From: Synergistaceae bacterium
GTDB lineage: Bacteria; Synergistota; Synergistia; Synergistales; Aminobacteriaceae
NCBI GenBank assembly: GCA_017450125.1
Contig: JAFSWZ010000034.1
Location: 1-64,000 of the forward strand
Reading direction: 5' to 3'
Length of the DNA: 64,000 nucleotides
Shown: one piece after another, positions 1 to 64,000 of the stretch
Layout of the letters: every line of letters starts with the position of its first letter
Numbering within the stretch: position 1 is the first letter of the stretch
The notes under the pieces: model-generated
Told to the model about the DNA's origin: nothing
The model's input: the letters and a program-made list of their open reading frames with translations, nothing else
Databases searched by the model: none
Position numbers and translations under genes: made by a program

Positions 1-3
1 CTC

Positions 4-1131
4 GTGAAATTGCAGGACTATGTTGACGCTGAGAGGCTCGCGGACGCAATCATGACGACTCTTCACGCACACCCTGCATACTTGACCGTAATTGAGGAAC
101 GAGACGGAGTCCCGGTTCAGCGTTACGTGCCTGACATCATCGCCGACATTCCCGTAGAGCGAATCAGTGAGGATGAATTGATGACGCTCAAGGACGATCT
201 GATTCAGCCCTTCCGCTGGGGAGAAGCATTGTGCAGGTTCAGGCTGTTCATCACAGAGGCGGGAAAGTATCTGTTCTTCGACGACCATCACATCATCTGC
301 GACGGTTTCGGCAAGGTAATTTTCTGGCAGGATATGCAGAGAGCCTACGACGGCCAAGAAATAGCACCTGACTCGTGGTTCGCTTACCTTCAGGAACGTG
401 AAGCCGCTAAGTCATCGCCGCATTACGACGCGTCCCGCAAATGGTACGAGGACAATTACGGACATCATGATTTCTGCGGGTATCCTGTTACGGATTTTGA
501 CGGACTGGGGGGGGGGCATAACAAGCAAGGGCTTCTGAAAGTCAGCACAGGCCTCAATGATGACAGTTTCGACGCTCTGAGAAGTTATCATCTCACCCGC
601 ACAGAGTTCTTCATCGCAATATCACTTCTCGCTACCGCAGAATACAATCTCAATCCTTCCGTACTCATAACATGGTGCAATAAAGGCCGCTGGAAAAAGG
701 AACATCACAGAATCACAGGCATGATGATTCAGGATATGCCCGCATTTCTGAATGTTGAAGGACTCTCGCCGGAGGAGATAGCTTCATCCGTCAGGCAGCA
801 GGTTAAAGGCTGTATGCTTCACCGTGATTACCCTTATGCGTCGCTTGATGAGAGAATGCTTGCGGACGAGAATTTATGCCTCATCTATCAGGGCAGGATA
901 TTTACTGACGGGCCGAAGATTCCTCTGTTTGCCGGGCTGCTGGAGATGCAGAACAAGCACGCAGGCTCAGATAACATTCTTAACGTTGAGGTTCTGGAGA
1001 CTGATGCAGGAATAGATCTGCTGTTCGACTATGCCGTCCACAGGTACAAGCACGAGAGCATAGAGAGATTCGCGGGGCTGTACGTGAGGATTCTTCATGA
1101 CGCTTTGAGAAGGATGAATGCTGATGCGTAA
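4..1131 (+). CDS. NRPS condensation-domain-like protein (5' end beyond window)
   Basis: The protein resembles a free-standing condensation domain of non-ribosomal peptide synthesis. At about residues 97-103 it has HHIICDG, which matches the HHxxxDG catalytic motif in which the second His acts in amide or ester bond formation. A condensation domain is normally about 430-450 residues. The 375 visible residues and the GTG at the window edge suggest that the true start lies upstream. The substrate cannot be read from the sequence. A run of ten G (507-516) lies in frame and encodes Gly residues at about 168-172. Losing or gaining one G would truncate the protein, so the frame is ON here. It overlaps the following MATE-HATPase gene, so the two are probably co-translated. 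Confidence 0.7.
   Translation: MKLQDYVDAERLADAIMTTLHAHPAYLTVIEERDGVPVQRYVPDIIADIPVERISEDELMTLKDDLIQPFRWGEALCRFRLFITEAGKYLFFDDHHIICDGFGKVIFWQDMQRAYDGQEIAPDSWFAYLQEREAAKSSPHYDASRKWYEDNYGHHDFCGYPVTDFDGLGGGHNKQGLLKVSTGLNDDSFDALRSYHLTRTEFFIAISLLATAEYNLNPSVLITWCNKGRWKKEHHRITGMMIQDMPAFLNVEGLSPEEIASSVRQQVKGCMLHRDYPYASLDERMLADENLCLIYQGRIFTDGPKIPLFAGLLEMQNKHAGSDNILNVEVLETDAGIDLLFDYAVHRYKHESIERFAGLYVRILHDALRRMNADA
507..516 (+). repeat. G10 homopolymer inside coding region
   Basis: Ten consecutive G lie inside the condensation-like gene, after sequence encoding FDGL. With ten G the reading frame is open on both sides. Runs of this length are prone to slipped-strand mispairing and are unusual in essential genes. 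It is one of four such tracts in the window. Confidence 0.8.
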
Positions 1132-2860
1132 CTCTTTGGGGCAGAGAAAATTCTTGTCCATGCTGGCCGTCTCAAGCACAGAAATGGTGCTCACGATAAT
1201 TGCGCTTCTTGCTGACACTGTGATTGCGGGACATGCCGCAGGAGAAGCCGGCCTCTCCGCAATGAACATCATGACTCCGTTCGTAAGCGTGATGGCGTTC
1301 ATCGGCGGGCTGATCTCAATGGGAGTGTCATTCACTTACGGCGAGGCTATGGGCAGAGCGGACAAGAAGCGTGCTGACGGCCTCTTCGGAATGAGCCTGA
1401 TTCTGGCTGTGGCGTTCGGGCTGGTGATGTTCTTGCTGGTGAGCGTGCTCCGAGATGAGTACTTTGCGTTCATCAAGCCTGATGCTGGCGTGATGGGCTT
1501 TGCTGTTGAGTATCTCCGCTTCTTCAGGTTCGTGATGATTATTGACCCGCTCGCTATGCTCTTGGGCGTTATGGTCTACAATGACGGCGACGAGCTAATC
1601 TCCAACATCGCTAACCTCACCAACATTGCCGGAAACATCGTGCTGTCGCTGTTCTTCGCATTCACCCTCAAGATGGGAATAGCCGGAATAGCTCTCGGTA
1701 CTCTCATGAAGGACGTAGTCAGCTTGGCGGTGCTCTCCTGCCACTTCATGCGGAAGACTAACTCGCTTCATCCGCGTCTGCACTTCAGCTTCAGTGATTT
1801 ATGGGACTTCGTAAAACGGGGCTTCATCGACTCGGGAATGTACCTGATGCTCGGAGTTATGCTGTTCGTGATGAACAAATTTGTTATTGCGCAGTTCGGC
1901 GGCGAATATCTGCCCGTCCTGTCAATGGCTGTCAGCTTAATCGAGGTGTCGGTGGTCTTTGACGGCATCGCTCAGGCTATGCTCCCGCTGGTTAGCGTCT
2001 ATCACGCAGAGGGGAACTCTCCGGCTGTCCGCAAGGTTATCACTCTCGCGGCGAAGGTCTCAGTGATTGAGGGTGTCGCTTTCTCGGCGGTTATGATTGT
2101 GTTTGCTGAGTACGTGCCCGCGATGTTCGGGATAGATGAGCCGGAGACGGTGAGGCGTTGCGTGAGTGCTGTGCGTATAATCTCGACAACGCTGGTTGTG
2201 TCGTCCCTGCTGTTCCTGTTCGAGACGTACTATATGATTCTCGGCAAGAACGGTCTGGCGGTAATCTCGTCGTGTGCCCGCAACCTGATAGCGATTCTGC
2301 TTATCTCAATTCCTCTCGGCATGACGGGAAGCATCAGCGGAGTCTGGTGGGGGTTTGCCCTTGCGCAGCTGTTCACGCTGATTCTGTGCTGTGCCCTCGC
2401 TGTCATGAAGTACGGCCGTGAAGCCTTCCCGCTCTACCTTGAGGAGAAGCAGCCCGTTGCGGATTATGACCTTCTACTCTCGCCGGAAGCCTTGATGTCA
2501 GTTCGGGACTCTGCTGAAGAGTTCCTGAACGCTCACGGCATCCCGAAGGACACAGTGAATCAGGTGATGCTTATCATCGAGGAAACAGGTATGCTCATCA
2601 TCGAGCGCAACAAGGGCGATGTCTTGGCCGAATACACTATAGAAGTTGATGAGGATGAACGCGTGAGGATAATCATTCGTGATGACGGAGAAATCTTCGA
2701 CGTTACGGACGAGGATCTGAACGTAACATCACTGCGGAGCTATGTTGTGTCGCGGCTCATGACGAGGCAGAGACTGCGCAGGAACATCACGACGACGAGC
2801 TTCAACCGCAATGTGTTCAACGTTAGGGGCGGGCTTGCAGAAAAATTAATCATGCGCTAG
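1124..2860 (+). CDS. MATE family exporter fused to a HATPase-like domain
   Basis: Residues 1 to about 445 form a twelve-helix MATE (MOP superfamily) transporter, for example the early helices around MVLTIIALLADTVIAGHAAG. The last 120 residues form a soluble domain resembling the anti-sigma/HATPase_c_2 kinase fold, with an EETGMLIIERN segment where the N-box would be and a DDGEIFD segment resembling the D-box. The usual N-box Asn is not obvious, so ATP binding is uncertain. An ATG at 1118 is possible, but the AAGGA at 1110-1114 sits better before the ATG at 1124, giving an 8-base overlap with the condensation gene. Such MATE-HATPase fusions occur beside condensation, AMP-ligase and carrier-protein genes in gut anaerobes. 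A role exporting the product of the neighbouring enzyme is an inference. Confidence 0.8.
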   Translation: MRNSLGQRKFLSMLAVSSTEMVLTIIALLADTVIAGHAAGEAGLSAMNIMTPFVSVMAFIGGLISMGVSFTYGEAMGRADKKRADGLFGMSLILAVAFGLVMFLLVSVLRDEYFAFIKPDAGVMGFAVEYLRFFRFVMIIDPLAMLLGVMVYNDGDELISNIANLTNIAGNIVLSLFFAFTLKMGIAGIALGTLMKDVVSLAVLSCHFMRKTNSLHPRLHFSFSDLWDFVKRGFIDSGMYLMLGVMLFVMNKFVIAQFGGEYLPVLSMAVSLIEVSVVFDGIAQAMLPLVSVYHAEGNSPAVRKVITLAAKVSVIEGVAFSAVMIVFAEYVPAMFGIDEPETVRRCVSAVRIISTTLVVSSLLFLFETYYMILGKNGLAVISSCARNLIAILLISIPLGMTGSISGVWWGFALAQLFTLILCCALAVMKYGREAFPLYLEEKQPVADYDLLLSPEALMSVRDSAEEFLNAHGIPKDTVNQVMLIIEETGMLIIERNKGDVLAEYTIEVDEDERVRIIIRDDGEIFDVTDEDLNVTSLRSYVVSRLMTRQRLRRNITTTSFNRNVFNVRGGLAEKLIMR

Positions 2861-2876
2861 AATTTTAGCCGTTCTT

Positions 2877-2952
2877 GCGGACGTAGCTCAGTTGGTAGAG
2901 CATCAGCTTCCCAAGCTGAGGGTCGCGGGTTCGAATCCCGTCATCCGCTCCA
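2877..2952 (+). tRNA. tRNA-Gly (CCC)
   Basis: Full cloverleaf: D-arm GCTC/GAGC, anticodon stem TCAGC/GCTGA with loop TTCCCAA (anticodon CCC at 2910-2912), T-loop TTCGAAT and an encoded CCA at the 3' end. The acceptor stem has one C-A mismatch (2882 against 2943), where the usual sequence would have a T at 2882. It is followed by its own terminator. Confidence 0.95.
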
Positions 2953-2965
2953 TAGTGAGATTAAC

Positions 2966-2998
2966 AGACCCTGCGGAATATCTGCGGGGTCTTTGCTT
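2966..2998 (+). terminator. Rho-independent terminator after tRNA-Gly
   Basis: Stem AGACCCTGC (2966-2974) pairs with GCGGGGTCT (2984-2992), with one G-T pair, followed by a short T-rich tail. It separates the tRNA from fumC. Confidence 0.6.
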
Positions 2999-3019
2999 AT
3001 ACTGAGAGGAGAAATCATC

Positions 3020-4384
3020 ATGAACTACAGGACAGAGCGCGACTCGATGGGAGAAATACAAGTCCCCTCCTATGCTTACTGGGGAGCGCAGACGCAGAGG
3101 AGCAGCGAGAATTTCCCGCAGACGGTCGAACACATGCCCGCACAGATTATCCGTGCACTTGCAGTCGTGAAGAAGGCCTCCGCACTCGCGAACTTCAAGG
3201 CAGGACGGCTCGATGAACGCCGAAAGGACTTAATCATTACCGTGTGCGATGAGATTCTTGACGGGAAACTTGATGCACATTTCCCCCTTGTCGTGTGGCA
3301 GACAGGAAGCGGAACGCAGACCAACATGAATGTTAATGAAGTCATCGCCAACAGGGGCAACGAGTTAGCAGGAGAAAAGCTCCTTCATCCCAACGACCAC
3401 GTGAACATGTCCCAGAGCTCTAATGACACTTTCCCGACAGCAATGCACGTTTCTGCAGTTCAGGAGGTCAAGAATCACCTTCTGCCCGCGCTCGATGAAG
3501 GCATCAAGGTTATGGACAGGCTCATAGCTGAGAACAAAGACATCATCAAAACGGGGCGCACTCACCTGATGGACGCTGTGCCGGTGAAGTTCTCGCAGGA
3601 GATTTCCGGCTGGCAGGAGATGCTCAGGCACGACAGCGCGAATCTCGGCCAGGCAGTAACCAGCCTCTACCGTCTTGCTCTCGGAGGAACAGCAGTAGGT
3701 ACAGGCCTCAATGCTCCTGCAGGTTTTGCGGCGGACTCTGCGCACGAGATTGCTGAACTCACAGGACAGCCCTTCACCACAAGCCCGAACAAGTTTCACG
3801 CGCTCTCCAGCATGGGAGCAATGGCGTACGTTCACGGTGCAGTGAAGGCACTTGCGGCTGACTTCATGAAGATTGCCAACGACATACGCTGGCTCGCGTC
3901 CGGGCCCCGCTGCGGGCTCGGAGAAATCTTCATCCCCGAGAACGAACCCGGAAGCTCCATAATGCCCGGCAAGGTCAACCCTACGCAGTGTGAGGCTCTG
4001 ACGATGGCGGCCGTTCAGGTTATGGGCAATGATGCGGCGATAGGTTTTGCGGCTTCGCAGGGCAACTTCCAGCTGAATGTGTTTCTGCCCGTTATCGCGT
4101 ATAACTTCCTGCAGTCCGTTCACCTTCTTGCTGAGACGTTCACGTTCTTCACGAGGAAGTGCCTTGCAGGAATACGCGCAAACACCGAACGCATGAGCGA
4201 TAACCTTTCGCGGTCATTGATGCTCGTTACGGCTCTCAACCCGCACATAGGCTACGACAACGCCGCGAAGATCGCGCATTACGCACACGAGCACAGCACG
4301 ACTCTCAAGGAAGCGGGAATCACTCTCGGGCTTCTGAGTGCTGAGGACTATGACAGGTATATAGTGCCGTCGGATATGGTGTAG
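3020..4384 (+). CDS. fumC: Fumarate hydratase, class II
   Basis: Catalyses the reversible hydration of fumarate to L-malate in the cytoplasm. At 454 residues it has the normal length for the iron-independent homotetrameric class II enzyme. The fumarase/aspartase superfamily signature GSSIMPGKVNP is at residues 311-321, and the SGSGTQTNMN and TGRTHLMDAVP active-site segments are present. The start is placed at ATG 3020, which has GAGAGGAG upstream at about 3003-3010. An in-frame start at 2993 would add nine residues unlike the family and would begin inside the terminator region. In an amino-acid-fermenting anaerobe it would work in a partial TCA pathway or in aspartate/fumarate turnover. That metabolic role is inferred. 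Confidence 0.97.
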   Translation: MNYRTERDSMGEIQVPSYAYWGAQTQRSSENFPQTVEHMPAQIIRALAVVKKASALANFKAGRLDERRKDLIITVCDEILDGKLDAHFPLVVWQTGSGTQTNMNVNEVIANRGNELAGEKLLHPNDHVNMSQSSNDTFPTAMHVSAVQEVKNHLLPALDEGIKVMDRLIAENKDIIKTGRTHLMDAVPVKFSQEISGWQEMLRHDSANLGQAVTSLYRLALGGTAVGTGLNAPAGFAADSAHEIAELTGQPFTTSPNKFHALSSMGAMAYVHGAVKALAADFMKIANDIRWLASGPRCGLGEIFIPENEPGSSIMPGKVNPTQCEALTMAAVQVMGNDAAIGFAASQGNFQLNVFLPVIAYNFLQSVHLLAETFTFFTRKCLAGIRANTERMSDNLSRSLMLVTALNPHIGYDNAAKIAHYAHEHSTTLKEAGITLGLLSAEDYDRYIVPSDMV

Positions 4385-4386
4385 GT

Positions 4387-4415
4387 TTGCGGAAAGTTTG
4401 TGCATTGTATATACT
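4387..4415 (+). promoter_or_regulatory. Sigma-70-type promoter before secG
   Basis: TTGCGG at 4387-4392 and TATACT at 4410-4415 are separated by 17 bases, directly after the fumC stop. It would drive secG and the genes behind it. Confidence 0.5.
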
Positions 4416-4456
4416 AATTCTGCACCACAAATATTTTCAGGAGGCATAAATTACAG

Positions 4457-4678
4457 ATGCGTGTATTGCTCTCATGCATTCACATAATTGTTTCTGTTGT
4501 TCTCATCGCTATAGTGCTTCTTCAGCAGAGGAAGCAGGGAGGATTCTCTGGGGTCTTCGGCGGAGGAACTCAGGCGGACACAGGCCAGTGGCAGAGGTTC
4601 ACGGGGGCGACGAAGCTCACGATAATCCTTGCGACGGTATTCATGATTACCTCATTCTTCCTCGTATTTATGAGCTAA
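4457..4678 (+). CDS. secG: Preprotein translocase subunit SecG
   Basis: A 73-residue inner-membrane protein with two hydrophobic helices (about residues 3-22 and 52-72) around a Gly-rich loop (GGFSGVFGGG). This is the standard SecG layout. SecG assists SecYEG during protein export. RBS AGGAGG lies about 11 bases upstream. It has its own promoter and stands 13 bases before the next gene, so they probably share a transcript. Confidence 0.95.
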   Translation: MRVLLSCIHIIVSVVLIAIVLLQQRKQGGFSGVFGGGTQADTGQWQRFTGATKLTIILATVFMITSFFLVFMS

Positions 4679-4691
4679 AGGGGAAATAACA

Positions 4692-5720
4692 TTGCTTAAC
4701 TCACTCAAGGACGTTACAGCACTCAAGGTCAATCCTGCCAGGCTTCACAGCGCAACCCACGACGAAATCAAGGCCGGAGCAACGACAGATATATACTTCA
4801 TCAACACGCGCGATGTTCTTGCGAGCGTCGGCAAACTTGATACTGAAGTTACGGCGGAAATCTTCACGCGCACAACAGGAATGTTCGCGGGTCTCGAGGA
4901 AGTCATGGAGCTTCTGAAAGACGCACCCGTGAAGGTAGAGGCACTCCCTGAAGGCGAATACTTCTCGCCGAAGGAAGTTGTGATGAGGATACGCGGGCCG
5001 TATGGGGCATTCGGCTATCACGAGACGAACCTGCTCGGAATACTCTCCAGCTCCTGTGCGTGGGCAACTGCGGCGCGCGAGTGCGTCGAGGCGGCAGGCG
5101 GAAAACCCGTGCTGGTGTTCGGCGCGAGGCATCTTCATCCGGCGATTGCTCCCGTGATGGAGTCTGCGGCGGTGAAGTTCGGCGGGTGCACTGCGGCAAG
5201 CTGTGTTCTCGGCGCGAAGCTCTGCGGGCGCGAACCTTCCGGCACTGTCCCTCATGCGGCGATCCTCATCATGGGCGACACCCTGAAGCTCGCGGAAGCC
5301 TACGATGCCGCGATGCCCCCCGAAGTCGGCAGGACGTTCCTCGTTGACACGTTCCACGACGAGTGCGAGGAAGCGTTGAGGCTGGCTGACGCTATGGGCG
5401 ACAGGTTAGGTGCTGTACGTCTCGACACTCCGGGAGAACGCGGGGGAGTTACGGCGGAGCTCGTGAAGGAGATGCGTTACCGTCTTGACCACGCAGGACA
5501 CCCGAACGTCAAGATAGTTGTTTCCGGCGGTCTCAACCCCGAACGCATTAAAACACTCGCGGCGGCCGGAGCTGACATCTTCGGAGTAGGGAGCTACATT
5601 GCCCACGCTGTCCCGATGGATATGACGATGGATCTCAAGGAAGTTGCGGGCAAACCCGTCGCAAAGAGAGGCCGTCTTCCCGGTGTACTTGAAAACGCGC
5701 GGCTTGTTGCGATAAAATAG
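4692..5720 (+). CDS. Nicotinate phosphoribosyltransferase family protein
   Basis: The 342-residue protein belongs to the NAPRTase/QPRTase fold. Recognisable parts are the N-terminal TDIYFINTR segment, the central [10 protein letters not shown] and VFGARHLHP segments, and a C-terminal phosphate-binding region [11 protein letters not shown]...GVGSYI. It is predicted to convert nicotinate and PRPP to nicotinate mononucleotide in NAD salvage. The compact length matches the shorter branch of the family. The start is TTG at 4692, supported by AAAGGGG at 4677-4683 and the lack of a better in-frame start. It is co-directional with secG and rplM. Substrate preference between nicotinate and related bases cannot be read here. 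Confidence 0.85.
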
Positions 5721-5782
5721 CTATCCATGTGAACAAGCCCCCGTTCGCTGATGAATATACACAAAGGAGAATCCAACACACT

Positions 5783-6214
5783 ATGACGGGCAGCAGCTCA
5801 TACTTGGCCAAGCCCGGCCAAGTCGAACGAAAATGGTACGTTATTGATGCCGCAGACAGGTCGCTCGGTCGTCTTGCGGCGGCGATTTCACGCATACTCA
5901 CGGGCAAGAACAAGCCCACCTATACTCCGCACGTTGACACGGGAGATTATGTCATCGTCATCAATGCGGCAAAGGTGAAGCTCACCGGCAACAAAGCCTC
6001 ACAGTCCACGTGGCACTACCACACGGGACACCCGGGCGGCTACCGCGCGACGACTTGGGGAAAGCTCCTCGAGAAGAAGCCTGAAGCACTGTTCCATCAC
6101 GTCGTGAAGGGAATGCTTCCCAGAAACAGGCTGAAGTACGCATCGAAGCTCAAGGTTTACGCAGGGTCTTCGCATCCGCACGAGGCACAGAACCCCCAGC
6201 CGCTGGAGATATAG
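5783..6214 (+). CDS. rplM: 50S ribosomal protein L13
   Basis: At 143 residues it has normal L13 length, with [15 protein letters not shown] at the N-terminus and the [12 protein letters not shown] signature near the middle. The start at ATG 5783 has AAAGGAGA at 5763-5770. An upstream in-frame ATG at 5729 would add 18 residues absent from L13. As is usual in bacteria, it is paired with rpsI, 13 bases downstream. Confidence 0.97.
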
Positions 6215-6227
6215 GAGGAATTGAGAG

Positions 6228-6623
6228 ATGGCAGACGATAAATACATTTGGGGAACAGGCAGGCGCAAGAACGCCGTAGCAAGAGTACGCATCTGCTCGG
6301 GCACCGGCGAGGTCAAGGTCAACGGCCGCGCAGTGGAGGAGTACTTTCCGCGCCTTATGTGGCAGTCTCAGGTCTACCAGTCGCTGAAGACCGCAGGCGT
6401 TGAAGGACGCGTTGACGTGTTCGTGAATGCTTCGGGCGGCGGACTGACCGGCCAGGCAGGAGCTACGAGAATGGGCATTGCACGCGCGCTCGTGAAGATG
6501 AACGCAGACCTTAAGCCCGCGCTGAAGAAGGAAGGGCTGCTCACCAGAGATCCGAGAATGGTTGAGCGCAAGAAGTTCGGCCAGAAGGGCGCAAGAGGAA
6601 AGAGGCAGTTCTCAAAGCGTTAG
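6228..6623 (+). CDS. rpsI: 30S ribosomal protein S9
   Basis: The 131-residue protein opens with the GTGRRKNAVARVRI block and ends in the conserved GARGKRQFSKR tail, whose terminal Arg reaches the ribosomal P-site tRNA. GGAGG lies at about 6213-6219. It is the second gene of the L13-S9 operon and is closed by a strong terminator. Confidence 0.98.
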   Translation: MADDKYIWGTGRRKNAVARVRICSGTGEVKVNGRAVEEYFPRLMWQSQVYQSLKTAGVEGRVDVFVNASGGGLTGQAGATRMGIARALVKMNADLKPALKKEGLLTRDPRMVERKKFGQKGARGKRQFSKR

Positions 6624-6635
6624 TGAAAACGTTGT

Positions 6636-6664
6636 CCCCCCGCGTTATTGGGGGGAATTTTTTT
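6636..6664. terminator. Terminator shared by rpsI and the convergent DUF4230 gene
   Basis: Stem CCCCCC (6636-6641) and GGGGGG (6650-6655), loop GCGTTATT, then AATTTTTTT on the plus strand. The TAA stop of the minus-strand gene (6645-6647) lies in the loop. The minus side has only a few T after the stem, so termination is clearest for rpsI. Confidence 0.85.
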
Positions 6665-7295
6665 GCTCTCCGGCTTCAAGAGGAAGAGCAGTACTCCCTG
6701 CAATTGAGTGTGTCCCGTCAGTGAAGACAACATCCGCCAGCATCCCCGTCGGCGCAACAACAGACGAAAGTATCTTCCTCACGTTTCCGTCCGAAAGCTC
6801 AAGCAGTCCGTTCTTCAGCTCATGTTCCCTCACGCGCTCAAGGTCTGCGGTGATCTCGCGGTTCTGGTCTTCCAGCTTAACGCTCGTGAAGATTCCTGCG
6901 CTCTGGTCGTAGACTTCGAGGCTCTGAAGGTCAGCGTACATGTCGAGAATCTCGCTCTTCGGGAGGGTGATTCTCACTCTGTCGCCGTAACCCTCAGAGA
7001 CTTTCACCTGAGTCAGGTCGCACCCGCAGACTATCGTGCCGTTGTAGCGGAGCATGAATTTACGTGTTGTGCCGGGAATAGTCCAAGCGAGGCCGGGAAT
7101 CTTCTTGCTGCTCGAGAAGGTTACTATGGACTGGAAGTCCCGCCGTACCGTAGCGAGCTCGCTGACACTGCGGATGCCCTCAAGTATCGTTGTGCGGACG
7201 GACTCGGGTTCTGGCTTCGGCTTCTTCCTGAAAATCAGCATGGTATTTATCGCTACGGAGATTACGAGCGCGAGGATTAGTATTATTGCTGTCAA
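6645..7295 (-). CDS. DUF4230 domain protein, membrane anchored
   Basis: The 216-residue protein has one N-terminal membrane helix (about residues 2-21, from TTG at 7295). A single soluble domain follows, with the ILEGIRSVSELATVRRDFQSIV opening typical of DUF4230. The function of that family is unknown. The start is supported by AGGAGG at 7303-7308, seven bases upstream. The domain probably lies outside the inner membrane. It stands alone, convergent with rpsI and divergent from the phosphoethanolamine transferase gene. Confidence 0.75.
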   Translation of the reverse strand: MTAIILILALVISVAINTMLIFRKKPKPEPESVRTTILEGIRSVSELATVRRDFQSIVTFSSSKKIPGLAWTIPGTTRKFMLRYNGTIVCGCDLTQVKVSEGYGDRVRITLPKSEILDMYADLQSLEVYDQSAGIFTSVKLEDQNREITADLERVREHELKNGLLELSDGNVRKILSSVVAPTGMLADVVFTDGTHSIAGSTALPLEAGEQKNSPQ

Positions 7296-7343
7296 GGTTA
7301 CGCCTCCTTTTGGGGATTATAAGGATGATAATATCATGATGGA

Positions 7344-7371
7344 TTGCCATTTTCTAGAAAAATGTTATCAT
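7344..7371 (+). promoter_or_regulatory. Candidate promoter for the phosphoethanolamine transferase locus
   Basis: TTGCCA (7344-7349) and TATCAT (7366-7371) have a 16-base spacer. It lies upstream of the AAGGAG (7404-7409) and ATG (7419) that open the repeat-containing frame. A second match, TTGACA-17-TATGGT (7395-7423), would start transcription inside the repeat. Confidence 0.4.
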
Positions 7372-7418
7372 ACCACAATATGTACAAAATTACGTTGACA
7401 ATAAAGGAGTAGTGTGCT

Positions 7419-7551
7419 ATGGTTTTGACCAGACCAGACCAGACCAGACCAGACTGTCTGTTGCTTTCTTCGTGAGTGGCTGAACAGGGAGGCATCGTTT
7501 ATCTTTTGGATGACGGTGTTGGGTTTTACTGCCGCATGAGTAACTTATCAG
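7419..7551 (+). other. Frame-disrupted 5' part of the phosphoethanolamine transferase gene
   Basis: AAGGAG (7404-7409) precedes ATG 7419 by nine bases. The frame runs into (GACCA)5 and stops at TGA 7473 after 18 codons. The frame of the main gene (codons beginning at 7456, 7459 and so on) reads FLREWLNREASFIFWMTVLG, an amphipathic stretch followed by a membrane helix, until TGA 7537. A third stretch in the first frame (7536-7604) reads SDVYAWFIGGRYGV, which also looks coding. The natural N-terminus therefore seems to be spread over shifted frames. One extra repeat unit would join the ATG to the FLREW frame. The shifts near 7536 and 7585 would remain. Confidence 0.5.
7427..7454 (+). repeat. 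Pentanucleotide repeat (GACCA)5 plus GAC
   Basis: Five perfect GACCA units plus a partial one begin three codons after ATG 7419. Because the unit is not a multiple of three, gain or loss of units changes the reading frame. This is the classic layout of a translational phase-variation switch. Confidence 0.8.
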
Positions 7552-9156
7552 ATGTTTATGCGTGGTTTATTGGCGGCCGTTACGGAGTTGCTCATACTTG
7601 CTAGAGATGTGTCAATCACTTTCTTCACTGTAGTTGTTATCGATTTCCTGCTTTATTGTGTCATAAGACGATTCGTCGCTTTCTTCAGGCTCGCAAAGTT
7701 CATCCTGCTTAGCGTAAGTTGTTGCATGTTTGCTTCCGACCTCTTCACTCTCTACAACTTCGGACTGCCGCTAAATACTCTGATGCTGGAAATGATCGTC
7801 ATGTCTAATCCCACAGAGAGCATTGAGTTTTTGCAGGCCTACCTCTCTGACCCCAATATATGGCTGTTCTTCGGCATAATCGCGATGGTGCTGACAGCCC
7901 TGCGTTACGTGTTCGGAGCAATATACAGGCACAAGAAGCTACTGTACGTCTTAGCGTTAATCGGACTAATTCTAGGTATTTTTGCCACAGGAAGAGAGTG
8001 CTTGTACGTGTGGTACGAAAAACGTCCGCTGCGAGCTTTTGGGTTGTCGAGGTTATGCTTCATGCTGAACACCGTCCATGAAGGCAACAAGGCCTATCAG
8101 AGAATGCTTGCGAGTTCTCCGCAAGATGTACACATCACGAAGAATAACGGCAACATACCTTACGTTGTGTTCATACTGGGCGAGTCCACGTCCAGAAACA
8201 GAATGTCGGCGTATGGTTATGAGCTGAGGACTACGCCCTTCCTTGATGAGGCCGTGCGTAACGGCATGGCATATGTTTTCAGCGACGTAATCAGCCCTCA
8301 CGGAATAACGAGCCTGAGCCTGCAGAAAATGTTCACGTTCTGCAACTACGAAGCTCCTAGAAGATGGTTTGAGTATACGAGTCTCTTCAGAATCATCACT
8401 GAGGCGGGTTACCGAACTGCATGGCTATCCAATCAGGAAAGCTCGAGCAGCTGGAAGGTTTCTGGCTTCTACATCAAGGACTGTACTACACATGCATTTA
8501 CGGATCGCCTCAACGAAAGCCATAAGCGTGGCGCGTTGTATGATGAACGGTTGCTGCCAATTATCGATGATGCTATGCGGTCGGATACAAAGAAAAATTT
8601 TTACCTCATCCATCTGTTGGGCACTCATCATCACTATCACAAGAGATATCCCGAAAATTTCGAGACATTCTCTCTTGAGGACGAGGGAGGGTACGATGGA
8701 ATCTCTGCCCTTCAGAGAAATGTGCGCGCAAAATACGATAATGCGGTTCTATACAATGACTTTGTCGTGAACGAGATAGTCAAGCGTTTTTTGGACAAGG
8801 ATGCAGTAGTGATTTACGTGTCGGATCACGGCGAAGAAGTCTATGACACGATGAACTATTCAGGTCATAACGAGGGGCTTATTAGTCGCTTCGTGCTGGA
8901 AATTCCTATGATAATCTGGCTCTCAGACAGCTTCAGGGAGTCATATCCCGAACTGGTGCAGAGGATAGCGGGCAGTGTTGACAGACCTTACATGACGGAT
9001 GATATTATTCATACAGTGCTTGATATTATGAGCATCGAGACGGAGGAGTTCGCATCTGCCAGGAGCATAATCAGCCCTGAATTTGATTCTTCACGGCCAA
9101 GAGTCTATGCAGGCCAAGTTTACGACAAGGAGACAGGGTTTCATGAACTACGGTAA
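7552..9156 (+). CDS. Phosphoethanolamine transferase-like sulfatase-fold protein
   Basis: The 534-residue protein has about four N-terminal membrane helices (residues 1-145) and an extracytoplasmic alkaline-phosphatase/sulfatase domain. It matches the EptA/CptA group, which moves phosphoethanolamine from phosphatidylethanolamine to lipid A, heptose or glucan. Motifs are LGESTSRNRMSAYGY (metal-binding E211), SPHGITSL (candidate nucleophile T253) and YVSDHGEE (D425, H426) with a later HNEG. The ATG at 7552 has no Shine-Dalgarno site. The natural start is probably 7419, out of frame in this sequence. dgkA overlaps its 3' end by 14 bases, which fits because the reaction releases diacylglycerol. 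The acceptor is not determined. Confidence 0.8.
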   Translation: MFMRGLLAAVTELLILARDVSITFFTVVVIDFLLYCVIRRFVAFFRLAKFILLSVSCCMFASDLFTLYNFGLPLNTLMLEMIVMSNPTESIEFLQAYLSDPNIWLFFGIIAMVLTALRYVFGAIYRHKKLLYVLALIGLILGIFATGRECLYVWYEKRPLRAFGLSRLCFMLNTVHEGNKAYQRMLASSPQDVHITKNNGNIPYVVFILGESTSRNRMSAYGYELRTTPFLDEAVRNGMAYVFSDVISPHGITSLSLQKMFTFCNYEAPRRWFEYTSLFRIITEAGYRTAWLSNQESSSSWKVSGFYIKDCTTHAFTDRLNESHKRGALYDERLLPIIDDAMRSDTKKNFYLIHLLGTHHHYHKRYPENFETFSLEDEGGYDGISALQRNVRAKYDNAVLYNDFVVNEIVKRFLDKDAVVIYVSDHGEEVYDTMNYSGHNEGLISRFVLEIPMIIWLSDSFRESYPELVQRIAGSVDRPYMTDDIIHTVLDIMSIETEEFASARSIISPEFDSSRPRVYAGQVYDKETGFHELR

Positions 9157-9508
9157 TCCTCTGCAGAGAATCATCAATGCTTCAAGATACTCGCTCGACG
9201 GTCTGGCGTACGCTCTGAAACATGAGCAGGCCTTCAGGTACGAGGCTGTAGTGCTTGTGATTGTGTGTACTGTCATGGTGATCGTGGATATTCCCGCACT
9301 GCAGGGAGTTATATTTGCTGGAGCATGGCTGGTTGTGATGTGCCTGGAGCTGGTCAACAGTGCTGCAGAGAAAATTTTTGACCTGCTCACCGAAGACTAC
9401 AGCCCCATCGTGAAGGCCGGAAAAGATATGCTGTCGGCTTCCGTGTTTCTCGGTATATGCTTCAACATAATCTTATGGGTCGTTGCTATAATTAGTCATT
9501 CCAATTAA
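9143..9508 (+). CDS. dgkA: Diacylglycerol kinase, DgkA type
   Basis: The 121-residue, three-helix inner-membrane kinase phosphorylates diacylglycerol to phosphatidate. The signature ELVNSAAEKIFDLLTEDYSP contains the catalytic and metal-binding Glu residues, and KAGKDMLSASV follows. The start ATG 9143 has AAGGAGACAGG upstream and overlaps the preceding gene by 14 bases. An in-frame ATG at 9083 would add 20 residues encoded by the other gene's sequence. Context suggests recycling of the diacylglycerol left when phosphatidylethanolamine donates its head group. Confidence 0.92.
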   Translation: MNYGNPLQRIINASRYSLDGLAYALKHEQAFRYEAVVLVIVCTVMVIVDIPALQGVIFAGAWLVVMCLELVNSAAEKIFDLLTEDYSPIVKAGKDMLSASVFLGICFNIILWVVAIISHSN

Positions 9509-9509
9509 C

Positions 9510-9526
9510 GGAGGGCAACGGCAATA
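9510..9526 (+). promoter_or_regulatory. Shine-Dalgarno and AUA start of the J-domain gene
   Basis: GGAGGG (9510-9515) begins two bases after the dgkA stop and is followed, after eight bases, by ATA at 9524. No ATG, GTG or TTG occurs in this frame between the dgkA stop (9506-9508) and the end of the J-domain. Rare non-canonical starts such as AUU in infC are held down by IF3. Confidence 0.6.
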
Positions 9527-10417
9527 GAACACTCAGAGACTATCACACACCTCAAGACGCTCGGCCTCGACGTAGGCGCAGCTCCTGACGATATACGCGC
9601 GGCATTCCGCCGGCTGGCGAAGGAGCTTCATCCCGACGTAACGGGACAGAAGAGCGACTTCCGCTTCAAGCTGGTTACGACGGCCTACAACGCCTTGAAG
9701 GGGCTCAGTGCTGAGGACTTGGCCGGACTCGCGGAGAGCAGCCCCGCATACGCACAGATTCGCGAACGCAGGCAGCGTCAGGAGGAAGAGCAGAGGGCAG
9801 CAGAGAAGATTGACGCTATCCTCGACAAGTACGAACGCGAGATGAAGGACTACTGCACTTCACGTCCGCCTGATGACCAGCTCGACGTAAAAGCTGCCGT
9901 CCTCCGCATGAAGTCCCGCAACCCCAAAGCACTCCGGGCAGTCCTGAAACACTCGATGCACCTCGCCAACAGAGTGGAGTTCCGCAAAGCAGTAACAGAG
10001 ATTCTCACGAGGCCGGAAGTTGACGAGGAGTGTGCGAAGGTTATCGCCTCGTTCCCGTTCGACGCGATGACGCGGAAGCTGATAGCGCAGGATGTTTCCG
10101 GCAACGCAGGGAATCTTCCTGCCGGGTTAATCATCAGCCTTGCGGGCAGCGACACGGATGCGATAGAGAGCTTTCTCCTGCACATAAAGCCGGAAGATTA
10201 CGCCGCACTTCTCCGACGCTGGCCTTCAGGCAAAGCCATGAACCCCAACATCACACGCAAGCTCCTAGAGGCCGATGACGCAAGAATACTCGTGCCGCTT
10301 CTGTCGCTGATAAAGACGAACTTTCCGCAGGCCGCCGTGCATTACAGGAAGAGGCTCGTTGACCTTGAGGCGCATCCTACTGCGGCGGTCAGGGCTTGGG
10401 CGAAAAAACTGGTATGA
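9524..10417 (+). CDS. J-domain protein with helical C-terminal region, AUA start
   Basis: The 297-residue product begins with a J-domain (residues 8-58) containing helix II FRRLAKELHPD, with HPD at 36-38. The domain would stimulate a DnaK partner. The Gly/Phe and zinc-finger regions of DnaJ are missing. A charged linker (about 70-110) is followed by about 180 residues of helical repeat-like sequence, perhaps HEAT-like. The frame is open from directly after the dgkA stop, but the first conventional start (TTG 9692) would delete the whole J-domain. Translation from ATA 9524 is therefore inferred from the well-placed GGAGGG. It is the third gene of the operon. Its client is unknown. Confidence 0.75.
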   Translation: MEHSETITHLKTLGLDVGAAPDDIRAAFRRLAKELHPDVTGQKSDFRFKLVTTAYNALKGLSAEDLAGLAESSPAYAQIRERRQRQEEEQRAAEKIDAILDKYEREMKDYCTSRPPDDQLDVKAAVLRMKSRNPKALRAVLKHSMHLANRVEFRKAVTEILTRPEVDEECAKVIASFPFDAMTRKLIAQDVSGNAGNLPAGLIISLAGSDTDAIESFLLHIKPEDYAALLRRWPSGKAMNPNITRKLLEADDARILVPLLSLIKTNFPQAAVHYRKRLVDLEAHPTAAVRAWAKKLV

Positions 10418-10450
10418 TTCACACACAATACTTCTAGGGAGGCGGTCTAA

Positions 10451-13400
10451 ATGACTTGCAGAAAGTTTTATGCGTTCATGTTTGTCTTGTGCCTGCTGTT
10501 CCTCTCTCTCTTCACTTCAGGCTGCGGAGGCGGAGGTGGCGGAGGAGATTCTGGACAGGATAATGTTGACCCGGACGTTCCGGCGACAAGCCCCGATGTT
10601 CCCGCGCCTTCACCATCACCTACAAGCCCCGACAATCCCTCACCCTCACCATCGCCCTCAAGCTGTACTGTGGACTTCAGCACAAACGGAGGCACTGGGA
10701 TAAGCAGCATTCTCGTCAGCCGCGACAGCACTATCGAACAGCCCGAAGACCCTACACGTGAAGGCTATATCTTCGTCGGATGGTACAAGGACAACGGGAC
10801 ATTCGCTGAGCCTTTCGCGTTCGGTGAAGGCGGCGACACAGTTACTGAGGATATTACGCTCTATGCGCAGTGGGTTGAAGACAACCCCGCAATGTTCGCC
10901 GTTGAAGACGCGCTGGCTTCCTTAACGATAACTTACGCATCCAGCGACAATCCTAGTTACGTTACGCAGGATGTCGGCCTGCCCCCGAGCTCCGAAGGCC
11001 TCGCGATAACGTGGACGAGCTCCAATCCCGGCGTAATCTCAACGAGCGGAAACGTGTCCCGTCCTTCAGGGAGCAACGCAGAGGTTACGCTGACGGCCTC
11101 AGCAACGAGCGGGGACTTCACGGCGGAGAAGAGCTTTGCGCTGACGGTCATTAAAAAACGAACACGCACGGTTGAGGAGGCAAAAGCTCATGAGCCGGTA
11201 ACTCCTGAGGACATCGAGCTGCTGAACGAGAGCGACGACAACTTCGAGATAACTTACGGTGATGAGGTTGTGCGGCACATTGACGGGCAGTTCACGGACG
11301 TTAAGGTAGAGACGGCTGATGATGCGCTTGACGCACTGCAGAGCGTTCACGAGATTCTGGGCATTGATGACCCGTACACGGAGCTTGAGTTCTTCACGAC
11401 GGCGCGGGATGAATACGGTGCGCAGTATTCCTTCAGGCAGATGCACTCGTCCGATAATTCCGGCTATGCTGAGACGCTCGAGGTATGGGGACGTACCGTA
11501 ATGGTCTCGGCTAACGCTTCAGGTGATACGGACTTCCTCAGCTCGTCGTTCATCGAGACAAGCAGGCTCAACGACGTATACACGCAGTACGCTCAGGAAT
11601 CTGCGGAAAGCGCGGCACTAAGGCATTACGCTGGGGAAACAGGGCTTGAGGTTGTCTCTGCAGACACGAAAAAGATCGTGTACTCGCTCGGAGAGTATGA
11701 GCAGGAGCCCGTGATGGCGTTCATCGTCAGAGTTACGGGACAGCTTGGGAGCGGCGAACCTGTTGATGACACCGTGATAGTCAGCGGCCAAGACCTCGCA
11801 ATAATCCGCGTAATGAGCAATATCCGCACGTGGACAACCACCGACTACGGAACTGACGAGCTCGGCGTGAACCGCAAATTCCCGGTAACGGTCGGCTATA
11901 TGCTGTTCAGGAAGCATCTCAGGGACAGCGGCTCTCCTGAAGTCAGGATATATTCTGCGGATGCCGATCACCCTGTCAGCACGAGTTACAACGGCAGGTG
12001 GAGGGACAGGCATCAGATTTCTGCCTACACGAACATGAGGACTGTGCTCAAGTGGTGGAAGGATACCTTCAACAGAAATTCTCTCAACAACAAGGGAATG
12101 ACCGTTAAGGTGATAACCCACGACACGAGCATGAATGACAATGCGTGCTGGAGGCCAAGTCTTGAGATGATCAGCATCGGCAACATCAGCGATACTTCAC
12201 TGTACAACATGACCCGCGCGATAGGCCTCGACACACTGACCCACGAGACCACTCACGCCGTAATGTACTACTCGACCGGCGGCATACCCTACCAGAACGC
12301 TACGGGAGCGATTGATGACGGTTACGCGGACATCTTCGGCTGTCTCAGGGACAGGGACTGGCGGCACGGCTGGAGGACTGCGGGCAACACGCAGAATCCC
12401 GACGAAGGCATCACGTACTTCATCGACAAGACACAGTGCCTCCGCGACGCAAGAGAAGACGTAACAGTGAACAGCATCTCTAAAGTTGACTGGAACAGCG
12501 GGACTCTCGATACGATTGATGACCTCTATAACATGTACAAGACAGTTACGCCCACCCGCACCGGCAACGACTACAACGGCTGCCACTTCTATTGCAGGCT
12601 CGTAACTCACGCCGCGTACCTCATGCATCAGGACTACGTCGGCTCAAGAGGCCTCACATGGGAGGAACTCGGCGATCTCTGGTACAAGTCAATGTCTATG
12701 GGGCTCGACGCAACTTCCGACTTCCACACAGTCAGGCGCAACGTCCTGCGTGCCGCGAAGCAGTACGGCTTCACTGCTTCTGAGCAGCAGATCATCAAGG
12801 ACGCTTTCGACAAAGTCGGCGTAACTGTTCCGCAGGGTACGCTGAGGGCTCGTGCAGTTGACGGCTCTACGTACACAGTAATTCCCGGCGCGGTAGTCCA
12901 GCTCATCAACGATACAATACCTCACCTTCACGACGGAGCACGCACGGACGCACTCGGCTACGCTTCTGTGTCGTCGGATGCGGGCTCGTACAGAGTACGT
13001 GTAACGGCTTCGGGCTATCAGGTAGCGGAGTTCAGGAAGTACCTTGCTGCTGACAAGACGGAGAACGAGACGGTGTATCTGGTGAAGACAGGGACAGCCA
13101 GCTTTGACCTCGCAGTCAGAGATTCCGGCGGGAGTGCAGTAAGCGGAGCAACAGTGAACCTCTGCACGGGCTGGTACACTCTGACGGGATTCAGGCGTGC
13201 TACTACGGACGCAAACGGCAGGTGCACATTCGAGAACATTCCTGCGGGGTACTACACTCTTCTTGTGAGCAAGACATCAGCGAACTACTCCGAGCACAGG
13301 ACGAGAGTAACGATAGCACCGGGCGGAAACAGCATGACCAAAACAATCTTCGAGGATTCGGAGCTGTATTACACGGCGTGCCTGTACAAGATGAACAGGT

Positions 13401-13780
13401 CGTATCTCGACTCTCACCTGAAGGCACACATCTGGGGCGGGGATAATTTCCACCTCAGCGAGGAAAACAAGACGGCATACCTCAGCAACGGACGGCAGGC
13501 CGCGCGGTTCTGGTCGTATTCGTCAAAGGACTGGGAGTACATCAAGTTCACGAACTTCTACGGGAGCTCCTTCACGTATTATGTTCACTGGGACAACGCC
13601 AATGTCCCGGACTGGAGCAGCAACGTGTACGTGTACCTGTACTACAAGAATAAGTTTCTGCGCACGTACACCCCGCCTTCGAACGGAGGCACAGGCACTT
13701 ACTGGAAGGTGTTTACCCTCAAGAACGGAACGCGCAACGACGTGAACGAAATCGTGAACGCTGAGCCTGAAGCAGAGTAA
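10451..13780 (+). CDS. Large lipoprotein with InlB-type repeat and thermolysin-like (M4) domain
   Basis: The 1109-residue protein has a lipoprotein signal ending LFTSGC (Cys about residue 25), followed by poly-Gly and a Pro/Ser-rich linker. A Listeria-Bacteroides (InlB B) repeat covers about residues 75-145, with GYIFVGWYKD and ITLYAQW. A bacterial Ig-like domain follows (about 150-235), then a propeptide-like region. The M4 peptidase domain carries HETTH at 598-602 and GAIDDGYADIFG. The third zinc ligand, Glu in thermolysin, is Asp here (D622 or D623), so activity needs testing. Two carboxypeptidase-regulatory/Cna-B-like domains lie at about 800-970. The start has GGGAGGCGG upstream. It is probably a surface or outer-membrane anchored protease or adhesin. 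Confidence 0.85.
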   Translation: MTCRKFYAFMFVLCLLFLSLFTSGCGGGGGGGDSGQDNVDPDVPATSPDVPAPSPSPTSPDNPSPSPSPSSCTVDFSTNGGTGISSILVSRDSTIEQPEDPTREGYIFVGWYKDNGTFAEPFAFGEGGDTVTEDITLYAQWVEDNPAMFAVEDALASLTITYASSDNPSYVTQDVGLPPSSEGLAITWTSSNPGVISTSGNVSRPSGSNAEVTLTASATSGDFTAEKSFALTVIKKRTRTVEEAKAHEPVTPEDIELLNESDDNFEITYGDEVVRHIDGQFTDVKVETADDALDALQSVHEILGIDDPYTELEFFTTARDEYGAQYSFRQMHSSDNSGYAETLEVWGRTVMVSANASGDTDFLSSSFIETSRLNDVYTQYAQESAESAALRHYAGETGLEVVSADTKKIVYSLGEYEQEPVMAFIVRVTGQLGSGEPVDDTVIVSGQDLAIIRVMSNIRTWTTTDYGTDELGVNRKFPVTVGYMLFRKHLRDSGSPEVRIYSADADHPVSTSYNGRWRDRHQISAYTNMRTVLKWWKDTFNRNSLNNKGMTVKVITHDTSMNDNACWRPSLEMISIGNISDTSLYNMTRAIGLDTLTHETTHAVMYYSTGGIPYQNATGAIDDGYADIFGCLRDRDWRHGWRTAGNTQNPDEGITYFIDKTQCLRDAREDVTVNSISKVDWNSGTLDTIDDLYNMYKTVTPTRTGNDYNGCHFYCRLVTHAAYLMHQDYVGSRGLTWEELGDLWYKSMSMGLDATSDFHTVRRNVLRAAKQYGFTASEQQIIKDAFDKVGVTVPQGTLRARAVDGSTYTVIPGAVVQLINDTIPHLHDGARTDALGYASVSSDAGSYRVRVTASGYQVAEFRKYLAADKTENETVYLVKTGTASFDLAVRDSGGSAVSGATVNLCTGWYTLTGFRRATTDANGRCTFENIPAGYYTLLVSKTSANYSEHRTRVTIAPGGNSMTKTIFEDSELYYTACLYKMNRSYLDSHLKAHIWGGDNFHLSEENKTAYLSNGRQAARFWSYSSKDWEYIKFTNFYGSSFTYYVHWDNANVPDWSSNVYVYLYYKNKFLRTYTPPSNGGTGTYWKVFTLKNGTRNDVNEIVNAEPEAE

Positions 13781-13792
13781 CCGGCATTACAA

Positions 13793-13831
13793 GGGCGGGA
13801 TGGTGAAACAAATTACTGTCCTGCCCGTTTT
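13793..13831 (+). terminator. Candidate terminator after the M4 lipoprotein gene
   Basis: GGGCGGGA (13793-13800) pairs with TCCTGCCC (13819-13826) with one G-T pair, and GTTTTGCGTTT follows. The T-run is interrupted, so its strength is uncertain. Confidence 0.5.
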
Positions 13832-13898
13832 GCGTTTAGGGCTGTAAAGGCTATAATCACAATATCCGCAAACTTTTATTCAGGAGGATTATTCTTTA

Positions 13899-16457
13899 AT
13901 GGCAGACATCAAGGGACTAACCGACTCCGAAGTCCAGGCCAGCCGCGAGCTGCACGGCTCAAACGCTCTCACTGAACTTCCCCGCGAATCTCTCCTCGCG
14001 AAATTCCTCGCTTCTCTCTCTGACCCGATGATCATCATCCTGCTCTGCGCTCTGGTGATCCAGCTCGTGCTGTTCTTCTTGGGACGTGCTGAATGGTTCG
14101 AGCCATTCGGGATACTCGTTGCCGTGCTGATAGCTTCAGGGGTATCGTCGGTAACCGAGTACCAGCAGGAGCAGAAGGCCTCTCTCCTCAAGGCACAGCA
14201 GGAGGCCGGAGAGACCACGAAAGTTATCCGCAACGGCAGCATTCACGAAATCCACGTGAGCGAGGTTGTTGCGGGCGACGTGGTGTTCCTTCAGGCGGGC
14301 GACAAGATACCTGCGGACGGGACAATCATTGACGGCAGCGTCAAGGTCGACCAGTCGGCACTTAACGGCGAGACTGAGGAGGCAGAGAAGCTCGTCAACA
14401 CAGAGAACGCTTCCTTCGACACGCGCGACCTGCTCAACAAGTTCTACGTGTATCGCGGGACTGTCGTTGTGTCGGGCGAAGCGTACATGAAGGTTGACGT
14501 TGTCGGCGACAAGACGCTGTTTGGCGAACTTGCGCTCGAGGTTCAGGAGGCCACGAGGAAGACACCCCTTCAGATCAAGCTGGGCAAGCTGGCTCACCAG
14601 ATCTCGATCTTCGGGTACACCGGCGCAACCGCGATCATCATCGGCATACTGCTGCGCACGCTCATTAGCGGAAACCTTCCGGCAGATGCTTACGCGTGGA
14701 TAAGGCTCATCGTCGACGCAATCACAGTCGCAGTTACGATTGTTGTGTGTGCTGTGCCCGAAGGACTACCGATGCTCACATCAATGCTGATGTCCTTCCA
14801 GTCGATGCAGATGGCCGGAGACAATGTTCTTGTGAGGAAGCTCAACGGTCTCGAGACAGCCGGAAGCCTCAATATACTTTTCAGCGACAAGACGGGGACA
14901 ATCACCGAAGGCAGGCTGACAGTGGCAGAGATTGCCGCACCAAACGCGAAGGTCTACACGTCGCTTGATTCTCTGCCGAAGACGCTGCTTGATGACCTCA
15001 TCTCTGGTGCGGGCGTGAACAACAGCGCAAGTGTCGGAGACGGCCAAGTCATCGGCGGCAACAGCACAGACCGCGCACTGATGGGGTTCTTCCTGGCCAA
15101 GCCCGAACTCATCAGCAAGATTGAGGAGCGGAAGAAGGATGTATCTGCGTTCGAGGCCTTCAACTCCGACAAGAAGACTTCAACGGTGGAATTTTCCGGC
15201 GGCGTGAAGTACATCAAGGGCGCACCCGAGAAAATCATAGCCGAGTGCACAAACATTCCTTCGGTGAAGAAGCTCGACTCGTACATCAACGCTCAGGCAG
15301 GACGCGCAATGAGGCTTCTTGCTGTGGCTAAGGACTCCGGCATGGGCATGGAGCTTGTGTGCATTCTCAGCATCAGGGACAACGTCAGGAAGGAAGCAGT
15401 TGACGCGATAAAGCAAGTGCGCAAGGCCGGTATTCAGGTAATCATGGTTACGGGAGACCGCAAGGAGACCGCCGCCGCAATAGCCCGCGAGGCCGGATTA
15501 ATCACGAGCCCGGAAGAAATCGCGATGACCTCCGCAGAGATGGCCGAGAAGACTGACGACGAACTGAAAGCTATTCTCCCTGATTTGAGGGTAATCTCAC
15601 GCGCGCTGCCTTCCGACAAGAGCAGGCTGGTGAAGATTGCGCAGGAACTTAACCTCGTTGTAGGAATGACCGGCGACGGAGTGAACGACTCGCCCGCCCT
15701 GAAGAAGGCAGATGTAGGGTTCGCGATGGGCTCGGGCACGGAAGTCGCGAAGGAAGCAGGAGACATCACGATACTTGATGACAACTTCAAGTCGATTGCG
15801 AAGGCGATTCTCTACGGGCGCACGATGTTCAAGAGCATCCGCAAATTCCTCGTGTTCCAGCTCACCGTCAACGTCTCAGCAGTGGCAATCTGCTTCTTGG
15901 GGCCTCTGTTCGGCGAGAACGTTATCCTGACGGTCATCCAGCTCCTCCTCATCAATCTTGCGATGGACACGCTGGCAGCAATAGCTTTCGGCTCAGAGCC
16001 ACCGCGAGAAGTCTACATGAACGAGAAGCCCATTCCGCGCGACGAGAACATCATCACGAAGCCGATGCTGAGCGACATTCTGACGGGAGCGGCGTACATC
16101 ACGGTTATCTGCCTTGCGGTGCTGTTCGCCAAGCCCGTGCGGGGACTGTTCGCAGGTGCTGATGCAACGTACCTCAAGACCGCACTTTTTGCCGTGTTCA
16201 TGATGGCTATAACCTTCAACGGCCTGCGTATGGCTTCGTCGCTGAACTGCGTATTGACGATGCTGTTCATCTTCGCGCTTCAGTGGGTGTTCATCGAGTA
16301 CGGCGGGGAAGTGCTGAGCGTTGAGGCACTGAGCCTTGACTCGTGGCTGAACTGCTTTGTACTGGCGGCGTGTGTTGTGCCGTTCGTGTGGCTGGTGCAG
16401 AACTTCATCATCAACGGGAAGCTGTTAGAGCTCATCGAGAAGTGGCAGAAGGCCTAG
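13899..16457 (+). CDS. P-type Ca2+-transporting ATPase
   Basis: The 852-residue type II P-ATPase has the cation N-domain and a first membrane pair at residues 1-90. The A-domain follows (with the ALNGET segment at about 152-157). AVPEGLP in helix M4 (residues 285-291) carries Ca2+-site ligands. The phosphorylation motif DKTGT starts at D330 and the hinge TGDGVND is at about 591-597. A C-terminal membrane domain follows. The layout agrees best with the Ca2+-ATPase group (SERCA/PMCA-like), although Mn2+ transport cannot be excluded. It would export or sequester Ca2+ using ATP. AGGAGGATTATTCTTTA precedes the ATG. It stands as a single gene between two terminators. Confidence 0.9.
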   Translation: MADIKGLTDSEVQASRELHGSNALTELPRESLLAKFLASLSDPMIIILLCALVIQLVLFFLGRAEWFEPFGILVAVLIASGVSSVTEYQQEQKASLLKAQQEAGETTKVIRNGSIHEIHVSEVVAGDVVFLQAGDKIPADGTIIDGSVKVDQSALNGETEEAEKLVNTENASFDTRDLLNKFYVYRGTVVVSGEAYMKVDVVGDKTLFGELALEVQEATRKTPLQIKLGKLAHQISIFGYTGATAIIIGILLRTLISGNLPADAYAWIRLIVDAITVAVTIVVCAVPEGLPMLTSMLMSFQSMQMAGDNVLVRKLNGLETAGSLNILFSDKTGTITEGRLTVAEIAAPNAKVYTSLDSLPKTLLDDLISGAGVNNSASVGDGQVIGGNSTDRALMGFFLAKPELISKIEERKKDVSAFEAFNSDKKTSTVEFSGGVKYIKGAPEKIIAECTNIPSVKKLDSYINAQAGRAMRLLAVAKDSGMGMELVCILSIRDNVRKEAVDAIKQVRKAGIQVIMVTGDRKETAAAIAREAGLITSPEEIAMTSAEMAEKTDDELKAILPDLRVISRALPSDKSRLVKIAQELNLVVGMTGDGVNDSPALKKADVGFAMGSGTEVAKEAGDITILDDNFKSIAKAILYGRTMFKSIRKFLVFQLTVNVSAVAICFLGPLFGENVILTVIQLLLINLAMDTLAAIAFGSEPPREVYMNEKPIPRDENIITKPMLSDILTGAAYITVICLAVLFAKPVRGLFAGADATYLKTALFAVFMMAITFNGLRMASSLNCVLTMLFIFALQWVFIEYGGEVLSVEALSLDSWLNCFVLAACVVPFVWLVQNFIINGKLLELIEKWQKA

Positions 16458-16483
16458 CTGCTGATAACGGCTGATATTTCGCG

Positions 16484-16520
16484 GCACTCCTGAAAAAATT
16501 TCGGGGGTGCTGTATTTTTT
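16484..16520 (+). terminator. Terminator after the Ca2+-ATPase gene
   Basis: GCACTCC (16484-16490) pairs with GGGGTGC (16504-16510) with one G-T pair, followed by TGTATTTTTT. Confidence 0.75.
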
Positions 16521-16575
16521 CGGTTGAGTATAATTAACGATACACATTCTATTGTTCACGGAAGGAGATTTTTGC

Positions 16576-18996
16576 TTGCCGAAATACATATGCATTCACG
16601 GACACTTTTACCAGCCTCCGCGAGAGAACCCGTGGCTCGAGGCCGTAGAGGTTCAGGAGTCCGCCGCCCCGTTCCACGACTGGAACGCCCGCATATCGTC
16701 CGAGTGTTACAGCCGCAACGCAGCATCCCGCATACTCGACGAGAAAGGCGACATCCGCCGCATCTGCAACAATTACGCCCGCATGAGCTTCAACATCGGC
16801 CCGACGCTGTTGGCGTGGCTTGAGGACAACGACCCGCTGTGCTACGAGGCGATTCTTGAGGCGGACAAGATAGGCCGTAAAAGATTCTCAGGGCACGGTC
16901 CGGCGATGGCTCAGGTCTACAATCACATAATAATGCCCCTCGCGAACCGCCGCGACAAAGAAACCCAAGTCCGCTGGGGAATAGCAGACTTCCGGAGCAG
17001 GTTCGGACGGATGCCGGAAGGTATGTGGCTTGCTGAATGTGCAGTCGACACCGAGACCCTCGAAGTCTTGGCCGAGAACGGAATACTCTTCACGGTGCTT
17101 TCTCCGTACCAGGCACAGTCAGTGCGCGTTCAGGGCTGGGGAGACTGGGAAGATGTTACCGGCGGGCGCGTGGACTCGCGGTGCGCATACGTCTGCAACC
17201 TTCCTTCTGGACGGAGCATCAACCTCTTCTTCTACGACGGCCCCCTGTCCCAGCGTATAGCCTTCGCCGGACTCCTGAACGACGGCGGAAACTTTGCCCG
17301 CGAACTCATAGAGGCCGCACCGAATCCCGGACATCCCGTGCTTACCCACGTAGCAACCGACGGAGAATCGTACGGGCATCACCACAAACATGGTGATATG
17401 GCGTTGGCGTACTGCCTCGAGACGATTGACCAGAGCGCGGATGCACAGCTGACGGTTTACGGCGAGTTTCTCTCGTTCTACCCGCCGGATCGCGAGGCCA
17501 GAATTATCGAGAACTCTTCATGGAGCTGCGCGCACGGAGTAGAACGCTGGAGGAGCGACTGTTTCTGCGGGGACGGAACTCCGGGCTACCACCACAAGTG
17601 GAGAAGACCTCTCAGGGTTGCGCTTAACGATTTGCGCGACAAACTGATAGAGATTTACGAGAAGAACAGCATGTTTATCGATGCATGGGCGGCACGGGAC
17701 AGGTACATTGACGTTATCCTCGACAGGAGTGAAGAGAGCGTAAATATCTTCCTGCGCAACAACGTAGCCCGCGAACTTACCCATGACGAGCGCGTCAGGG
17801 CATTACAGCTCCTCGAGATGCAGAGGAACTCCCTGCTGATGTTCACGTCGTGCGGGTGGTTCTTCGACGAGATTTCGCGGATTGAGCCGGTGCAGATTAT
17901 GCGTTACGCGGCACGGGCAATACAGATTGTGCAGATGCTTACAGGCGAAGACCTTGAACCCGCCTTCCTGAAACTCCTGGCCGAAGCACCCAGCAATGTC
18001 CCCGAACTTCAGGACGGCGCGAAAATCTACGAGCTCCGCGCGAAGCAGGGCATCACCGACCGAAAGCAGATGGCGGCGTACTACGGCATAACGACATTAC
18101 TGCGGGACTTCAAGCCCGAGTTCTCGGAAGGATGCTGGGACATGAAGGGAAGCGTCCTCAAGCTCGAGATCGGCGACGGAAAATCTTTCTCCGCCGGAAA
18201 AGTTCACGTGCACTCAAACATTACGGACATTGAGGGAGATTACATGTTCGCCGTCAAGCACAACGGAGGCACGTCAATAGCCTGCGGCATCTCTGAGGCA
18301 GAGAACCTCGACGCTCTGACCATTGAGCAGGTCAAGGAACTGCAGGCCGTCTTCTACAACGAGGACAGCGCGAACCTCCTCTATGACGAGTTCGGCTATG
18401 ACCAGTACACGCTGAACAACATACCTTCAAATTCGCGTTACAGGCTGATTAACGAGCTGTTACAGCAGGACGTTCAGAACATGGAGAACAGAGTCAGGGA
18501 CATCGTCAAGAATTACGATCAGCTTATGGAGTACCTTACGCTTCTGGGTTCGAGGCCTCCCGCAATAATCACGATGGCGGCAGAATTTACCCTCACGAGC
18601 GACATAATCCAGAAACTTGCGAGTCCTTTGCCGGAAGTGTCGAGCATCCGCAGGGACTTCGAGTTTGCGGGCTTCTGGCAGGTCAGGCCTTACGAGGAGC
18701 AGATACGTTACGCCTTCGCGGAATGCATGGGTCGTATCCTTGCCGGAATGTGCATGAGCGGGCTTGATGTGGATATTCTGGAAAACTTGAACGGGCTGAT
18801 AAAATTATTCACCGAGAAATTCGAGTGGCACTTGACGCTTGATGATGTTCAGAATCTGTATTACGAGCTGCTGAAGAAATACGGCGTGTTTGTTCTCGGA
18901 GAGTCTGAGCGCGTTCGGGACGGGCTTTATGAACTTGGCCGGGCACTGAGATTTTCCGACGAACTCATCAATGAGTTTATGCCAATGAAATTATGA
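16576..18996 (+). CDS. Glycoside hydrolase family 57 protein with DUF3536
   Basis: The 806-residue cytoplasmic protein has the GH57 N-terminal barrel, beginning KYICIHGHFYQPPRENPW, which holds the first conserved histidines. HVATDGESYGHHHKHGDMAL lies at about residues 257-276. The C-terminal half corresponds to DUF3536. GH57 enzymes act on alpha-glucans by a retaining mechanism, and this two-domain form is annotated as a putative alpha-amylase or glucan-processing enzyme without a firm substrate. The start is TTG 16576, with GAAGGAGA at 16561-16568. An upstream in-frame TTG at 16552 would place the ribosome site inside the coding region. It may be translated together with the small membrane protein that follows 10 bases later. 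Confidence 0.88.
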   Translation: MPKYICIHGHFYQPPRENPWLEAVEVQESAAPFHDWNARISSECYSRNAASRILDEKGDIRRICNNYARMSFNIGPTLLAWLEDNDPLCYEAILEADKIGRKRFSGHGPAMAQVYNHIIMPLANRRDKETQVRWGIADFRSRFGRMPEGMWLAECAVDTETLEVLAENGILFTVLSPYQAQSVRVQGWGDWEDVTGGRVDSRCAYVCNLPSGRSINLFFYDGPLSQRIAFAGLLNDGGNFARELIEAAPNPGHPVLTHVATDGESYGHHHKHGDMALAYCLETIDQSADAQLTVYGEFLSFYPPDREARIIENSSWSCAHGVERWRSDCFCGDGTPGYHHKWRRPLRVALNDLRDKLIEIYEKNSMFIDAWAARDRYIDVILDRSEESVNIFLRNNVARELTHDERVRALQLLEMQRNSLLMFTSCGWFFDEISRIEPVQIMRYAARAIQIVQMLTGEDLEPAFLKLLAEAPSNVPELQDGAKIYELRAKQGITDRKQMAAYYGITTLLRDFKPEFSEGCWDMKGSVLKLEIGDGKSFSAGKVHVHSNITDIEGDYMFAVKHNGGTSIACGISEAENLDALTIEQVKELQAVFYNEDSANLLYDEFGYDQYTLNNIPSNSRYRLINELLQQDVQNMENRVRDIVKNYDQLMEYLTLLGSRPPAIITMAAEFTLTSDIIQKLASPLPEVSSIRRDFEFAGFWQVRPYEEQIRYAFAECMGRILAGMCMSGLDVDILENLNGLIKLFTEKFEWHLTLDDVQNLYYELLKKYGVFVLGESERVRDGLYELGRALRFSDELINEFMPMKL

Positions 18997-19006
18997 GGTG
19001 ATGATA

Positions 19007-19453
19007 ATGTTCTGGTTCAACCGCCTTAAGGAGTACGTTACGAAGCTAGTTAAGCCGTCAATGTACATAAGCGGGATGGATTACGTGTTCAAGCTGTGGC
19101 AGGAGTCGGACGCAAAGGAGCGCGGAATACTTCTGCTGACGTTCTCGCCGATGTTCCTGAGCATGGGAGGCTTCGTCTTCACGATAATATACTTCGTGCT
19201 GTTCGTTCTGCCGTCGTACCTGTTCAGCGTATTGGGCTGGGGAGTATTGACCGCTCTTTTCGGTGCAGGGGGCAAGTACTGCTTCAAGTACTTCACGGGC
19301 AAGGAGCTCAAAGGCGCAAAAGACTCTAACGTTATCGACGTGTCATTCACTGATGCGGACGATGAGGAGGAAGAGGACGAGCCTGAGGAAGAGCCTGAAG
19401 CATCCGCCGAGCCCAAGAAGAGGACTTCACGGAAGAAGTCAGATGCACAGTGA
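19007..19453 (+). CDS. Small membrane protein with acidic tail, unknown function
   Basis: The family is not recognised. The 148-residue protein has a basic, amphipathic N-terminus (about residues 1-35). Two or three membrane helices follow (about 42-95), and the cytoplasmic tail has an acidic cluster of Asp and Glu (about 115-130) ending in Lys/Arg. The start is set at ATG 19007 with GAGGTGAT at 18995-19002. Earlier in-frame GTG 18998 and ATG 19001 overlap that site. Its end overlaps nikR by 11 bases, so nikR is translationally coupled to it. A link to nickel cannot be inferred from the sequence. Confidence 0.7.
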   Translation: MFWFNRLKEYVTKLVKPSMYISGMDYVFKLWQESDAKERGILLLTFSPMFLSMGGFVFTIIYFVLFVLPSYLFSVLGWGVLTALFGAGGKYCFKYFTGKELKGAKDSNVIDVSFTDADDEEEEDEPEEEPEASAEPKKRTSRKKSDAQ

Positions 19454-19862
19454 TAGCAGCAAGCTGGTGAGGTTCAGCGTAACAGTTCCTGAGGGACTGC
19501 TTGAGGAGTTCGAGGGGAGCTATTACGCTGAGAACCTGCCCAACCGTTCGGAGGCTATCCGTAGCCTTATGCGGGGGTGGATTTCCTCCGGGCGGTGGCG
19601 GTGTTCTGAAGGCGAGGTGTGCGCGACAATCACAATCGTGTATGATCATCATCTGCCCGAACTTACCCGCCAGCTCACAGCCGCACAGCATGACTTCGGC
19701 CAAGTGATAATCTGTTCGACGCACGTGCACCTAAATCACTCGTCGTGCCTTGAGTGCATAATCACGAAGGGAGAGACAAAAGAAATTCAGGCTCTAATTG
19801 ATGCATTGAAGAAGGTACGGGGCATCAAGAGCCTGAACGTCAACGTTACAGCGGAGATTTAG
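19443..19862 (+). CDS. nikR: Nickel-responsive transcriptional regulator NikR
   Basis: The 139-residue protein has an N-terminal ribbon-helix-helix DNA-binding domain (residues 7-50, LVRFSVTVPEGLLEEFE) and a C-terminal ACT-like nickel-sensing domain. The Ni2+ ligands are H83, H94, H96 and C102, with the same spacing as H76, H87, H89 and C95 of E. coli NikR. NikR normally represses nickel uptake or nickel-enzyme genes when Ni2+ is abundant. No nickel transporter lies next to it here, so its targets are elsewhere. The start is ATG 19443, inside the previous gene. Longer in-frame starts fall in unrelated sequence. Confidence 0.93.
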   Translation: MHSDSSKLVRFSVTVPEGLLEEFEGSYYAENLPNRSEAIRSLMRGWISSGRWRCSEGEVCATITIVYDHHLPELTRQLTAAQHDFGQVIICSTHVHLNHSSCLECIITKGETKEIQALIDALKKVRGIKSLNVNVTAEI

Positions 19863-19866
19863 CGCG

Positions 19867-21033
19867 CTACATGCTCTCCTTCAGAATCTCTATGACTTCC
19901 TCGCGGGTCAGCTTCCTGTAGCCTCCGTCAAGAATGAATGTCCCGTCAGCTATTCCGTCGTACATTTCCGGCGTAACTCCGAGTTCCTTAAGGCTGAGGA
20001 CGACTCCGATTTCGCGCATCCAGCCTTCAAGAGCCTTCAAGCCTTCATCCGCCAGCTGTGCTTCAGACTTCCCGTCGGGGTTGACTCCCCAGACGTTCAC
20101 GGCAAAACGTGCGAACTTCGCGAGACCGTCATTCATTATGTGCCTGTAGTACGCGAGGGAGACGGCGGAGAGTGTCATTCCGTGCGTTGCGTTTGTGTAA
20201 GCTCCTACGGACTGCCCTATCATGTGAACCATCCAGTCCTGCGTCTTGGCCCGGCCGATTAACGTATTCAGTGCCCATGTTGCCGTCCACATGATGTTGC
20301 TGCGAGCCTCGTAGTCTTTGGGATTCTTCACGGCGATGCGCGAACTGTGGACGAGGGACTTCATGAGGCCTTCAGCGAGGTAGTCGCTGGTGTTGTCGTC
20401 AGTGCCGGAGAAATACTGCTCCATTATGTGGCTCATGATGTCGAAGAAGCCAGCGACCATCTGATACTGAGGAATCGTGAACGTATATTCCGGGTTGAGC
20501 ACCGAGAATTTCGGGAAGACTTCCGGGCCGAAAACGTGTCCTATCTTGAGCTTCTGCGCATGGTTGGTGATGACGCTCCCGCCGTTCATCTCGCTTCCTG
20601 TCCCGACCATCGTTAAGACGCACCCGACAGGAATAATCTTGCACTCGGGCTCTTCCATCTTCAGGAAGTATTTTTCCCACGCGTCGCCGTCGTAGTATGC
20701 CGACACTGATACCGCCTTGCTGTAATCGCACACGCTTCCGCCTCCGACAGCAAGAATCAGGTCTATGCTGTTCTCGCGCGCGAGCTTTGCGCCCTCAATG
20801 AGCTTCTCGACTGTGGGATTGGACATTACGCCGGGAAGGTCGACGATGTTTTTGCCGCTGGCTTTCAGGATTGCGACTATCTCGTCGTAGAGGCCGCTCT
20901 TCTTCACCGAGCCTCCGCCGTAAGTCAGCAATACGTTCGGGCCGTAGTTCTTGAGTTCCTGCGCAAGGTAACCCAGTGCGTTTTTCCCGAAGTATAAGCG
21001 CGTCGGGTTTGAGTACATGAAATCGCCTAACAT
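19867..21033 (-). CDS. Iron-containing alcohol dehydrogenase
   Basis: The 388-residue group III alcohol dehydrogenase resembles the butanol dehydrogenase/YqhD branch. It has the nucleotide-binding AVGGGSVCDYSKAVS, TMVGTGSEMNGGSVI, and the metal-site region with HIMEQYFSG and ATHGMTLS, whose histidines would hold Fe2+ or Zn2+. It would reduce aldehydes with NAD(P)H. The start is ATG 21033, with AGGAGG (21041-21046) seven bases upstream. An ATG at 21078 would add 15 residues that span the ribosome site. It is the last gene of a minus-strand group behind the MATE halves, with a 56-base gap. Confidence 0.9.
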   Translation of the reverse strand: MLGDFMYSNPTRLYFGKNALGYLAQELKNYGPNVLLTYGGGSVKKSGLYDEIVAILKASGKNIVDLPGVMSNPTVEKLIEGAKLARENSIDLILAVGGGSVCDYSKAVSVSAYYDGDAWEKYFLKMEEPECKIIPVGCVLTMVGTGSEMNGGSVITNHAQKLKIGHVFGPEVFPKFSVLNPEYTFTIPQYQMVAGFFDIMSHIMEQYFSGTDDNTSDYLAEGLMKSLVHSSRIAVKNPKDYEARSNIMWTATWALNTLIGRAKTQDWMVHMIGQSVGAYTNATHGMTLSAVSLAYYRHIMNDGLAKFARFAVNVWGVNPDGKSEAQLADEGLKALEGWMREIGVVLSLKELGVTPEMYDGIADGTFILDGGYRKLTREEVIEILKESM

Positions 21034-21089
21034 GAATTGTCCTCCTATATTATTATGGATACGCTCAATGATACACACTTAACCGCGCT

Positions 21090-21746
21090 TCAGGTCAACA
21101 CAATCCGTCTGCGCTGGTGAATGAAGTAATACCCCGTCATAATGACCGCACACAAAATCCATCCCGCAGGATACCCGAACCCCACAACATAGACATTATC
21201 AGGTACGAGCCGCGTAATCACGAACAGGTATATCTGTCGGAAGAATACATGAGTGCACAGAGTGATAATCATCGGCATTCTGGATTCTCCGTCCCCGCGA
21301 AGGTAGCCCGCAAGCAGCTGGTTGAAGCAGGTTACTACGGCTATTGGGGTGCACATCCTGATGAACATTGCACCGTAAGCTATGACTCCTGCATCAGGAC
21401 TGAACAGCCGCGACAGTTCCGGCGCAAACACGCAGAGCATCAGAGCAACGAGCGACGAAATCCCCAGCATCATCCGCAGTGCTGACCACGTTCCGGCCTT
21501 AGCGCGGTCATTGTGTCCTGCCCCGAGATTCTGCCCGGTGAAGACCGTAACCGCCTGCCCCATGCTCTGAATCGGAATCATCATGTACTGGTCAAGTTTC
21601 ATGTATACTCCCCAGCCAGCGATTACCGCCGTCCCGAAAACATTAATGTACCCCTGCACGAAGACATTGGAGAACGCCACAACTGCCATCTGAATCCCGA
21701 ACGGCAGCCCTATCCTCAAAATATCCCCCGAGAGTTTGCGGTTCAT
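21090..21746 (-). CDS. MATE transporter, C-terminal half (in frame after a stop codon)
   Basis: The 218 residues make up about six helices of a MATE transporter, starting with LSGDILRIGLPFGIQMAVVA, which normally begins the second lobe (helix 7). The ATG at 21746 follows immediately, and in the same frame, the TGA that ends the first half. Either the gene carries a single nonsense codon, or the two lobes are made separately by termination and reinitiation. Shine-Dalgarno support for the second start is weak (GGGA about 8 bases upstream). The combined length of about 443 residues is normal for MATE proteins. Confidence 0.7.
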   Translation of the reverse strand: MNRKLSGDILRIGLPFGIQMAVVAFSNVFVQGYINVFGTAVIAGWGVYMKLDQYMMIPIQSMGQAVTVFTGQNLGAGHNDRAKAGTWSALRMMLGISSLVALMLCVFAPELSRLFSPDAGVIAYGAMFIRMCTPIAVVTCFNQLLAGYLRGDGESRMPMIITLCTHVFFRQIYLFVITRLVPDNVYVVGFGYPAGWILCAVIMTGYYFIHQRRRIVLT

Positions 21747-22424
21747 TCAGAGAGTCCCGAAAGCTCCCGTAGAGACAGCTACAGCCCTCATCACCAGCAC
21801 CGCGCTCAAAGCCTGCGCAAGCACCGTAGCCCACGCAACTCCTGCGATTCCCCAGCCGAACGCAACAACGAACACAACATCAAGCACGATGTTCAGGACT
21901 GAGCAGAAGACGAGGAAGTACAGAGGACGCTTCGTGTCGCCCATTGCGCGGAGGACTGCGCCGCCGACGTTGTAGAAGAGAAGGCCGGAAATTCCGCCGA
22001 AGTAGATTTTCAGGTACAAATCAGCTTCTGCGAACACGTCTTCAGGGGCTGAAGTTATGCGCAGAAGCCACGATGACAGCCCCACGCCCATAACCGTGAG
22101 CACTACACAGCCCAACGCCGTAAGCAGTATCGTCGTGCTGACTGCTTCGCGGAGCTTGTCCCTGTCTCCTGCCCCGAACGAACGGCTTATCACAACCCCC
22201 GCCCCTGTCGCAGTGCCGTTGAAGAACCTCACCAGCATTCCGACAATGTGAGTCGTGGCACTTACTGCGGCGAGCGCGGAAAGTCCGACGTACTGGCCGA
22301 CTACTACACTGTCCGCAGTGTTGTAGAGGAGCTGTAACGTGTTCTCGAGGAGCAGGGGAAGCGTGAAGGCCAGAAGGACAGGCCAGATTCTGCCTCTGGT
22401 CATGTCGAGCTCGTGATGTCTCAT
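21747..22424 (-). CDS. MATE transporter, N-terminal half
   Basis: The 225 residues contain six predicted helices of a MATE efflux transporter (LLLENTLQLLYNTADSVVVG, RFFNGTATGAGVVISRSFGA and so on), then the in-frame TGA at 21747-21749. The stop falls exactly at the boundary between the two six-helix lobes. The start ATG overlaps the flippase gene by four bases. MATE proteins export cationic drugs or metabolites by H+ or Na+ antiport. The substrate is unknown. Confidence 0.7.
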   Translation of the reverse strand: MRHHELDMTRGRIWPVLLAFTLPLLLENTLQLLYNTADSVVVGQYVGLSALAAVSATTHIVGMLVRFFNGTATGAGVVISRSFGAGDRDKLREAVSTTILLTALGCVVLTVMGVGLSSWLLRITSAPEDVFAEADLYLKIYFGGISGLLFYNVGGAVLRAMGDTKRPLYFLVFCSVLNIVLDVVFVVAFGWGIAGVAWATVLAQALSAVLVMRAVAVSTGAFGTL

Positions 22425-23872
22425 CGGTGAAGCCTCTTCGCGATGGCGGTTAATGTCCTGCGTGAGTTCTCGATAAAGAACTTATCACGTAAAATCAGCA
22501 GCAGCGTGAAATATATTGCCGCACCTGCAGGAATTATCGTGAAGGTGTTTGCGACGGATGGAGTCATGTTCCTGCCAATGAACAGCACGGCGGCAAGCAT
22601 AATCACTCCTGCAATGCAGTTCTTCACGCCGAGAGAGAGAATCTTCCTGTAGTCGAGCTCCTTGCGCAGAATGTAGAGCTGGCTGGCGGCTATTGATGCC
22701 TCCGCAACGACAGAAGCTACCGCCGCACCGTATGACTGGAACTTAGGGATAAAGGTTATGTTCAGGCAGAAGTTCACGGCCGCTCCGATTACGATTGTGA
22801 GGGTGTAGAGGTTGTGCCGGCGCGTGGGGACTAAGTACTGTCCTCCTGTTATGCTCCCGAGACTGATCGCCAGAACGAGGAAGCTGGTTATCTTCATCAG
22901 CCCCGCAACCTTCATGTAGCCCGGCCCAAAGAACCAAGGGACGAAGTTGTCCGCTATCCCTATCAGACCCAGACACACAGGCACTCCCAGAAACCAAACG
23001 AACCTGTAGCTCTGGTACGTGTACTCCTTTATCTTCTCCATGTCGTTCTGTGCGAACAAGTGCCCTATTCTCGGAATCATCACGCCGGACTGCGATACTA
23101 TTATTGCCAGCACTATGCGGGAAATCCTTATGCTGAACTCGTAGTAGCCGTTCTCCGCAGCTATGCCGGTGAAGAGGCCTATCATGATCTTGTCTAGAAC
23201 GGTATACACTTCGGCGGCGATGCTCGGCAGGAACAGAAGCCAGATCGTCCCGAAGTCGTGATAAGGCCGCAGCCTTCGGAGCTTTGGCCTGTTGATGTAT
23301 TTCGGGAGCATTAACCACATGGCAAAGTTGCCCGCCATCCCAAAGAATACCTGGCTGCCCATGTACAGGTGAAGGTCTGACCTGTGCCTCACAAAGGTTA
23401 TTATGAATATCACGTTGCTGATTCTCACGATGAGATTTTTCAGCACCATCTCCCTGAACTCCTCGAGCCCCTCGTACAGCCATCCCACCTCAAGGAACAC
23501 GTTGATGATGTTCATTGCGGCGATGAGGTACAGATGGCGGTTGTCCTTGACGTACGTGAATGTCATCACAAGGAATGCCGCCATGCTGAGCACTGCATTA
23601 ATCAGCGCAAGAGTCTTGAGATTCCAGAAAATCCAGCTGCGTCTGGTTATGTCATCTTGGTTGTAAGATATTTCCCGCTTCCCGTAACCGTAAATTCCCA
23701 TCCCCGCAAACAGCAGGAAGTTCTGCGCCACAGACAAAATGAAGCTCGCTGTCCCTACACCGTCGGCCTTCAGGACTCGCGACAAATACGGTGTCGTGAT
23801 GAATGGTGTGAATATTATCAGCAGGTTGTACGATGCGTTGTATATGTAGTTTCTCCGTAAGCTCTTGGCCAT
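22421..23872 (-). CDS. Polysaccharide flippase, Wzx/MOP superfamily
   Basis: The 483-residue membrane protein has about twelve to fourteen helices. The N-terminus YNASYNLLIIFTPFITTPYLSRVLKADGVG is typical of the O-antigen/teichoic acid flippase (RfbX/Wzx) family. It would move undecaprenyl-linked sugar units across the inner membrane. It is the first gene of the minus-strand group and divergent from clpB. No glycan polymerase or glycosyltransferase is directly beside it. The GT2 and GT-C genes (28833-30717) and the broken polymerase (62877 onward) could belong to the same pathway, which is inference. Confidence 0.85.
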   Translation of the reverse strand: MAKSLRRNYIYNASYNLLIIFTPFITTPYLSRVLKADGVGTASFILSVAQNFLLFAGMGIYGYGKREISYNQDDITRRSWIFWNLKTLALINAVLSMAAFLVMTFTYVKDNRHLYLIAAMNIINVFLEVGWLYEGLEEFREMVLKNLIVRISNVIFIITFVRHRSDLHLYMGSQVFFGMAGNFAMWLMLPKYINRPKLRRLRPYHDFGTIWLLFLPSIAAEVYTVLDKIMIGLFTGIAAENGYYEFSIRISRIVLAIIVSQSGVMIPRIGHLFAQNDMEKIKEYTYQSYRFVWFLGVPVCLGLIGIADNFVPWFFGPGYMKVAGLMKITSFLVLAISLGSITGGQYLVPTRRHNLYTLTIVIGAAVNFCLNITFIPKFQSYGAAVASVVAEASIAASQLYILRKELDYRKILSLGVKNCIAGVIMLAAVLFIGRNMTPSVANTFTIIPAGAAIYFTLLLILRDKFFIENSRRTLTAIAKRLHR

Positions 23873-23913
23873 ACTCTAACGTTTTTCCCCCGTCATCTCT
23901 CGAGATTAATAGC

Positions 23914-23942
23914 TTGATATTTTACCCTCTTTCGCATAGAAT
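23914..23942 (+). promoter_or_regulatory. Promoter before clpB
   Basis: TTGATA (23914-23919) and TAGAAT (23937-23942) have a 17-base spacer, ending 45 bases before the clpB ATG. No CIRCE element is present here, in contrast to groES. Confidence 0.55.
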
Positions 23943-23987
23943 TACCGGCGATAATTAATCAGATTTGGTTAAAGGAGTGAAATTGAC

Positions 23988-26588
<2,601 letters not shown>

Positions 26589-26608
26589 AGAGCGCGGATG
26601 ACGAAGAT

Positions 26609-26641
26609 GGGGCTTCCTGAATGCCGGGAGCCTCATTTTTT
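26609..26641 (+). terminator. Terminator after clpB
   Basis: GGGGCTTCC (26609-26617) pairs with GGGAGCCTC (26626-26634) with two G-T pairs, followed by ATTTTTT. Confidence 0.7.
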
Positions 26642-26675
26642 GTGTATACTATCCGGCAGCAGAGGAGGTAGAGTT

Positions 26676-27599
26676 ATGGAACAGCAGAAAACGTATATTG
26701 TCAGCTTCAACAGCACGGGGGAAGAGTACGTGTTCGGCGACGAGAGGTTTGCGGGGTTCTTTCAGGCCTGCCGGAGCGTCTACCCGATGATTATGGGAAG
26801 CCAGCCCAACGACGGCGGAAATCTCTTCCTGACTCCCGAAGAACGCGCCGAAGTCCTCAGCAGAGAACCGGGGCTCGGGAAATTCATCAGGAGGGTATAC
26901 GGCTCAAAGGAGTTCATTCAGAACATTGAGCGTTACTGCTTCTGGCTGGTCGACGCAACGCCCGCAGACATAAAGCACTCTAAGATACTCTATGAACGCG
27001 TGAGCAGGGTCAAGGAGCACAGGCTTGCGAGCAGAGCAGAGGCAACGCGCAAGAAATCCGACAACCCCGCGCTGTTCTCCTGTATCCGCCAGCCGTCAGA
27101 AGAATACATGTTAATTCCACGTCATTCCTCAGAATGCAGAAAGTATATCCCTATGGGCTACGTGTCGCCTGACATAATAGCTACTGACGCTGTTATAATC
27201 CTGCCGAAAGCTACGCCCTATCATTTCGGAGTCCTCACAAGCAGTGCACACATGGCATGGATGCGCGTAATATGCGGAAGGCTGAAGAGTGATTACCGCT
27301 ACTCGAACACTGTGGTGTACAACAATTTCGTGTGGCCGAAGGCAGACCCCAACATGGTCATGAAGATTTTCCGCACCGGCAGCGAAATCCTCCGCGCCCG
27401 CGAGAAGCACCCTGAGTCCTCGTTTGCCGACCTCTATGATGAAGTCTCGATGCCCAAAGACCTGCGCGACGCACACCGCGAAAACGACCGTGCAGTTCTC
27501 GAAGCATACGGGCTTCCTGCGGATATGGATGAGTTCCACATAGTAGAACATCTCGTGAAGCTGAACTATGCGATGACCGGCCGTGAATATCCTGAATGA
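26676..27599 (+). CDS. Orphan MmeI-like restriction-modification specificity region
   Basis: The 307 residues correspond to the C-terminal part of type IIL (MmeI-like) restriction-methylation enzymes: the segment ERYCFWLVDATP, then a helical spacer, then the target recognition part with ATDAVIILPKATPYHFGVLTSS and NNFVWP. The nuclease and the methyltransferase catalytic motifs (such as NPPY) are absent. The fragment has its own start (ATG 26676) with AGAGGAGG at 26661-26668 and an intact frame, so it may be expressed. It could be a decayed remnant, or a specificity module kept for exchange with a full-length enzyme elsewhere. It lies beside tRNA genes and a phage-type ATPase, a typical accessory spot. 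Confidence 0.7.
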   Translation: MEQQKTYIVSFNSTGEEYVFGDERFAGFFQACRSVYPMIMGSQPNDGGNLFLTPEERAEVLSREPGLGKFIRRVYGSKEFIQNIERYCFWLVDATPADIKHSKILYERVSRVKEHRLASRAEATRKKSDNPALFSCIRQPSEEYMLIPRHSSECRKYIPMGYVSPDIIATDAVIILPKATPYHFGVLTSSAHMAWMRVICGRLKSDYRYSNTVVYNNFVWPKADPNMVMKIFRTGSEILRAREKHPESSFADLYDEVSMPKDLRDAHRENDRAVLEAYGLPADMDEFHIVEHLVKLNYAMTGREYPE

Positions 27600-27615
27600 T
27601 TGGGAGGGGGATTAG

Positions 27616-27690
27616 TGGCGGTCCCAGCGGGATTCGAACCCGCGTCGCAGCCTTGAAAGGGCTGTGTCCTAGGCCTCTGGACGATGGGAC
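27616..27690 (-). tRNA. tRNA-Glu (TTC)
   Basis: Cloverleaf on the minus strand: 5' GTCCCATCG, anticodon stem CAGCC/GGCTG with loop CTTTCAA (anticodon TTC), T-loop TTCGAAT and an encoded CCA. Confidence 0.95.
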
Positions 27691-27708
27691 CTCTTGCGTG
27701 TAAGCTAG

Positions 27709-27784
27709 TGGTGAATCGCGCGGGACTTGAACCCGCGACACCCGGATTAAAAGTCCGGTGCTCTACCGACTGAGCTAGCGATTC
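27709..27784 (-). tRNA. tRNA-Lys (TTT)
   Basis: Cloverleaf on the minus strand: 5' GAATCGC, D-arm GCTC/GAGC, anticodon stem CCGGA/TCCGG with loop CTTTTAA (anticodon TTT), T-loop TTCAAGT and an encoded CCA. It lies 18 bases upstream of tRNA-Glu in the same direction. Confidence 0.95.
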
Positions 27785-27881
27785 GGAAAAGCAACAGGGG
27801 CTATTATATTCTCACAGGCGGAAAATTGCAAATTCACGTGTTATTATTACTGCAATTATCATACACAGGAGGCAGGTAATC

Positions 27882-28787
27882 ATGTTCAGGAAAGCAGAGA
27901 GGCGCAAGGCAAAACTCAGGCTCGCAATCACCGGCCCTGCAGGAAGCGGCAAAACATGGGGAGCACTCACGCTGGCTCAGGGGCTCGGAGGCCGCATCGC
28001 GATGATAGACACGGAGAACGGTTCGGGAGACCTTTACGCGGATATGTGCAGCTACGACGTTGAGACGCTCACAGCACCGTACTCTATACAGAAATACCTT
28101 GCCGCAATCCACGAGGCGGAAGAAGAAGGGTACGACGTGCTGATAATCGACTCGCTGTCCCACGCGTGGGCAGGAGAAGGCGGACTGCTTGACGTTCACA
28201 GCCAGCTCACGCAGAGCATGAAGAGCGGCAACAGTTATGCGGCGTGGAACAAGATTACCCCCATGCACAACAAGCTGATAGAGACGATGCTGGCTTCACC
28301 GTGCCACATAATAGGCACAATGCGGAGCAAGACAGATTACGCACAGCTCCAGAACGACAGAGGCCGGACAGAGATCCGCAAGGTAGGGCTCGCCCCCGTC
28401 CAGCGCGACGGAATGGACTATGAGTTCACCGTAGTGTTCGACTTGGGGATGGATCACAGCGTAACGGTCAGCAAGGACAGGACGGGGCTCTTCGACAGGC
28501 AGGTCTTCACGATAACTGCGGACACAGGCCGTATCCTCAAGGACTGGCTGAACAAGGGGGCGGAAGCTGTCCCGAATGCTCAGGACATCAGGAACGCCAT
28601 CAACCGTCTGTATTATGGCTACATGGAACTTTTCGGGCAGGACGCGGCGACGGCGCAGGCGGCAATGCTGGCGGTTACGGAGGGGCGGGCTTCGCGTGAA
28701 TGGACGCAGGAGGACATGAGGAATCTCGCGGAGGACCTGGCACTAAGGACGCAGAAGCAGGGGGTTGCGGACTCGGAAGCACTCTGA
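27882..28787 (+). CDS. Phage-type P-loop ATPase (Sak4/RecA-like)
   Basis: The 301-residue ATPase has Walker A GPAGSGKT at residues 18-25 and a Walker B region VLIIDSLSHAW. It resembles the phage nucleotide-binding proteins of the Sak4/RecA-like group used in single-strand annealing or recombination. The C-terminal part (from about residue 225) is helical and Ala-rich. No integrase, SSB or capsid gene is adjacent, so it looks like a leftover of a mobile element inserted by the tRNA-Lys/tRNA-Glu pair. AGGAGGCAGGTAATC precedes the ATG. The exact recombination role is inferred. Confidence 0.7.
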   Translation: MFRKAERRKAKLRLAITGPAGSGKTWGALTLAQGLGGRIAMIDTENGSGDLYADMCSYDVETLTAPYSIQKYLAAIHEAEEEGYDVLIIDSLSHAWAGEGGLLDVHSQLTQSMKSGNSYAAWNKITPMHNKLIETMLASPCHIIGTMRSKTDYAQLQNDRGRTEIRKVGLAPVQRDGMDYEFTVVFDLGMDHSVTVSKDRTGLFDRQVFTITADTGRILKDWLNKGAEAVPNAQDIRNAINRLYYGYMELFGQDAATAQAAMLAVTEGRASREWTQEDMRNLAEDLALRTQKQGVADSEAL

Positions 28788-28832
28788 GGAGAGGAAGCGG
28801 CAGGAGGTGCTGAGCTGCTCCTGCCGGTGGGT

Positions 28833-29939
28833 TCACGTGCGATGTGTTTTATGTCGGCAGTAACATATGATGTACAATAGCAGAGTCCATACCATCACAA
28901 TTTTTACCATGTGCTTGCCGAACAGTATAGTCCCCATCAGGGGGAAATAAAGCAGTGATTTCTTCCTGAACAGTATAATAAGTGCCATGCAGGGGATTGA
29001 TAAATACTGCATTGATATAGCTGATGCAAAGCACACAGCTGAAATTGTGTAAAGCAGGAAATTGTTATCTATGTCTTCATATCTGAACGTGTACGCTCCA
29101 GCCAGCATAAACAGAGCATATACAGCGAATAAATACCTGTGAAACGGCAGAAATTCCATTCCATAAGGATCTGCAATGCTCCGGCTGAATACCGGGAGAT
29201 GATTAATAATCCTGTGCAGAATATCAAGCCCGAATAGTGGAAGATTATTCCGCGATCTGTACAGAAATACGTTACTGATTATTCCCTGCTGTCCTGTGCT
29301 CCAGTATGGGGCAAAGCTCATTAGGAACAGCAGAACGGGAACGAACGCGTACAGAAACTTTTTGCGCGTATTAATCCTTCTGCTCATGAGAAGCCACATA
29401 GGAAACGCCCACATGATATGCTTAATTATGAGGCTCATCGAGAGCAGAACAATTCCTGCTGCGTCATTAATAGTGAAACGTTCATTCTCAGCAGAGTCTT
29501 CGATGTAAGATATTCCGTAAGCAGCACAAGCTACTGCCAGACCGTCAAACTGGCTTAAATAACTTACTGTCAGAAACGATAATGGATTCAGAAAAAACAC
29601 GAGCCCCCACGTCAGGCTTGATTTCTTTGCTACAAGTCTGGCAATTAAGAGATCTGCAAGCGTCAGGACTGCGACGAGCATTAACTTGAAGACCAGCGCA
29701 ACGTTCGGGAAATGAGATGCCACCTTGTACAGCCAACCCAGCAGTATGAAGAACGCCGGGCCGTAGTTGTAGAATTTCTGCTCAGCGTAGACGTTTCTTC
29801 CAGAGGCTGCAATCTCGCCGGTAGCTAGGAAGTTCCTGAAGTCAACGTAGTTCAGGGAGAAAGCCCCGACAACGAAGCGCGCGGCTACACACAACACGAC
29901 CAGCGACACGCACAGAATTATCTTGCGTTTTTCCGTCAT
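28833..29939 (-). CDS. GT-C type membrane glycosyltransferase (GT87/DUF2029-like)
   Basis: The 368-residue protein has about ten membrane helices. An early periplasmic-loop acidic motif (NYVDFRNFLATGEIAASGRNVYAE) is followed by YNYGPAFFILLGWLY, typical of polyprenyl-phosphate-sugar dependent mannosyltransferase-like GT87 enzymes. It would add a sugar from a lipid carrier on the outer face of the inner membrane. Its ATG overlaps the GT2 gene by four bases (ATGA). The GT2 enzyme may make the lipid-linked sugar donor for it, the usual pairing of dolichyl-phosphate-mannose-synthase-like GT2 with GT-C. If the GT2 gene is off, this pathway may be off too. Confidence 0.75.
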   Translation of the reverse strand: MTEKRKIILCVSLVVLCVAARFVVGAFSLNYVDFRNFLATGEIAASGRNVYAEQKFYNYGPAFFILLGWLYKVASHFPNVALVFKLMLVAVLTLADLLIARLVAKKSSLTWGLVFFLNPLSFLTVSYLSQFDGLAVACAAYGISYIEDSAENERFTINDAAGIVLLSMSLIIKHIMWAFPMWLLMSRRINTRKKFLYAFVPVLLFLMSFAPYWSTGQQGIISNVFLYRSRNNLPLFGLDILHRIINHLPVFSRSIADPYGMEFLPFHRYLFAVYALFMLAGAYTFRYEDIDNNFLLYTISAVCFASAISMQYLSIPCMALIILFRKKSLLYFPLMGTILFGKHMVKIVMVWTLLLYIICYCRHKTHRT

Positions 29940-30717
29940 GCCGCCGCCTCCCTGAGATTCTTCCTGAGCTTCAGAAAATCACGGACAGTCCTCCAGCCAA
30001 TCTTCACGATGCTCTTGATGTTCACAAAACTTTCTCCGCCCTGTCTTGGCCGGAACGTAATATCCTTGAACGTAATATTCTCGTGAAACCAGACGAAGCA
30101 GACTGTCTGCATAACGTTCAGCAGGAAAAGGTCATCCGTAAGGTACGGCAGATACTTTGCGACAAGCTCAGGTTTCATAAGTCTGTAAGGCACGTTAGCG
30201 TCAGGTATGTATATCCCGAACATCACGCGCTCAACAAGCCGCAGAACATTGCTGATGAATACCCTAGCCGCCCCATCTTTCCTGTCAGGCCTCTTGCCCA
30301 GCACAGCGTCATAATCATTCCGCAAAGCCCAGAACGCCTCGAACTCTTCTGCTCTTGTCTGCCCGTCCGTGTCCGTCTGGAAGATATACTCTGCCCCGTG
30401 TTCCAGCGCATACTTGTAGCCGTAAATGCACGTGCTCCCGTGCCCGCTGTTGGGCTTGGTGATGGGCTGGAGAAGCGGGCGTGCGCGCGACAACTCCTGA
30501 AGGATCACGTACGTGTCATCCTTGCTTCCGTCATCAATAACAACAAGGCGCGACAATCCTCCGCCGTCATGACTCTCAACAACGGGATACCATTCTTCAA
30601 CAAATTGTGCTATATTTTGGGATTCGTTATAGGCCGGTGCAATGAGGTATAATACGGCGCGTGAGCTGTGAGCTGTGAGCTGTGAGCTGTGAGCATTGTA
30701 CTTACATTATCTGCCAT
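29936..30717 (-). CDS. GT2 glycosyltransferase, out of frame at a heptanucleotide repeat
   Basis: From ATG 30717 (AAGGAAGG upstream) the first codons read MADNVSTMLTAHSS, then pass through the AGCTCAC repeats and end at TAG 30612-30610. The long frame covering 29936 to about 30658 encodes YLIAPAYNES, VVIDDGSKDDT and a DTDGQTRAEEF segment, a complete polyprenyl-phosphate-glycosyltransferase-like GT2 domain. It has no start of its own before TTG 30556, which would delete the nucleotide-binding N-terminus. Adding one 7-base unit, or losing two, joins ATG 30717 to this frame. I read the gene as intact but switched off. It is coupled to the GT-C gene and follows uvrC. Confidence 0.8.
30661..30694 (-). 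repeat. Heptanucleotide repeat (GTGAGCT)4 plus GTGAGC in the GT2 gene
   Basis: Four perfect seven-base units and a six-base partial lie between the start codon (30717) and the conserved GT2 sequence. On the coding strand the unit is AGCTCAC. Since 7 is 1 mod 3, each unit gained or lost moves the frame. Confidence 0.9.
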
Positions 30718-30756
30718 TGTCAACCTTCCTTCCTTACAAAATTTCCCGAAATTATA

Positions 30757-32208
30757 TCACACATCATCACCTCTCAATTCAGCAAGTATCTTTTCTGCCG
30801 TCGCTTTCCCGATGCCCGGCACAGCCATCAGTTCTTCAGCACTAAGCTCGCTGACCTTCCTCGCGCTCCCGAATCTCACGAGCAGTTCTGCCGCAGTCTT
30901 CTTCCCGATGCCCGGAATGTCCTCAAGCCTCGACCGCCGGAAGCGTTTATCCCGCGCGTTCCTGTGAGTCGTTATCGCGTACCTGTGAACCTCATCACGA
31001 AGCCTCTGCAGGAGCTGTAGTGCCTCGTCGTCCCGGCCAAGCCTCAGAGGTTCAGCCCTGCCCGGCAGAAACAGAATCTCCTCGCGTTCCGCCAGCGCAA
31101 CAAGAGGGAGACTGTACCCCAGCTCCTCGAGTGCACGTAACGCGTAATCAAGCTGTCCAGTCCCGCCGTCAATCACCGCCAATTGCGGGGCGGGCTCGGA
31201 CTCGTCCAGAACATGACGGTAACGCCTCTTCACCGTCTCGTACATCGACTCGAAGTCGTTAATCTCCCCGTCCTCAATGCTCCGAATCTTGAAGCGTCGG
31301 TACAGGCTCTTGTTAGGACGACCCTGCTCGAACACAACACAGCAACCGTACGTGTCGTGCCCTGCCGTGTGTGAGATGTCGAACGCGTCAATTCTCCACG
31401 GGAGAATCTCAAGCCCCAGAAGCTCCTGAAGACGGTTCAAGACCTGCCACGTCTCATTGTCGAGGTCTTCCTGTAACGCCGACGACACTTTTTGCCGCGT
31501 CAGCCTCCAGATCGCCCGTATCGTGTCCCGGTAACGTGCCGCCTTCTCGAACTCCTGCTTCTTGGCCGCCTCGTCCATGCGTTTGCGGAGACGCTCGACT
31601 AATTCCGCCTGTTTCCCCTCGAACAGAAGCACAATGTCAGCTACGCGTTCCCTGTAATCGCTCTGTGAGCACAGCCCCGCACATGCACCCATTGACCGGC
31701 CAAGAGAATACTCAACGCACGGACGGCGTGAGGTGTCAGGCTTGATGGTCTGTCTGCACACACGAAGCGGGAAGTAGCGTTCCGCGAGCCGCATCAAGTT
31801 CCGTATGTTACCCGCATCGACGAACGGCCCGAGATACAGCGAGCCGTCATTGTTCTTGTGGCGCGTAATCTCCAGTCGCGGAAAGTCCTCGTTGGTGATT
31901 CGTATGTACGGGTACTTGTCCGACATCTTCAGCTCGACGTTGAAGAAGGGTGAGTAACGGCGGATAAGTTTTGCCTCGACGATAAGGGCTTCGGCTTCGG
32001 TTTCGGTGCGGATGATTGAGATGTCCTCGATGAGTTCAACGAGCTTGTTCAGGCGCGCCGATGCATGATGCCGGAAGTATGACGACACTCTGCGCTTGAG
32101 CTTTATTGCTTTGCCGACGTAGATAACTTTCCCGTCAATGTCCCTCATAAGGTACACGCCCGGTTTCTGCGGCAAGGTCTTAAGGATGGCTGAGATTTTG
32201 TCTTTCAT
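30757..32208 (-). CDS. uvrC: Excinuclease ABC subunit C
   Basis: UvrC makes both incisions in nucleotide excision repair. It has the N-terminal GIY-YIG nuclease (PGVYLMRDIDGKVIYVGKA, residues 16-34), a UVR-type helical pair near residues 200-230, an RNase H-like domain with LAVIDGGTGQLDYALRAL, and paired C-terminal helix-hairpin-helix motifs (IPGIGKKTA, VPGIGKATA). At 483 residues it is shorter than E. coli UvrC (610), with a compressed middle. TATAAT-like sequence on the minus strand (32222-32217) lies only about nine bases before the ATG, and no Shine-Dalgarno is visible, so a very short leader is possible. Confidence 0.93.
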   Translation of the reverse strand: MKDKISAILKTLPQKPGVYLMRDIDGKVIYVGKAIKLKRRVSSYFRHHASARLNKLVELIEDISIIRTETEAEALIVEAKLIRRYSPFFNVELKMSDKYPYIRITNEDFPRLEITRHKNNDGSLYLGPFVDAGNIRNLMRLAERYFPLRVCRQTIKPDTSRRPCVEYSLGRSMGACAGLCSQSDYRERVADIVLLFEGKQAELVERLRKRMDEAAKKQEFEKAARYRDTIRAIWRLTRQKVSSALQEDLDNETWQVLNRLQELLGLEILPWRIDAFDISHTAGHDTYGCCVVFEQGRPNKSLYRRFKIRSIEDGEINDFESMYETVKRRYRHVLDESEPAPQLAVIDGGTGQLDYALRALEELGYSLPLVALAEREEILFLPGRAEPLRLGRDDEALQLLQRLRDEVHRYAITTHRNARDKRFRRSRLEDIPGIGKKTAAELLVRFGSARKVSELSAEELMAVPGIGKATAEKILAELRGDDV

Positions 32209-32289
32209 GATTTCGCATTATAGCATCAACTTTCATCAAGCCTTATAATTTCATTACAATCCAAACTTTCACATAGGAGTGATTCATTA

Positions 32290-33291
32290 ATGAAGTCATC
32301 TCGTTTATTGATGGCAGTGCTCGTTGCTGCATTGCTGGCTGGCTGCGCATCAGCTCAGGACAAAGCGGACTGGCCTTCACAGCTCCGTTTCATGGCAGGC
32401 CCTCCCGGCGGCAACTGGTTCGCACTCGGAACTGCGTTAAGTGAAATGTGGACAGGCGCAGGCCTCCCGCAGACCACCAGCTCCAGCGGCGGCGGAGTCT
32501 CCAACATCCTCAACGCTCACGCAAGGCGCGGGGACTTGGGGTTCTCGGTTACGTCCCTTCTCGGTGCGGCACTAAAGGGAGAAGCCGACTTCAAGGGAAG
32601 AGTCGTGAACAACGCGGTAATCATGGCGAACCTCTACACGCAGTACACCTACTTCATCATGAGGAAGGATTTTGCGGAGAAGAACGGCATCACGTCAGTC
32701 GAGGACATCATCGCAAAGAAGCTCAAGATGCGTTTCGCAACCCTCAAGCCCGGCACAAGCTCAGAGTTCGTCGTCAAAGCACTCTTCGACAAAGGCTACG
32801 GCTTCGACTACAAGAAACAGTTTCAGGAGTGGGGCGGAAGCGTAGAGTACGCATCATACGACGGCGGAGCTGACCTCCTCGCGGACAATCACCTTGACTG
32901 CTTCGCGTTCTCAATCGGCAAAGTCGCTTCAACCGTCATGAACATTGAGAGCCAGGTTGATATAGTGCTCCTTCCCGTAGGACAGGAAGCTCTCGACAAG
33001 CTCGCCGAAGCATACGGAACTGTTACCCTCACGATTGATCCGGGCATCTACAAGTCCGTTCCCGAAGGTGCAGAGCCGGTTAAGGTTGTAGGAGATTACA
33101 CGTGCATAGTGATCCGCAAAGACCTTCCCGAGTCCCTCGTGTACGAGCTCAATAAAGCAGTTTGGGAGCACAAGGCCGAGCTGGTTGCGGCTGTTAAGGA
33201 CATGGGAGAGCTTGAGCCGTCAATAGCTATCCCTGCGACAGTCCCTGCACATGAAGGCAGCGTGAAATTCTGGAGTGAAGTGAACAAGTAA
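32290..33291 (+). CDS. TAXI family TRAP transporter solute-binding protein
   Basis: The 333-residue exported binding protein has a signal peptide ending LLAGCASA, which may be a lipoprotein site (Cys at about residue 19). The FMAGPPGGNWFALGTALSEMW opening and the STSLLG-like region are typical of TAXI (TRAP-associated extracytoplasmic immunogenic) proteins. It would deliver an organic acid or amino acid to the permease. The substrate is unknown. TAGGAGTGA precedes the ATG. The stop overlaps the permease start by one base. Confidence 0.9.
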   Translation: MKSSRLLMAVLVAALLAGCASAQDKADWPSQLRFMAGPPGGNWFALGTALSEMWTGAGLPQTTSSSGGGVSNILNAHARRGDLGFSVTSLLGAALKGEADFKGRVVNNAVIMANLYTQYTYFIMRKDFAEKNGITSVEDIIAKKLKMRFATLKPGTSSEFVVKALFDKGYGFDYKKQFQEWGGSVEYASYDGGADLLADNHLDCFAFSIGKVASTVMNIESQVDIVLLPVGQEALDKLAEAYGTVTLTIDPGIYKSVPEGAEPVKVVGDYTCIVIRKDLPESLVYELNKAVWEHKAELVAAVKDMGELEPSIAIPATVPAHEGSVKFWSEVNK

Positions 33292-35300
33292 TGCGCAAAC
33301 TTTCAGGTTTCCCGAAAACTATAATCTACCTCTACGTGCTGGCTATGGGAGTGTTCCATCTCTTCACGGCCAGCGCAGGAAACTATGAGGCGTATCTTCA
33401 GCGGAGCATTCACCTTGCGTTTGTGCTGCCTCTGGCGTTCGTGCTTTTTCCGGTAAACAGCAAAGCCCCTAAAGACAGAGTACCCTTCTACGACTGGATA
33501 TTAGCTGTCTTGGCCGCCGCTCCGGGCGTGTATTCGATGGTGAACTACACGGCGATAACCGAGCGCATTCAGCAGATAGACCCTCTGACGACCGCACAGC
33601 TGGTACTCGGCTCACTGCTTGTGATTCTTCTGCTCGAGGGCACACGCAGAATCGTCGGGCTTCCGTTGTCGTTAATCGCGGCGTTGTTCGCGGTGTACAT
33701 GCTTTACGGCTACAAACTTCCCGGGCTGCTTCAGGGCTTCCCGTTCTCGTACCCTGAAATTATCGAGCAGCTGTACTTGACTGATGAAGGCATCTTCTCG
33801 TCGCCGTTAGGAGTCTCCGCAACGTACGTAATGATATTCCTGATATTCGGCGCGTTCCTCGAGAAGTCGGGTGCGGGGGACTGGTTCATGAGCGTTGCAC
33901 AGGCTTTCACGGGAACAACTCCCGGCGGACCGGCACAGATAGCAGTGCTGAGTTCGTGCCTGTTCGGCTCAATCTCAGGTAGCGCGGTTGCGAACGTCTA
34001 CGGCACAGGAACTTTCACGATTCCGCTGATGAAGAAAATCGGTTACGAGCCGTTCTGTGCGGGGGCTGTCGAGGCTGTTGCGAGTTCGGGCGGTCAGATA
34101 ATGCCTCCGATTATGGGAGCGGGCGCGTTCTTGATGGCTTCATTCTTGGGTCTGCAGTACCGCGAGATAATGATAGCCGCAATCTTCCCGGCACTGCTCT
34201 ATTACGGCGCGCTGTTCCTGATGGTGAGGCTTCGTGCACTCAAGACCGGCCTTAAAGGTCTGAACCCTGAAGACCTGCCGACGAAGCATGAAGTCTTGGC
34301 CAAGTTCTACATGATTGCGCCGATTCTGGGGCTGATTGTGTTCCTGCTGATAGGTTATACGCCGATGCGCGCGGCACTTCTCGGGATCGGTCTAGCGTGG
34401 CTCGTGTCGTTCTTCAACTTCAAGCCCGAAACCACCGGCACACAGAAGGCAGTTGCGTGCGTTGTTGCGTTAATCTCTCTTGCTCTCGGAGTGTTCCTCA
34501 CGCTGAAGCCTGAAGTGTTTAGCGGAATAAAGCCCGGCCTTCAGTTCGTGATTATCGGTGCGTACATGCTGATAGCTTCGTGGTTCAACCCCGGCATGAA
34601 CACCCGCGAGTTCATCGACGCGATAGAGCAGGGCGCGCAGGGTATCCCTCTGGTGTGCGTTGCGTGTGCGACGGCGGGAATAGTTCTCGGTGCTGTGTCA
34701 TTAACTGGCATCGGCGGTAAGCTCGTGGGGTTCGTAATCTCCTTTGCGGGTGATGCTCCTCTGCTTGCGTTAATCCTCGTCATGCTGATTGCTACCCTTC
34801 TCGGAATGGGACTACCTACGACCGGCGCATACATTCTTGCGGCGGCACTCGGTGCACCGATTCTCGTGAAGCTGGGTTTCCCTCCGATTGCGGCTCACAT
34901 GTTCGTATTCTACTACGCAATAATCTCGAACATCACGCCCCCTGTTGCGCTGGCGGCCTATGCGGCGAGCTCAATAGCTAACTCCAACCCCAACAAGACA
35001 GGATTTCAGGCTATGCAGCTGGGATTCCTAGCGTATGTTGTGCCGTTCGCGTTCTGCTATGACCCGGGCCTTCTCATGCAGGGAAGCTGGGCGCAGATAG
35101 GCTGGGCAGTGCTGAGCGGGCTCGGGGCGGTGTTCTCGTTCGCGTATATGTGGATGGGTTACATCAAGAAGCCGATTAACGTCGTGATGAGAATCCTGCT
35201 GTGCGTTGCGGGCGTACTGTGCTTGACGGTGTGGCCTGCCTCGACTGTTGCGGGACTGGTGATTCTCGTTGCAGTGTATGTTCTGAACAGGAAACAGTAA
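33291..35300 (+). CDS. TRAP transporter permease, fused small and large subunits
   Basis: The 669-residue membrane protein combines a DctQ-like four-helix part (residues 1-130) with a DctM-like part (TRAP-T, DUF3394-type C-terminus), as is usual in TAXI systems. Conserved segments include GGPAQIAVLSSCLFGSISGSAVANV, SSGGQIMPPIMGAGAFLMA, LGMGLPTTGAYILAAALGAP and YYAIISNITPPVALAAYAA. Uptake is driven by Na+ or H+ gradients. It is translated with the binding protein through TAATG and followed by a terminator. Confidence 0.93.
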   Translation: MRKLSGFPKTIIYLYVLAMGVFHLFTASAGNYEAYLQRSIHLAFVLPLAFVLFPVNSKAPKDRVPFYDWILAVLAAAPGVYSMVNYTAITERIQQIDPLTTAQLVLGSLLVILLLEGTRRIVGLPLSLIAALFAVYMLYGYKLPGLLQGFPFSYPEIIEQLYLTDEGIFSSPLGVSATYVMIFLIFGAFLEKSGAGDWFMSVAQAFTGTTPGGPAQIAVLSSCLFGSISGSAVANVYGTGTFTIPLMKKIGYEPFCAGAVEAVASSGGQIMPPIMGAGAFLMASFLGLQYREIMIAAIFPALLYYGALFLMVRLRALKTGLKGLNPEDLPTKHEVLAKFYMIAPILGLIVFLLIGYTPMRAALLGIGLAWLVSFFNFKPETTGTQKAVACVVALISLALGVFLTLKPEVFSGIKPGLQFVIIGAYMLIASWFNPGMNTREFIDAIEQGAQGIPLVCVACATAGIVLGAVSLTGIGGKLVGFVISFAGDAPLLALILVMLIATLLGMGLPTTGAYILAAALGAPILVKLGFPPIAAHMFVFYYAIISNITPPVALAAYAASSIANSNPNKTGFQAMQLGFLAYVVPFAFCYDPGLLMQGSWAQIGWAVLSGLGAVFSFAYMWMGYIKKPINVVMRILLCVAGVLCLTVWPASTVAGLVILVAVYVLNRKQ

Positions 35301-35308
35301 TCTTTGTG

Positions 35309-35344
35309 CGCAGACTCGTAAAACTCTTGCGGGTCTGCGTTTTT
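35309..35344 (+). terminator. Terminator after the TRAP operon
   Basis: CGCAGACTCG (35309-35318) pairs with CGGGTCTGCG (35330-35339), followed by TTTTT. The convergent amidohydrolase gene ends just after it. Confidence 0.85.
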
Positions 35345-35349
35345 CGCGT

Positions 35350-36075
35350 TTACAGCATGAAATTGTCCTGAGTGATGCGCCTGAAATCTTCCGCGCCTAA
35401 TGCTTCCGATGCTTCATCGATTCTCTGCCGGTAATACTCTTCCGCCGGAATGTCGTAGTAGTACCTCATGACGGGAAAATCACTTCCCCACAGCACACGT
35501 GAGATCATCCCTTCATCCCTGAGCCTCACAATGTTTTTCACCGGCATGAACGCGGTATCAGCCCATGCATTGGGACACTCCTTCATGACGGCTATGCACT
35601 CATCGATAGGGCGGCCGTGCGCGAGGATGACTCTTACGTCAGGGAAATCACGGCAGATGTTCATGTAAACTCCGGCCTCGCAGGCATCCCTTCCTCCTGT
35701 GTGGAACATTACGGGAAGGTTTCTGTCCCTAGCGATGTCAAATATGCGGCGGATTTCCTTACCGTCAGGATTCCAGTCCTGATGGTAGCCGTGAACCTTC
35801 AGCCCAGCAAACTCACGGAACAAGTACGGTTTCAAGCCCCGCGAGTGCCTGAGCATTCCCGGCGACACCCACAGGAACGGGACGGCTCTCCCCTCACTCA
35901 GAGAGACCGTCTCCTCAATCTCGCGCCGAACTTTACGGAATGGAACGCTGCCCGTTGAAGTTGAGGAGAAATAGTACCGTTCAACGTTCAGAGCCTTCAT
36001 GCCCTCCGTGATTTCTTCGGGAGAGAAATACAGCTCGCCCTTGAAATATCCCGTGTGTACGTGAACATCAAACAT
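35350..36075 (-). CDS. Amidohydrolase family protein in the RiPP operon
   Basis: The 241-residue metal-dependent hydrolase has a TIM-barrel of the amidohydrolase-2 type. It has an N-terminal HVHTG (residues 5-9), HTGG, VILAHGRP and WGSDFPV, the usual metal and catalytic positions. Its ATG (36075) overlaps the last base of the radical SAM stop, so the two are translated together. In such a setting it could process or detoxify a product, or act on a small-molecule cofactor. That role is a guess, since amidohydrolases are not a standard part of known radical SAM RiPP systems. Confidence 0.75.
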   Translation of the reverse strand: MFDVHVHTGYFKGELYFSPEEITEGMKALNVERYYFSSTSTGSVPFRKVRREIEETVSLSEGRAVPFLWVSPGMLRHSRGLKPYLFREFAGLKVHGYHQDWNPDGKEIRRIFDIARDRNLPVMFHTGGRDACEAGVYMNICRDFPDVRVILAHGRPIDECIAVMKECPNAWADTAFMPVKNIVRLRDEGMISRVLWGSDFPVMRYYYDIPAEEYYRQRIDEASEALGAEDFRRITQDNFML

Positions 36076-37502
36076 TATTGTTTCCCAGCTTTCCTGTATT
36101 CTTCAACAAGCCTCTTGTTCAGGAACGCCACATCACAGAAATGTTTGCTGACCTCAAAGATTGAGCCCGTCTCGTTGAGATTCCTGACCATGCACATGGC
36201 GCAGAAAGGTTTTGCTTCGCACGCCATGCACTTCGGGAAATCCCGCCACTTCACAGCCCGCAGTTTCTTCAAGGCCTCCGAGTTATTCCACACATCGGCG
36301 ACAGTCTGAGCGTGGGCATTGCCCAGAGGCCAGCCCTGAAACCCGGAGCACGGGTAAAACTCCCCGTTTGCCGCAACACACATCGAGTCTAGTCCCGCGC
36401 CGCAGATATGCTCGTCAGGATTCAGCGGTGAAGGCTCAATGTCCGCGTCAAGGATTGTCCTGTACTGTACATCGTAGCTGATTATGTCCTTGAGAAGTAG
36501 CTCTGTCTCATCGAGCGTCAGCCTGTTATCGAGGTTGTCCGTTGTCCCGTCAATCCTAGCCATCATGATATAGTCGGTGTAGCCCTTGATGCCGTGAGAA
36601 TATGCCCAGTCAAGAACGTCCTTATATGATGCATAAGTTCTCCTCATTGTCGGACAGCTTATCTGTACGGGAACATCAGCGGCTATCAGGCGTTCGAGGC
36701 TGGCGATTGTCTTTGCGTGGGAGCCCGGGAGCTGAGTGATATAGTCATGCTCTCCCGGGTTCATGCTGTACACGGAGGCTTGCAGAAGGTCTATGTTTGC
36801 TTCCTTGAGGGCAGAGATTATCTCGTCAGTAAGAAGCGTAAGATTGCTCAGCACGGAGATTGAGAAGTCATTTTCCCGTGCTCGCCTGAGAATGGGGATG
36901 AAGTCCTCGTGAAGAAGACACTCACCGCCCGAAAATGTAACCTTCAGCGTTCCCATTTCCGCGAGCTGGTCGAGGATGCTCAACACAAGGTCAGTCTCCA
37001 TGTCGTGAAAATTCCTTGTTCCCGGCAGGTAGCAATGTCGGCATCTCTCGTTGCACCTGCTCGTCAGTTCGAACTGGAACGCGAAGAGGTGCGGATCATT
37101 CCTGAAGTATTGTCCGAGAAATTCTGTCGTGGCCTGAGCGTCAGGCGATGCATCAAGTGCTGTAAGCGGTGCTGTCTTCTTATCCTTATGGGAGTAACTG
37201 AAGCGGGGCATCTTTACGCTGATTTCCTCCTCCGTCATCCCGGAAACAACAAAACTTTCAGCCTCAAGCTCATTCACGAACTCTGCGAAGTCTTTCGCAA
37301 GTTTTTCGCGTTCCGCACCCGTATAAACCTTCATGAGGCTGTCAATTATTTCGTCTATGGTCTTGGGTTTGCGTGTGAACTGCTGGAGAAAGATTTTGCC
37401 GTTGATGTCATAGATTCTGTCCTGCTTTGTGAGCTGGTTGACAATGTACCCAATATCCCCGAACGTTCGGACAAATGAATCATTAGCGAGACATACTAAC
37501 AA
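36075..37502 (-). CDS. Radical SAM/SPASM peptide maturase with N-terminal RRE
   Basis: The 475-residue enzyme has a PqqD-like peptide-binding domain (RRE) at residues 13-90. The radical SAM motif C150-x3-C154-x2-C157 in TSRCNERCRHCYLPG binds the S-adenosylmethionine-cleaving [4Fe-4S] cluster. The C-terminal SPASM domain has Cys clusters around CGAGLDSMC, FYPCSGF, CMACEAKPFCAMC and KHFCD for auxiliary clusters. These are the features of RiPP maturases that form thioether or carbon-carbon cross-links. The start is TTG 37502, with AGGAGG (37511-37516) eight bases upstream. The Cys-containing precursor lies just upstream, behind a terminator. The cross-link type is not predictable. Confidence 0.9.
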   Translation of the reverse strand: MLVCLANDSFVRTFGDIGYIVNQLTKQDRIYDINGKIFLQQFTRKPKTIDEIIDSLMKVYTGAEREKLAKDFAEFVNELEAESFVVSGMTEEEISVKMPRFSYSHKDKKTAPLTALDASPDAQATTEFLGQYFRNDPHLFAFQFELTSRCNERCRHCYLPGTRNFHDMETDLVLSILDQLAEMGTLKVTFSGGECLLHEDFIPILRRARENDFSISVLSNLTLLTDEIISALKEANIDLLQASVYSMNPGEHDYITQLPGSHAKTIASLERLIAADVPVQISCPTMRRTYASYKDVLDWAYSHGIKGYTDYIMMARIDGTTDNLDNRLTLDETELLLKDIISYDVQYRTILDADIEPSPLNPDEHICGAGLDSMCVAANGEFYPCSGFQGWPLGNAHAQTVADVWNNSEALKKLRAVKWRDFPKCMACEAKPFCAMCMVRNLNETGSIFEVSKHFCDVAFLNKRLVEEYRKAGKQ

Positions 37503-37522
37503 TTATTATTCCTCCTGTGAAC

Positions 37523-37557
37523 AAAAAAAATTTCCCGGAGGATAAACTCACTCCGGG
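37523..37557 (-). terminator. Terminator between RiPP precursor and maturase
   Basis: On the minus strand CCCGGAG (37557-37551), a ten-base loop and CTCCGGG (37540-37534) are followed by AAATTTTTTTT. Such internal terminators let the precursor transcript accumulate above the maturase. Confidence 0.9.
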
Positions 37558-37567
37558 GCTGGCTTGT

Positions 37568-37687
37568 TTAGTTCTCGAATTCGCACTTATGGCAAGAAAA
37601 AGTGTTGCTGTACTCTTCGGGGCAGCCTGCGACGAATGACCTTTTCCTCGCGCTCTTTGCTACTGTCTTCGGTTTGCTGTATGCCAT
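37568..37687 (-). CDS. Candidate RiPP precursor peptide, 39 residues with three Cys
   Basis: A short open frame starts at ATG 37687 with a consensus Shine-Dalgarno AAGGAGGTG (37703-37695) seven bases upstream. The leader (residues 1-20) is rich in Lys, Arg and Ser. The C-terminal core ends GCPEEYSNTFSCHKCEFEN, with Cys 22, 32 and 35. Position directly before a radical SAM/SPASM enzyme with an RRE, plus the intervening terminator, make it the likely substrate. It is not assigned to a named RiPP family here. Whether a leader is cleaved is not known, as no Gly-Gly protease site or transporter is seen nearby. Confidence 0.8.
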   Translation of the reverse strand: MAYSKPKTVAKSARKRSFVAGCPEEYSNTFSCHKCEFEN

Positions 37688-37907
37688 TGAAATTCACCTC
37701 CTTCTTGTAATGCCATCCATTGACGAAAATTTAAGCACACAACTATCAATCATCTTATTTCCCGAACTATGCTATAATACATGCGGGACAAGATAAGACC
37801 GCTGGCACACGCCAAAAAGTCATGTGCTTTTTCAACTTTGGTGAGTATGATTATAGCATGAAAACTTGTCCTTTTGTTGTTTTGTGAAAAATTAATTTTC
37901 CGCATCC

Positions 37908-38615
37908 TTAGAACATGACTCCCGAGACCAGATACACCCCTCCCCAAATAAGAGCAATCCCGCACAGAACGTTCACGACTTTCACAGCCCAGTACGTCAG
38001 GCTGTCTTTGCCGCTGTCCAGAAACTCCGAGAAAATCTGCGCAAACGTCCCCGCCCCGACAAGCACCGCACAATACCCCAGAGCGTAGCACAGCACCAGC
38101 AGGATACTTCCCGCCATTCCGCCCGAAGCGTCGGACATCGCGAGCGACAGCACGGGACTCACGTAGCCTATACTGCACGGCCCGACCGCCAGCCCCGACA
38201 CAACGCCGAGCACAACAGCACCCTTGAGGCTGCGGCTTTCCGTTCCTGTCCCTCCTGAACCGAGCGCAAAGAACTTCACGCGGATTATCCCGATAAGGTG
38301 AAGCCCCATCACGATGAACACTGCGGCAGTTATCAGCGTCAGGAAACGTTCATAGCCGCCGAGCAGCATACCTATTCCCGACGTTATGAACCCCACAAGC
38401 AGGAGGTTCACGATTATTCCCAGACAGAACGCGCACGAAATCTTGAACGCGTTCCAGTGCGACGGGCTGTCAGTGTTCGCGACGTAACCCACAACCAGAG
38501 GGACGGTGCTTATACCGCAGGGGCTGAGCAGTACGCTGGCGATTCCCCAGAGGAACGCGCCGAGAAACTTCACAGCTCCCGACGCGTACATAAAGCGGAA
38601 TATACTACTGACCAT
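37908..38615 (-). CDS. CcdA/DsbD-like thiol-disulfide transporter
   Basis: The 235-residue membrane protein has six predicted helices. Two conserved Cys-containing helices, LLSPCGISTVPLVVGY and GLAVGPCSIGYVSPVL, are the redox pair that carries electrons from cytoplasmic thioredoxin outward in the CcdA/DsbD family. It overlaps the upstream FGE-flavodoxin gene by 11 bases and is the last gene of a four-gene minus-strand operon. Delivering reducing power to the exported proteins encoded with it is the likely role. Confidence 0.85.
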   Translation of the reverse strand: MVSSIFRFMYASGAVKFLGAFLWGIASVLLSPCGISTVPLVVGYVANTDSPSHWNAFKISCAFCLGIIVNLLLVGFITSGIGMLLGGYERFLTLITAAVFIVMGLHLIGIIRVKFFALGSGGTGTESRSLKGAVVLGVVSGLAVGPCSIGYVSPVLSLAMSDASGGMAGSILLVLCYALGYCAVLVGAGTFAQIFSEFLDSGKDSLTYWAVKVVNVLCGIALIWGGVYLVSGVMF

Positions 38616-39945
38616 TATTCAGCCACCTTGCAACATCTTCCTTGAGCCTTCCGCCGCCGGAATAATGCACGGAGAGTCCTTCAGTGATGTTTGCCTTCGG
38701 TGCGAGCTTGGCTATTGCGGTGAGTGTCTGCCCGAACCTTCCGCCCCCGTGTGAGCAGAACGGCATTATAGTTTTGCCGGAAAAATCGTACTCCTCAAGG
38801 AATGAGGCAATCGGCATCGGGATGCTCGCCCACCAGTTGGGATAGCCAAGAATAATCACGTCGTACTGCTCGAAATTCTCGACGTGAGTCCTGAGCTTCG
38901 GACGTGCCTGCCTGTGCTGGTCTCTCTGTGCTTCGCGTAAAACTGTGTTGTAGTTCTCGCTGTAGGGTTTCTCCGGCGAAATCTCGAAGATGTCCGCCCC
39001 CGTCTGCTTCTGAATCTCGTACGCTATTCCCTGCGTGTTCCCGCTCCACGTGAAGAACGCGATTAACGCCTTCCCGCTGGTCTTGGCCGGTTCCTGCACA
39101 GCCTGAGAGGTCAGCGTCCCCGTCCCGACTGCTCCGCGCGCGAGCCTGAAGCCGACATTGTAGAGCCTGCGTTCTTGAGGAGCTGCCGCACGGTACGCAC
39201 TGCGCATGTTCTTCGCAAAGTCATTCCAGCCCCCGCCCCTGTACACTCTGCGCGTACCTGTCTCCGGCCCTGCAGGAAGTGAAGGGTAATATGGTGCGTA
39301 AATGTCCCAGCACCATTCGCCAACGTTGCCGTGCATGTCGTACAGTCCCAGCCTGTTCGGAGGGAAGCTCCCGACATTGACGGTAGTAGCGCGATAGATG
39401 CCCGGTTTCGTCGTCAGCTTGCTCTGCGAAAAGTAATTCTCCTCTATCTCGTAGGGATAATGCCCGTAGAAATTCGCCTCGTCCGCACCTATCGAGTGTT
39501 CAAGGTTGAAGGGTGTTGACGTTCCAGCCCTGCAGGCGTACTCCCATTCTGCCTCTGTCGGGAGACGGTAGCCGTCTGCGGCCCAGTCCCACGTAACGCG
39601 TTCGCCCTCTATCTTATACGCAGGAGCAAGACCTTCCGCCGCGCTCTTCGCGTTGCAGAACATTACGGCTTCAAGCCACGTAACATTCTCGACGGGCAAA
39701 CTGTCTCCCCTGAAGCTCGAGGGGTTGCCGTTCATCAGCGCGGAGTACTCCTTCTGCGTAACCTCGTACGGAGAGATGCTGAAGTCCTGCACCGTAACTT
39801 CATGCTGTGTCTCGTCGCTGCTCCGCCAGTTCTCGGACTCGGGGCTGCCCATCAGGAACTTTCCGCCCTTCACGCTCACCATTTCGTCAGCAAACGCACA
39901 GCCAGACATCAGCGCAACAAGTGCAAAGATGATTAATGCCCGCAT
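38605..39945 (-). CDS. Exported fusion of FGE-sulfatase (SUMF1) domain and flavodoxin
   Basis: The 446-residue protein has a lipoprotein signal (LVALMSGCAFA). The formylglycine-generating-enzyme-like domain covers about residues 23-265 (GGKFLMGSPESE, RLPTEAEWEYACRAG, YDMHGNVGEWCWD, YRGGGWNDF, GFRLAR). A flavodoxin domain follows (about 285-446, with IAFFTWSGNTQGIAYEIQKQ as FMN phosphate loop and GYPNWWASIPMPI). Flavodoxins are usually cytoplasmic, so an exported one fused to a C-type-lectin-like FGE domain is odd. Start ATG 39945 overlaps the previous stop (TAATG). The FGE-like domain may be structural only, since the catalytic Cys pair is not evident. Confidence 0.85.
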   Translation of the reverse strand: MRALIIFALVALMSGCAFADEMVSVKGGKFLMGSPESENWRSSDETQHEVTVQDFSISPYEVTQKEYSALMNGNPSSFRGDSLPVENVTWLEAVMFCNAKSAAEGLAPAYKIEGERVTWDWAADGYRLPTEAEWEYACRAGTSTPFNLEHSIGADEANFYGHYPYEIEENYFSQSKLTTKPGIYRATTVNVGSFPPNRLGLYDMHGNVGEWCWDIYAPYYPSLPAGPETGTRRVYRGGGWNDFAKNMRSAYRAAAPQERRLYNVGFRLARGAVGTGTLTSQAVQEPAKTSGKALIAFFTWSGNTQGIAYEIQKQTGADIFEISPEKPYSENYNTVLREAQRDQHRQARPKLRTHVENFEQYDVIILGYPNWWASIPMPIASFLEEYDFSGKTIMPFCSHGGGRFGQTLTAIAKLAPKANITEGLSVHYSGGGRLKEDVARWLNNGQ

Positions 39946-40703
39946 TACTCTGCCGCCTTGTTGATGCAGGTTATTGCGTTGAGGCTTCTCGGGTAGCCGA
40001 TGTACGGCACGCACTGCGCAACAACGTCCAGCAGGAACTCCCTGTCGTTGCCCATGTTCATATTGCCTTTGGCGTGGCCGATGAGCTGGGGTTCACAGCC
40101 TCCCTGTGCCGCAATGTAGCAGAACGTAATCATCTCGCGTTCACGGAGCGTCAAGCCTTTGCGCGTGTAGTAGTCCCCGAAGCAGTTGCCCGCAAGAAAA
40201 CGGTTGATGACTCTCCTATCCTCAGGAGCATTCTCCACGAAGCCGCGCATCACTTCGCCGAAAATCTCTATCTGCGTGTCATTCCCGGCCTTCACGCGGG
40301 TTTCCGGCGTTGTCGTTGAAGCTGGAGGCAGAGGAAGGGAGATTCCTTTTTCCGCGAAAACTTCGTTGGCGGCCTTGAGGAAGGGACGTGTGCGTCCTAT
40401 GCCGAGATACGCCGTGCCCTGATAGATGACTTCCTTCACCTCTGAGGGAGTCAGTCCTGCATCGAGTGCCTCAGGCAGAACTGCCCTGAACTCGTCGACA
40501 CCCTGACAGCCAAGCAGCGTCGCGACAATCGCCATGTACCTCGTGCGTGCATCCAGCTTCGACTGGGCAGGCACTTCCTCAGAAGCGAAACGGCCGAAAA
40601 ACTCCGCGAACTCCGGGTCTGTCTCCCTGAACTCCTCAACGTTCGCGAACACACATGAACTCATCACCATAACCATAATCACCCCGAAAAGTATTGTTCT
40701 CAT
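39945..40703 (-). CDS. Exported tandem carboxymuconolactone decarboxylase/AhpD-like protein
   Basis: The protein has about 252 residues, with a signal segment (ILFGVIMVMVMSSCVFA) that may be a lipoprotein site, and two CMD/AhpD-type helical domains (about residues 45-120 and 150-250). The first contains LLGCQGVDEF and the second ITFCYIAAQGGCEPQLIGH. AhpD-like domains use a CxxC pair and a His for disulfide reduction. Only single Cys residues are seen at the expected helix here, so activity may differ. Start is ATG 40703 (GTG 40706 also possible), one base after the upstream gene's stop. It belongs to the exported redox operon. Confidence 0.8.
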   Translation of the reverse strand: MRTILFGVIMVMVMSSCVFANVEEFRETDPEFAEFFGRFASEEVPAQSKLDARTRYMAIVATLLGCQGVDEFRAVLPEALDAGLTPSEVKEVIYQGTAYLGIGRTRPFLKAANEVFAEKGISLPLPPASTTTPETRVKAGNDTQIEIFGEVMRGFVENAPEDRRVINRFLAGNCFGDYYTRKGLTLREREMITFCYIAAQGGCEPQLIGHAKGNMNMGNDREFLLDVVAQCVPYIGYPRSLNAITCINKAAE

Positions 40704-40707
40704 CACG

Positions 40708-41838
40708 TTACCTCAACTTTGCGTATTCTTCTGCAGAGACGGCCTCGCACCACTCGTTTGAGGTCGCTTCTCCGCTGACTTCGACGGCCAAGTGCTGGAA
40801 CCACGAGTCTTTTGCCGCTCCGTGCCAGTGCTTGACGTTCGCGGGAATGTTCACCACGTCGCCGGGAAAAAGCTCGCGCGCAGGCTTCCCCCACTCCTGA
40901 TAGTAGCCTCTGCCGTACACGCAGACCAGTATCTGTCCGCCGCCGGTCTTTGCGTGGTGAATGTGCCAGTGATTCCGGCAGCCGGGCTCGAACGTTACGT
41001 TGAAGATCCCGACCTGCTCGAGCGAAAGGGGCGCAAGGTAGCTCTGTCCGTCGAAGTACTGCGCAAACGCATCGTTCTTCTTACCGAGCGGAAACGCGCT
41101 CAGCTTCTGCGCCTCAGGCTCAAGGTGAAGCCCCTTCGTGCTCAGCGTAATGTTCACGGGGTTGTTGGTGATCACCTTCACCGACTTCACGAGTCCTGCT
41201 GCCTTTGCGTTGTAGGCCTTGAACCTCTCGGACGCAAAATACCTCTCTCTTGCTTCGTCGTCCGCGAACATCTCCAGCGTGTGGACGAAGTTATTCCTGT
41301 CGCCCTGCTCCGCCGTCGCGAACAGCCCCATCACTCCCGCGTCCTCAGCCACAGCCCGCGAGAACTCCTGCACTGTCAGAGCCCTGAACTCCTCGAGGCA
41401 TTCCGGCTTGACCTCGACGAGTGCCATCGACACGGTCTTGGCCGAACCTTCCTTCTTCTGCTCGAGGACTATCGGGTCAACCGGCAGAATCTTGAGGCTC
41501 TCGAAGATAGGTTCGCGCTCCGCAACGAATGCCTTGAACCCTTCACTGTCCCTGTGAACCTGATACGCGGCTTCATCCTCGTAGATTTCGAGTATCCTCA
41601 TCAGATCAGGATTCCCCGCGTCAACTCCTCCGTAGAGCGAGTAGCTCCCCGACTCGTTTGGCGTGTACTTCGCGACGGTGCGGGCACTGATTGCCGCCAT
41701 CTCTGGCATCTTGCCGGGCTTGGCCTGAAGCACCGCCCAGTGAACCTTCAGGGTATGACCCTCCGGCGCAAACACCGTGTGTGCCTCCGCAGTCCTCGCG
41801 AACAGCACGCACATCATCAACAACAACAATACTTTCAT
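40708..41838 (-). CDS. Exported protein with two ABM domains and a cupin
   Basis: The 376-residue protein has a signal peptide (residues 1-19, MKVLLLLMMCVLFARTAEA). Two antibiotic-biosynthesis-monooxygenase/heme-degrading-like ferredoxin folds follow (about 30-125 and 135-225). The C-terminal cupin (about 270-365) has metal-site histidines in HWHIHHAKTGG and KHWHGAAKDSWFQH. Both parts are common in small redox or quinone-acting proteins. The fused, secreted form is unusual. AGGAGGGAATC precedes the ATG. It is the first gene of the operon 41838-37908. The substrate is unknown. Confidence 0.8.
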   Translation of the reverse strand: MKVLLLLMMCVLFARTAEAHTVFAPEGHTLKVHWAVLQAKPGKMPEMAAISARTVAKYTPNESGSYSLYGGVDAGNPDLMRILEIYEDEAAYQVHRDSEGFKAFVAEREPIFESLKILPVDPIVLEQKKEGSAKTVSMALVEVKPECLEEFRALTVQEFSRAVAEDAGVMGLFATAEQGDRNNFVHTLEMFADDEARERYFASERFKAYNAKAAGLVKSVKVITNNPVNITLSTKGLHLEPEAQKLSAFPLGKKNDAFAQYFDGQSYLAPLSLEQVGIFNVTFEPGCRNHWHIHHAKTGGGQILVCVYGRGYYQEWGKPARELFPGDVVNIPANVKHWHGAAKDSWFQHLAVEVSGEATSNEWCEAVSAEEYAKLR

Positions 41839-41918
41839 GATTCCCTCCTTAATTATTGTTAGGATGCCTGCGATTATACATGTTATATCTAACCTTCAAG
41901 CCTACGTAAAATTAACTA

Positions 41919-41947
41919 TTGCGTTTTAGGGTTGAGGGGGTTATCAT
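41919..41947 (+). promoter_or_regulatory. groESL promoter
   Basis: TTGCGT (41919-41924) and TATCAT (41942-41947) are separated by 17 bases, just upstream of the CIRCE element. Confidence 0.6.
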
Positions 41948-41963
41948 TCCCCGCGTTGTTCAG

Positions 41964-41990
41964 TTAGCACTAAATATGATTGAGTGCCAT
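41964..41990 (+). promoter_or_regulatory. CIRCE operator (HrcA binding site)
   Basis: TTAGCACTA-N9-GAGTGCCAT matches the CIRCE consensus TTAGCACTC-N9-GAGTGCTAA at 15 of 18 arm positions. It lies between the promoter and groES, so the operon is presumably repressed by HrcA and released on heat or folding stress. hrcA itself is not in the window. Confidence 0.85.
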
Positions 41991-42009
41991 TAAGCAGGAG
42001 GAAGAAGTC

Positions 42010-43954
<1,945 letters not shown>

Positions 43955-43975
43955 ACGCTGTAAGCAGACAATTAT

Positions 43976-44012
43976 CCCCCGTAAGTCAGAACGGCTTGCG
44001 GGGGAGTTCTTT
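43976..44012. terminator. Terminator after groEL
   Basis: CCCCCGTAAG (43976-43985) pairs with CTTGCGGGGG (43995-44004) with one G-T pair, and AGTTCTTT follows on the plus strand. The convergent kinase gene ends in the same place. Confidence 0.8.
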
Positions 44013-47000
44013 ACCCGTTAAGTGCTTCGTCAAGACCTGCCCAGTCCATGTTTCCCGCACATTCAGCAACTGCCTTGAAGCGTTCGGCCTCTGCCTGAGG
44101 TATCTTGTACTTCCTGAGCTCGGCAACTATCCCGTCAATAGAATCAATGTCGAAGCTCGACGCAAATTCTCTTATCGCTTGGTAGGCCTCATGAAGTTCA
44201 TCGAGAGTGATTTCTTCCTTGTCGGCATCGTCATCACCAAACAACGGCGACAGAATCTCCGACAGCTTGCGGTAATCCTGCAGGAGCTTCGGCGTGAGGC
44301 TATCGATTTGTTCCGCGTCCTCCGCGTTGCCCAGTTCCTCGAGCTTGGCCGCGTCTGCCGACAACCCCAACGCTCCTATCAGCCGTGCAGAACTCTTCAG
44401 CGCGTGAACCTTTATCGTGTAGTTCCTGAGGTCATGCGCGCGTAGGAAGGCCTCTATTGCGTCGGCGTTGGCTGTGATTGAGCGGTAGAACTGCTCGAGC
44501 GTCTTGATGAGGATTGACTCGTTGGAGCAGAAACGCACTGCGTCGTCATAGCTCAGGCTTCCAGTGCCCTCGTAAAAGGCTTGAAGCTCGGTCTTTGGCT
44601 GTTCTTCTTCCGGCTCGTCGTCAGAGGCCTCCTGAAGCATGACTTTCTCCTCTGGGAGGTACTGTATCAACGCCGCCTCAAGCGCAGGCCCCTCGACGGG
44701 CTTCGACAGGTAGTCCGTGAAACCTTCCTCGAGGTACTTTGCCCGTGCTCCGCTCACTGCATCAGCTGTCAGGCAGATTACCGGCGTTCCAGTGTTCATG
44801 CCGCCGGACTGCGAACGTATGCGCTGCAATGCCTGCGTTCCGTCCATAACGGGCATTCTCTGATCCATCAGGATGAGGTCATACTTCGTGCTTCTCGTGA
44901 AGGTCAGTGCCTCAGAGCCGCTCTGCGCGGTGTCAATCTGAACCTCCGTCTTGCTCAGCAGGCCTTCAACAACGGTGAGGTTCATCTCCGTGTCATCAAC
45001 AACGAGAATCCTCGCGTCCGGCGCACGGAACGATTCCCTGTAAGCGCGCATCTTGCGGATGTACTGGCTGAACTTCTCCTGAAAGTCTCCGATTGGGCTG
45101 TCATCAACAATTTTCTGTGGAAGGTATACCGTGAACGTCGAGCCCTTGCCGTACTCGCTGGCTACGTCGACTTCTCCGTTCATCATCTCGAGCAGGCTTT
45201 TCGTTATCGACAAGCCCAAGCCTGTGCCCTCAACCGTGCTGTTCTTCTCGAGGTCAACGCGCTGGAACTTCCCGAAAAGTTTGGGGAGGTCTTCGGGCTT
45301 TATCCCTATGCCCGTATCCTGGACGGTGAACACGAGGCTGATTGTGTCTCCCTTGCGCTCTCCGCCGACATGGAATGACACTCCCCCTTCGTGCGTGTAC
45401 TTCACCGCGTTGTTGAGGATGTTGATGACTACCTGCCTCACCCTGACTTCGTCGCCGTGAAGACCGTCAGGCAGGCTCTCGTCAACGTTCACCGTGAACT
45501 GCAAGTCCTTCTGCCGCGCCTTGAACACTATCATGTTCGTTACGTCGTTGAGCACGGAGCTGAGCTTGTAGTCTGCCTCGACAATCTCCATCCTTCCGGC
45601 CTCGATCTTGCTGAAGTCAAGAATGTCGTTGATGATGGAGAGGAGGTTTCGGCCTGCGCTCTCTATGTTGCGGGCGTACGTCGTGATGCGTTCGTCGCGG
45701 CTCTCGCGGATAATCATCTCGTTCATGCCTAACACAGCATTAATCGGCGTTCGGATCTCATGCGACATGCTGGCGAGAAATTCGCTCTTCGCAGCGTTGG
45801 CTTGTTCCGCCTGAGCTCTGGCGATCTCTAGAGCTTTCTCGCGCTTGTTCCTGATGGAGAATATGCTGAACAGTATTACCAGGCTGAGAATACACAACGC
45901 CATCTGTATCATGCTATTCTTGATGAGCGAGGCACTGATTAAGCGGTACACTTCGCTGTTGTCAACGACAATCCGTATGTCGTTGTATATCTCCTGCCTC
46001 ATCCACAGCGCCGACACGAAGAACAGCATCAGCAGCATCGCAATCCACACAACTATGGACTTGCTGAATCTATGCCCGTCATCCCCTGCGACAAGCCTGC
46101 GGAAGAACGCAAGGCCAAGAATACCCCATATCGTCAGTATAAGGTACGACTCCGCCGCAAGCGTGCTGACCGACCAGAAGTTAGGCACAATAGCCAGCAT
46201 GAAGAACCCCAGCGACACAACCACTCCCAGCGCGCCGAGAAGCTGCATTTTTCTGTCTCTCTCCTTGCCCGCTGTCCTGAACGCCGCCGCAGAAGTGTAC
46301 CCGTAAGCTACCGTAGCACCGACCGACGTAACATCAACTATCCAGCCTATCGCGGTTCGCCCGAAGAACGGGATGAACACTGACACGCACATTATGAGCA
46401 GAATGCACTTTTCGGGAGTTCCGTACTTTCCCAGCTCGTGGAACTTCTTGGGGATTATGCCTTCGCCCGCAAGAGCGTAGAGCAGACGCGAGGCCGCAAT
46501 GTAGTTCCCAACGATGCCGGTAACTACTGCTCCGAGAAGAGTTACTGCGAGAATCACTAGGCCGATATTGCCCATGATTTCCTTCGTCGCGTAGAACACT
46601 GGCAGACCCTGCAGGCCGTCCATCTTCCCCAAGTCCTTGATGTACGCGAGCCACGACGAATAACCTTCGGGCTGAACTGTTACAGCAAGCCACGTGAGGA
46701 ACGTGTAGGCTACTCCGCCTGTTGCAACAGCTATGGCCATAATCATTAATGACTTTTTCGGCGAGAATCTGAATTCTCCCGCAGAGTGCGAGATTGACTC
46801 GAACCCCACGAACGCCCACGGGACTAACGCGGTTACCTGCACAACCTGAACCCACGCCTTTTCGCCGTCAGCAAACAGCGGGTAAGCCGTACCATGCCCC
46901 CTCGTGCCGAACAAGCAGACCGCGAGGCAGAGGACTATTCCGGCGATGAGCAGGACGGCCATCACGGACTGGACAGCTCCGGCGAGGGACTTGCTGCGTA

Positions 47001-47469
47001 TGCAGACAAACCCGAACAGCACAACAGCACCTGCGGAGACGAGAAACTCTCCGAACCAGACATCATAGCCCGCAACAGTGTAGTGAAACCCGAACTGCAG
47101 GACACCTCCGGCCAAGTTGCGCGCGATGAGGACGAGTGCCGTTGCGTTTGCCCAGAGTATGGCGATGTACGTCAGAACGAGAAACCAGGCGCACAGAAAA
47201 CCGTGCTCGTCGCCGAAAGCCGCCCGCGTGTACGAGAAAGCTCCTCCGCTGTCGGGATACCTGTTCAGCATGTAGTGGTACGTTCCGCAGATTACGAGCA
47301 TCAGGGCAGTTCCGGCGGTCATGCCGATTATCGTGCCCAGAGGCCCGGCCGTCGGCAGAAACGTTGAGCCGGGCATTACGAACGCTCCCCAGCCGACAGT
47401 GCACCCGAAAGCCAATGCCCACGCAGTCAACGGAGAAACATACTTGTCTTTGCTGTCTAGTCTTTCCAT
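44011..47469 (-). CDS. Amino acid permease fused to a hybrid histidine kinase
   Basis: The 1152-residue protein joins an APC-superfamily amino acid/polyamine permease (residues 1 to about 450, about 12 helices, GCTVGWGAFVMPGSTFLPTAGP first) to a hybrid kinase. Two more helices (about 465-545) precede HisKA with SHEIRTP (phospho-His 570). HATPase_c follows (DTGIGIKPEDLPKLFGKF, GTGLGLSI), then a receiver domain with phospho-Asp 869 (LILMDQRMP), then an Hpt domain with His 1022 (KVHALKSS). Signal transfer would run H570, D869, H1022 and out to an unknown regulator. The permease probably senses or takes up its ligand directly. No output regulator is adjacent. Transporter-kinase fusions are known for the SSS family (CbrA), whereas an APC version is rarer. 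Confidence 0.9.
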   Translation of the reverse strand: MERLDSKDKYVSPLTAWALAFGCTVGWGAFVMPGSTFLPTAGPLGTIIGMTAGTALMLVICGTYHYMLNRYPDSGGAFSYTRAAFGDEHGFLCAWFLVLTYIAILWANATALVLIARNLAGGVLQFGFHYTVAGYDVWFGEFLVSAGAVVLFGFVCIRSKSLAGAVQSVMAVLLIAGIVLCLAVCLFGTRGHGTAYPLFADGEKAWVQVVQVTALVPWAFVGFESISHSAGEFRFSPKKSLMIMAIAVATGGVAYTFLTWLAVTVQPEGYSSWLAYIKDLGKMDGLQGLPVFYATKEIMGNIGLVILAVTLLGAVVTGIVGNYIAASRLLYALAGEGIIPKKFHELGKYGTPEKCILLIMCVSVFIPFFGRTAIGWIVDVTSVGATVAYGYTSAAAFRTAGKERDRKMQLLGALGVVVSLGFFMLAIVPNFWSVSTLAAESYLILTIWGILGLAFFRRLVAGDDGHRFSKSIVVWIAMLLMLFFVSALWMRQEIYNDIRIVVDNSEVYRLISASLIKNSMIQMALCILSLVILFSIFSIRNKREKALEIARAQAEQANAAKSEFLASMSHEIRTPINAVLGMNEMIIRESRDERITTYARNIESAGRNLLSIINDILDFSKIEAGRMEIVEADYKLSSVLNDVTNMIVFKARQKDLQFTVNVDESLPDGLHGDEVRVRQVVINILNNAVKYTHEGGVSFHVGGERKGDTISLVFTVQDTGIGIKPEDLPKLFGKFQRVDLEKNSTVEGTGLGLSITKSLLEMMNGEVDVASEYGKGSTFTVYLPQKIVDDSPIGDFQEKFSQYIRKMRAYRESFRAPDARILVVDDTEMNLTVVEGLLSKTEVQIDTAQSGSEALTFTRSTKYDLILMDQRMPVMDGTQALQRIRSQSGGMNTGTPVICLTADAVSGARAKYLEEGFTDYLSKPVEGPALEAALIQYLPEEKVMLQEASDDEPEEEQPKTELQAFYEGTGSLSYDDAVRFCSNESILIKTLEQFYRSITANADAIEAFLRAHDLRNYTIKVHALKSSARLIGALGLSADAAKLEELGNAEDAEQIDSLTPKLLQDYRKLSEILSPLFGDDDADKEEITLDELHEAYQAIREFASSFDIDSIDGIVAELRKYKIPQAEAERFKAVAECAGNMDWAGLDEALNG

Positions 47470-47499
47470 GAAACGACCTCCTTGAATTAACGCCGTAGA

Positions 47500-47534
47500 A
47501 ATATCCCTCCCTGTTCACTCTCGAACAAGGAGGG
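47500..47534 (-). terminator. Terminator after the Synerg-CTERM protein gene
   Basis: On the minus strand CCCTCCTTGTTC (47534-47523) pairs with GAACAGGGAGGG (47516-47505), a 12-base-pair stem with one G-T pair, followed by ATATTT. The T-run is weak. Confidence 0.6.
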
Positions 47535-47572
47535 ACGGTGTTACTTAGTGCTTAGGTTGTCTGCGTTGTGTA

Positions 47573-49117
47573 TTACTTCTTGCGTGCCGCGATGAATCCG
47601 CCGAGTACTGCAAGTGCTAAAGCTGTGAATCCTGCCGAGCACCCGCCGCCTGAACTGCCGGGATCGTTGAACGTAAGGTTGTTGTTCTCTTCACCGCCAT
47701 TATTTTGTGCTGCAACCTGCAGCTTCGCCGCGAGAACAGGAGCACTCACGTCATACGCTGAAATGCTCACGATGTCATCAGCTGCGTCGTTGACCTTGAA
47801 GACCACGTAGCAGTTGGTCTTGCCGTATGCATCGTTCGGTGTTGCCAGTTCCGCCTGAGCCGAGTCGAACACCCTTATGTCCTTTGAAGCTGAGCTGAAG
47901 CCCTTAGGATAGAAGTCGAAGGACGCATCAGCATCAGCAGATGCCGGCTTTGCTTCAAAGTCTATCGAGGCTACGTAGTACAGACCGGCAGGAAGGTTGT
48001 TCATGGCAGGGATTCCCGTCGTCATTACAGCATAGTTACGGCTCTTTGCCTCAGTAATGACAGTATCCATGCTGTAGGTCGGGAACTCAGCTCCCTCAAC
48101 AAGCAGAGCGTTCGTAGGAGTTGCACCGAGAACAGCCGCCATAACCGACGTGTCTACCGCTACTACCACAGACTCCACAGTGTTGCCGTTCTCGTCAGTT
48201 ACTACCTTCACCGTCTCGACATCGTACGATACAACATTCACCGTCGCGGAAGCAGTGTCCGTGCTGACAGTGTCAGGGAGATCGCTGACAGATGTGTAAA
48301 TAGTCGGCTCATACACCTGGCCTGCTTCCATGACTACCAGCATGTTCACGAAGCCGGGCATGACGGTACTATCACCTGAGCCAGGGATCGCATCGATGGA
48401 TTCACCCTTGCTGTTCAGGAAAGCAATACCGCTGTTGTCAACTGCGCTTGCCTGTATGCCTGAACCCTTGACGCTAGCCTTGAGGCCTCTGTCTCCCATG
48501 ATCTTCGTACCGAAGAGAGCTGACCCGAAAACCTTGGGCTGCTTGTACGTTCCGCTCTTCTTGGGTCTTACCGCCGTTCCTGTTGAAAGGGCAGTGTTGC
48601 CGCTCCCGAGTCTGTCTGAGACCGCCGCGAGCTTCTGCTCAACTGTCGCATCGTCCGATGTTGAGGATACCGCTGCCTCAAGCTGATCATTTTCCTGCGG
48701 CGTAGTATCTGTCGTAACGCCGGGGAACAACGCGGCTCTCTTTGCATCAGTGTCAACTGCTCCCTGAGCACTGGTCTGGATTGACTCCGCACTGCTTGCC
48801 CACTGCTTCTGCTCTGCTGTTACACCAGCTAAAGCATTCGCCAGAATATCCGCAATCGCCCTTGCTACCGACATGATCGTCTGGGCAAAAGTCGTCTGCG
48901 CCACTGACTGCTGCGCCGCTCCCGTGATGACTGTCGCCGTAATCGTCCTCGTGCTGGTGATAGTCTCAGTTACCCTAGTAACAATCTCGACTCCAGCAGA
49001 CGGGGTAGTGGGGGTAGGAGGGGTAGTAGGCTCGTTGTGCCCTGCACCGAAAGCCGCTCCGGCAAATGCCATTACCAGCACTGCCGCCATTAACGCTAAG
49101 TACTTCTTCATAAACAT
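47573..49117 (-). CDS. Secreted protein with Synerg-CTERM sorting signal
   Basis: The 514-residue protein has a signal peptide (KKYLALMAAVLVMAFAGAAFG) and a Thr/Pro-rich start. A Ser/Thr/Ala-rich region (about residues 45-180) is followed by a beta-rich central part and a C-terminal tripartite signal GSSGGGCSAGF, hydrophobic helix, then ARKK. The last part matches the Synerg-CTERM sorting domain, which is restricted to Synergistota. A dedicated protease/transferase, not in this window, would anchor it at the cell surface. Start ATG 49117 has AAGGAG upstream, with a second ATG at 49111. The function of the body is not recognised. Confidence 0.85.
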   Translation of the reverse strand: MFMKKYLALMAAVLVMAFAGAAFGAGHNEPTTPPTPTTPSAGVEIVTRVTETITSTRTITATVITGAAQQSVAQTTFAQTIMSVARAIADILANALAGVTAEQKQWASSAESIQTSAQGAVDTDAKRAALFPGVTTDTTPQENDQLEAAVSSTSDDATVEQKLAAVSDRLGSGNTALSTGTAVRPKKSGTYKQPKVFGSALFGTKIMGDRGLKASVKGSGIQASAVDNSGIAFLNSKGESIDAIPGSGDSTVMPGFVNMLVVMEAGQVYEPTIYTSVSDLPDTVSTDTASATVNVVSYDVETVKVVTDENGNTVESVVVAVDTSVMAAVLGATPTNALLVEGAEFPTYSMDTVITEAKSRNYAVMTTGIPAMNNLPAGLYYVASIDFEAKPASADADASFDFYPKGFSSASKDIRVFDSAQAELATPNDAYGKTNCYVVFKVNDAADDIVSISAYDVSAPVLAAKLQVAAQNNGGEENNNLTFNDPGSSGGGCSAGFTALALAVLGGFIAARKK

Positions 49118-49244
49118 AAAGCACTCCTTCCGAGTAAAATAAGATTGGTAAAACTAAGTAATACACGCAGAACCGAGATGTGCACATTCTACACCGTGTT
49201 AGCGTTTTGTCAATTGATACCGCACAAATTTTTACGTGTTTATA

Positions 49245-49682
49245 CTAATTCAGCGAGCCCCTCAGCATCGCAGGAAGCCGCCCGTCATTCTTGAGCTGCC
49301 TCACGAGTTCCGCTCTCCTCTTATCTTTAGCGTCGTACAGGTCCACAAGCCGGCACTTCACCAGCAACGCCCTGCGCGAGTTCGGGTAGTTCTTGAGGCA
49401 CAGCTCCAGCATCTCCGCCGCCTCCTTGCGCATCTCCTCAGGAAAGCCGTCAAGGTACAAGTCGGCCAGATCCCAATACGCCGCCTCGCCCTCTTCTGTG
49501 CCCTTGCACCTGTCAATAATCCTCTTGAGGACTGCCTCGCGCTCGAACGGGTCTCCGTTAGTGCCCAGCCGGTTGTACTCCGACTTCAGGATCATCCCTT
49601 CACGCTCAATGCTCACGATGTCCGCGCACCATCCCGCAGACGCACACGCAAGCACCAGCGCGAAAGCCAGCAGCTTCCTCAT
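49245..49682 (-). CDS. Small secreted helical (TPR-like) protein
   Basis: The 145-residue protein has a signal peptide (MRKLLAFALVLACASAGWCA). A helical body follows with spacing like tetratricopeptide repeats (EEGEAAYWDLADLYLDG, AEMLELCLKNYPNSRRA). It probably acts in the periplasm as a binding scaffold. Its ATG overlaps the ugd stop by four bases, so it is translated after ugd. No function is assigned. Confidence 0.65.
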   Translation of the reverse strand: MRKLLAFALVLACASAGWCADIVSIEREGMILKSEYNRLGTNGDPFEREAVLKRIIDRCKGTEEGEAAYWDLADLYLDGFPEEMRKEAAEMLELCLKNYPNSRRALLVKCRLVDLYDAKDKRRAELVRQLKNDGRLPAMLRGSLN

Positions 49683-51004
49683 GCCCTGACCTCCGGCCTG
49701 CCGACCGAAACGTACTCGAACCCTCTGCGCTTCATCTCGTCGAGCGAGTAGAGGTTACGTCCATCCACTATAAGCTGACGATTCATGAGCCTCTTCATGC
49801 GCTCGAAGTCGGGCTGGCGGTAGATGTCCCACTCCGTCATGACTGCGAGGACATCCGCACCATTCACTGCGTCGTACATGTCGTTGACGTACACGAGACC
49901 CTGACGGTCGCCGAGAACTGCGCGTGTCTCCTCGACTGCTCTCGGGTCGCTGGCCTGGATTCGTGCTCCGGCATCGAGCAGAGAACGTATCAGCACCTGA
50001 GCGGGAGCTTCGCGGGTGTCGCTGGTCTTGGGCTTGAAGGACAATCCCCACACGGCGATAACTTTGCCCTGAAGTGCGTCGAACTTGGCCGAAATCTTCG
50101 TGAACATTGAGGTCTTCGCGCGTTCGTTCACGTCGTCAATTGCCGTGAGAATCTGGGGCTCGTAGCCTGCCGCACGTGCAAAGTCCCTAAGTGCCCGGAC
50201 ATCCTTCGGGAAGCATGAGCCGCCGTAACCGCATCCGGCGTTCAGGAAGCGTTTGCCGATTCGTTCGTCGAGGCCGATGCCGCGCCTGACGCTCTCAACG
50301 TTTGCGCCGACGTGCTCGCAGATTCCCGCCATCTCGTTCATGAAGGAGATTCGGGAGGCAAGCATTGCGTTTGCGGCATACTTCGACATCTCCGCGCTGG
50401 CTGTGTCCATGAAGAGGAGCTTGGGCGGCTCAAGGAAGGAATAGAGCTGAGAGAAAATCTTCTGCCCCTCAGCGTCATTCACGCCGATGATTACGCGGTC
50501 AGGCTCGAGAAAATCGGTGAGCGACGAGCCTTCGCGCAGGAACTCGGGATTTGAGGCCATGTAGAGCTTGAAGCCTGCCTGCCTCTTGGCCAGCTCTTCC
50601 TCAATTATGCCCTGAACCATCCTGTTCGTTCCGACGGGGACGGTGGACTTCACGATGACGAGGAGGTCTCCGGCCATTCCCTGCCCGATGTCGCGCGCGG
50701 CACTCTGGATGTAGACCATGTTTGCGCTTCCGTCGGGAGCTTGGGGAGTTCCGACGCAGATGAAGCAGGCTTCCGCACCCTCGAGGGCTTCGGCGGTGGA
50801 GGACGTGAAGGACAAGCGGCCTTCGCGCATGTTGCGGGTCATCATCTCTTCGAGGCCGGGCTCGTAGAATGGGACTGTGCCCTTGCGGAGGGTCTCGACT
50901 CTCTCTTCATTGACATCGACGCAGATGACGTTGTTGCCGTAGCGGGCGAAACATGTTCCTGTAACGAGACCTACATATCCTGTGCCTATAACTACTAACT
51001 TCAT
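49679..51004 (-). CDS. ugd: UDP-glucose 6-dehydrogenase
   Basis: The 441-residue enzyme oxidises UDP-glucose to UDP-glucuronate with two NAD+. It has the N-terminal Rossmann motif GTGYVGLVTG, the family segment EPGLEEMM, the catalytic C264 in GGSCFPKD, and WGLSFKPKTSDTREAPA in the C-terminal domain. The product feeds surface polysaccharide or lipid A sugar synthesis, in line with the other envelope genes in the window. It is divergent from the promoter at 51102. Confidence 0.95.
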   Translation of the reverse strand: MKLVVIGTGYVGLVTGTCFARYGNNVICVDVNEERVETLRKGTVPFYEPGLEEMMTRNMREGRLSFTSSTAEALEGAEACFICVGTPQAPDGSANMVYIQSAARDIGQGMAGDLLVIVKSTVPVGTNRMVQGIIEEELAKRQAGFKLYMASNPEFLREGSSLTDFLEPDRVIIGVNDAEGQKIFSQLYSFLEPPKLLFMDTASAEMSKYAANAMLASRISFMNEMAGICEHVGANVESVRRGIGLDERIGKRFLNAGCGYGGSCFPKDVRALRDFARAAGYEPQILTAIDDVNERAKTSMFTKISAKFDALQGKVIAVWGLSFKPKTSDTREAPAQVLIRSLLDAGARIQASDPRAVEETRAVLGDRQGLVYVNDMYDAVNGADVLAVMTEWDIYRQPDFERMKRLMNRQLIVDGRNLYSLDEMKRRGFEYVSVGRPEVRA

Positions 51005-51101
51005 TAATTTTTCTCCTTACGTTGAATGTGTGAACGTGAGAGATTATACACTCTGTGTGATATAATGCGGTCATTCTACAAAATCAGCAATTCAGGGGGG
51101 A

Positions 51102-51131
51102 TTGACAAGAATGAAGCCGAATCAGTATAAT
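51102..51131 (+). promoter_or_regulatory. Near-consensus promoter of the 51138-51259 leader
   Basis: TTGACA (51102-51107) and TATAAT (51126-51131) are both perfect, with an 18-base spacer. This is the best sigma-70-type match in the window. Transcription would begin near 51138. Confidence 0.8.
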
Positions 51132-51137
51132 GGATCG

Positions 51138-51259
51138 TGGCTCGTGGCTATTCTTGTCAGGTAAAATCCCTACATTATAATTCCCACAACACAACAATAA
51201 ATCAGGAAGCAATATGCTCCGCTGAGATGTTCTGCGTGAACTCCGGCGGGGCATTTTTT
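51138..51259 (+). ncRNA. Short terminated transcript or leader before the methyltransferase
   Basis: About 120 bases lie between the strong promoter and a terminator whose T-run ends 20 bases before the methyltransferase start. The transcript is either a stand-alone small RNA or an attenuated leader (a riboswitch or protein-binding leader) of the next gene. No known riboswitch class was recognised. No translatable leader peptide with a ribosome site starts after the predicted start point. Confidence 0.5.
51214..51259 (+). terminator. Terminator inside the methyltransferase leader
   Basis: ATGCTCCGC (51214-51222) pairs with GCGGGGCAT (51246-51254) with one G-T pair and a 23-base loop, followed by TTTTT. 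It lies between promoter and gene, so read-through would be needed for expression. Confidence 0.8.
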
Positions 51260-51278
51260 ATTGTGAGGAGTGATTAAC

Positions 51279-52085
51279 ATGTTCGGAATCAAGCGCGCGG
51301 CAAAATTTCTGCTTCAGAAGTGTTATCTGAATCAAGTAAAGATAAGGCAGAAAGCATACCGTATGGTTTCTGAAGAGGGGAACGTTCTGGACAGAAGGGG
51401 TTTCCTTCAAGGCACGGACAAAGCCTCGCTTCAGCAGACATCGGGCTACATTCGGATTGCTCACGACTACTTGAGGCACTACGACTACTTGTTCAGTCCG
51501 TTCAGAACAGAAAGTTTCCCGCTTATCGAGTTCGGTTGTGCAAGGGGAGATTCCCTCAGGATGTGGGAGGAGTATTTCCCAAGCGCAGACATCTACGGCA
51601 TAGACCTCGACGAGACGGCAAAGCGTCATGAAACAGAACGTATACACGTTGTTATAGGCGACGCAACATCACAGAAGACCCACGACGATCTGAAGGCCTC
51701 AACCGGCGGAAGTGCGTTCATCATCCTCGACGACGCATCCCACGCGTGGGGAGACCAGCGCAGGAGCTTCGAGCTGTTCTGGGACATGGTGAGCCCGGGC
51801 GGGTTTTACGTGATTGAGGACTTGGAGTGTGGAACTCTGGGCGCATACCCTGCCTATCCTCCTAAGGTGCTTGATGCACAGCCGCTGAACGAGTACATGC
51901 ACGACAGAAGCAGGATACTACGCTGGGCACCTGACAGACAGCCCGAAGAGAATACGTACCACTTTGAGCATCTTCCTCCGCACATACAGCAGATAGAACG
52001 CGAAATGGACATGTGCATATTCATTCCCGGTGCTGTGATTGTCCGGAAGAAGCCTGAAACTATTTCGGGGGTTGCAAAAAACTGA
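51279..52085 (+). CDS. Class I SAM-dependent methyltransferase
   Basis: The 268-residue protein has a Rossmann-fold methyltransferase core. Motif I is LIEFGCARGDSLRMWEEYFP (about residues 86-105), motif II YGIDLDE, and the post-motif segment FIILDDASHAWGDQRRSFELFW resembles the macrocin/cephalosporin-hydroxylase group. VSPGGFYVIEDLE follows. The substrate could be a sugar or secondary metabolite, but is unknown. Start ATG 51279 has GAGGAG at 51265-51270. The in-frame GTG 51270 lies inside that site. The gene is preceded by a promoter and an attenuator-like terminator. Confidence 0.8.
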   Translation: MFGIKRAAKFLLQKCYLNQVKIRQKAYRMVSEEGNVLDRRGFLQGTDKASLQQTSGYIRIAHDYLRHYDYLFSPFRTESFPLIEFGCARGDSLRMWEEYFPSADIYGIDLDETAKRHETERIHVVIGDATSQKTHDDLKASTGGSAFIILDDASHAWGDQRRSFELFWDMVSPGGFYVIEDLECGTLGAYPAYPPKVLDAQPLNEYMHDRSRILRWAPDRQPEENTYHFEHLPPHIQQIEREMDMCIFIPGAVIVRKKPETISGVAKN

Positions 52086-52112
52086 CACTCTGAGTAAAAT
52101 AATCCCCGCGTT

Positions 52113-52199
52113 GCCCGGGTGGCGGAATTGGTAGACGCGCTAGATTCAGGTTCTAGTGGTCGCAAGGTCGTGGAGGTTCGAGTCCTCTCTCGGGCACCA
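52113..52199 (+). tRNA. tRNA-Leu (CAG)
   Basis: Type II tRNA of 87 bases with a long variable arm (TGGTCGCAAGGTCGT), anticodon stem CTAGA/TCTAG with loop TTCAGGT (anticodon CAG), T-loop TTCGAGT and an encoded CCA. Confidence 0.96.
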
Positions 52200-52218
52200 T
52201 CAATCAGAAGATAATTAG

Positions 52219-52257
52219 AGGTACAGTTATGTTGCTTGACATGGCTGTACCTTTTTT
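52219..52257 (+). terminator. Terminator after tRNA-Leu
   Basis: AGGTACAG (52219-52226) and CTGTACCT (52245-52252) form a perfect stem followed by T6. Its loop contains the -35 box of the rpoB promoter. Confidence 0.85.
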
Positions 52258-52265
52258 GTTATCAT
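52236..52265 (+). promoter_or_regulatory. rpoBC promoter, overlapping the tRNA-Leu terminator
   Basis: TTGACA (52236-52241) lies in the terminator loop. TATCAT (52260-52265, 18-base spacer) or TTATCA (52259-52264, 17) follows the T-run. The terminator's 3' arm and T-run are therefore the promoter spacer. Confidence 0.65.
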
Positions 52266-52307
52266 TCGTCATTGCACCAAAAGCCAGACAATCAGGGGAG
52301 GTACAAA

Positions 52308-55300
52308 ATGCCTGAGTTCGTACCAATCAGCAAGAGCCGGAGCAGGTACACATTCGGCCGGGCGCATGACGTGATAGAAATGCCTGACATGATAGAAGTA
52401 CAGAGAGCATCATATCAGTGGTTCTATCAGGATGACATGGAACCTGAAGAGAGGAAGTCGCAAGGTCTTCAGGAACTGCTAGAAGAGGTATTCCCCATAG
52501 AAAGCTATGACGGGACATACGCTCTGGAATTTGTAAGCTATTCGATCGATAAACCCAAGATAACAGAAGAAGAAGCAAGGCAGAAAGATATGACGTGGGC
52601 ACGTCCCATCAAGGCGACGATACGGCTCACGAACAGGAAGACCAACGTCAGGAAGGAAGCCCGCGAGGTGTTCCTGAGTGATTTTCCTGTGATGACGGAG
52701 AGAGGAACATTCATCATTAACGGCACGGAACGTGTAGTGATAAACCAGCTTGCGCGTTCGGCCGGAATATACTTTACGCATTCAGGCGACGCATACTCGG
52801 CCAAGCTGATACCCGACAGAGGGGCATGGCTGGACTTCTCGTTTCCCGACAAAGAAGGCATAACTGCCAACATCGACAACAGGAAGAGGATGCCTGTAAC
52901 ACTTCTGATGAAGGCACTGGGAGCACAGAACAACGAGGAGATCATGAGGCTTCTTGATGTGGGGACGGTGTTCATGCCGTTCACTGCTGACCTGAAGGGT
53001 TACATGTCCGCCGAAGAAGTCCGCAATAACGAGGGAGAAGTCATAGTCGCCAAAGATGCCATTCTGACGGAAGAGATCATCGGAAAACTTTTCGCGAACA
53101 ACCCGGACAGCGATGCTGGGATAACTGTTTACGACATGGACACTGCCCTTGCCCGAACCTTTGAGAAGGACAAGACCAAGAGCCCCGACGAAGCCATACA
53201 GGAAATCTTCAAGAAGCTGCGTCCCAACGAGTTAGCACGAATCGAGAACGCACGGGACTACTTCAGGGGGCTGCTCCAAGACCCAAGACGCTACACGCTC
53301 GGACGTGTCGGAAGGTACAAGCTGAACCGCCGTCTCGGGATGAACATCTCGACGGACGAGAGGCTGCTTACACTGCAGGATGTTGTGGCGATCGTCAAGG
53401 AGATGTTCGCGATGAAGGCAGAGGACAAGATAACCGACGACATAGACCATCTCGGCAACAGGAGGGTACGTTCAATCGGAGAGCTTCTGCAGAATCAGGT
53501 GCGCATAGGGCTTCTGAGGATGGAGAGGATAGTCCGTGAACGCATGACCACAATCCCGAACCTCGACGAAGTTACCGGCCGCGAACTCATCAACAACAGG
53601 CCGATAGCCGCGTCTCTGCGTGAGTTCTTCGGGTCGGGGCAGCTGTCGCAGTTCATGGATCAGACTAACCCACTCGCGGAAGTTACGCACAGAAGAAGGC
53701 TCTCAGCACTTGGCCCGGGAGGCCTGAGCCGCGAACGTGCAGGCTTCGAGGCAAGGGACGTGCATTACACGCACTACGGGAGAGTGTGCCCGATAGAGAC
53801 ACCCGAAGGCCCCAACATCGGACTTGTCTCATCACTTACGACTTATGCCAGCCTGAACTCATACGGATTTCTTGTTACACCGCGCCGGGTAGTCAGGGAC
53901 GGCAAACTGACGGATGAGGTTGTGCTCCTCTCTGCTGATGACGAGGACAAGAGCTATGTTGCTATGGCAAACACTCCGCTTGAGGATGACGGCATAACGT
54001 TAGCGGGGGATTCCTGCCCGACAAGGCACGCGGACGAGATTGTTACCGTGCCTGTGGAGATGGTGAACTACATGGACGTTTCGCCGCGTCAGATTGTCTC
54101 ACCGTCGACAGCATTAATCCCCTTCCTCGAGCACGACGACGCTAACCGTGCGCTTATGGGCTCTAACATGCAGAGGCAGGCAGTACCTCTCCTTGTGCCG
54201 GAAGCTCCGAGAGTCGGGACGGGAATTGAGCACAGGATAGCGAAGGACTCCGGCTCATGCGTAACTGCGCGCGAGGCAGGGACAGTAACTTATGTGGACT
54301 CCGACACGATAAAGGTCAAGAACAAGAAGGGCAAAATCAGGACGTACGAGCTGATAAAGTTCAGGCGTTCTAACCAGTCAACGCTTATCCACCAGAGGCC
54401 GCTTGTGCGGAAGGGCGAGGAAGTTGAGCGCGGGGACATTATCGCTGACGGACAGGCAATCGAGAACGGAGAGCTTGCACTTGGCCACAACGTGCTTGTT
54501 GCGTTTGTCCCGTGGGAAGGCTACAACTTCGAGGACGCAATACTCCTCAGCGAAAACCTCGTCAAGGAGGATAAATTCTCCTCAATACATATAGAGGAGT
54601 ACGAGATAGAGGCTCGAGAGACAAAACTTGGCCGCGAAGAGATTACCCGCGACATCCCCAACGTCGGAGAGGACATGTTACGCAACCTCGATGATGACGG
54701 AATAATCAGGATAGGCGCGGAAGTCAGTGCAGGAGATATTCTCGTGGGCAAAGTTACGCCCAACGGCGAAAGCGACCAGACTCCCGAAGAGAAGCTGTTA
54801 CGCGCGATATTCGGCGAGAAGGCACGTGAAGTCCGCGACAACTCCCTGAAGCTGCCTAACGGTTCGTGGGGAAAAGTCGTATCCGTCAAGCAGATGAGCC
54901 GCGACGAGAACCCCGAAGCCATGAGCTCGGGTGTGCTACGTTCGGTGAAGGTGTACGTTGCACAGCGCAGGAAGATAACCGTAGGCGACAAGATGGCCGG
55001 CCGTCATGGCAACAAAGGCGTTGTGAGCCGCATTCTTCCCGTTGAGGACATGCCTTACCTTCCCGACGGAACACCCGTTGACGTTGTGCTTAACCCTCTG
55101 GGAGTTCCGAGCCGCATGAATCTCGGCCAAGTGCTCGAAACCATCATGGGCTTTGTCGCTCTGAACAACGGCTGGCACGTCAGCACACCCGTTTTTGAGG
55201 GAGCGAACGAGAACGAGATTTTCGCGGAGATGCGCAAGATTGCCGCGACGAAGTACAAGGACTTGACGGAAGACGGAATGATAACCATCCGCGACGGCAG

Positions 55301-55982
55301 AACCGGGCGGCCTATGGATAAGAAGGTAACGATAGGCTGTATGTACATGCTGAAGCTGAACCACCTCGTTGACGACAAGATTCACGCGCGCTCGACAGGA
55401 CCTTACAGCCTCATAACACAGCAGCCTCTTGGCGGTAAAGCGCAGTTCGGAGGCCAGAGGTTCGGAGAAATGGAGGTCTGGGCACTCGAGGGCTACGGTG
55501 CGGCGAACGTACTGCAGGAGATTCTGACGGTCAAGAGCGACGACATCAGAGGACGCGACAAGACCTATGAACGCATCGTCAAGGGTCAGAGCCTCGTGAA
55601 GCCCGGCGTTCCCGAGAGCTTCAGGGTTCTCGTGAAGGAACTGCAGGGACTCGGGCTTGATGTCGAGGTTACGTTTGACGACGGCTCGCACGGCGACATA
55701 CCGATTGAGGACGATGATAAGCCGGTCTTCATGGGCAAGCCTTCGGAGATATTCGCGCCTTCGCCCAGAAAACAGCGCAAGCGCAAGCAGTCCCAGCCCG
55801 CAGAAGATGACGCTGTGAGCATGGCGGACATAACGGACATCATGAGTGTTGCAGACGAAGCAGCGGAGATGCCGCAGGAGACGGATCTCTTCGAGGAGAC
55901 AGAACCCAGCATTGAGGATTTGATGAGCATGGGCGAAGAGATTGATCCGCTGCCAGAAGATGACGAAGAGGAGGAGATGTAG
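52308..55982 (+). CDS. rpoB: DNA-directed RNA polymerase subunit beta
   Basis: The 1224-residue beta subunit contains the fork-loop/rifampicin region [35 protein letters not shown], and the C-terminal [22 protein letters not shown]...[20 protein letters not shown]. The start is ATG 52308 ([11 protein letters not shown]) with GGGGAGG at 52295-52301. An earlier in-frame TTG at 52236 would lie in the promoter. After the conserved end there is a charged extension of about 95 residues, first basic (RKQRKRKQ) and then strongly acidic. The usual rplL and rplJ genes are not upstream here. tRNA-Leu and a terminator are. Confidence 0.99.
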
Positions 55983-55984
55983 GC

Positions 55985-61252
<5,268 letters not shown>

Positions 61253-61265
61253 CAGCAACAAACAA

Positions 61266-61298
61266 CCCCTCCTCATCATCGGGGAGGGGCTTTCTCTT
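61266..61298 (+). terminator. Terminator after rpoC
   Basis: CCCCTCC (61266-61272) pairs with GGAGGGG (61283-61289), followed by CTTTCTCTT. The convergent RpiR gene ends just beyond. Confidence 0.75.
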
Positions 61299-61300
61299 AC

Positions 61301-62167
61301 CTAATACCTCAGGTCGTATGACGGATGGTAGATTCGTTCGTCGTTGAGGGTTTCCTTCTGGGTGCGCAACGCCTCACGCCCCGCACTGCCCATGTCCTTC
61401 GCCAGCATTGACGTAAGGACGTGAACAGCGAACATCGAGCCGATGAGGCTGCTCCCGAACAGCGGAGAGTTGTCGCTCACGTAGAAGTTCATCCGCGAGT
61501 ACCCGCACACAGGTGCCGCAGGGCTGTCGGTTATCGCGGCGGTGATGACGCTGCGCGAGGCCGTAAGTTTCACCGCTTCGGTTACCTCTATGACGTAGCT
61601 TGGCAGCTCGCAGACGATTAACATGTCATTCTCGCCGATGCTACGTGCCTGTTCGAGGAGGGAGAGCGAACCGCGCTTCATCAGTACGCTCTTGAGGCCG
61701 AGCTCGGAAAAGCGCGTGTAGAGCCATTCGGCAGGAAGAGCAGAGATTCCCCAGCCCATGCAGTAGATCGCGTCGGCTTCCTGCGCGGCGTTGCAGAAGT
61801 CGGAGACCGCGTCGGGGTTGAGGATGATGCTCCTGTAGGTCTCGTCGATGTTGGCCTGTTCGAGGCGGCAGAGTTTGCCGGGCATGTCAGAGTCGTCGGA
61901 CGGGTCGCTGATTGCCGCAGGGATGACCTGAGCAAGCAGCTTCTTCTTGAGAGTATTCTTGAGGTCAGCATAACCGTTGAAGCCCAGCATTCGCGCGACT
62001 CTCACAAGCTGGGCTCGCGAAACGCTCAGCTTCTCCGCAGTCTCACTTATCGAGTGGAAGGCTACTTCAGGAGAGTTCCCCAGAATGTATTCTGCCACCC
62101 TCCTGGTCTTGGCCGGAAACTCGTTGAGGCGGCCGCGTATTTGTTCCTCTAAATGCCGGGCATCCAT
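61301..62167 (-). CDS. MurR/RpiR family transcriptional regulator
   Basis: The 288-residue protein has an N-terminal helix-turn-helix of the RpiR type (residues 1-77, with ETAEKLSVSRAQLVRVARMLGFNG). A C-terminal SIS sugar-phosphate-binding domain follows (about 115-255, with CMGWGISALPAEWLYTRF). Members sense phosphosugars and control their catabolism. No sugar operon is adjacent, so the target is unknown. It is seven bases downstream of the OB-fold gene and probably on the same transcript. Confidence 0.88.
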   Translation of the reverse strand: MDARHLEEQIRGRLNEFPAKTRRVAEYILGNSPEVAFHSISETAEKLSVSRAQLVRVARMLGFNGYADLKNTLKKKLLAQVIPAAISDPSDDSDMPGKLCRLEQANIDETYRSIILNPDAVSDFCNAAQEADAIYCMGWGISALPAEWLYTRFSELGLKSVLMKRGSLSLLEQARSIGENDMLIVCELPSYVIEVTEAVKLTASRSVITAAITDSPAAPVCGYSRMNFYVSDNSPLFGSSLIGSMFAVHVLTSMLAKDMGSAGREALRTQKETLNDERIYHPSYDLRY

Positions 62168-62174
62168 AGTTATA

Positions 62175-62741
62175 TCACTGTCCTATCTTTACGCACCTTA
62201 CGTAATTAACTCCGCTTCCCCTCGATGAACGCAGCGTGCCTTCAACGTGAACGGGGTCTTTGTCCTTGAGTGTGGCGAGAATCTCCTTCTGCTCGTCGTC
62301 GTAAACGCGCACAACGATGAAGTCTATTCCTGTCTCCGGGTTGTCCTGCCGCACAGCAAAGCGTATGTACCTGCCTGTTCCGTTCTCGCCTTCTGCCTTT
62401 GCCTTGACGAAATGTACATTTCCCGAAAGTTCTGCGGAGTTCTCGGGGACTGCAGGAAGTTCGCTTAACGGTTCTGCTTCGAGGACGGACAGGTAGAGCT
62501 CGCCGCTGCCCTTCGAGGAACTCAGGATGCCTTTTACGCGCACGGGAGCGTTCTCGGGGAGCTCTGAGAGCTTGGCCTGCAGTTCTTTCGGGAACGCGCG
62601 GGCGTTCAGGAAATCCTTGCGGGTTGTGCAGTCAGTCCAAGTGCTCTCGTGGCGGATCGAGAAGGGAAAGTACTTGCTGTCCTTCTTGCGGCTCAGATGA
62701 TGCACCAGGCCGGTAATTGTTACTGTGTTGATGATGTTCAA
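62175..62741 (-). CDS. Protein with two OB-fold-like domains (SSB-like)
   Basis: The 188-residue protein appears to hold two similar halves (about residues 1-90 and 100-188). Each has the beta-barrel pattern of single-strand DNA-binding proteins: NTVTITGLVHHLSRKKDSKYFPFSIRH and SGNVHFVKAKAEGENGTGRYIRFAVR, then VRVKGILSSSKGSGE and VHVEGTLRSSRGSGV. This internal duplication supports a nucleic-acid-binding role but is not proof. The start is TTG 62741 with GAGGTGAT upstream. Confidence 0.65.
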   Translation of the reverse strand: MNIINTVTITGLVHHLSRKKDSKYFPFSIRHESTWTDCTTRKDFLNARAFPKELQAKLSELPENAPVRVKGILSSSKGSGELYLSVLEAEPLSELPAVPENSAELSGNVHFVKAKAEGENGTGRYIRFAVRQDNPETGIDFIVVRVYDDEQKEILATLKDKDPVHVEGTLRSSRGSGVNYVRCVKIGQ

Positions 62742-62876
62742 CGGGTATCACCTCTGTAGTGTAATAGATAAAATCTACACCGGCTATTCTACAACTGAGA
62801 TTGAGGGGCTGCTACGTGTTAAGCACAGAAAGTTTCGGCGGCTGTGCTACAATTCCAAGACATATGAGGTGATTTG

Positions 62877-64000
62877 ATGGTGAACAGTTCGGACAAGAAG
62901 CTCAAGGTGCTGCTGTTTATGGCGGCGTATTCGTTTTTCACGATAATTAAGCTGGCACGGCATTTTGTTACGAGTGCCAGACATGCGGCACAAGGTATGG
63001 GAACGTTTCTGCAAGATTCTGCTGAAGGAGTCATGATGTCTAGGATCTCGCGTGTAAGCGTAATCTTCCTGGCTATGGTGTGCTGTGTGCTCGTGCTGGC
63101 GATGGGCAGGAAGAAATTTGAGTGGGGACGGGCGGCAAGCTCCTTCGTGTACGGGATTACTCTGTAGGGAGCATATATCACGCACTTCAACGGCCTCGAG
63201 TTTCTTGACGGGCTGTCGGGTATCTTCATGGCTCACGGAAGGTACAGGGAAGCGTTCGGCTTGGGGCACTACAACACGGTCGGCAGGTTGTGCCTGTATT
63301 ATTTCATCTTTACCGCGTTGTACCGCACCACGCTGTCAGAACGTCAAAGTCAGCACAGTAATTTACGTAAGGGGGGGGGGGGGCAAGAAAGTTCAAGCCT
63401 AACGCTCTGTATGTATACCTGATTGTTATTTCTCCCGCAATATTTCTGATGCTTCTCTCGTCCGCTTCCCGGACCTCACTCTCTGCCCTCATACTCTTCT
63501 ACTTGGTCTACACCTCACTGAACGTCTATTCACGCTCTGGATTCCACACAAAGGCTATGATGATTGTAGCTGTAATGTTCGCATTGGCAGCCTCTGTATT
63601 AGTGTGGGACTGGATGGAAGTGTGGGACACGTTCTGGTACAACAGGGGCATGAATTACACAGCCACCCTGCCTATACTTACGCAGAAAAGCTCATGGATA
63701 GCCGGACTTGGCTTCAACTTCCACGAGCACGTTGCTGACATAATCGGCACTACAATGCTGGACAGCTTCTACCTCTGCATTCTGCTCGAGGCGGGAATAG
63801 TGGGGTTCATCCTGCTGATAGGGAATATACTGCTCTTCACGAAGAGGTATTTTTCTGACATCAGGCACATGACCAAGTTCCACAAACAACTGGGCGGCCT
63901 GCTTGCCGTCATGCTGTATTACGCCGTCTTTGAGAGTGTGCTCCTTAACGGCGGACCGTTCGACCTCCTCAACTGGTGTTCGCTCATTACCGTACTGAAC
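62877..64000 (+). CDS. O-antigen polymerase/ligase-like membrane protein, disrupted and running off the window
   Basis: From ATG 62877 (GAGGTGAT at 62865-62872) the frame encodes hydrophobic helices up to an in-frame TAG at 63165-63167. The same frame then continues with THFNGLEFLDGLSGIFMAHG and RYREAFGLGHYNTVGRLCLY to the G13 run at 63371-63383. After it, the coding frame is shifted (codons in phase with 63386) and reads on to the window end with many helices (PAIFLMLLSSASRTSLSALI, TATLPILTQKSSWIAGLGFN). The overall pattern, with a large periplasmic loop, fits the Wzy/WaaL O-antigen polymerase or ligase group. Eleven or fourteen G would restore the second junction. The TAG would still interrupt it. 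Confidence 0.65.
63371..63383 (+). repeat. G13 homopolymer in the O-antigen polymerase-like gene
   Basis: Thirteen consecutive G lie within the coding region. The coding frame before the run has phase 0 and after it phase 2, so the present length is out of frame. G11 or G14 would be in frame. Confidence 0.9.

Follow-up and report, generated by a model that had tools for sequence, protein, structure and literature searches.

A conserved cysteine-bearing peptide and its radical SAM/SPASM enzyme as a probable undescribed RiPP subfamily in Synergistota, Coriobacteria and on conjugative plasmids

Results

The precursor locus

The window (the whole stretch of DNA that we analysed, 64,000 nucleotides long) belongs to a Synergistaceae gut bacterium of a Synergistota genus, whose genome comprises 2.16 Mb in 43 contigs. 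Three neighbouring genes encode a peptide of 39 residues, a radical SAM enzyme (the maturase) and an amidohydrolase (Table 1). The first-pass annotation had proposed that the short frame, with its three cysteines and strong ribosome site, precedes a radical SAM/SPASM enzyme with an RRE. The sequence bears out the former and domain matches the latter, and the terminator that it placed after the precursor is present as a hairpin and a U8 tract. That annotation had overlooked the amidohydrolase, the module's mobility and the existence of a wider family. Homologous precursors are also preceded by AGGAGG-type ribosome sites.

Table 1. Features of the precursor locus, in window coordinates
Feature	Position	Strand	Basis or details
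Precursor peptide gene (39 aa)	37568..37687	-	ORF 37687-37568, sequence MAYSKPKTVAKSARKRSFVAGCPEEYSNTFSCHKCEFEN, homologue conservation, selection
Precursor leader, about residues 1-21	37625-37687	-	motif AYSKPKTVAKSA
Precursor core, about residues 22-39	37571-37624	-	holds Cys22, Cys32, Cys35
Ribosome-binding site AAGGAGGTG	37695..37703	-	7 nt 5' of the precursor ATG
Terminator-like hairpin and U8, between precursor and maturase	37523..37557	-	folding, relatives' loci
Maturase, 475 aa, TTG start	36075..37502	-	RRE, radical SAM and SPASM domain matches
Maturase ribosome site AGGAGG (GGAGG)	37511-37516	-	sequence
Maturase RRE, N-terminal	~37212-37502	-	PqqD/RRE domain match
Maturase radical SAM, CxxxCxxC at residues 150/154/157	~36603-37079	-	domain match
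Maturase SPASM, seven Cys (367, 385, 425, 428, 434, 437, 456)	~36135-36404	-	domain match
Amidohydrolase PF04909, 241 aa	35350..36075	-	start overlaps maturase stop (TAATG)
Inserted module (precursor, maturase and amidohydrolase)	35301..37907	.	empty sites in G082, G083

Conservation of the peptide

The peptide occurs in exactly nine of 188 Synergistota genomes (E ≤4e-7). In exactly these genomes a complete or almost complete maturase of at least 73% identity lies directly downstream of it, and across all 188 genomes the co-occurrence of the peptide with a close maturase has a Fisher p of 1.5e-15. The close relatives identified in a contig collection are metagenome-assembled Synergistaceae, from goat gut and red deer and including one Fretibacterium-labelled assembly.

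In the close copies the leader, MAYSKPKxxAKSAxKSSFVAGC, is almost invariant, and its pN/pS of 0.24 indicates purifying selection. The core is different: the stretch from C22 to CxxCE differs in both length and sequence. All listed precursors keep the first cysteine and have a second one downstream, with varying residues in between. Judged from these sequences, constant cysteines with changing residues between them are what one would expect if the donors are fixed and the acceptors variable.

Outside the close group the leader is recognisable as the motif Y-x-K-P-x-[VIT], in short ORFs upstream of maturases that are about 32-44% identical. Within the genus such distant maturases are found in G083, G068, G048 and as a second copy in G046. 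In Coriobacteria there are five, of which three share one peptide and two another. Others lie on an IMG/VR contig and on conjugative plasmids, which are of IncF type in E. coli and Salmonella and include one from Photobacterium. The ORFs upstream of them begin MMSYRKPKVLVKS, VKYQKPVVLLSS, MEYAKPQVVAESK, MQYTKPTILKAEK, MSYSKPTVLAKSS and MIYKRPEILAQGT. In G048 the ORF starts MKYRKPVVV, and a one-base shift breaks the frame before the cysteine part (L059 1938-2050), through either assembly error or decay.

Precursor and maturase adjoin in 9/9 close genomes and in all intact distant loci that we examined. The leader regex combined with at least two cysteines picks out 15 short ORFs in about 383 kb of locus sequence, each directly upstream of a family maturase, and 1 in 17,778 ORFs of the shuffled window, a background measured solely on examined loci and shuffles. 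A chance ORF at 37687-37568 is ruled out by conservation, purifying selection and this background. The first-pass annotation had held that its reading of the frame as a RiPP precursor would fail if related maturases had no such peptide upstream. Homologous short peptides do stand beside them, in three bacterial phyla, and conservation and selection support the reading. We count against it that metagenome assemblies are among the sources of the Synergistota and Coriobacteria copies.

The plasmid-borne copies

Escherichia, Salmonella and Photobacterium plasmids encode peptides that are 100% identical. Between E. coli and Photobacterium the same 38 residues are encoded with 17 synonymous and 0 non-synonymous differences, and the maturases are 77% identical. 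In PLSDB the operon is found on five E. coli plasmids. PLSDB lists no gene for the precursor in 7/7 plasmid records, its gene table itself being incomplete. A search of E. coli complete genomes gave no match to the plasmid operon, which probably reflects the records in that collection, and a search of phages found no relative of the maturase. The family is rare in the class of the Coriobacteria, with members in 5 of 398 genomes.

Recombinase genes lie near the plasmid copies. In G068 and in the second G046 copy, tRNA-Lys and tRNA-Glu genes stand directly upstream of a VKYQKP-type precursor (L057 7646-7806, L058 5724-5894). Both kinds of neighbour fit horizontal transfer.

In G047 (L026 1354-2652) the precursor is intact and the maturase is missing about 43 RRE residues; the enzyme may be dead, or that part of the RRE may be dispensable there. 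In G086 (L068, ~8.18-8.51 kb in flipped coordinates) a maturase remnant of about 108 residues lies between insertion-like genes, with no precursor.

The terminator between precursor and maturase

The hairpin has the stem CCCGGAG...CUCCGGG (37534-37557), followed by AAA and then by U8 (37523-37530). The region folds with an energy of -17.2 kcal/mol (z -2.66 against dinucleotide shuffles), and the hairpin occurs once in the whole 2.16-Mb genome. A consensus terminator scan did not flag it, because the U-run begins 3 nt past the stem and the scan tolerates 2. Close relatives retain the stem CCCGGAG/CTCCGGG, with one mismatch in G066. In most distant loci unrelated hairpins occupy the same position; the terminator between the genes, as had been proposed for the window, is a conserved layout in the close group and most distant loci. 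It is plausible that the terminator boosts the level of the precursor. That hairpins are retained or replaced supports a role in holding the enzyme below its substrate.

The maturase

The RRE of the maturase matches PF05402 at 25.3 bits (cut-off 23.4), and Radical_SAM and SPASM are also matched. In the AF2 model (pLDDT 88) the N-terminal domain consists of beta-strands and then three helices and is winged-helix-like. Every family member retains CxxxCxxC and the seven SPASM cysteines, apart from one copy that is truncated at its C-terminus. By analogy, the seven SPASM cysteines are expected to bind two auxiliary clusters, one with an open site, as in RumMC2 and CteB (PMC8172795).

The nearest solved relatives by sequence are SkfB (E 3e-10) and PqqE. 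By fold (Foldseek) they are SuiB, CteB and SkfB, with SuiB at the top. The maturases score far below the cut-offs of every NCBIfam equivalog; for the window's enzyme the values are 72 bits against 340 for PapB, the ranthipeptide maturase, 60 against 850 for AlbA, and 63 against 625 for StsB.

In a phylogenetic tree the nine close enzymes group together (100/99), and G083 joins them (95/92). A second clade (100/100) comprises the enzymes with GRPC peptides, from E. coli, Photobacterium, the IMG/VR contig, Coriobacteria B and G048 (whose peptide shows GRPC in its second frame). The deepest branching order is less secure. Core type thus tracks enzyme clade, CxxC in one and GRPC in the other, and we therefore see one leader code with a diverged core and perhaps diverged chemistry.

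The amidohydrolase and the three-gene module

In a profile search the amidohydrolase occurs in 10 of 188 genomes, namely the nine with the precursor and G059, an assembly of 64% completeness in which the contig stops before the position of the maturase. The same search shows it overlapping the maturase in G061. Ankyrin-type or related genes intervene in G070 and G074, and in G074 and G087 the three genes lie together at a different genomic place. The model of the amidohydrolase (pLDDT 82) has an ACMSD-like metal-dependent fold with HxH, HTG, AHG and GSD motifs. Its best Foldseek matches are ACMSD-type decarboxylases and uncharacterised hydrolases, with no RiPP peptidase among the best, and a sequence search of the PDB returned no match. 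Going by this model, the reaction could be hydrolysis or decarboxylation.

The module sits between a ccdA-like gene and TRAP-permease genes, which in G082 and G083 are about 70 bp apart. Given these empty sites, the module of about 2.6 kb was gained as one unit. Within it there is no transporter, regulator or immunity gene.

We considered the upstream ccdA-like and FGE/flavodoxin genes as parts of the system and rejected them: ccdA is present in 33 of 43 genomes of the genus and the module in 9, and in G074 and G087 the module is elsewhere. The frame at 38605-40014 of the window (- strand) combines an FGE/sulfatase-modifying-factor and a flavodoxin part behind a signal-like N-terminus, and it recurs in many genomes of the genus.

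At GRPC-type loci of G048 (L059 3484-5763) and two Coriobacteria (L061 9256-11664 and L062 10230-12638, flipped) a UvrA-like ABC protein follows the maturase. This protein possibly serves self-protection, in which case the product might be directed at DNA.

Discussion

We propose that 37687-37568 encodes the precursor of an undescribed RiPP subfamily, a reading to which we give a probability of roughly 0.7. It starts from features that can be read in the DNA: the conserved pair, the coding selection, the domain architecture, the conserved hairpin and a three-gene module gained as a unit. From these we infer leader-RRE binding, attenuation, a cross-link, the reaction of the amidohydrolase and a role for the product. 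By analogy with known systems, the YxKP leader would dock on the N-terminal RRE of the enzyme encoded next to it, much as the leader of CteB binds its RRE as a beta-strand (PMC8326336). The radical SAM/SPASM enzyme would then modify the cysteine-bearing core, whose cysteines would react with a carbon radical, so that sulfur would be joined to the alpha, beta or gamma carbon of a neighbouring residue in a thioether. A peptidyl cysteine can ligate the auxiliary cluster of CteB (PMC8172795). The hairpin would keep expression of the enzyme under that of the precursor. The amidohydrolase would act on the peptide or product, by hydrolysing the leader or an amide or by a decarboxylation as in ACMSD. 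Thioether formation is the likeliest outcome, at somewhat better than even odds, an expectation drawn from the SkfB-, CteB- and SuiB-like architecture and the conserved cysteines. The cross-link is not readable from the sequence because no acceptor residue is conserved family-wide. Also weighing against our reading are the presence of SuiB among the close fold matches, the lack of exporter and immunity genes in the module, and the RRE deletion in G047 beside an intact precursor.

How does this system relate to known ones? SkfB and SkfA, of the sactipeptide sporulation killing factor, also combine an RRE-radical SAM enzyme in cis with a short cysteine peptide encoded just upstream. However, SkfB carries a single [2Fe-2S] cluster in a twitch domain (PMC8326336), whereas the maturase here keeps seven SPASM cysteines. 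The skf cluster has protease, thioredoxin and export genes (PMC8172795), which the module lacks, and SkfA has no recognisable similarity to our precursor. The ranthipeptide systems CteB/SCIFF and PapB likewise pair an RRE-rSAM-SPASM enzyme with a Cys-rich precursor, and CteB is a top fold match. The Synergistota core has a Cys-x3-Glu (C32xxCE); C32-x3-E36 is compatible with a ranthipeptide but is not kept in the wider family. The precursor matches no SCIFF or other precursor model.

Two further comparisons concern the amidohydrolase. PurAH/BotAH is an amidohydrolase-superfamily enzyme in a RiPP pathway as well, and PurAH removes the follower peptide in that of bottromycin (PMC10885120). The best structural matches of our enzyme are of other kinds, however, and cleavage of a leader or follower by it would be conjectural. 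Plasmid pTs417 of Thiodictyon syntrophicum carries an RRE-rSAM (31%) and an amidohydrolase homologue (26%, E 9e-18) in one apparent operon. In contrast to the module, that cluster (L085 3641-9014) adds a second rSAM, YcaO and TfuA. We found no YxKP peptide upstream, and in the tree its rSAM branches outside our family.

We rejected filing the system with the sactipeptides, given the lack of a precursor match and the AlbA and StsB scores, and with the ranthipeptides, given 0 matching precursor families and the PapB score. That the core belongs to no known class, as the first-pass annotation suspected, agrees with the NCBIfam and Pfam precursor models, none of which matches any of 13 family members. 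Two Pfam matches (E above 0.07, to unrelated families) are due to chance, and Rfam gave no convincing match. We found no description in the open full-text literature, though an earlier mention in supplements or subscription papers is possible, and the main text of RRE-mining papers does not mention the combination. We would class the system as a new subfamily among the radical-SAM RiPPs; it does not amount to a novel type of system.

One could also argue that the same precursor-maturase pair performs a different chemistry, that is, C-C or C-O cross-linking, epimerisation or oxidation, and that the cysteines act as cluster ligands or form disulfides. SuiB, which makes streptide from SuiA, is a C-C cyclase that forms a Lys-Trp bond, and it is the best full-length Foldseek match of the maturase, RRE included; the core alignment has no conserved Lys/Trp pair. 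The varying acceptor, the low PapB score and the plasmid cores, in which GRPC is retained and the cysteine is surrounded by prolines and arginines, point the same way as the SuiB match. Against this, the core residue that all members conserve is cysteine, and the nearest solved sequence, SkfB, forms a Cys-to-Met thioether (PMC8326336, PMC8172795). We regard a non-thioether chemistry as a minority prospect, at perhaps one chance in four.

A somewhat less probable alternative concerns the product, which could be not an antibiotic or bacteriocin but a conserved small molecule inside the cell, a cofactor or signal built on a PQQ- or mycofactocin-like scaffold and freed by the amidohydrolase. In its favour, genes for transport or immunity are absent from the module, an enzyme resembling hydrolases or decarboxylases is inherited along with the other two genes, and the plasmid peptide is identical in three genera, unlike a diversifying bacteriocin. 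A fixed cofactor, however, would hardly be made from a core as variable as that of Synergistota between C22 and CxxCE; exporters are possibly encoded elsewhere, and no dependent oxidoreductase is co-located. Very improbable is a regulatory leader peptide, a Cys-sensing attenuator acting on the downstream terminator: a short cysteine-containing ORF and then a terminator do stand just before an enzyme gene, but the leader and not the Cys codons is the most conserved part, selection is purifying at the amino-acid level, the enzyme carries an RRE, and YxKP is kept across phyla despite unrelated terminators.

Returning to the RiPP precursor, we tentatively suggest a broader picture: a self-contained, transporter-less, horizontally mobile RiPP module with a YxKP leader and at least two core chemistries (CxxC and GRPC), whose product might act intracellularly or upon plasmid or DNA processes and would not be a secreted bacteriocin.

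Current annotation misses the subfamily, as the maturase is labelled only 'radical SAM protein' and the precursor is unlisted. The locus offers an undescribed natural product for production and testing. Since E. coli and Salmonella carry a copy on conjugative plasmids, both chemistry and role are testable in laboratory E. coli. The common leader with two core types also provides a natural test that separates leader recognition by the RRE from the chemistry of the core.
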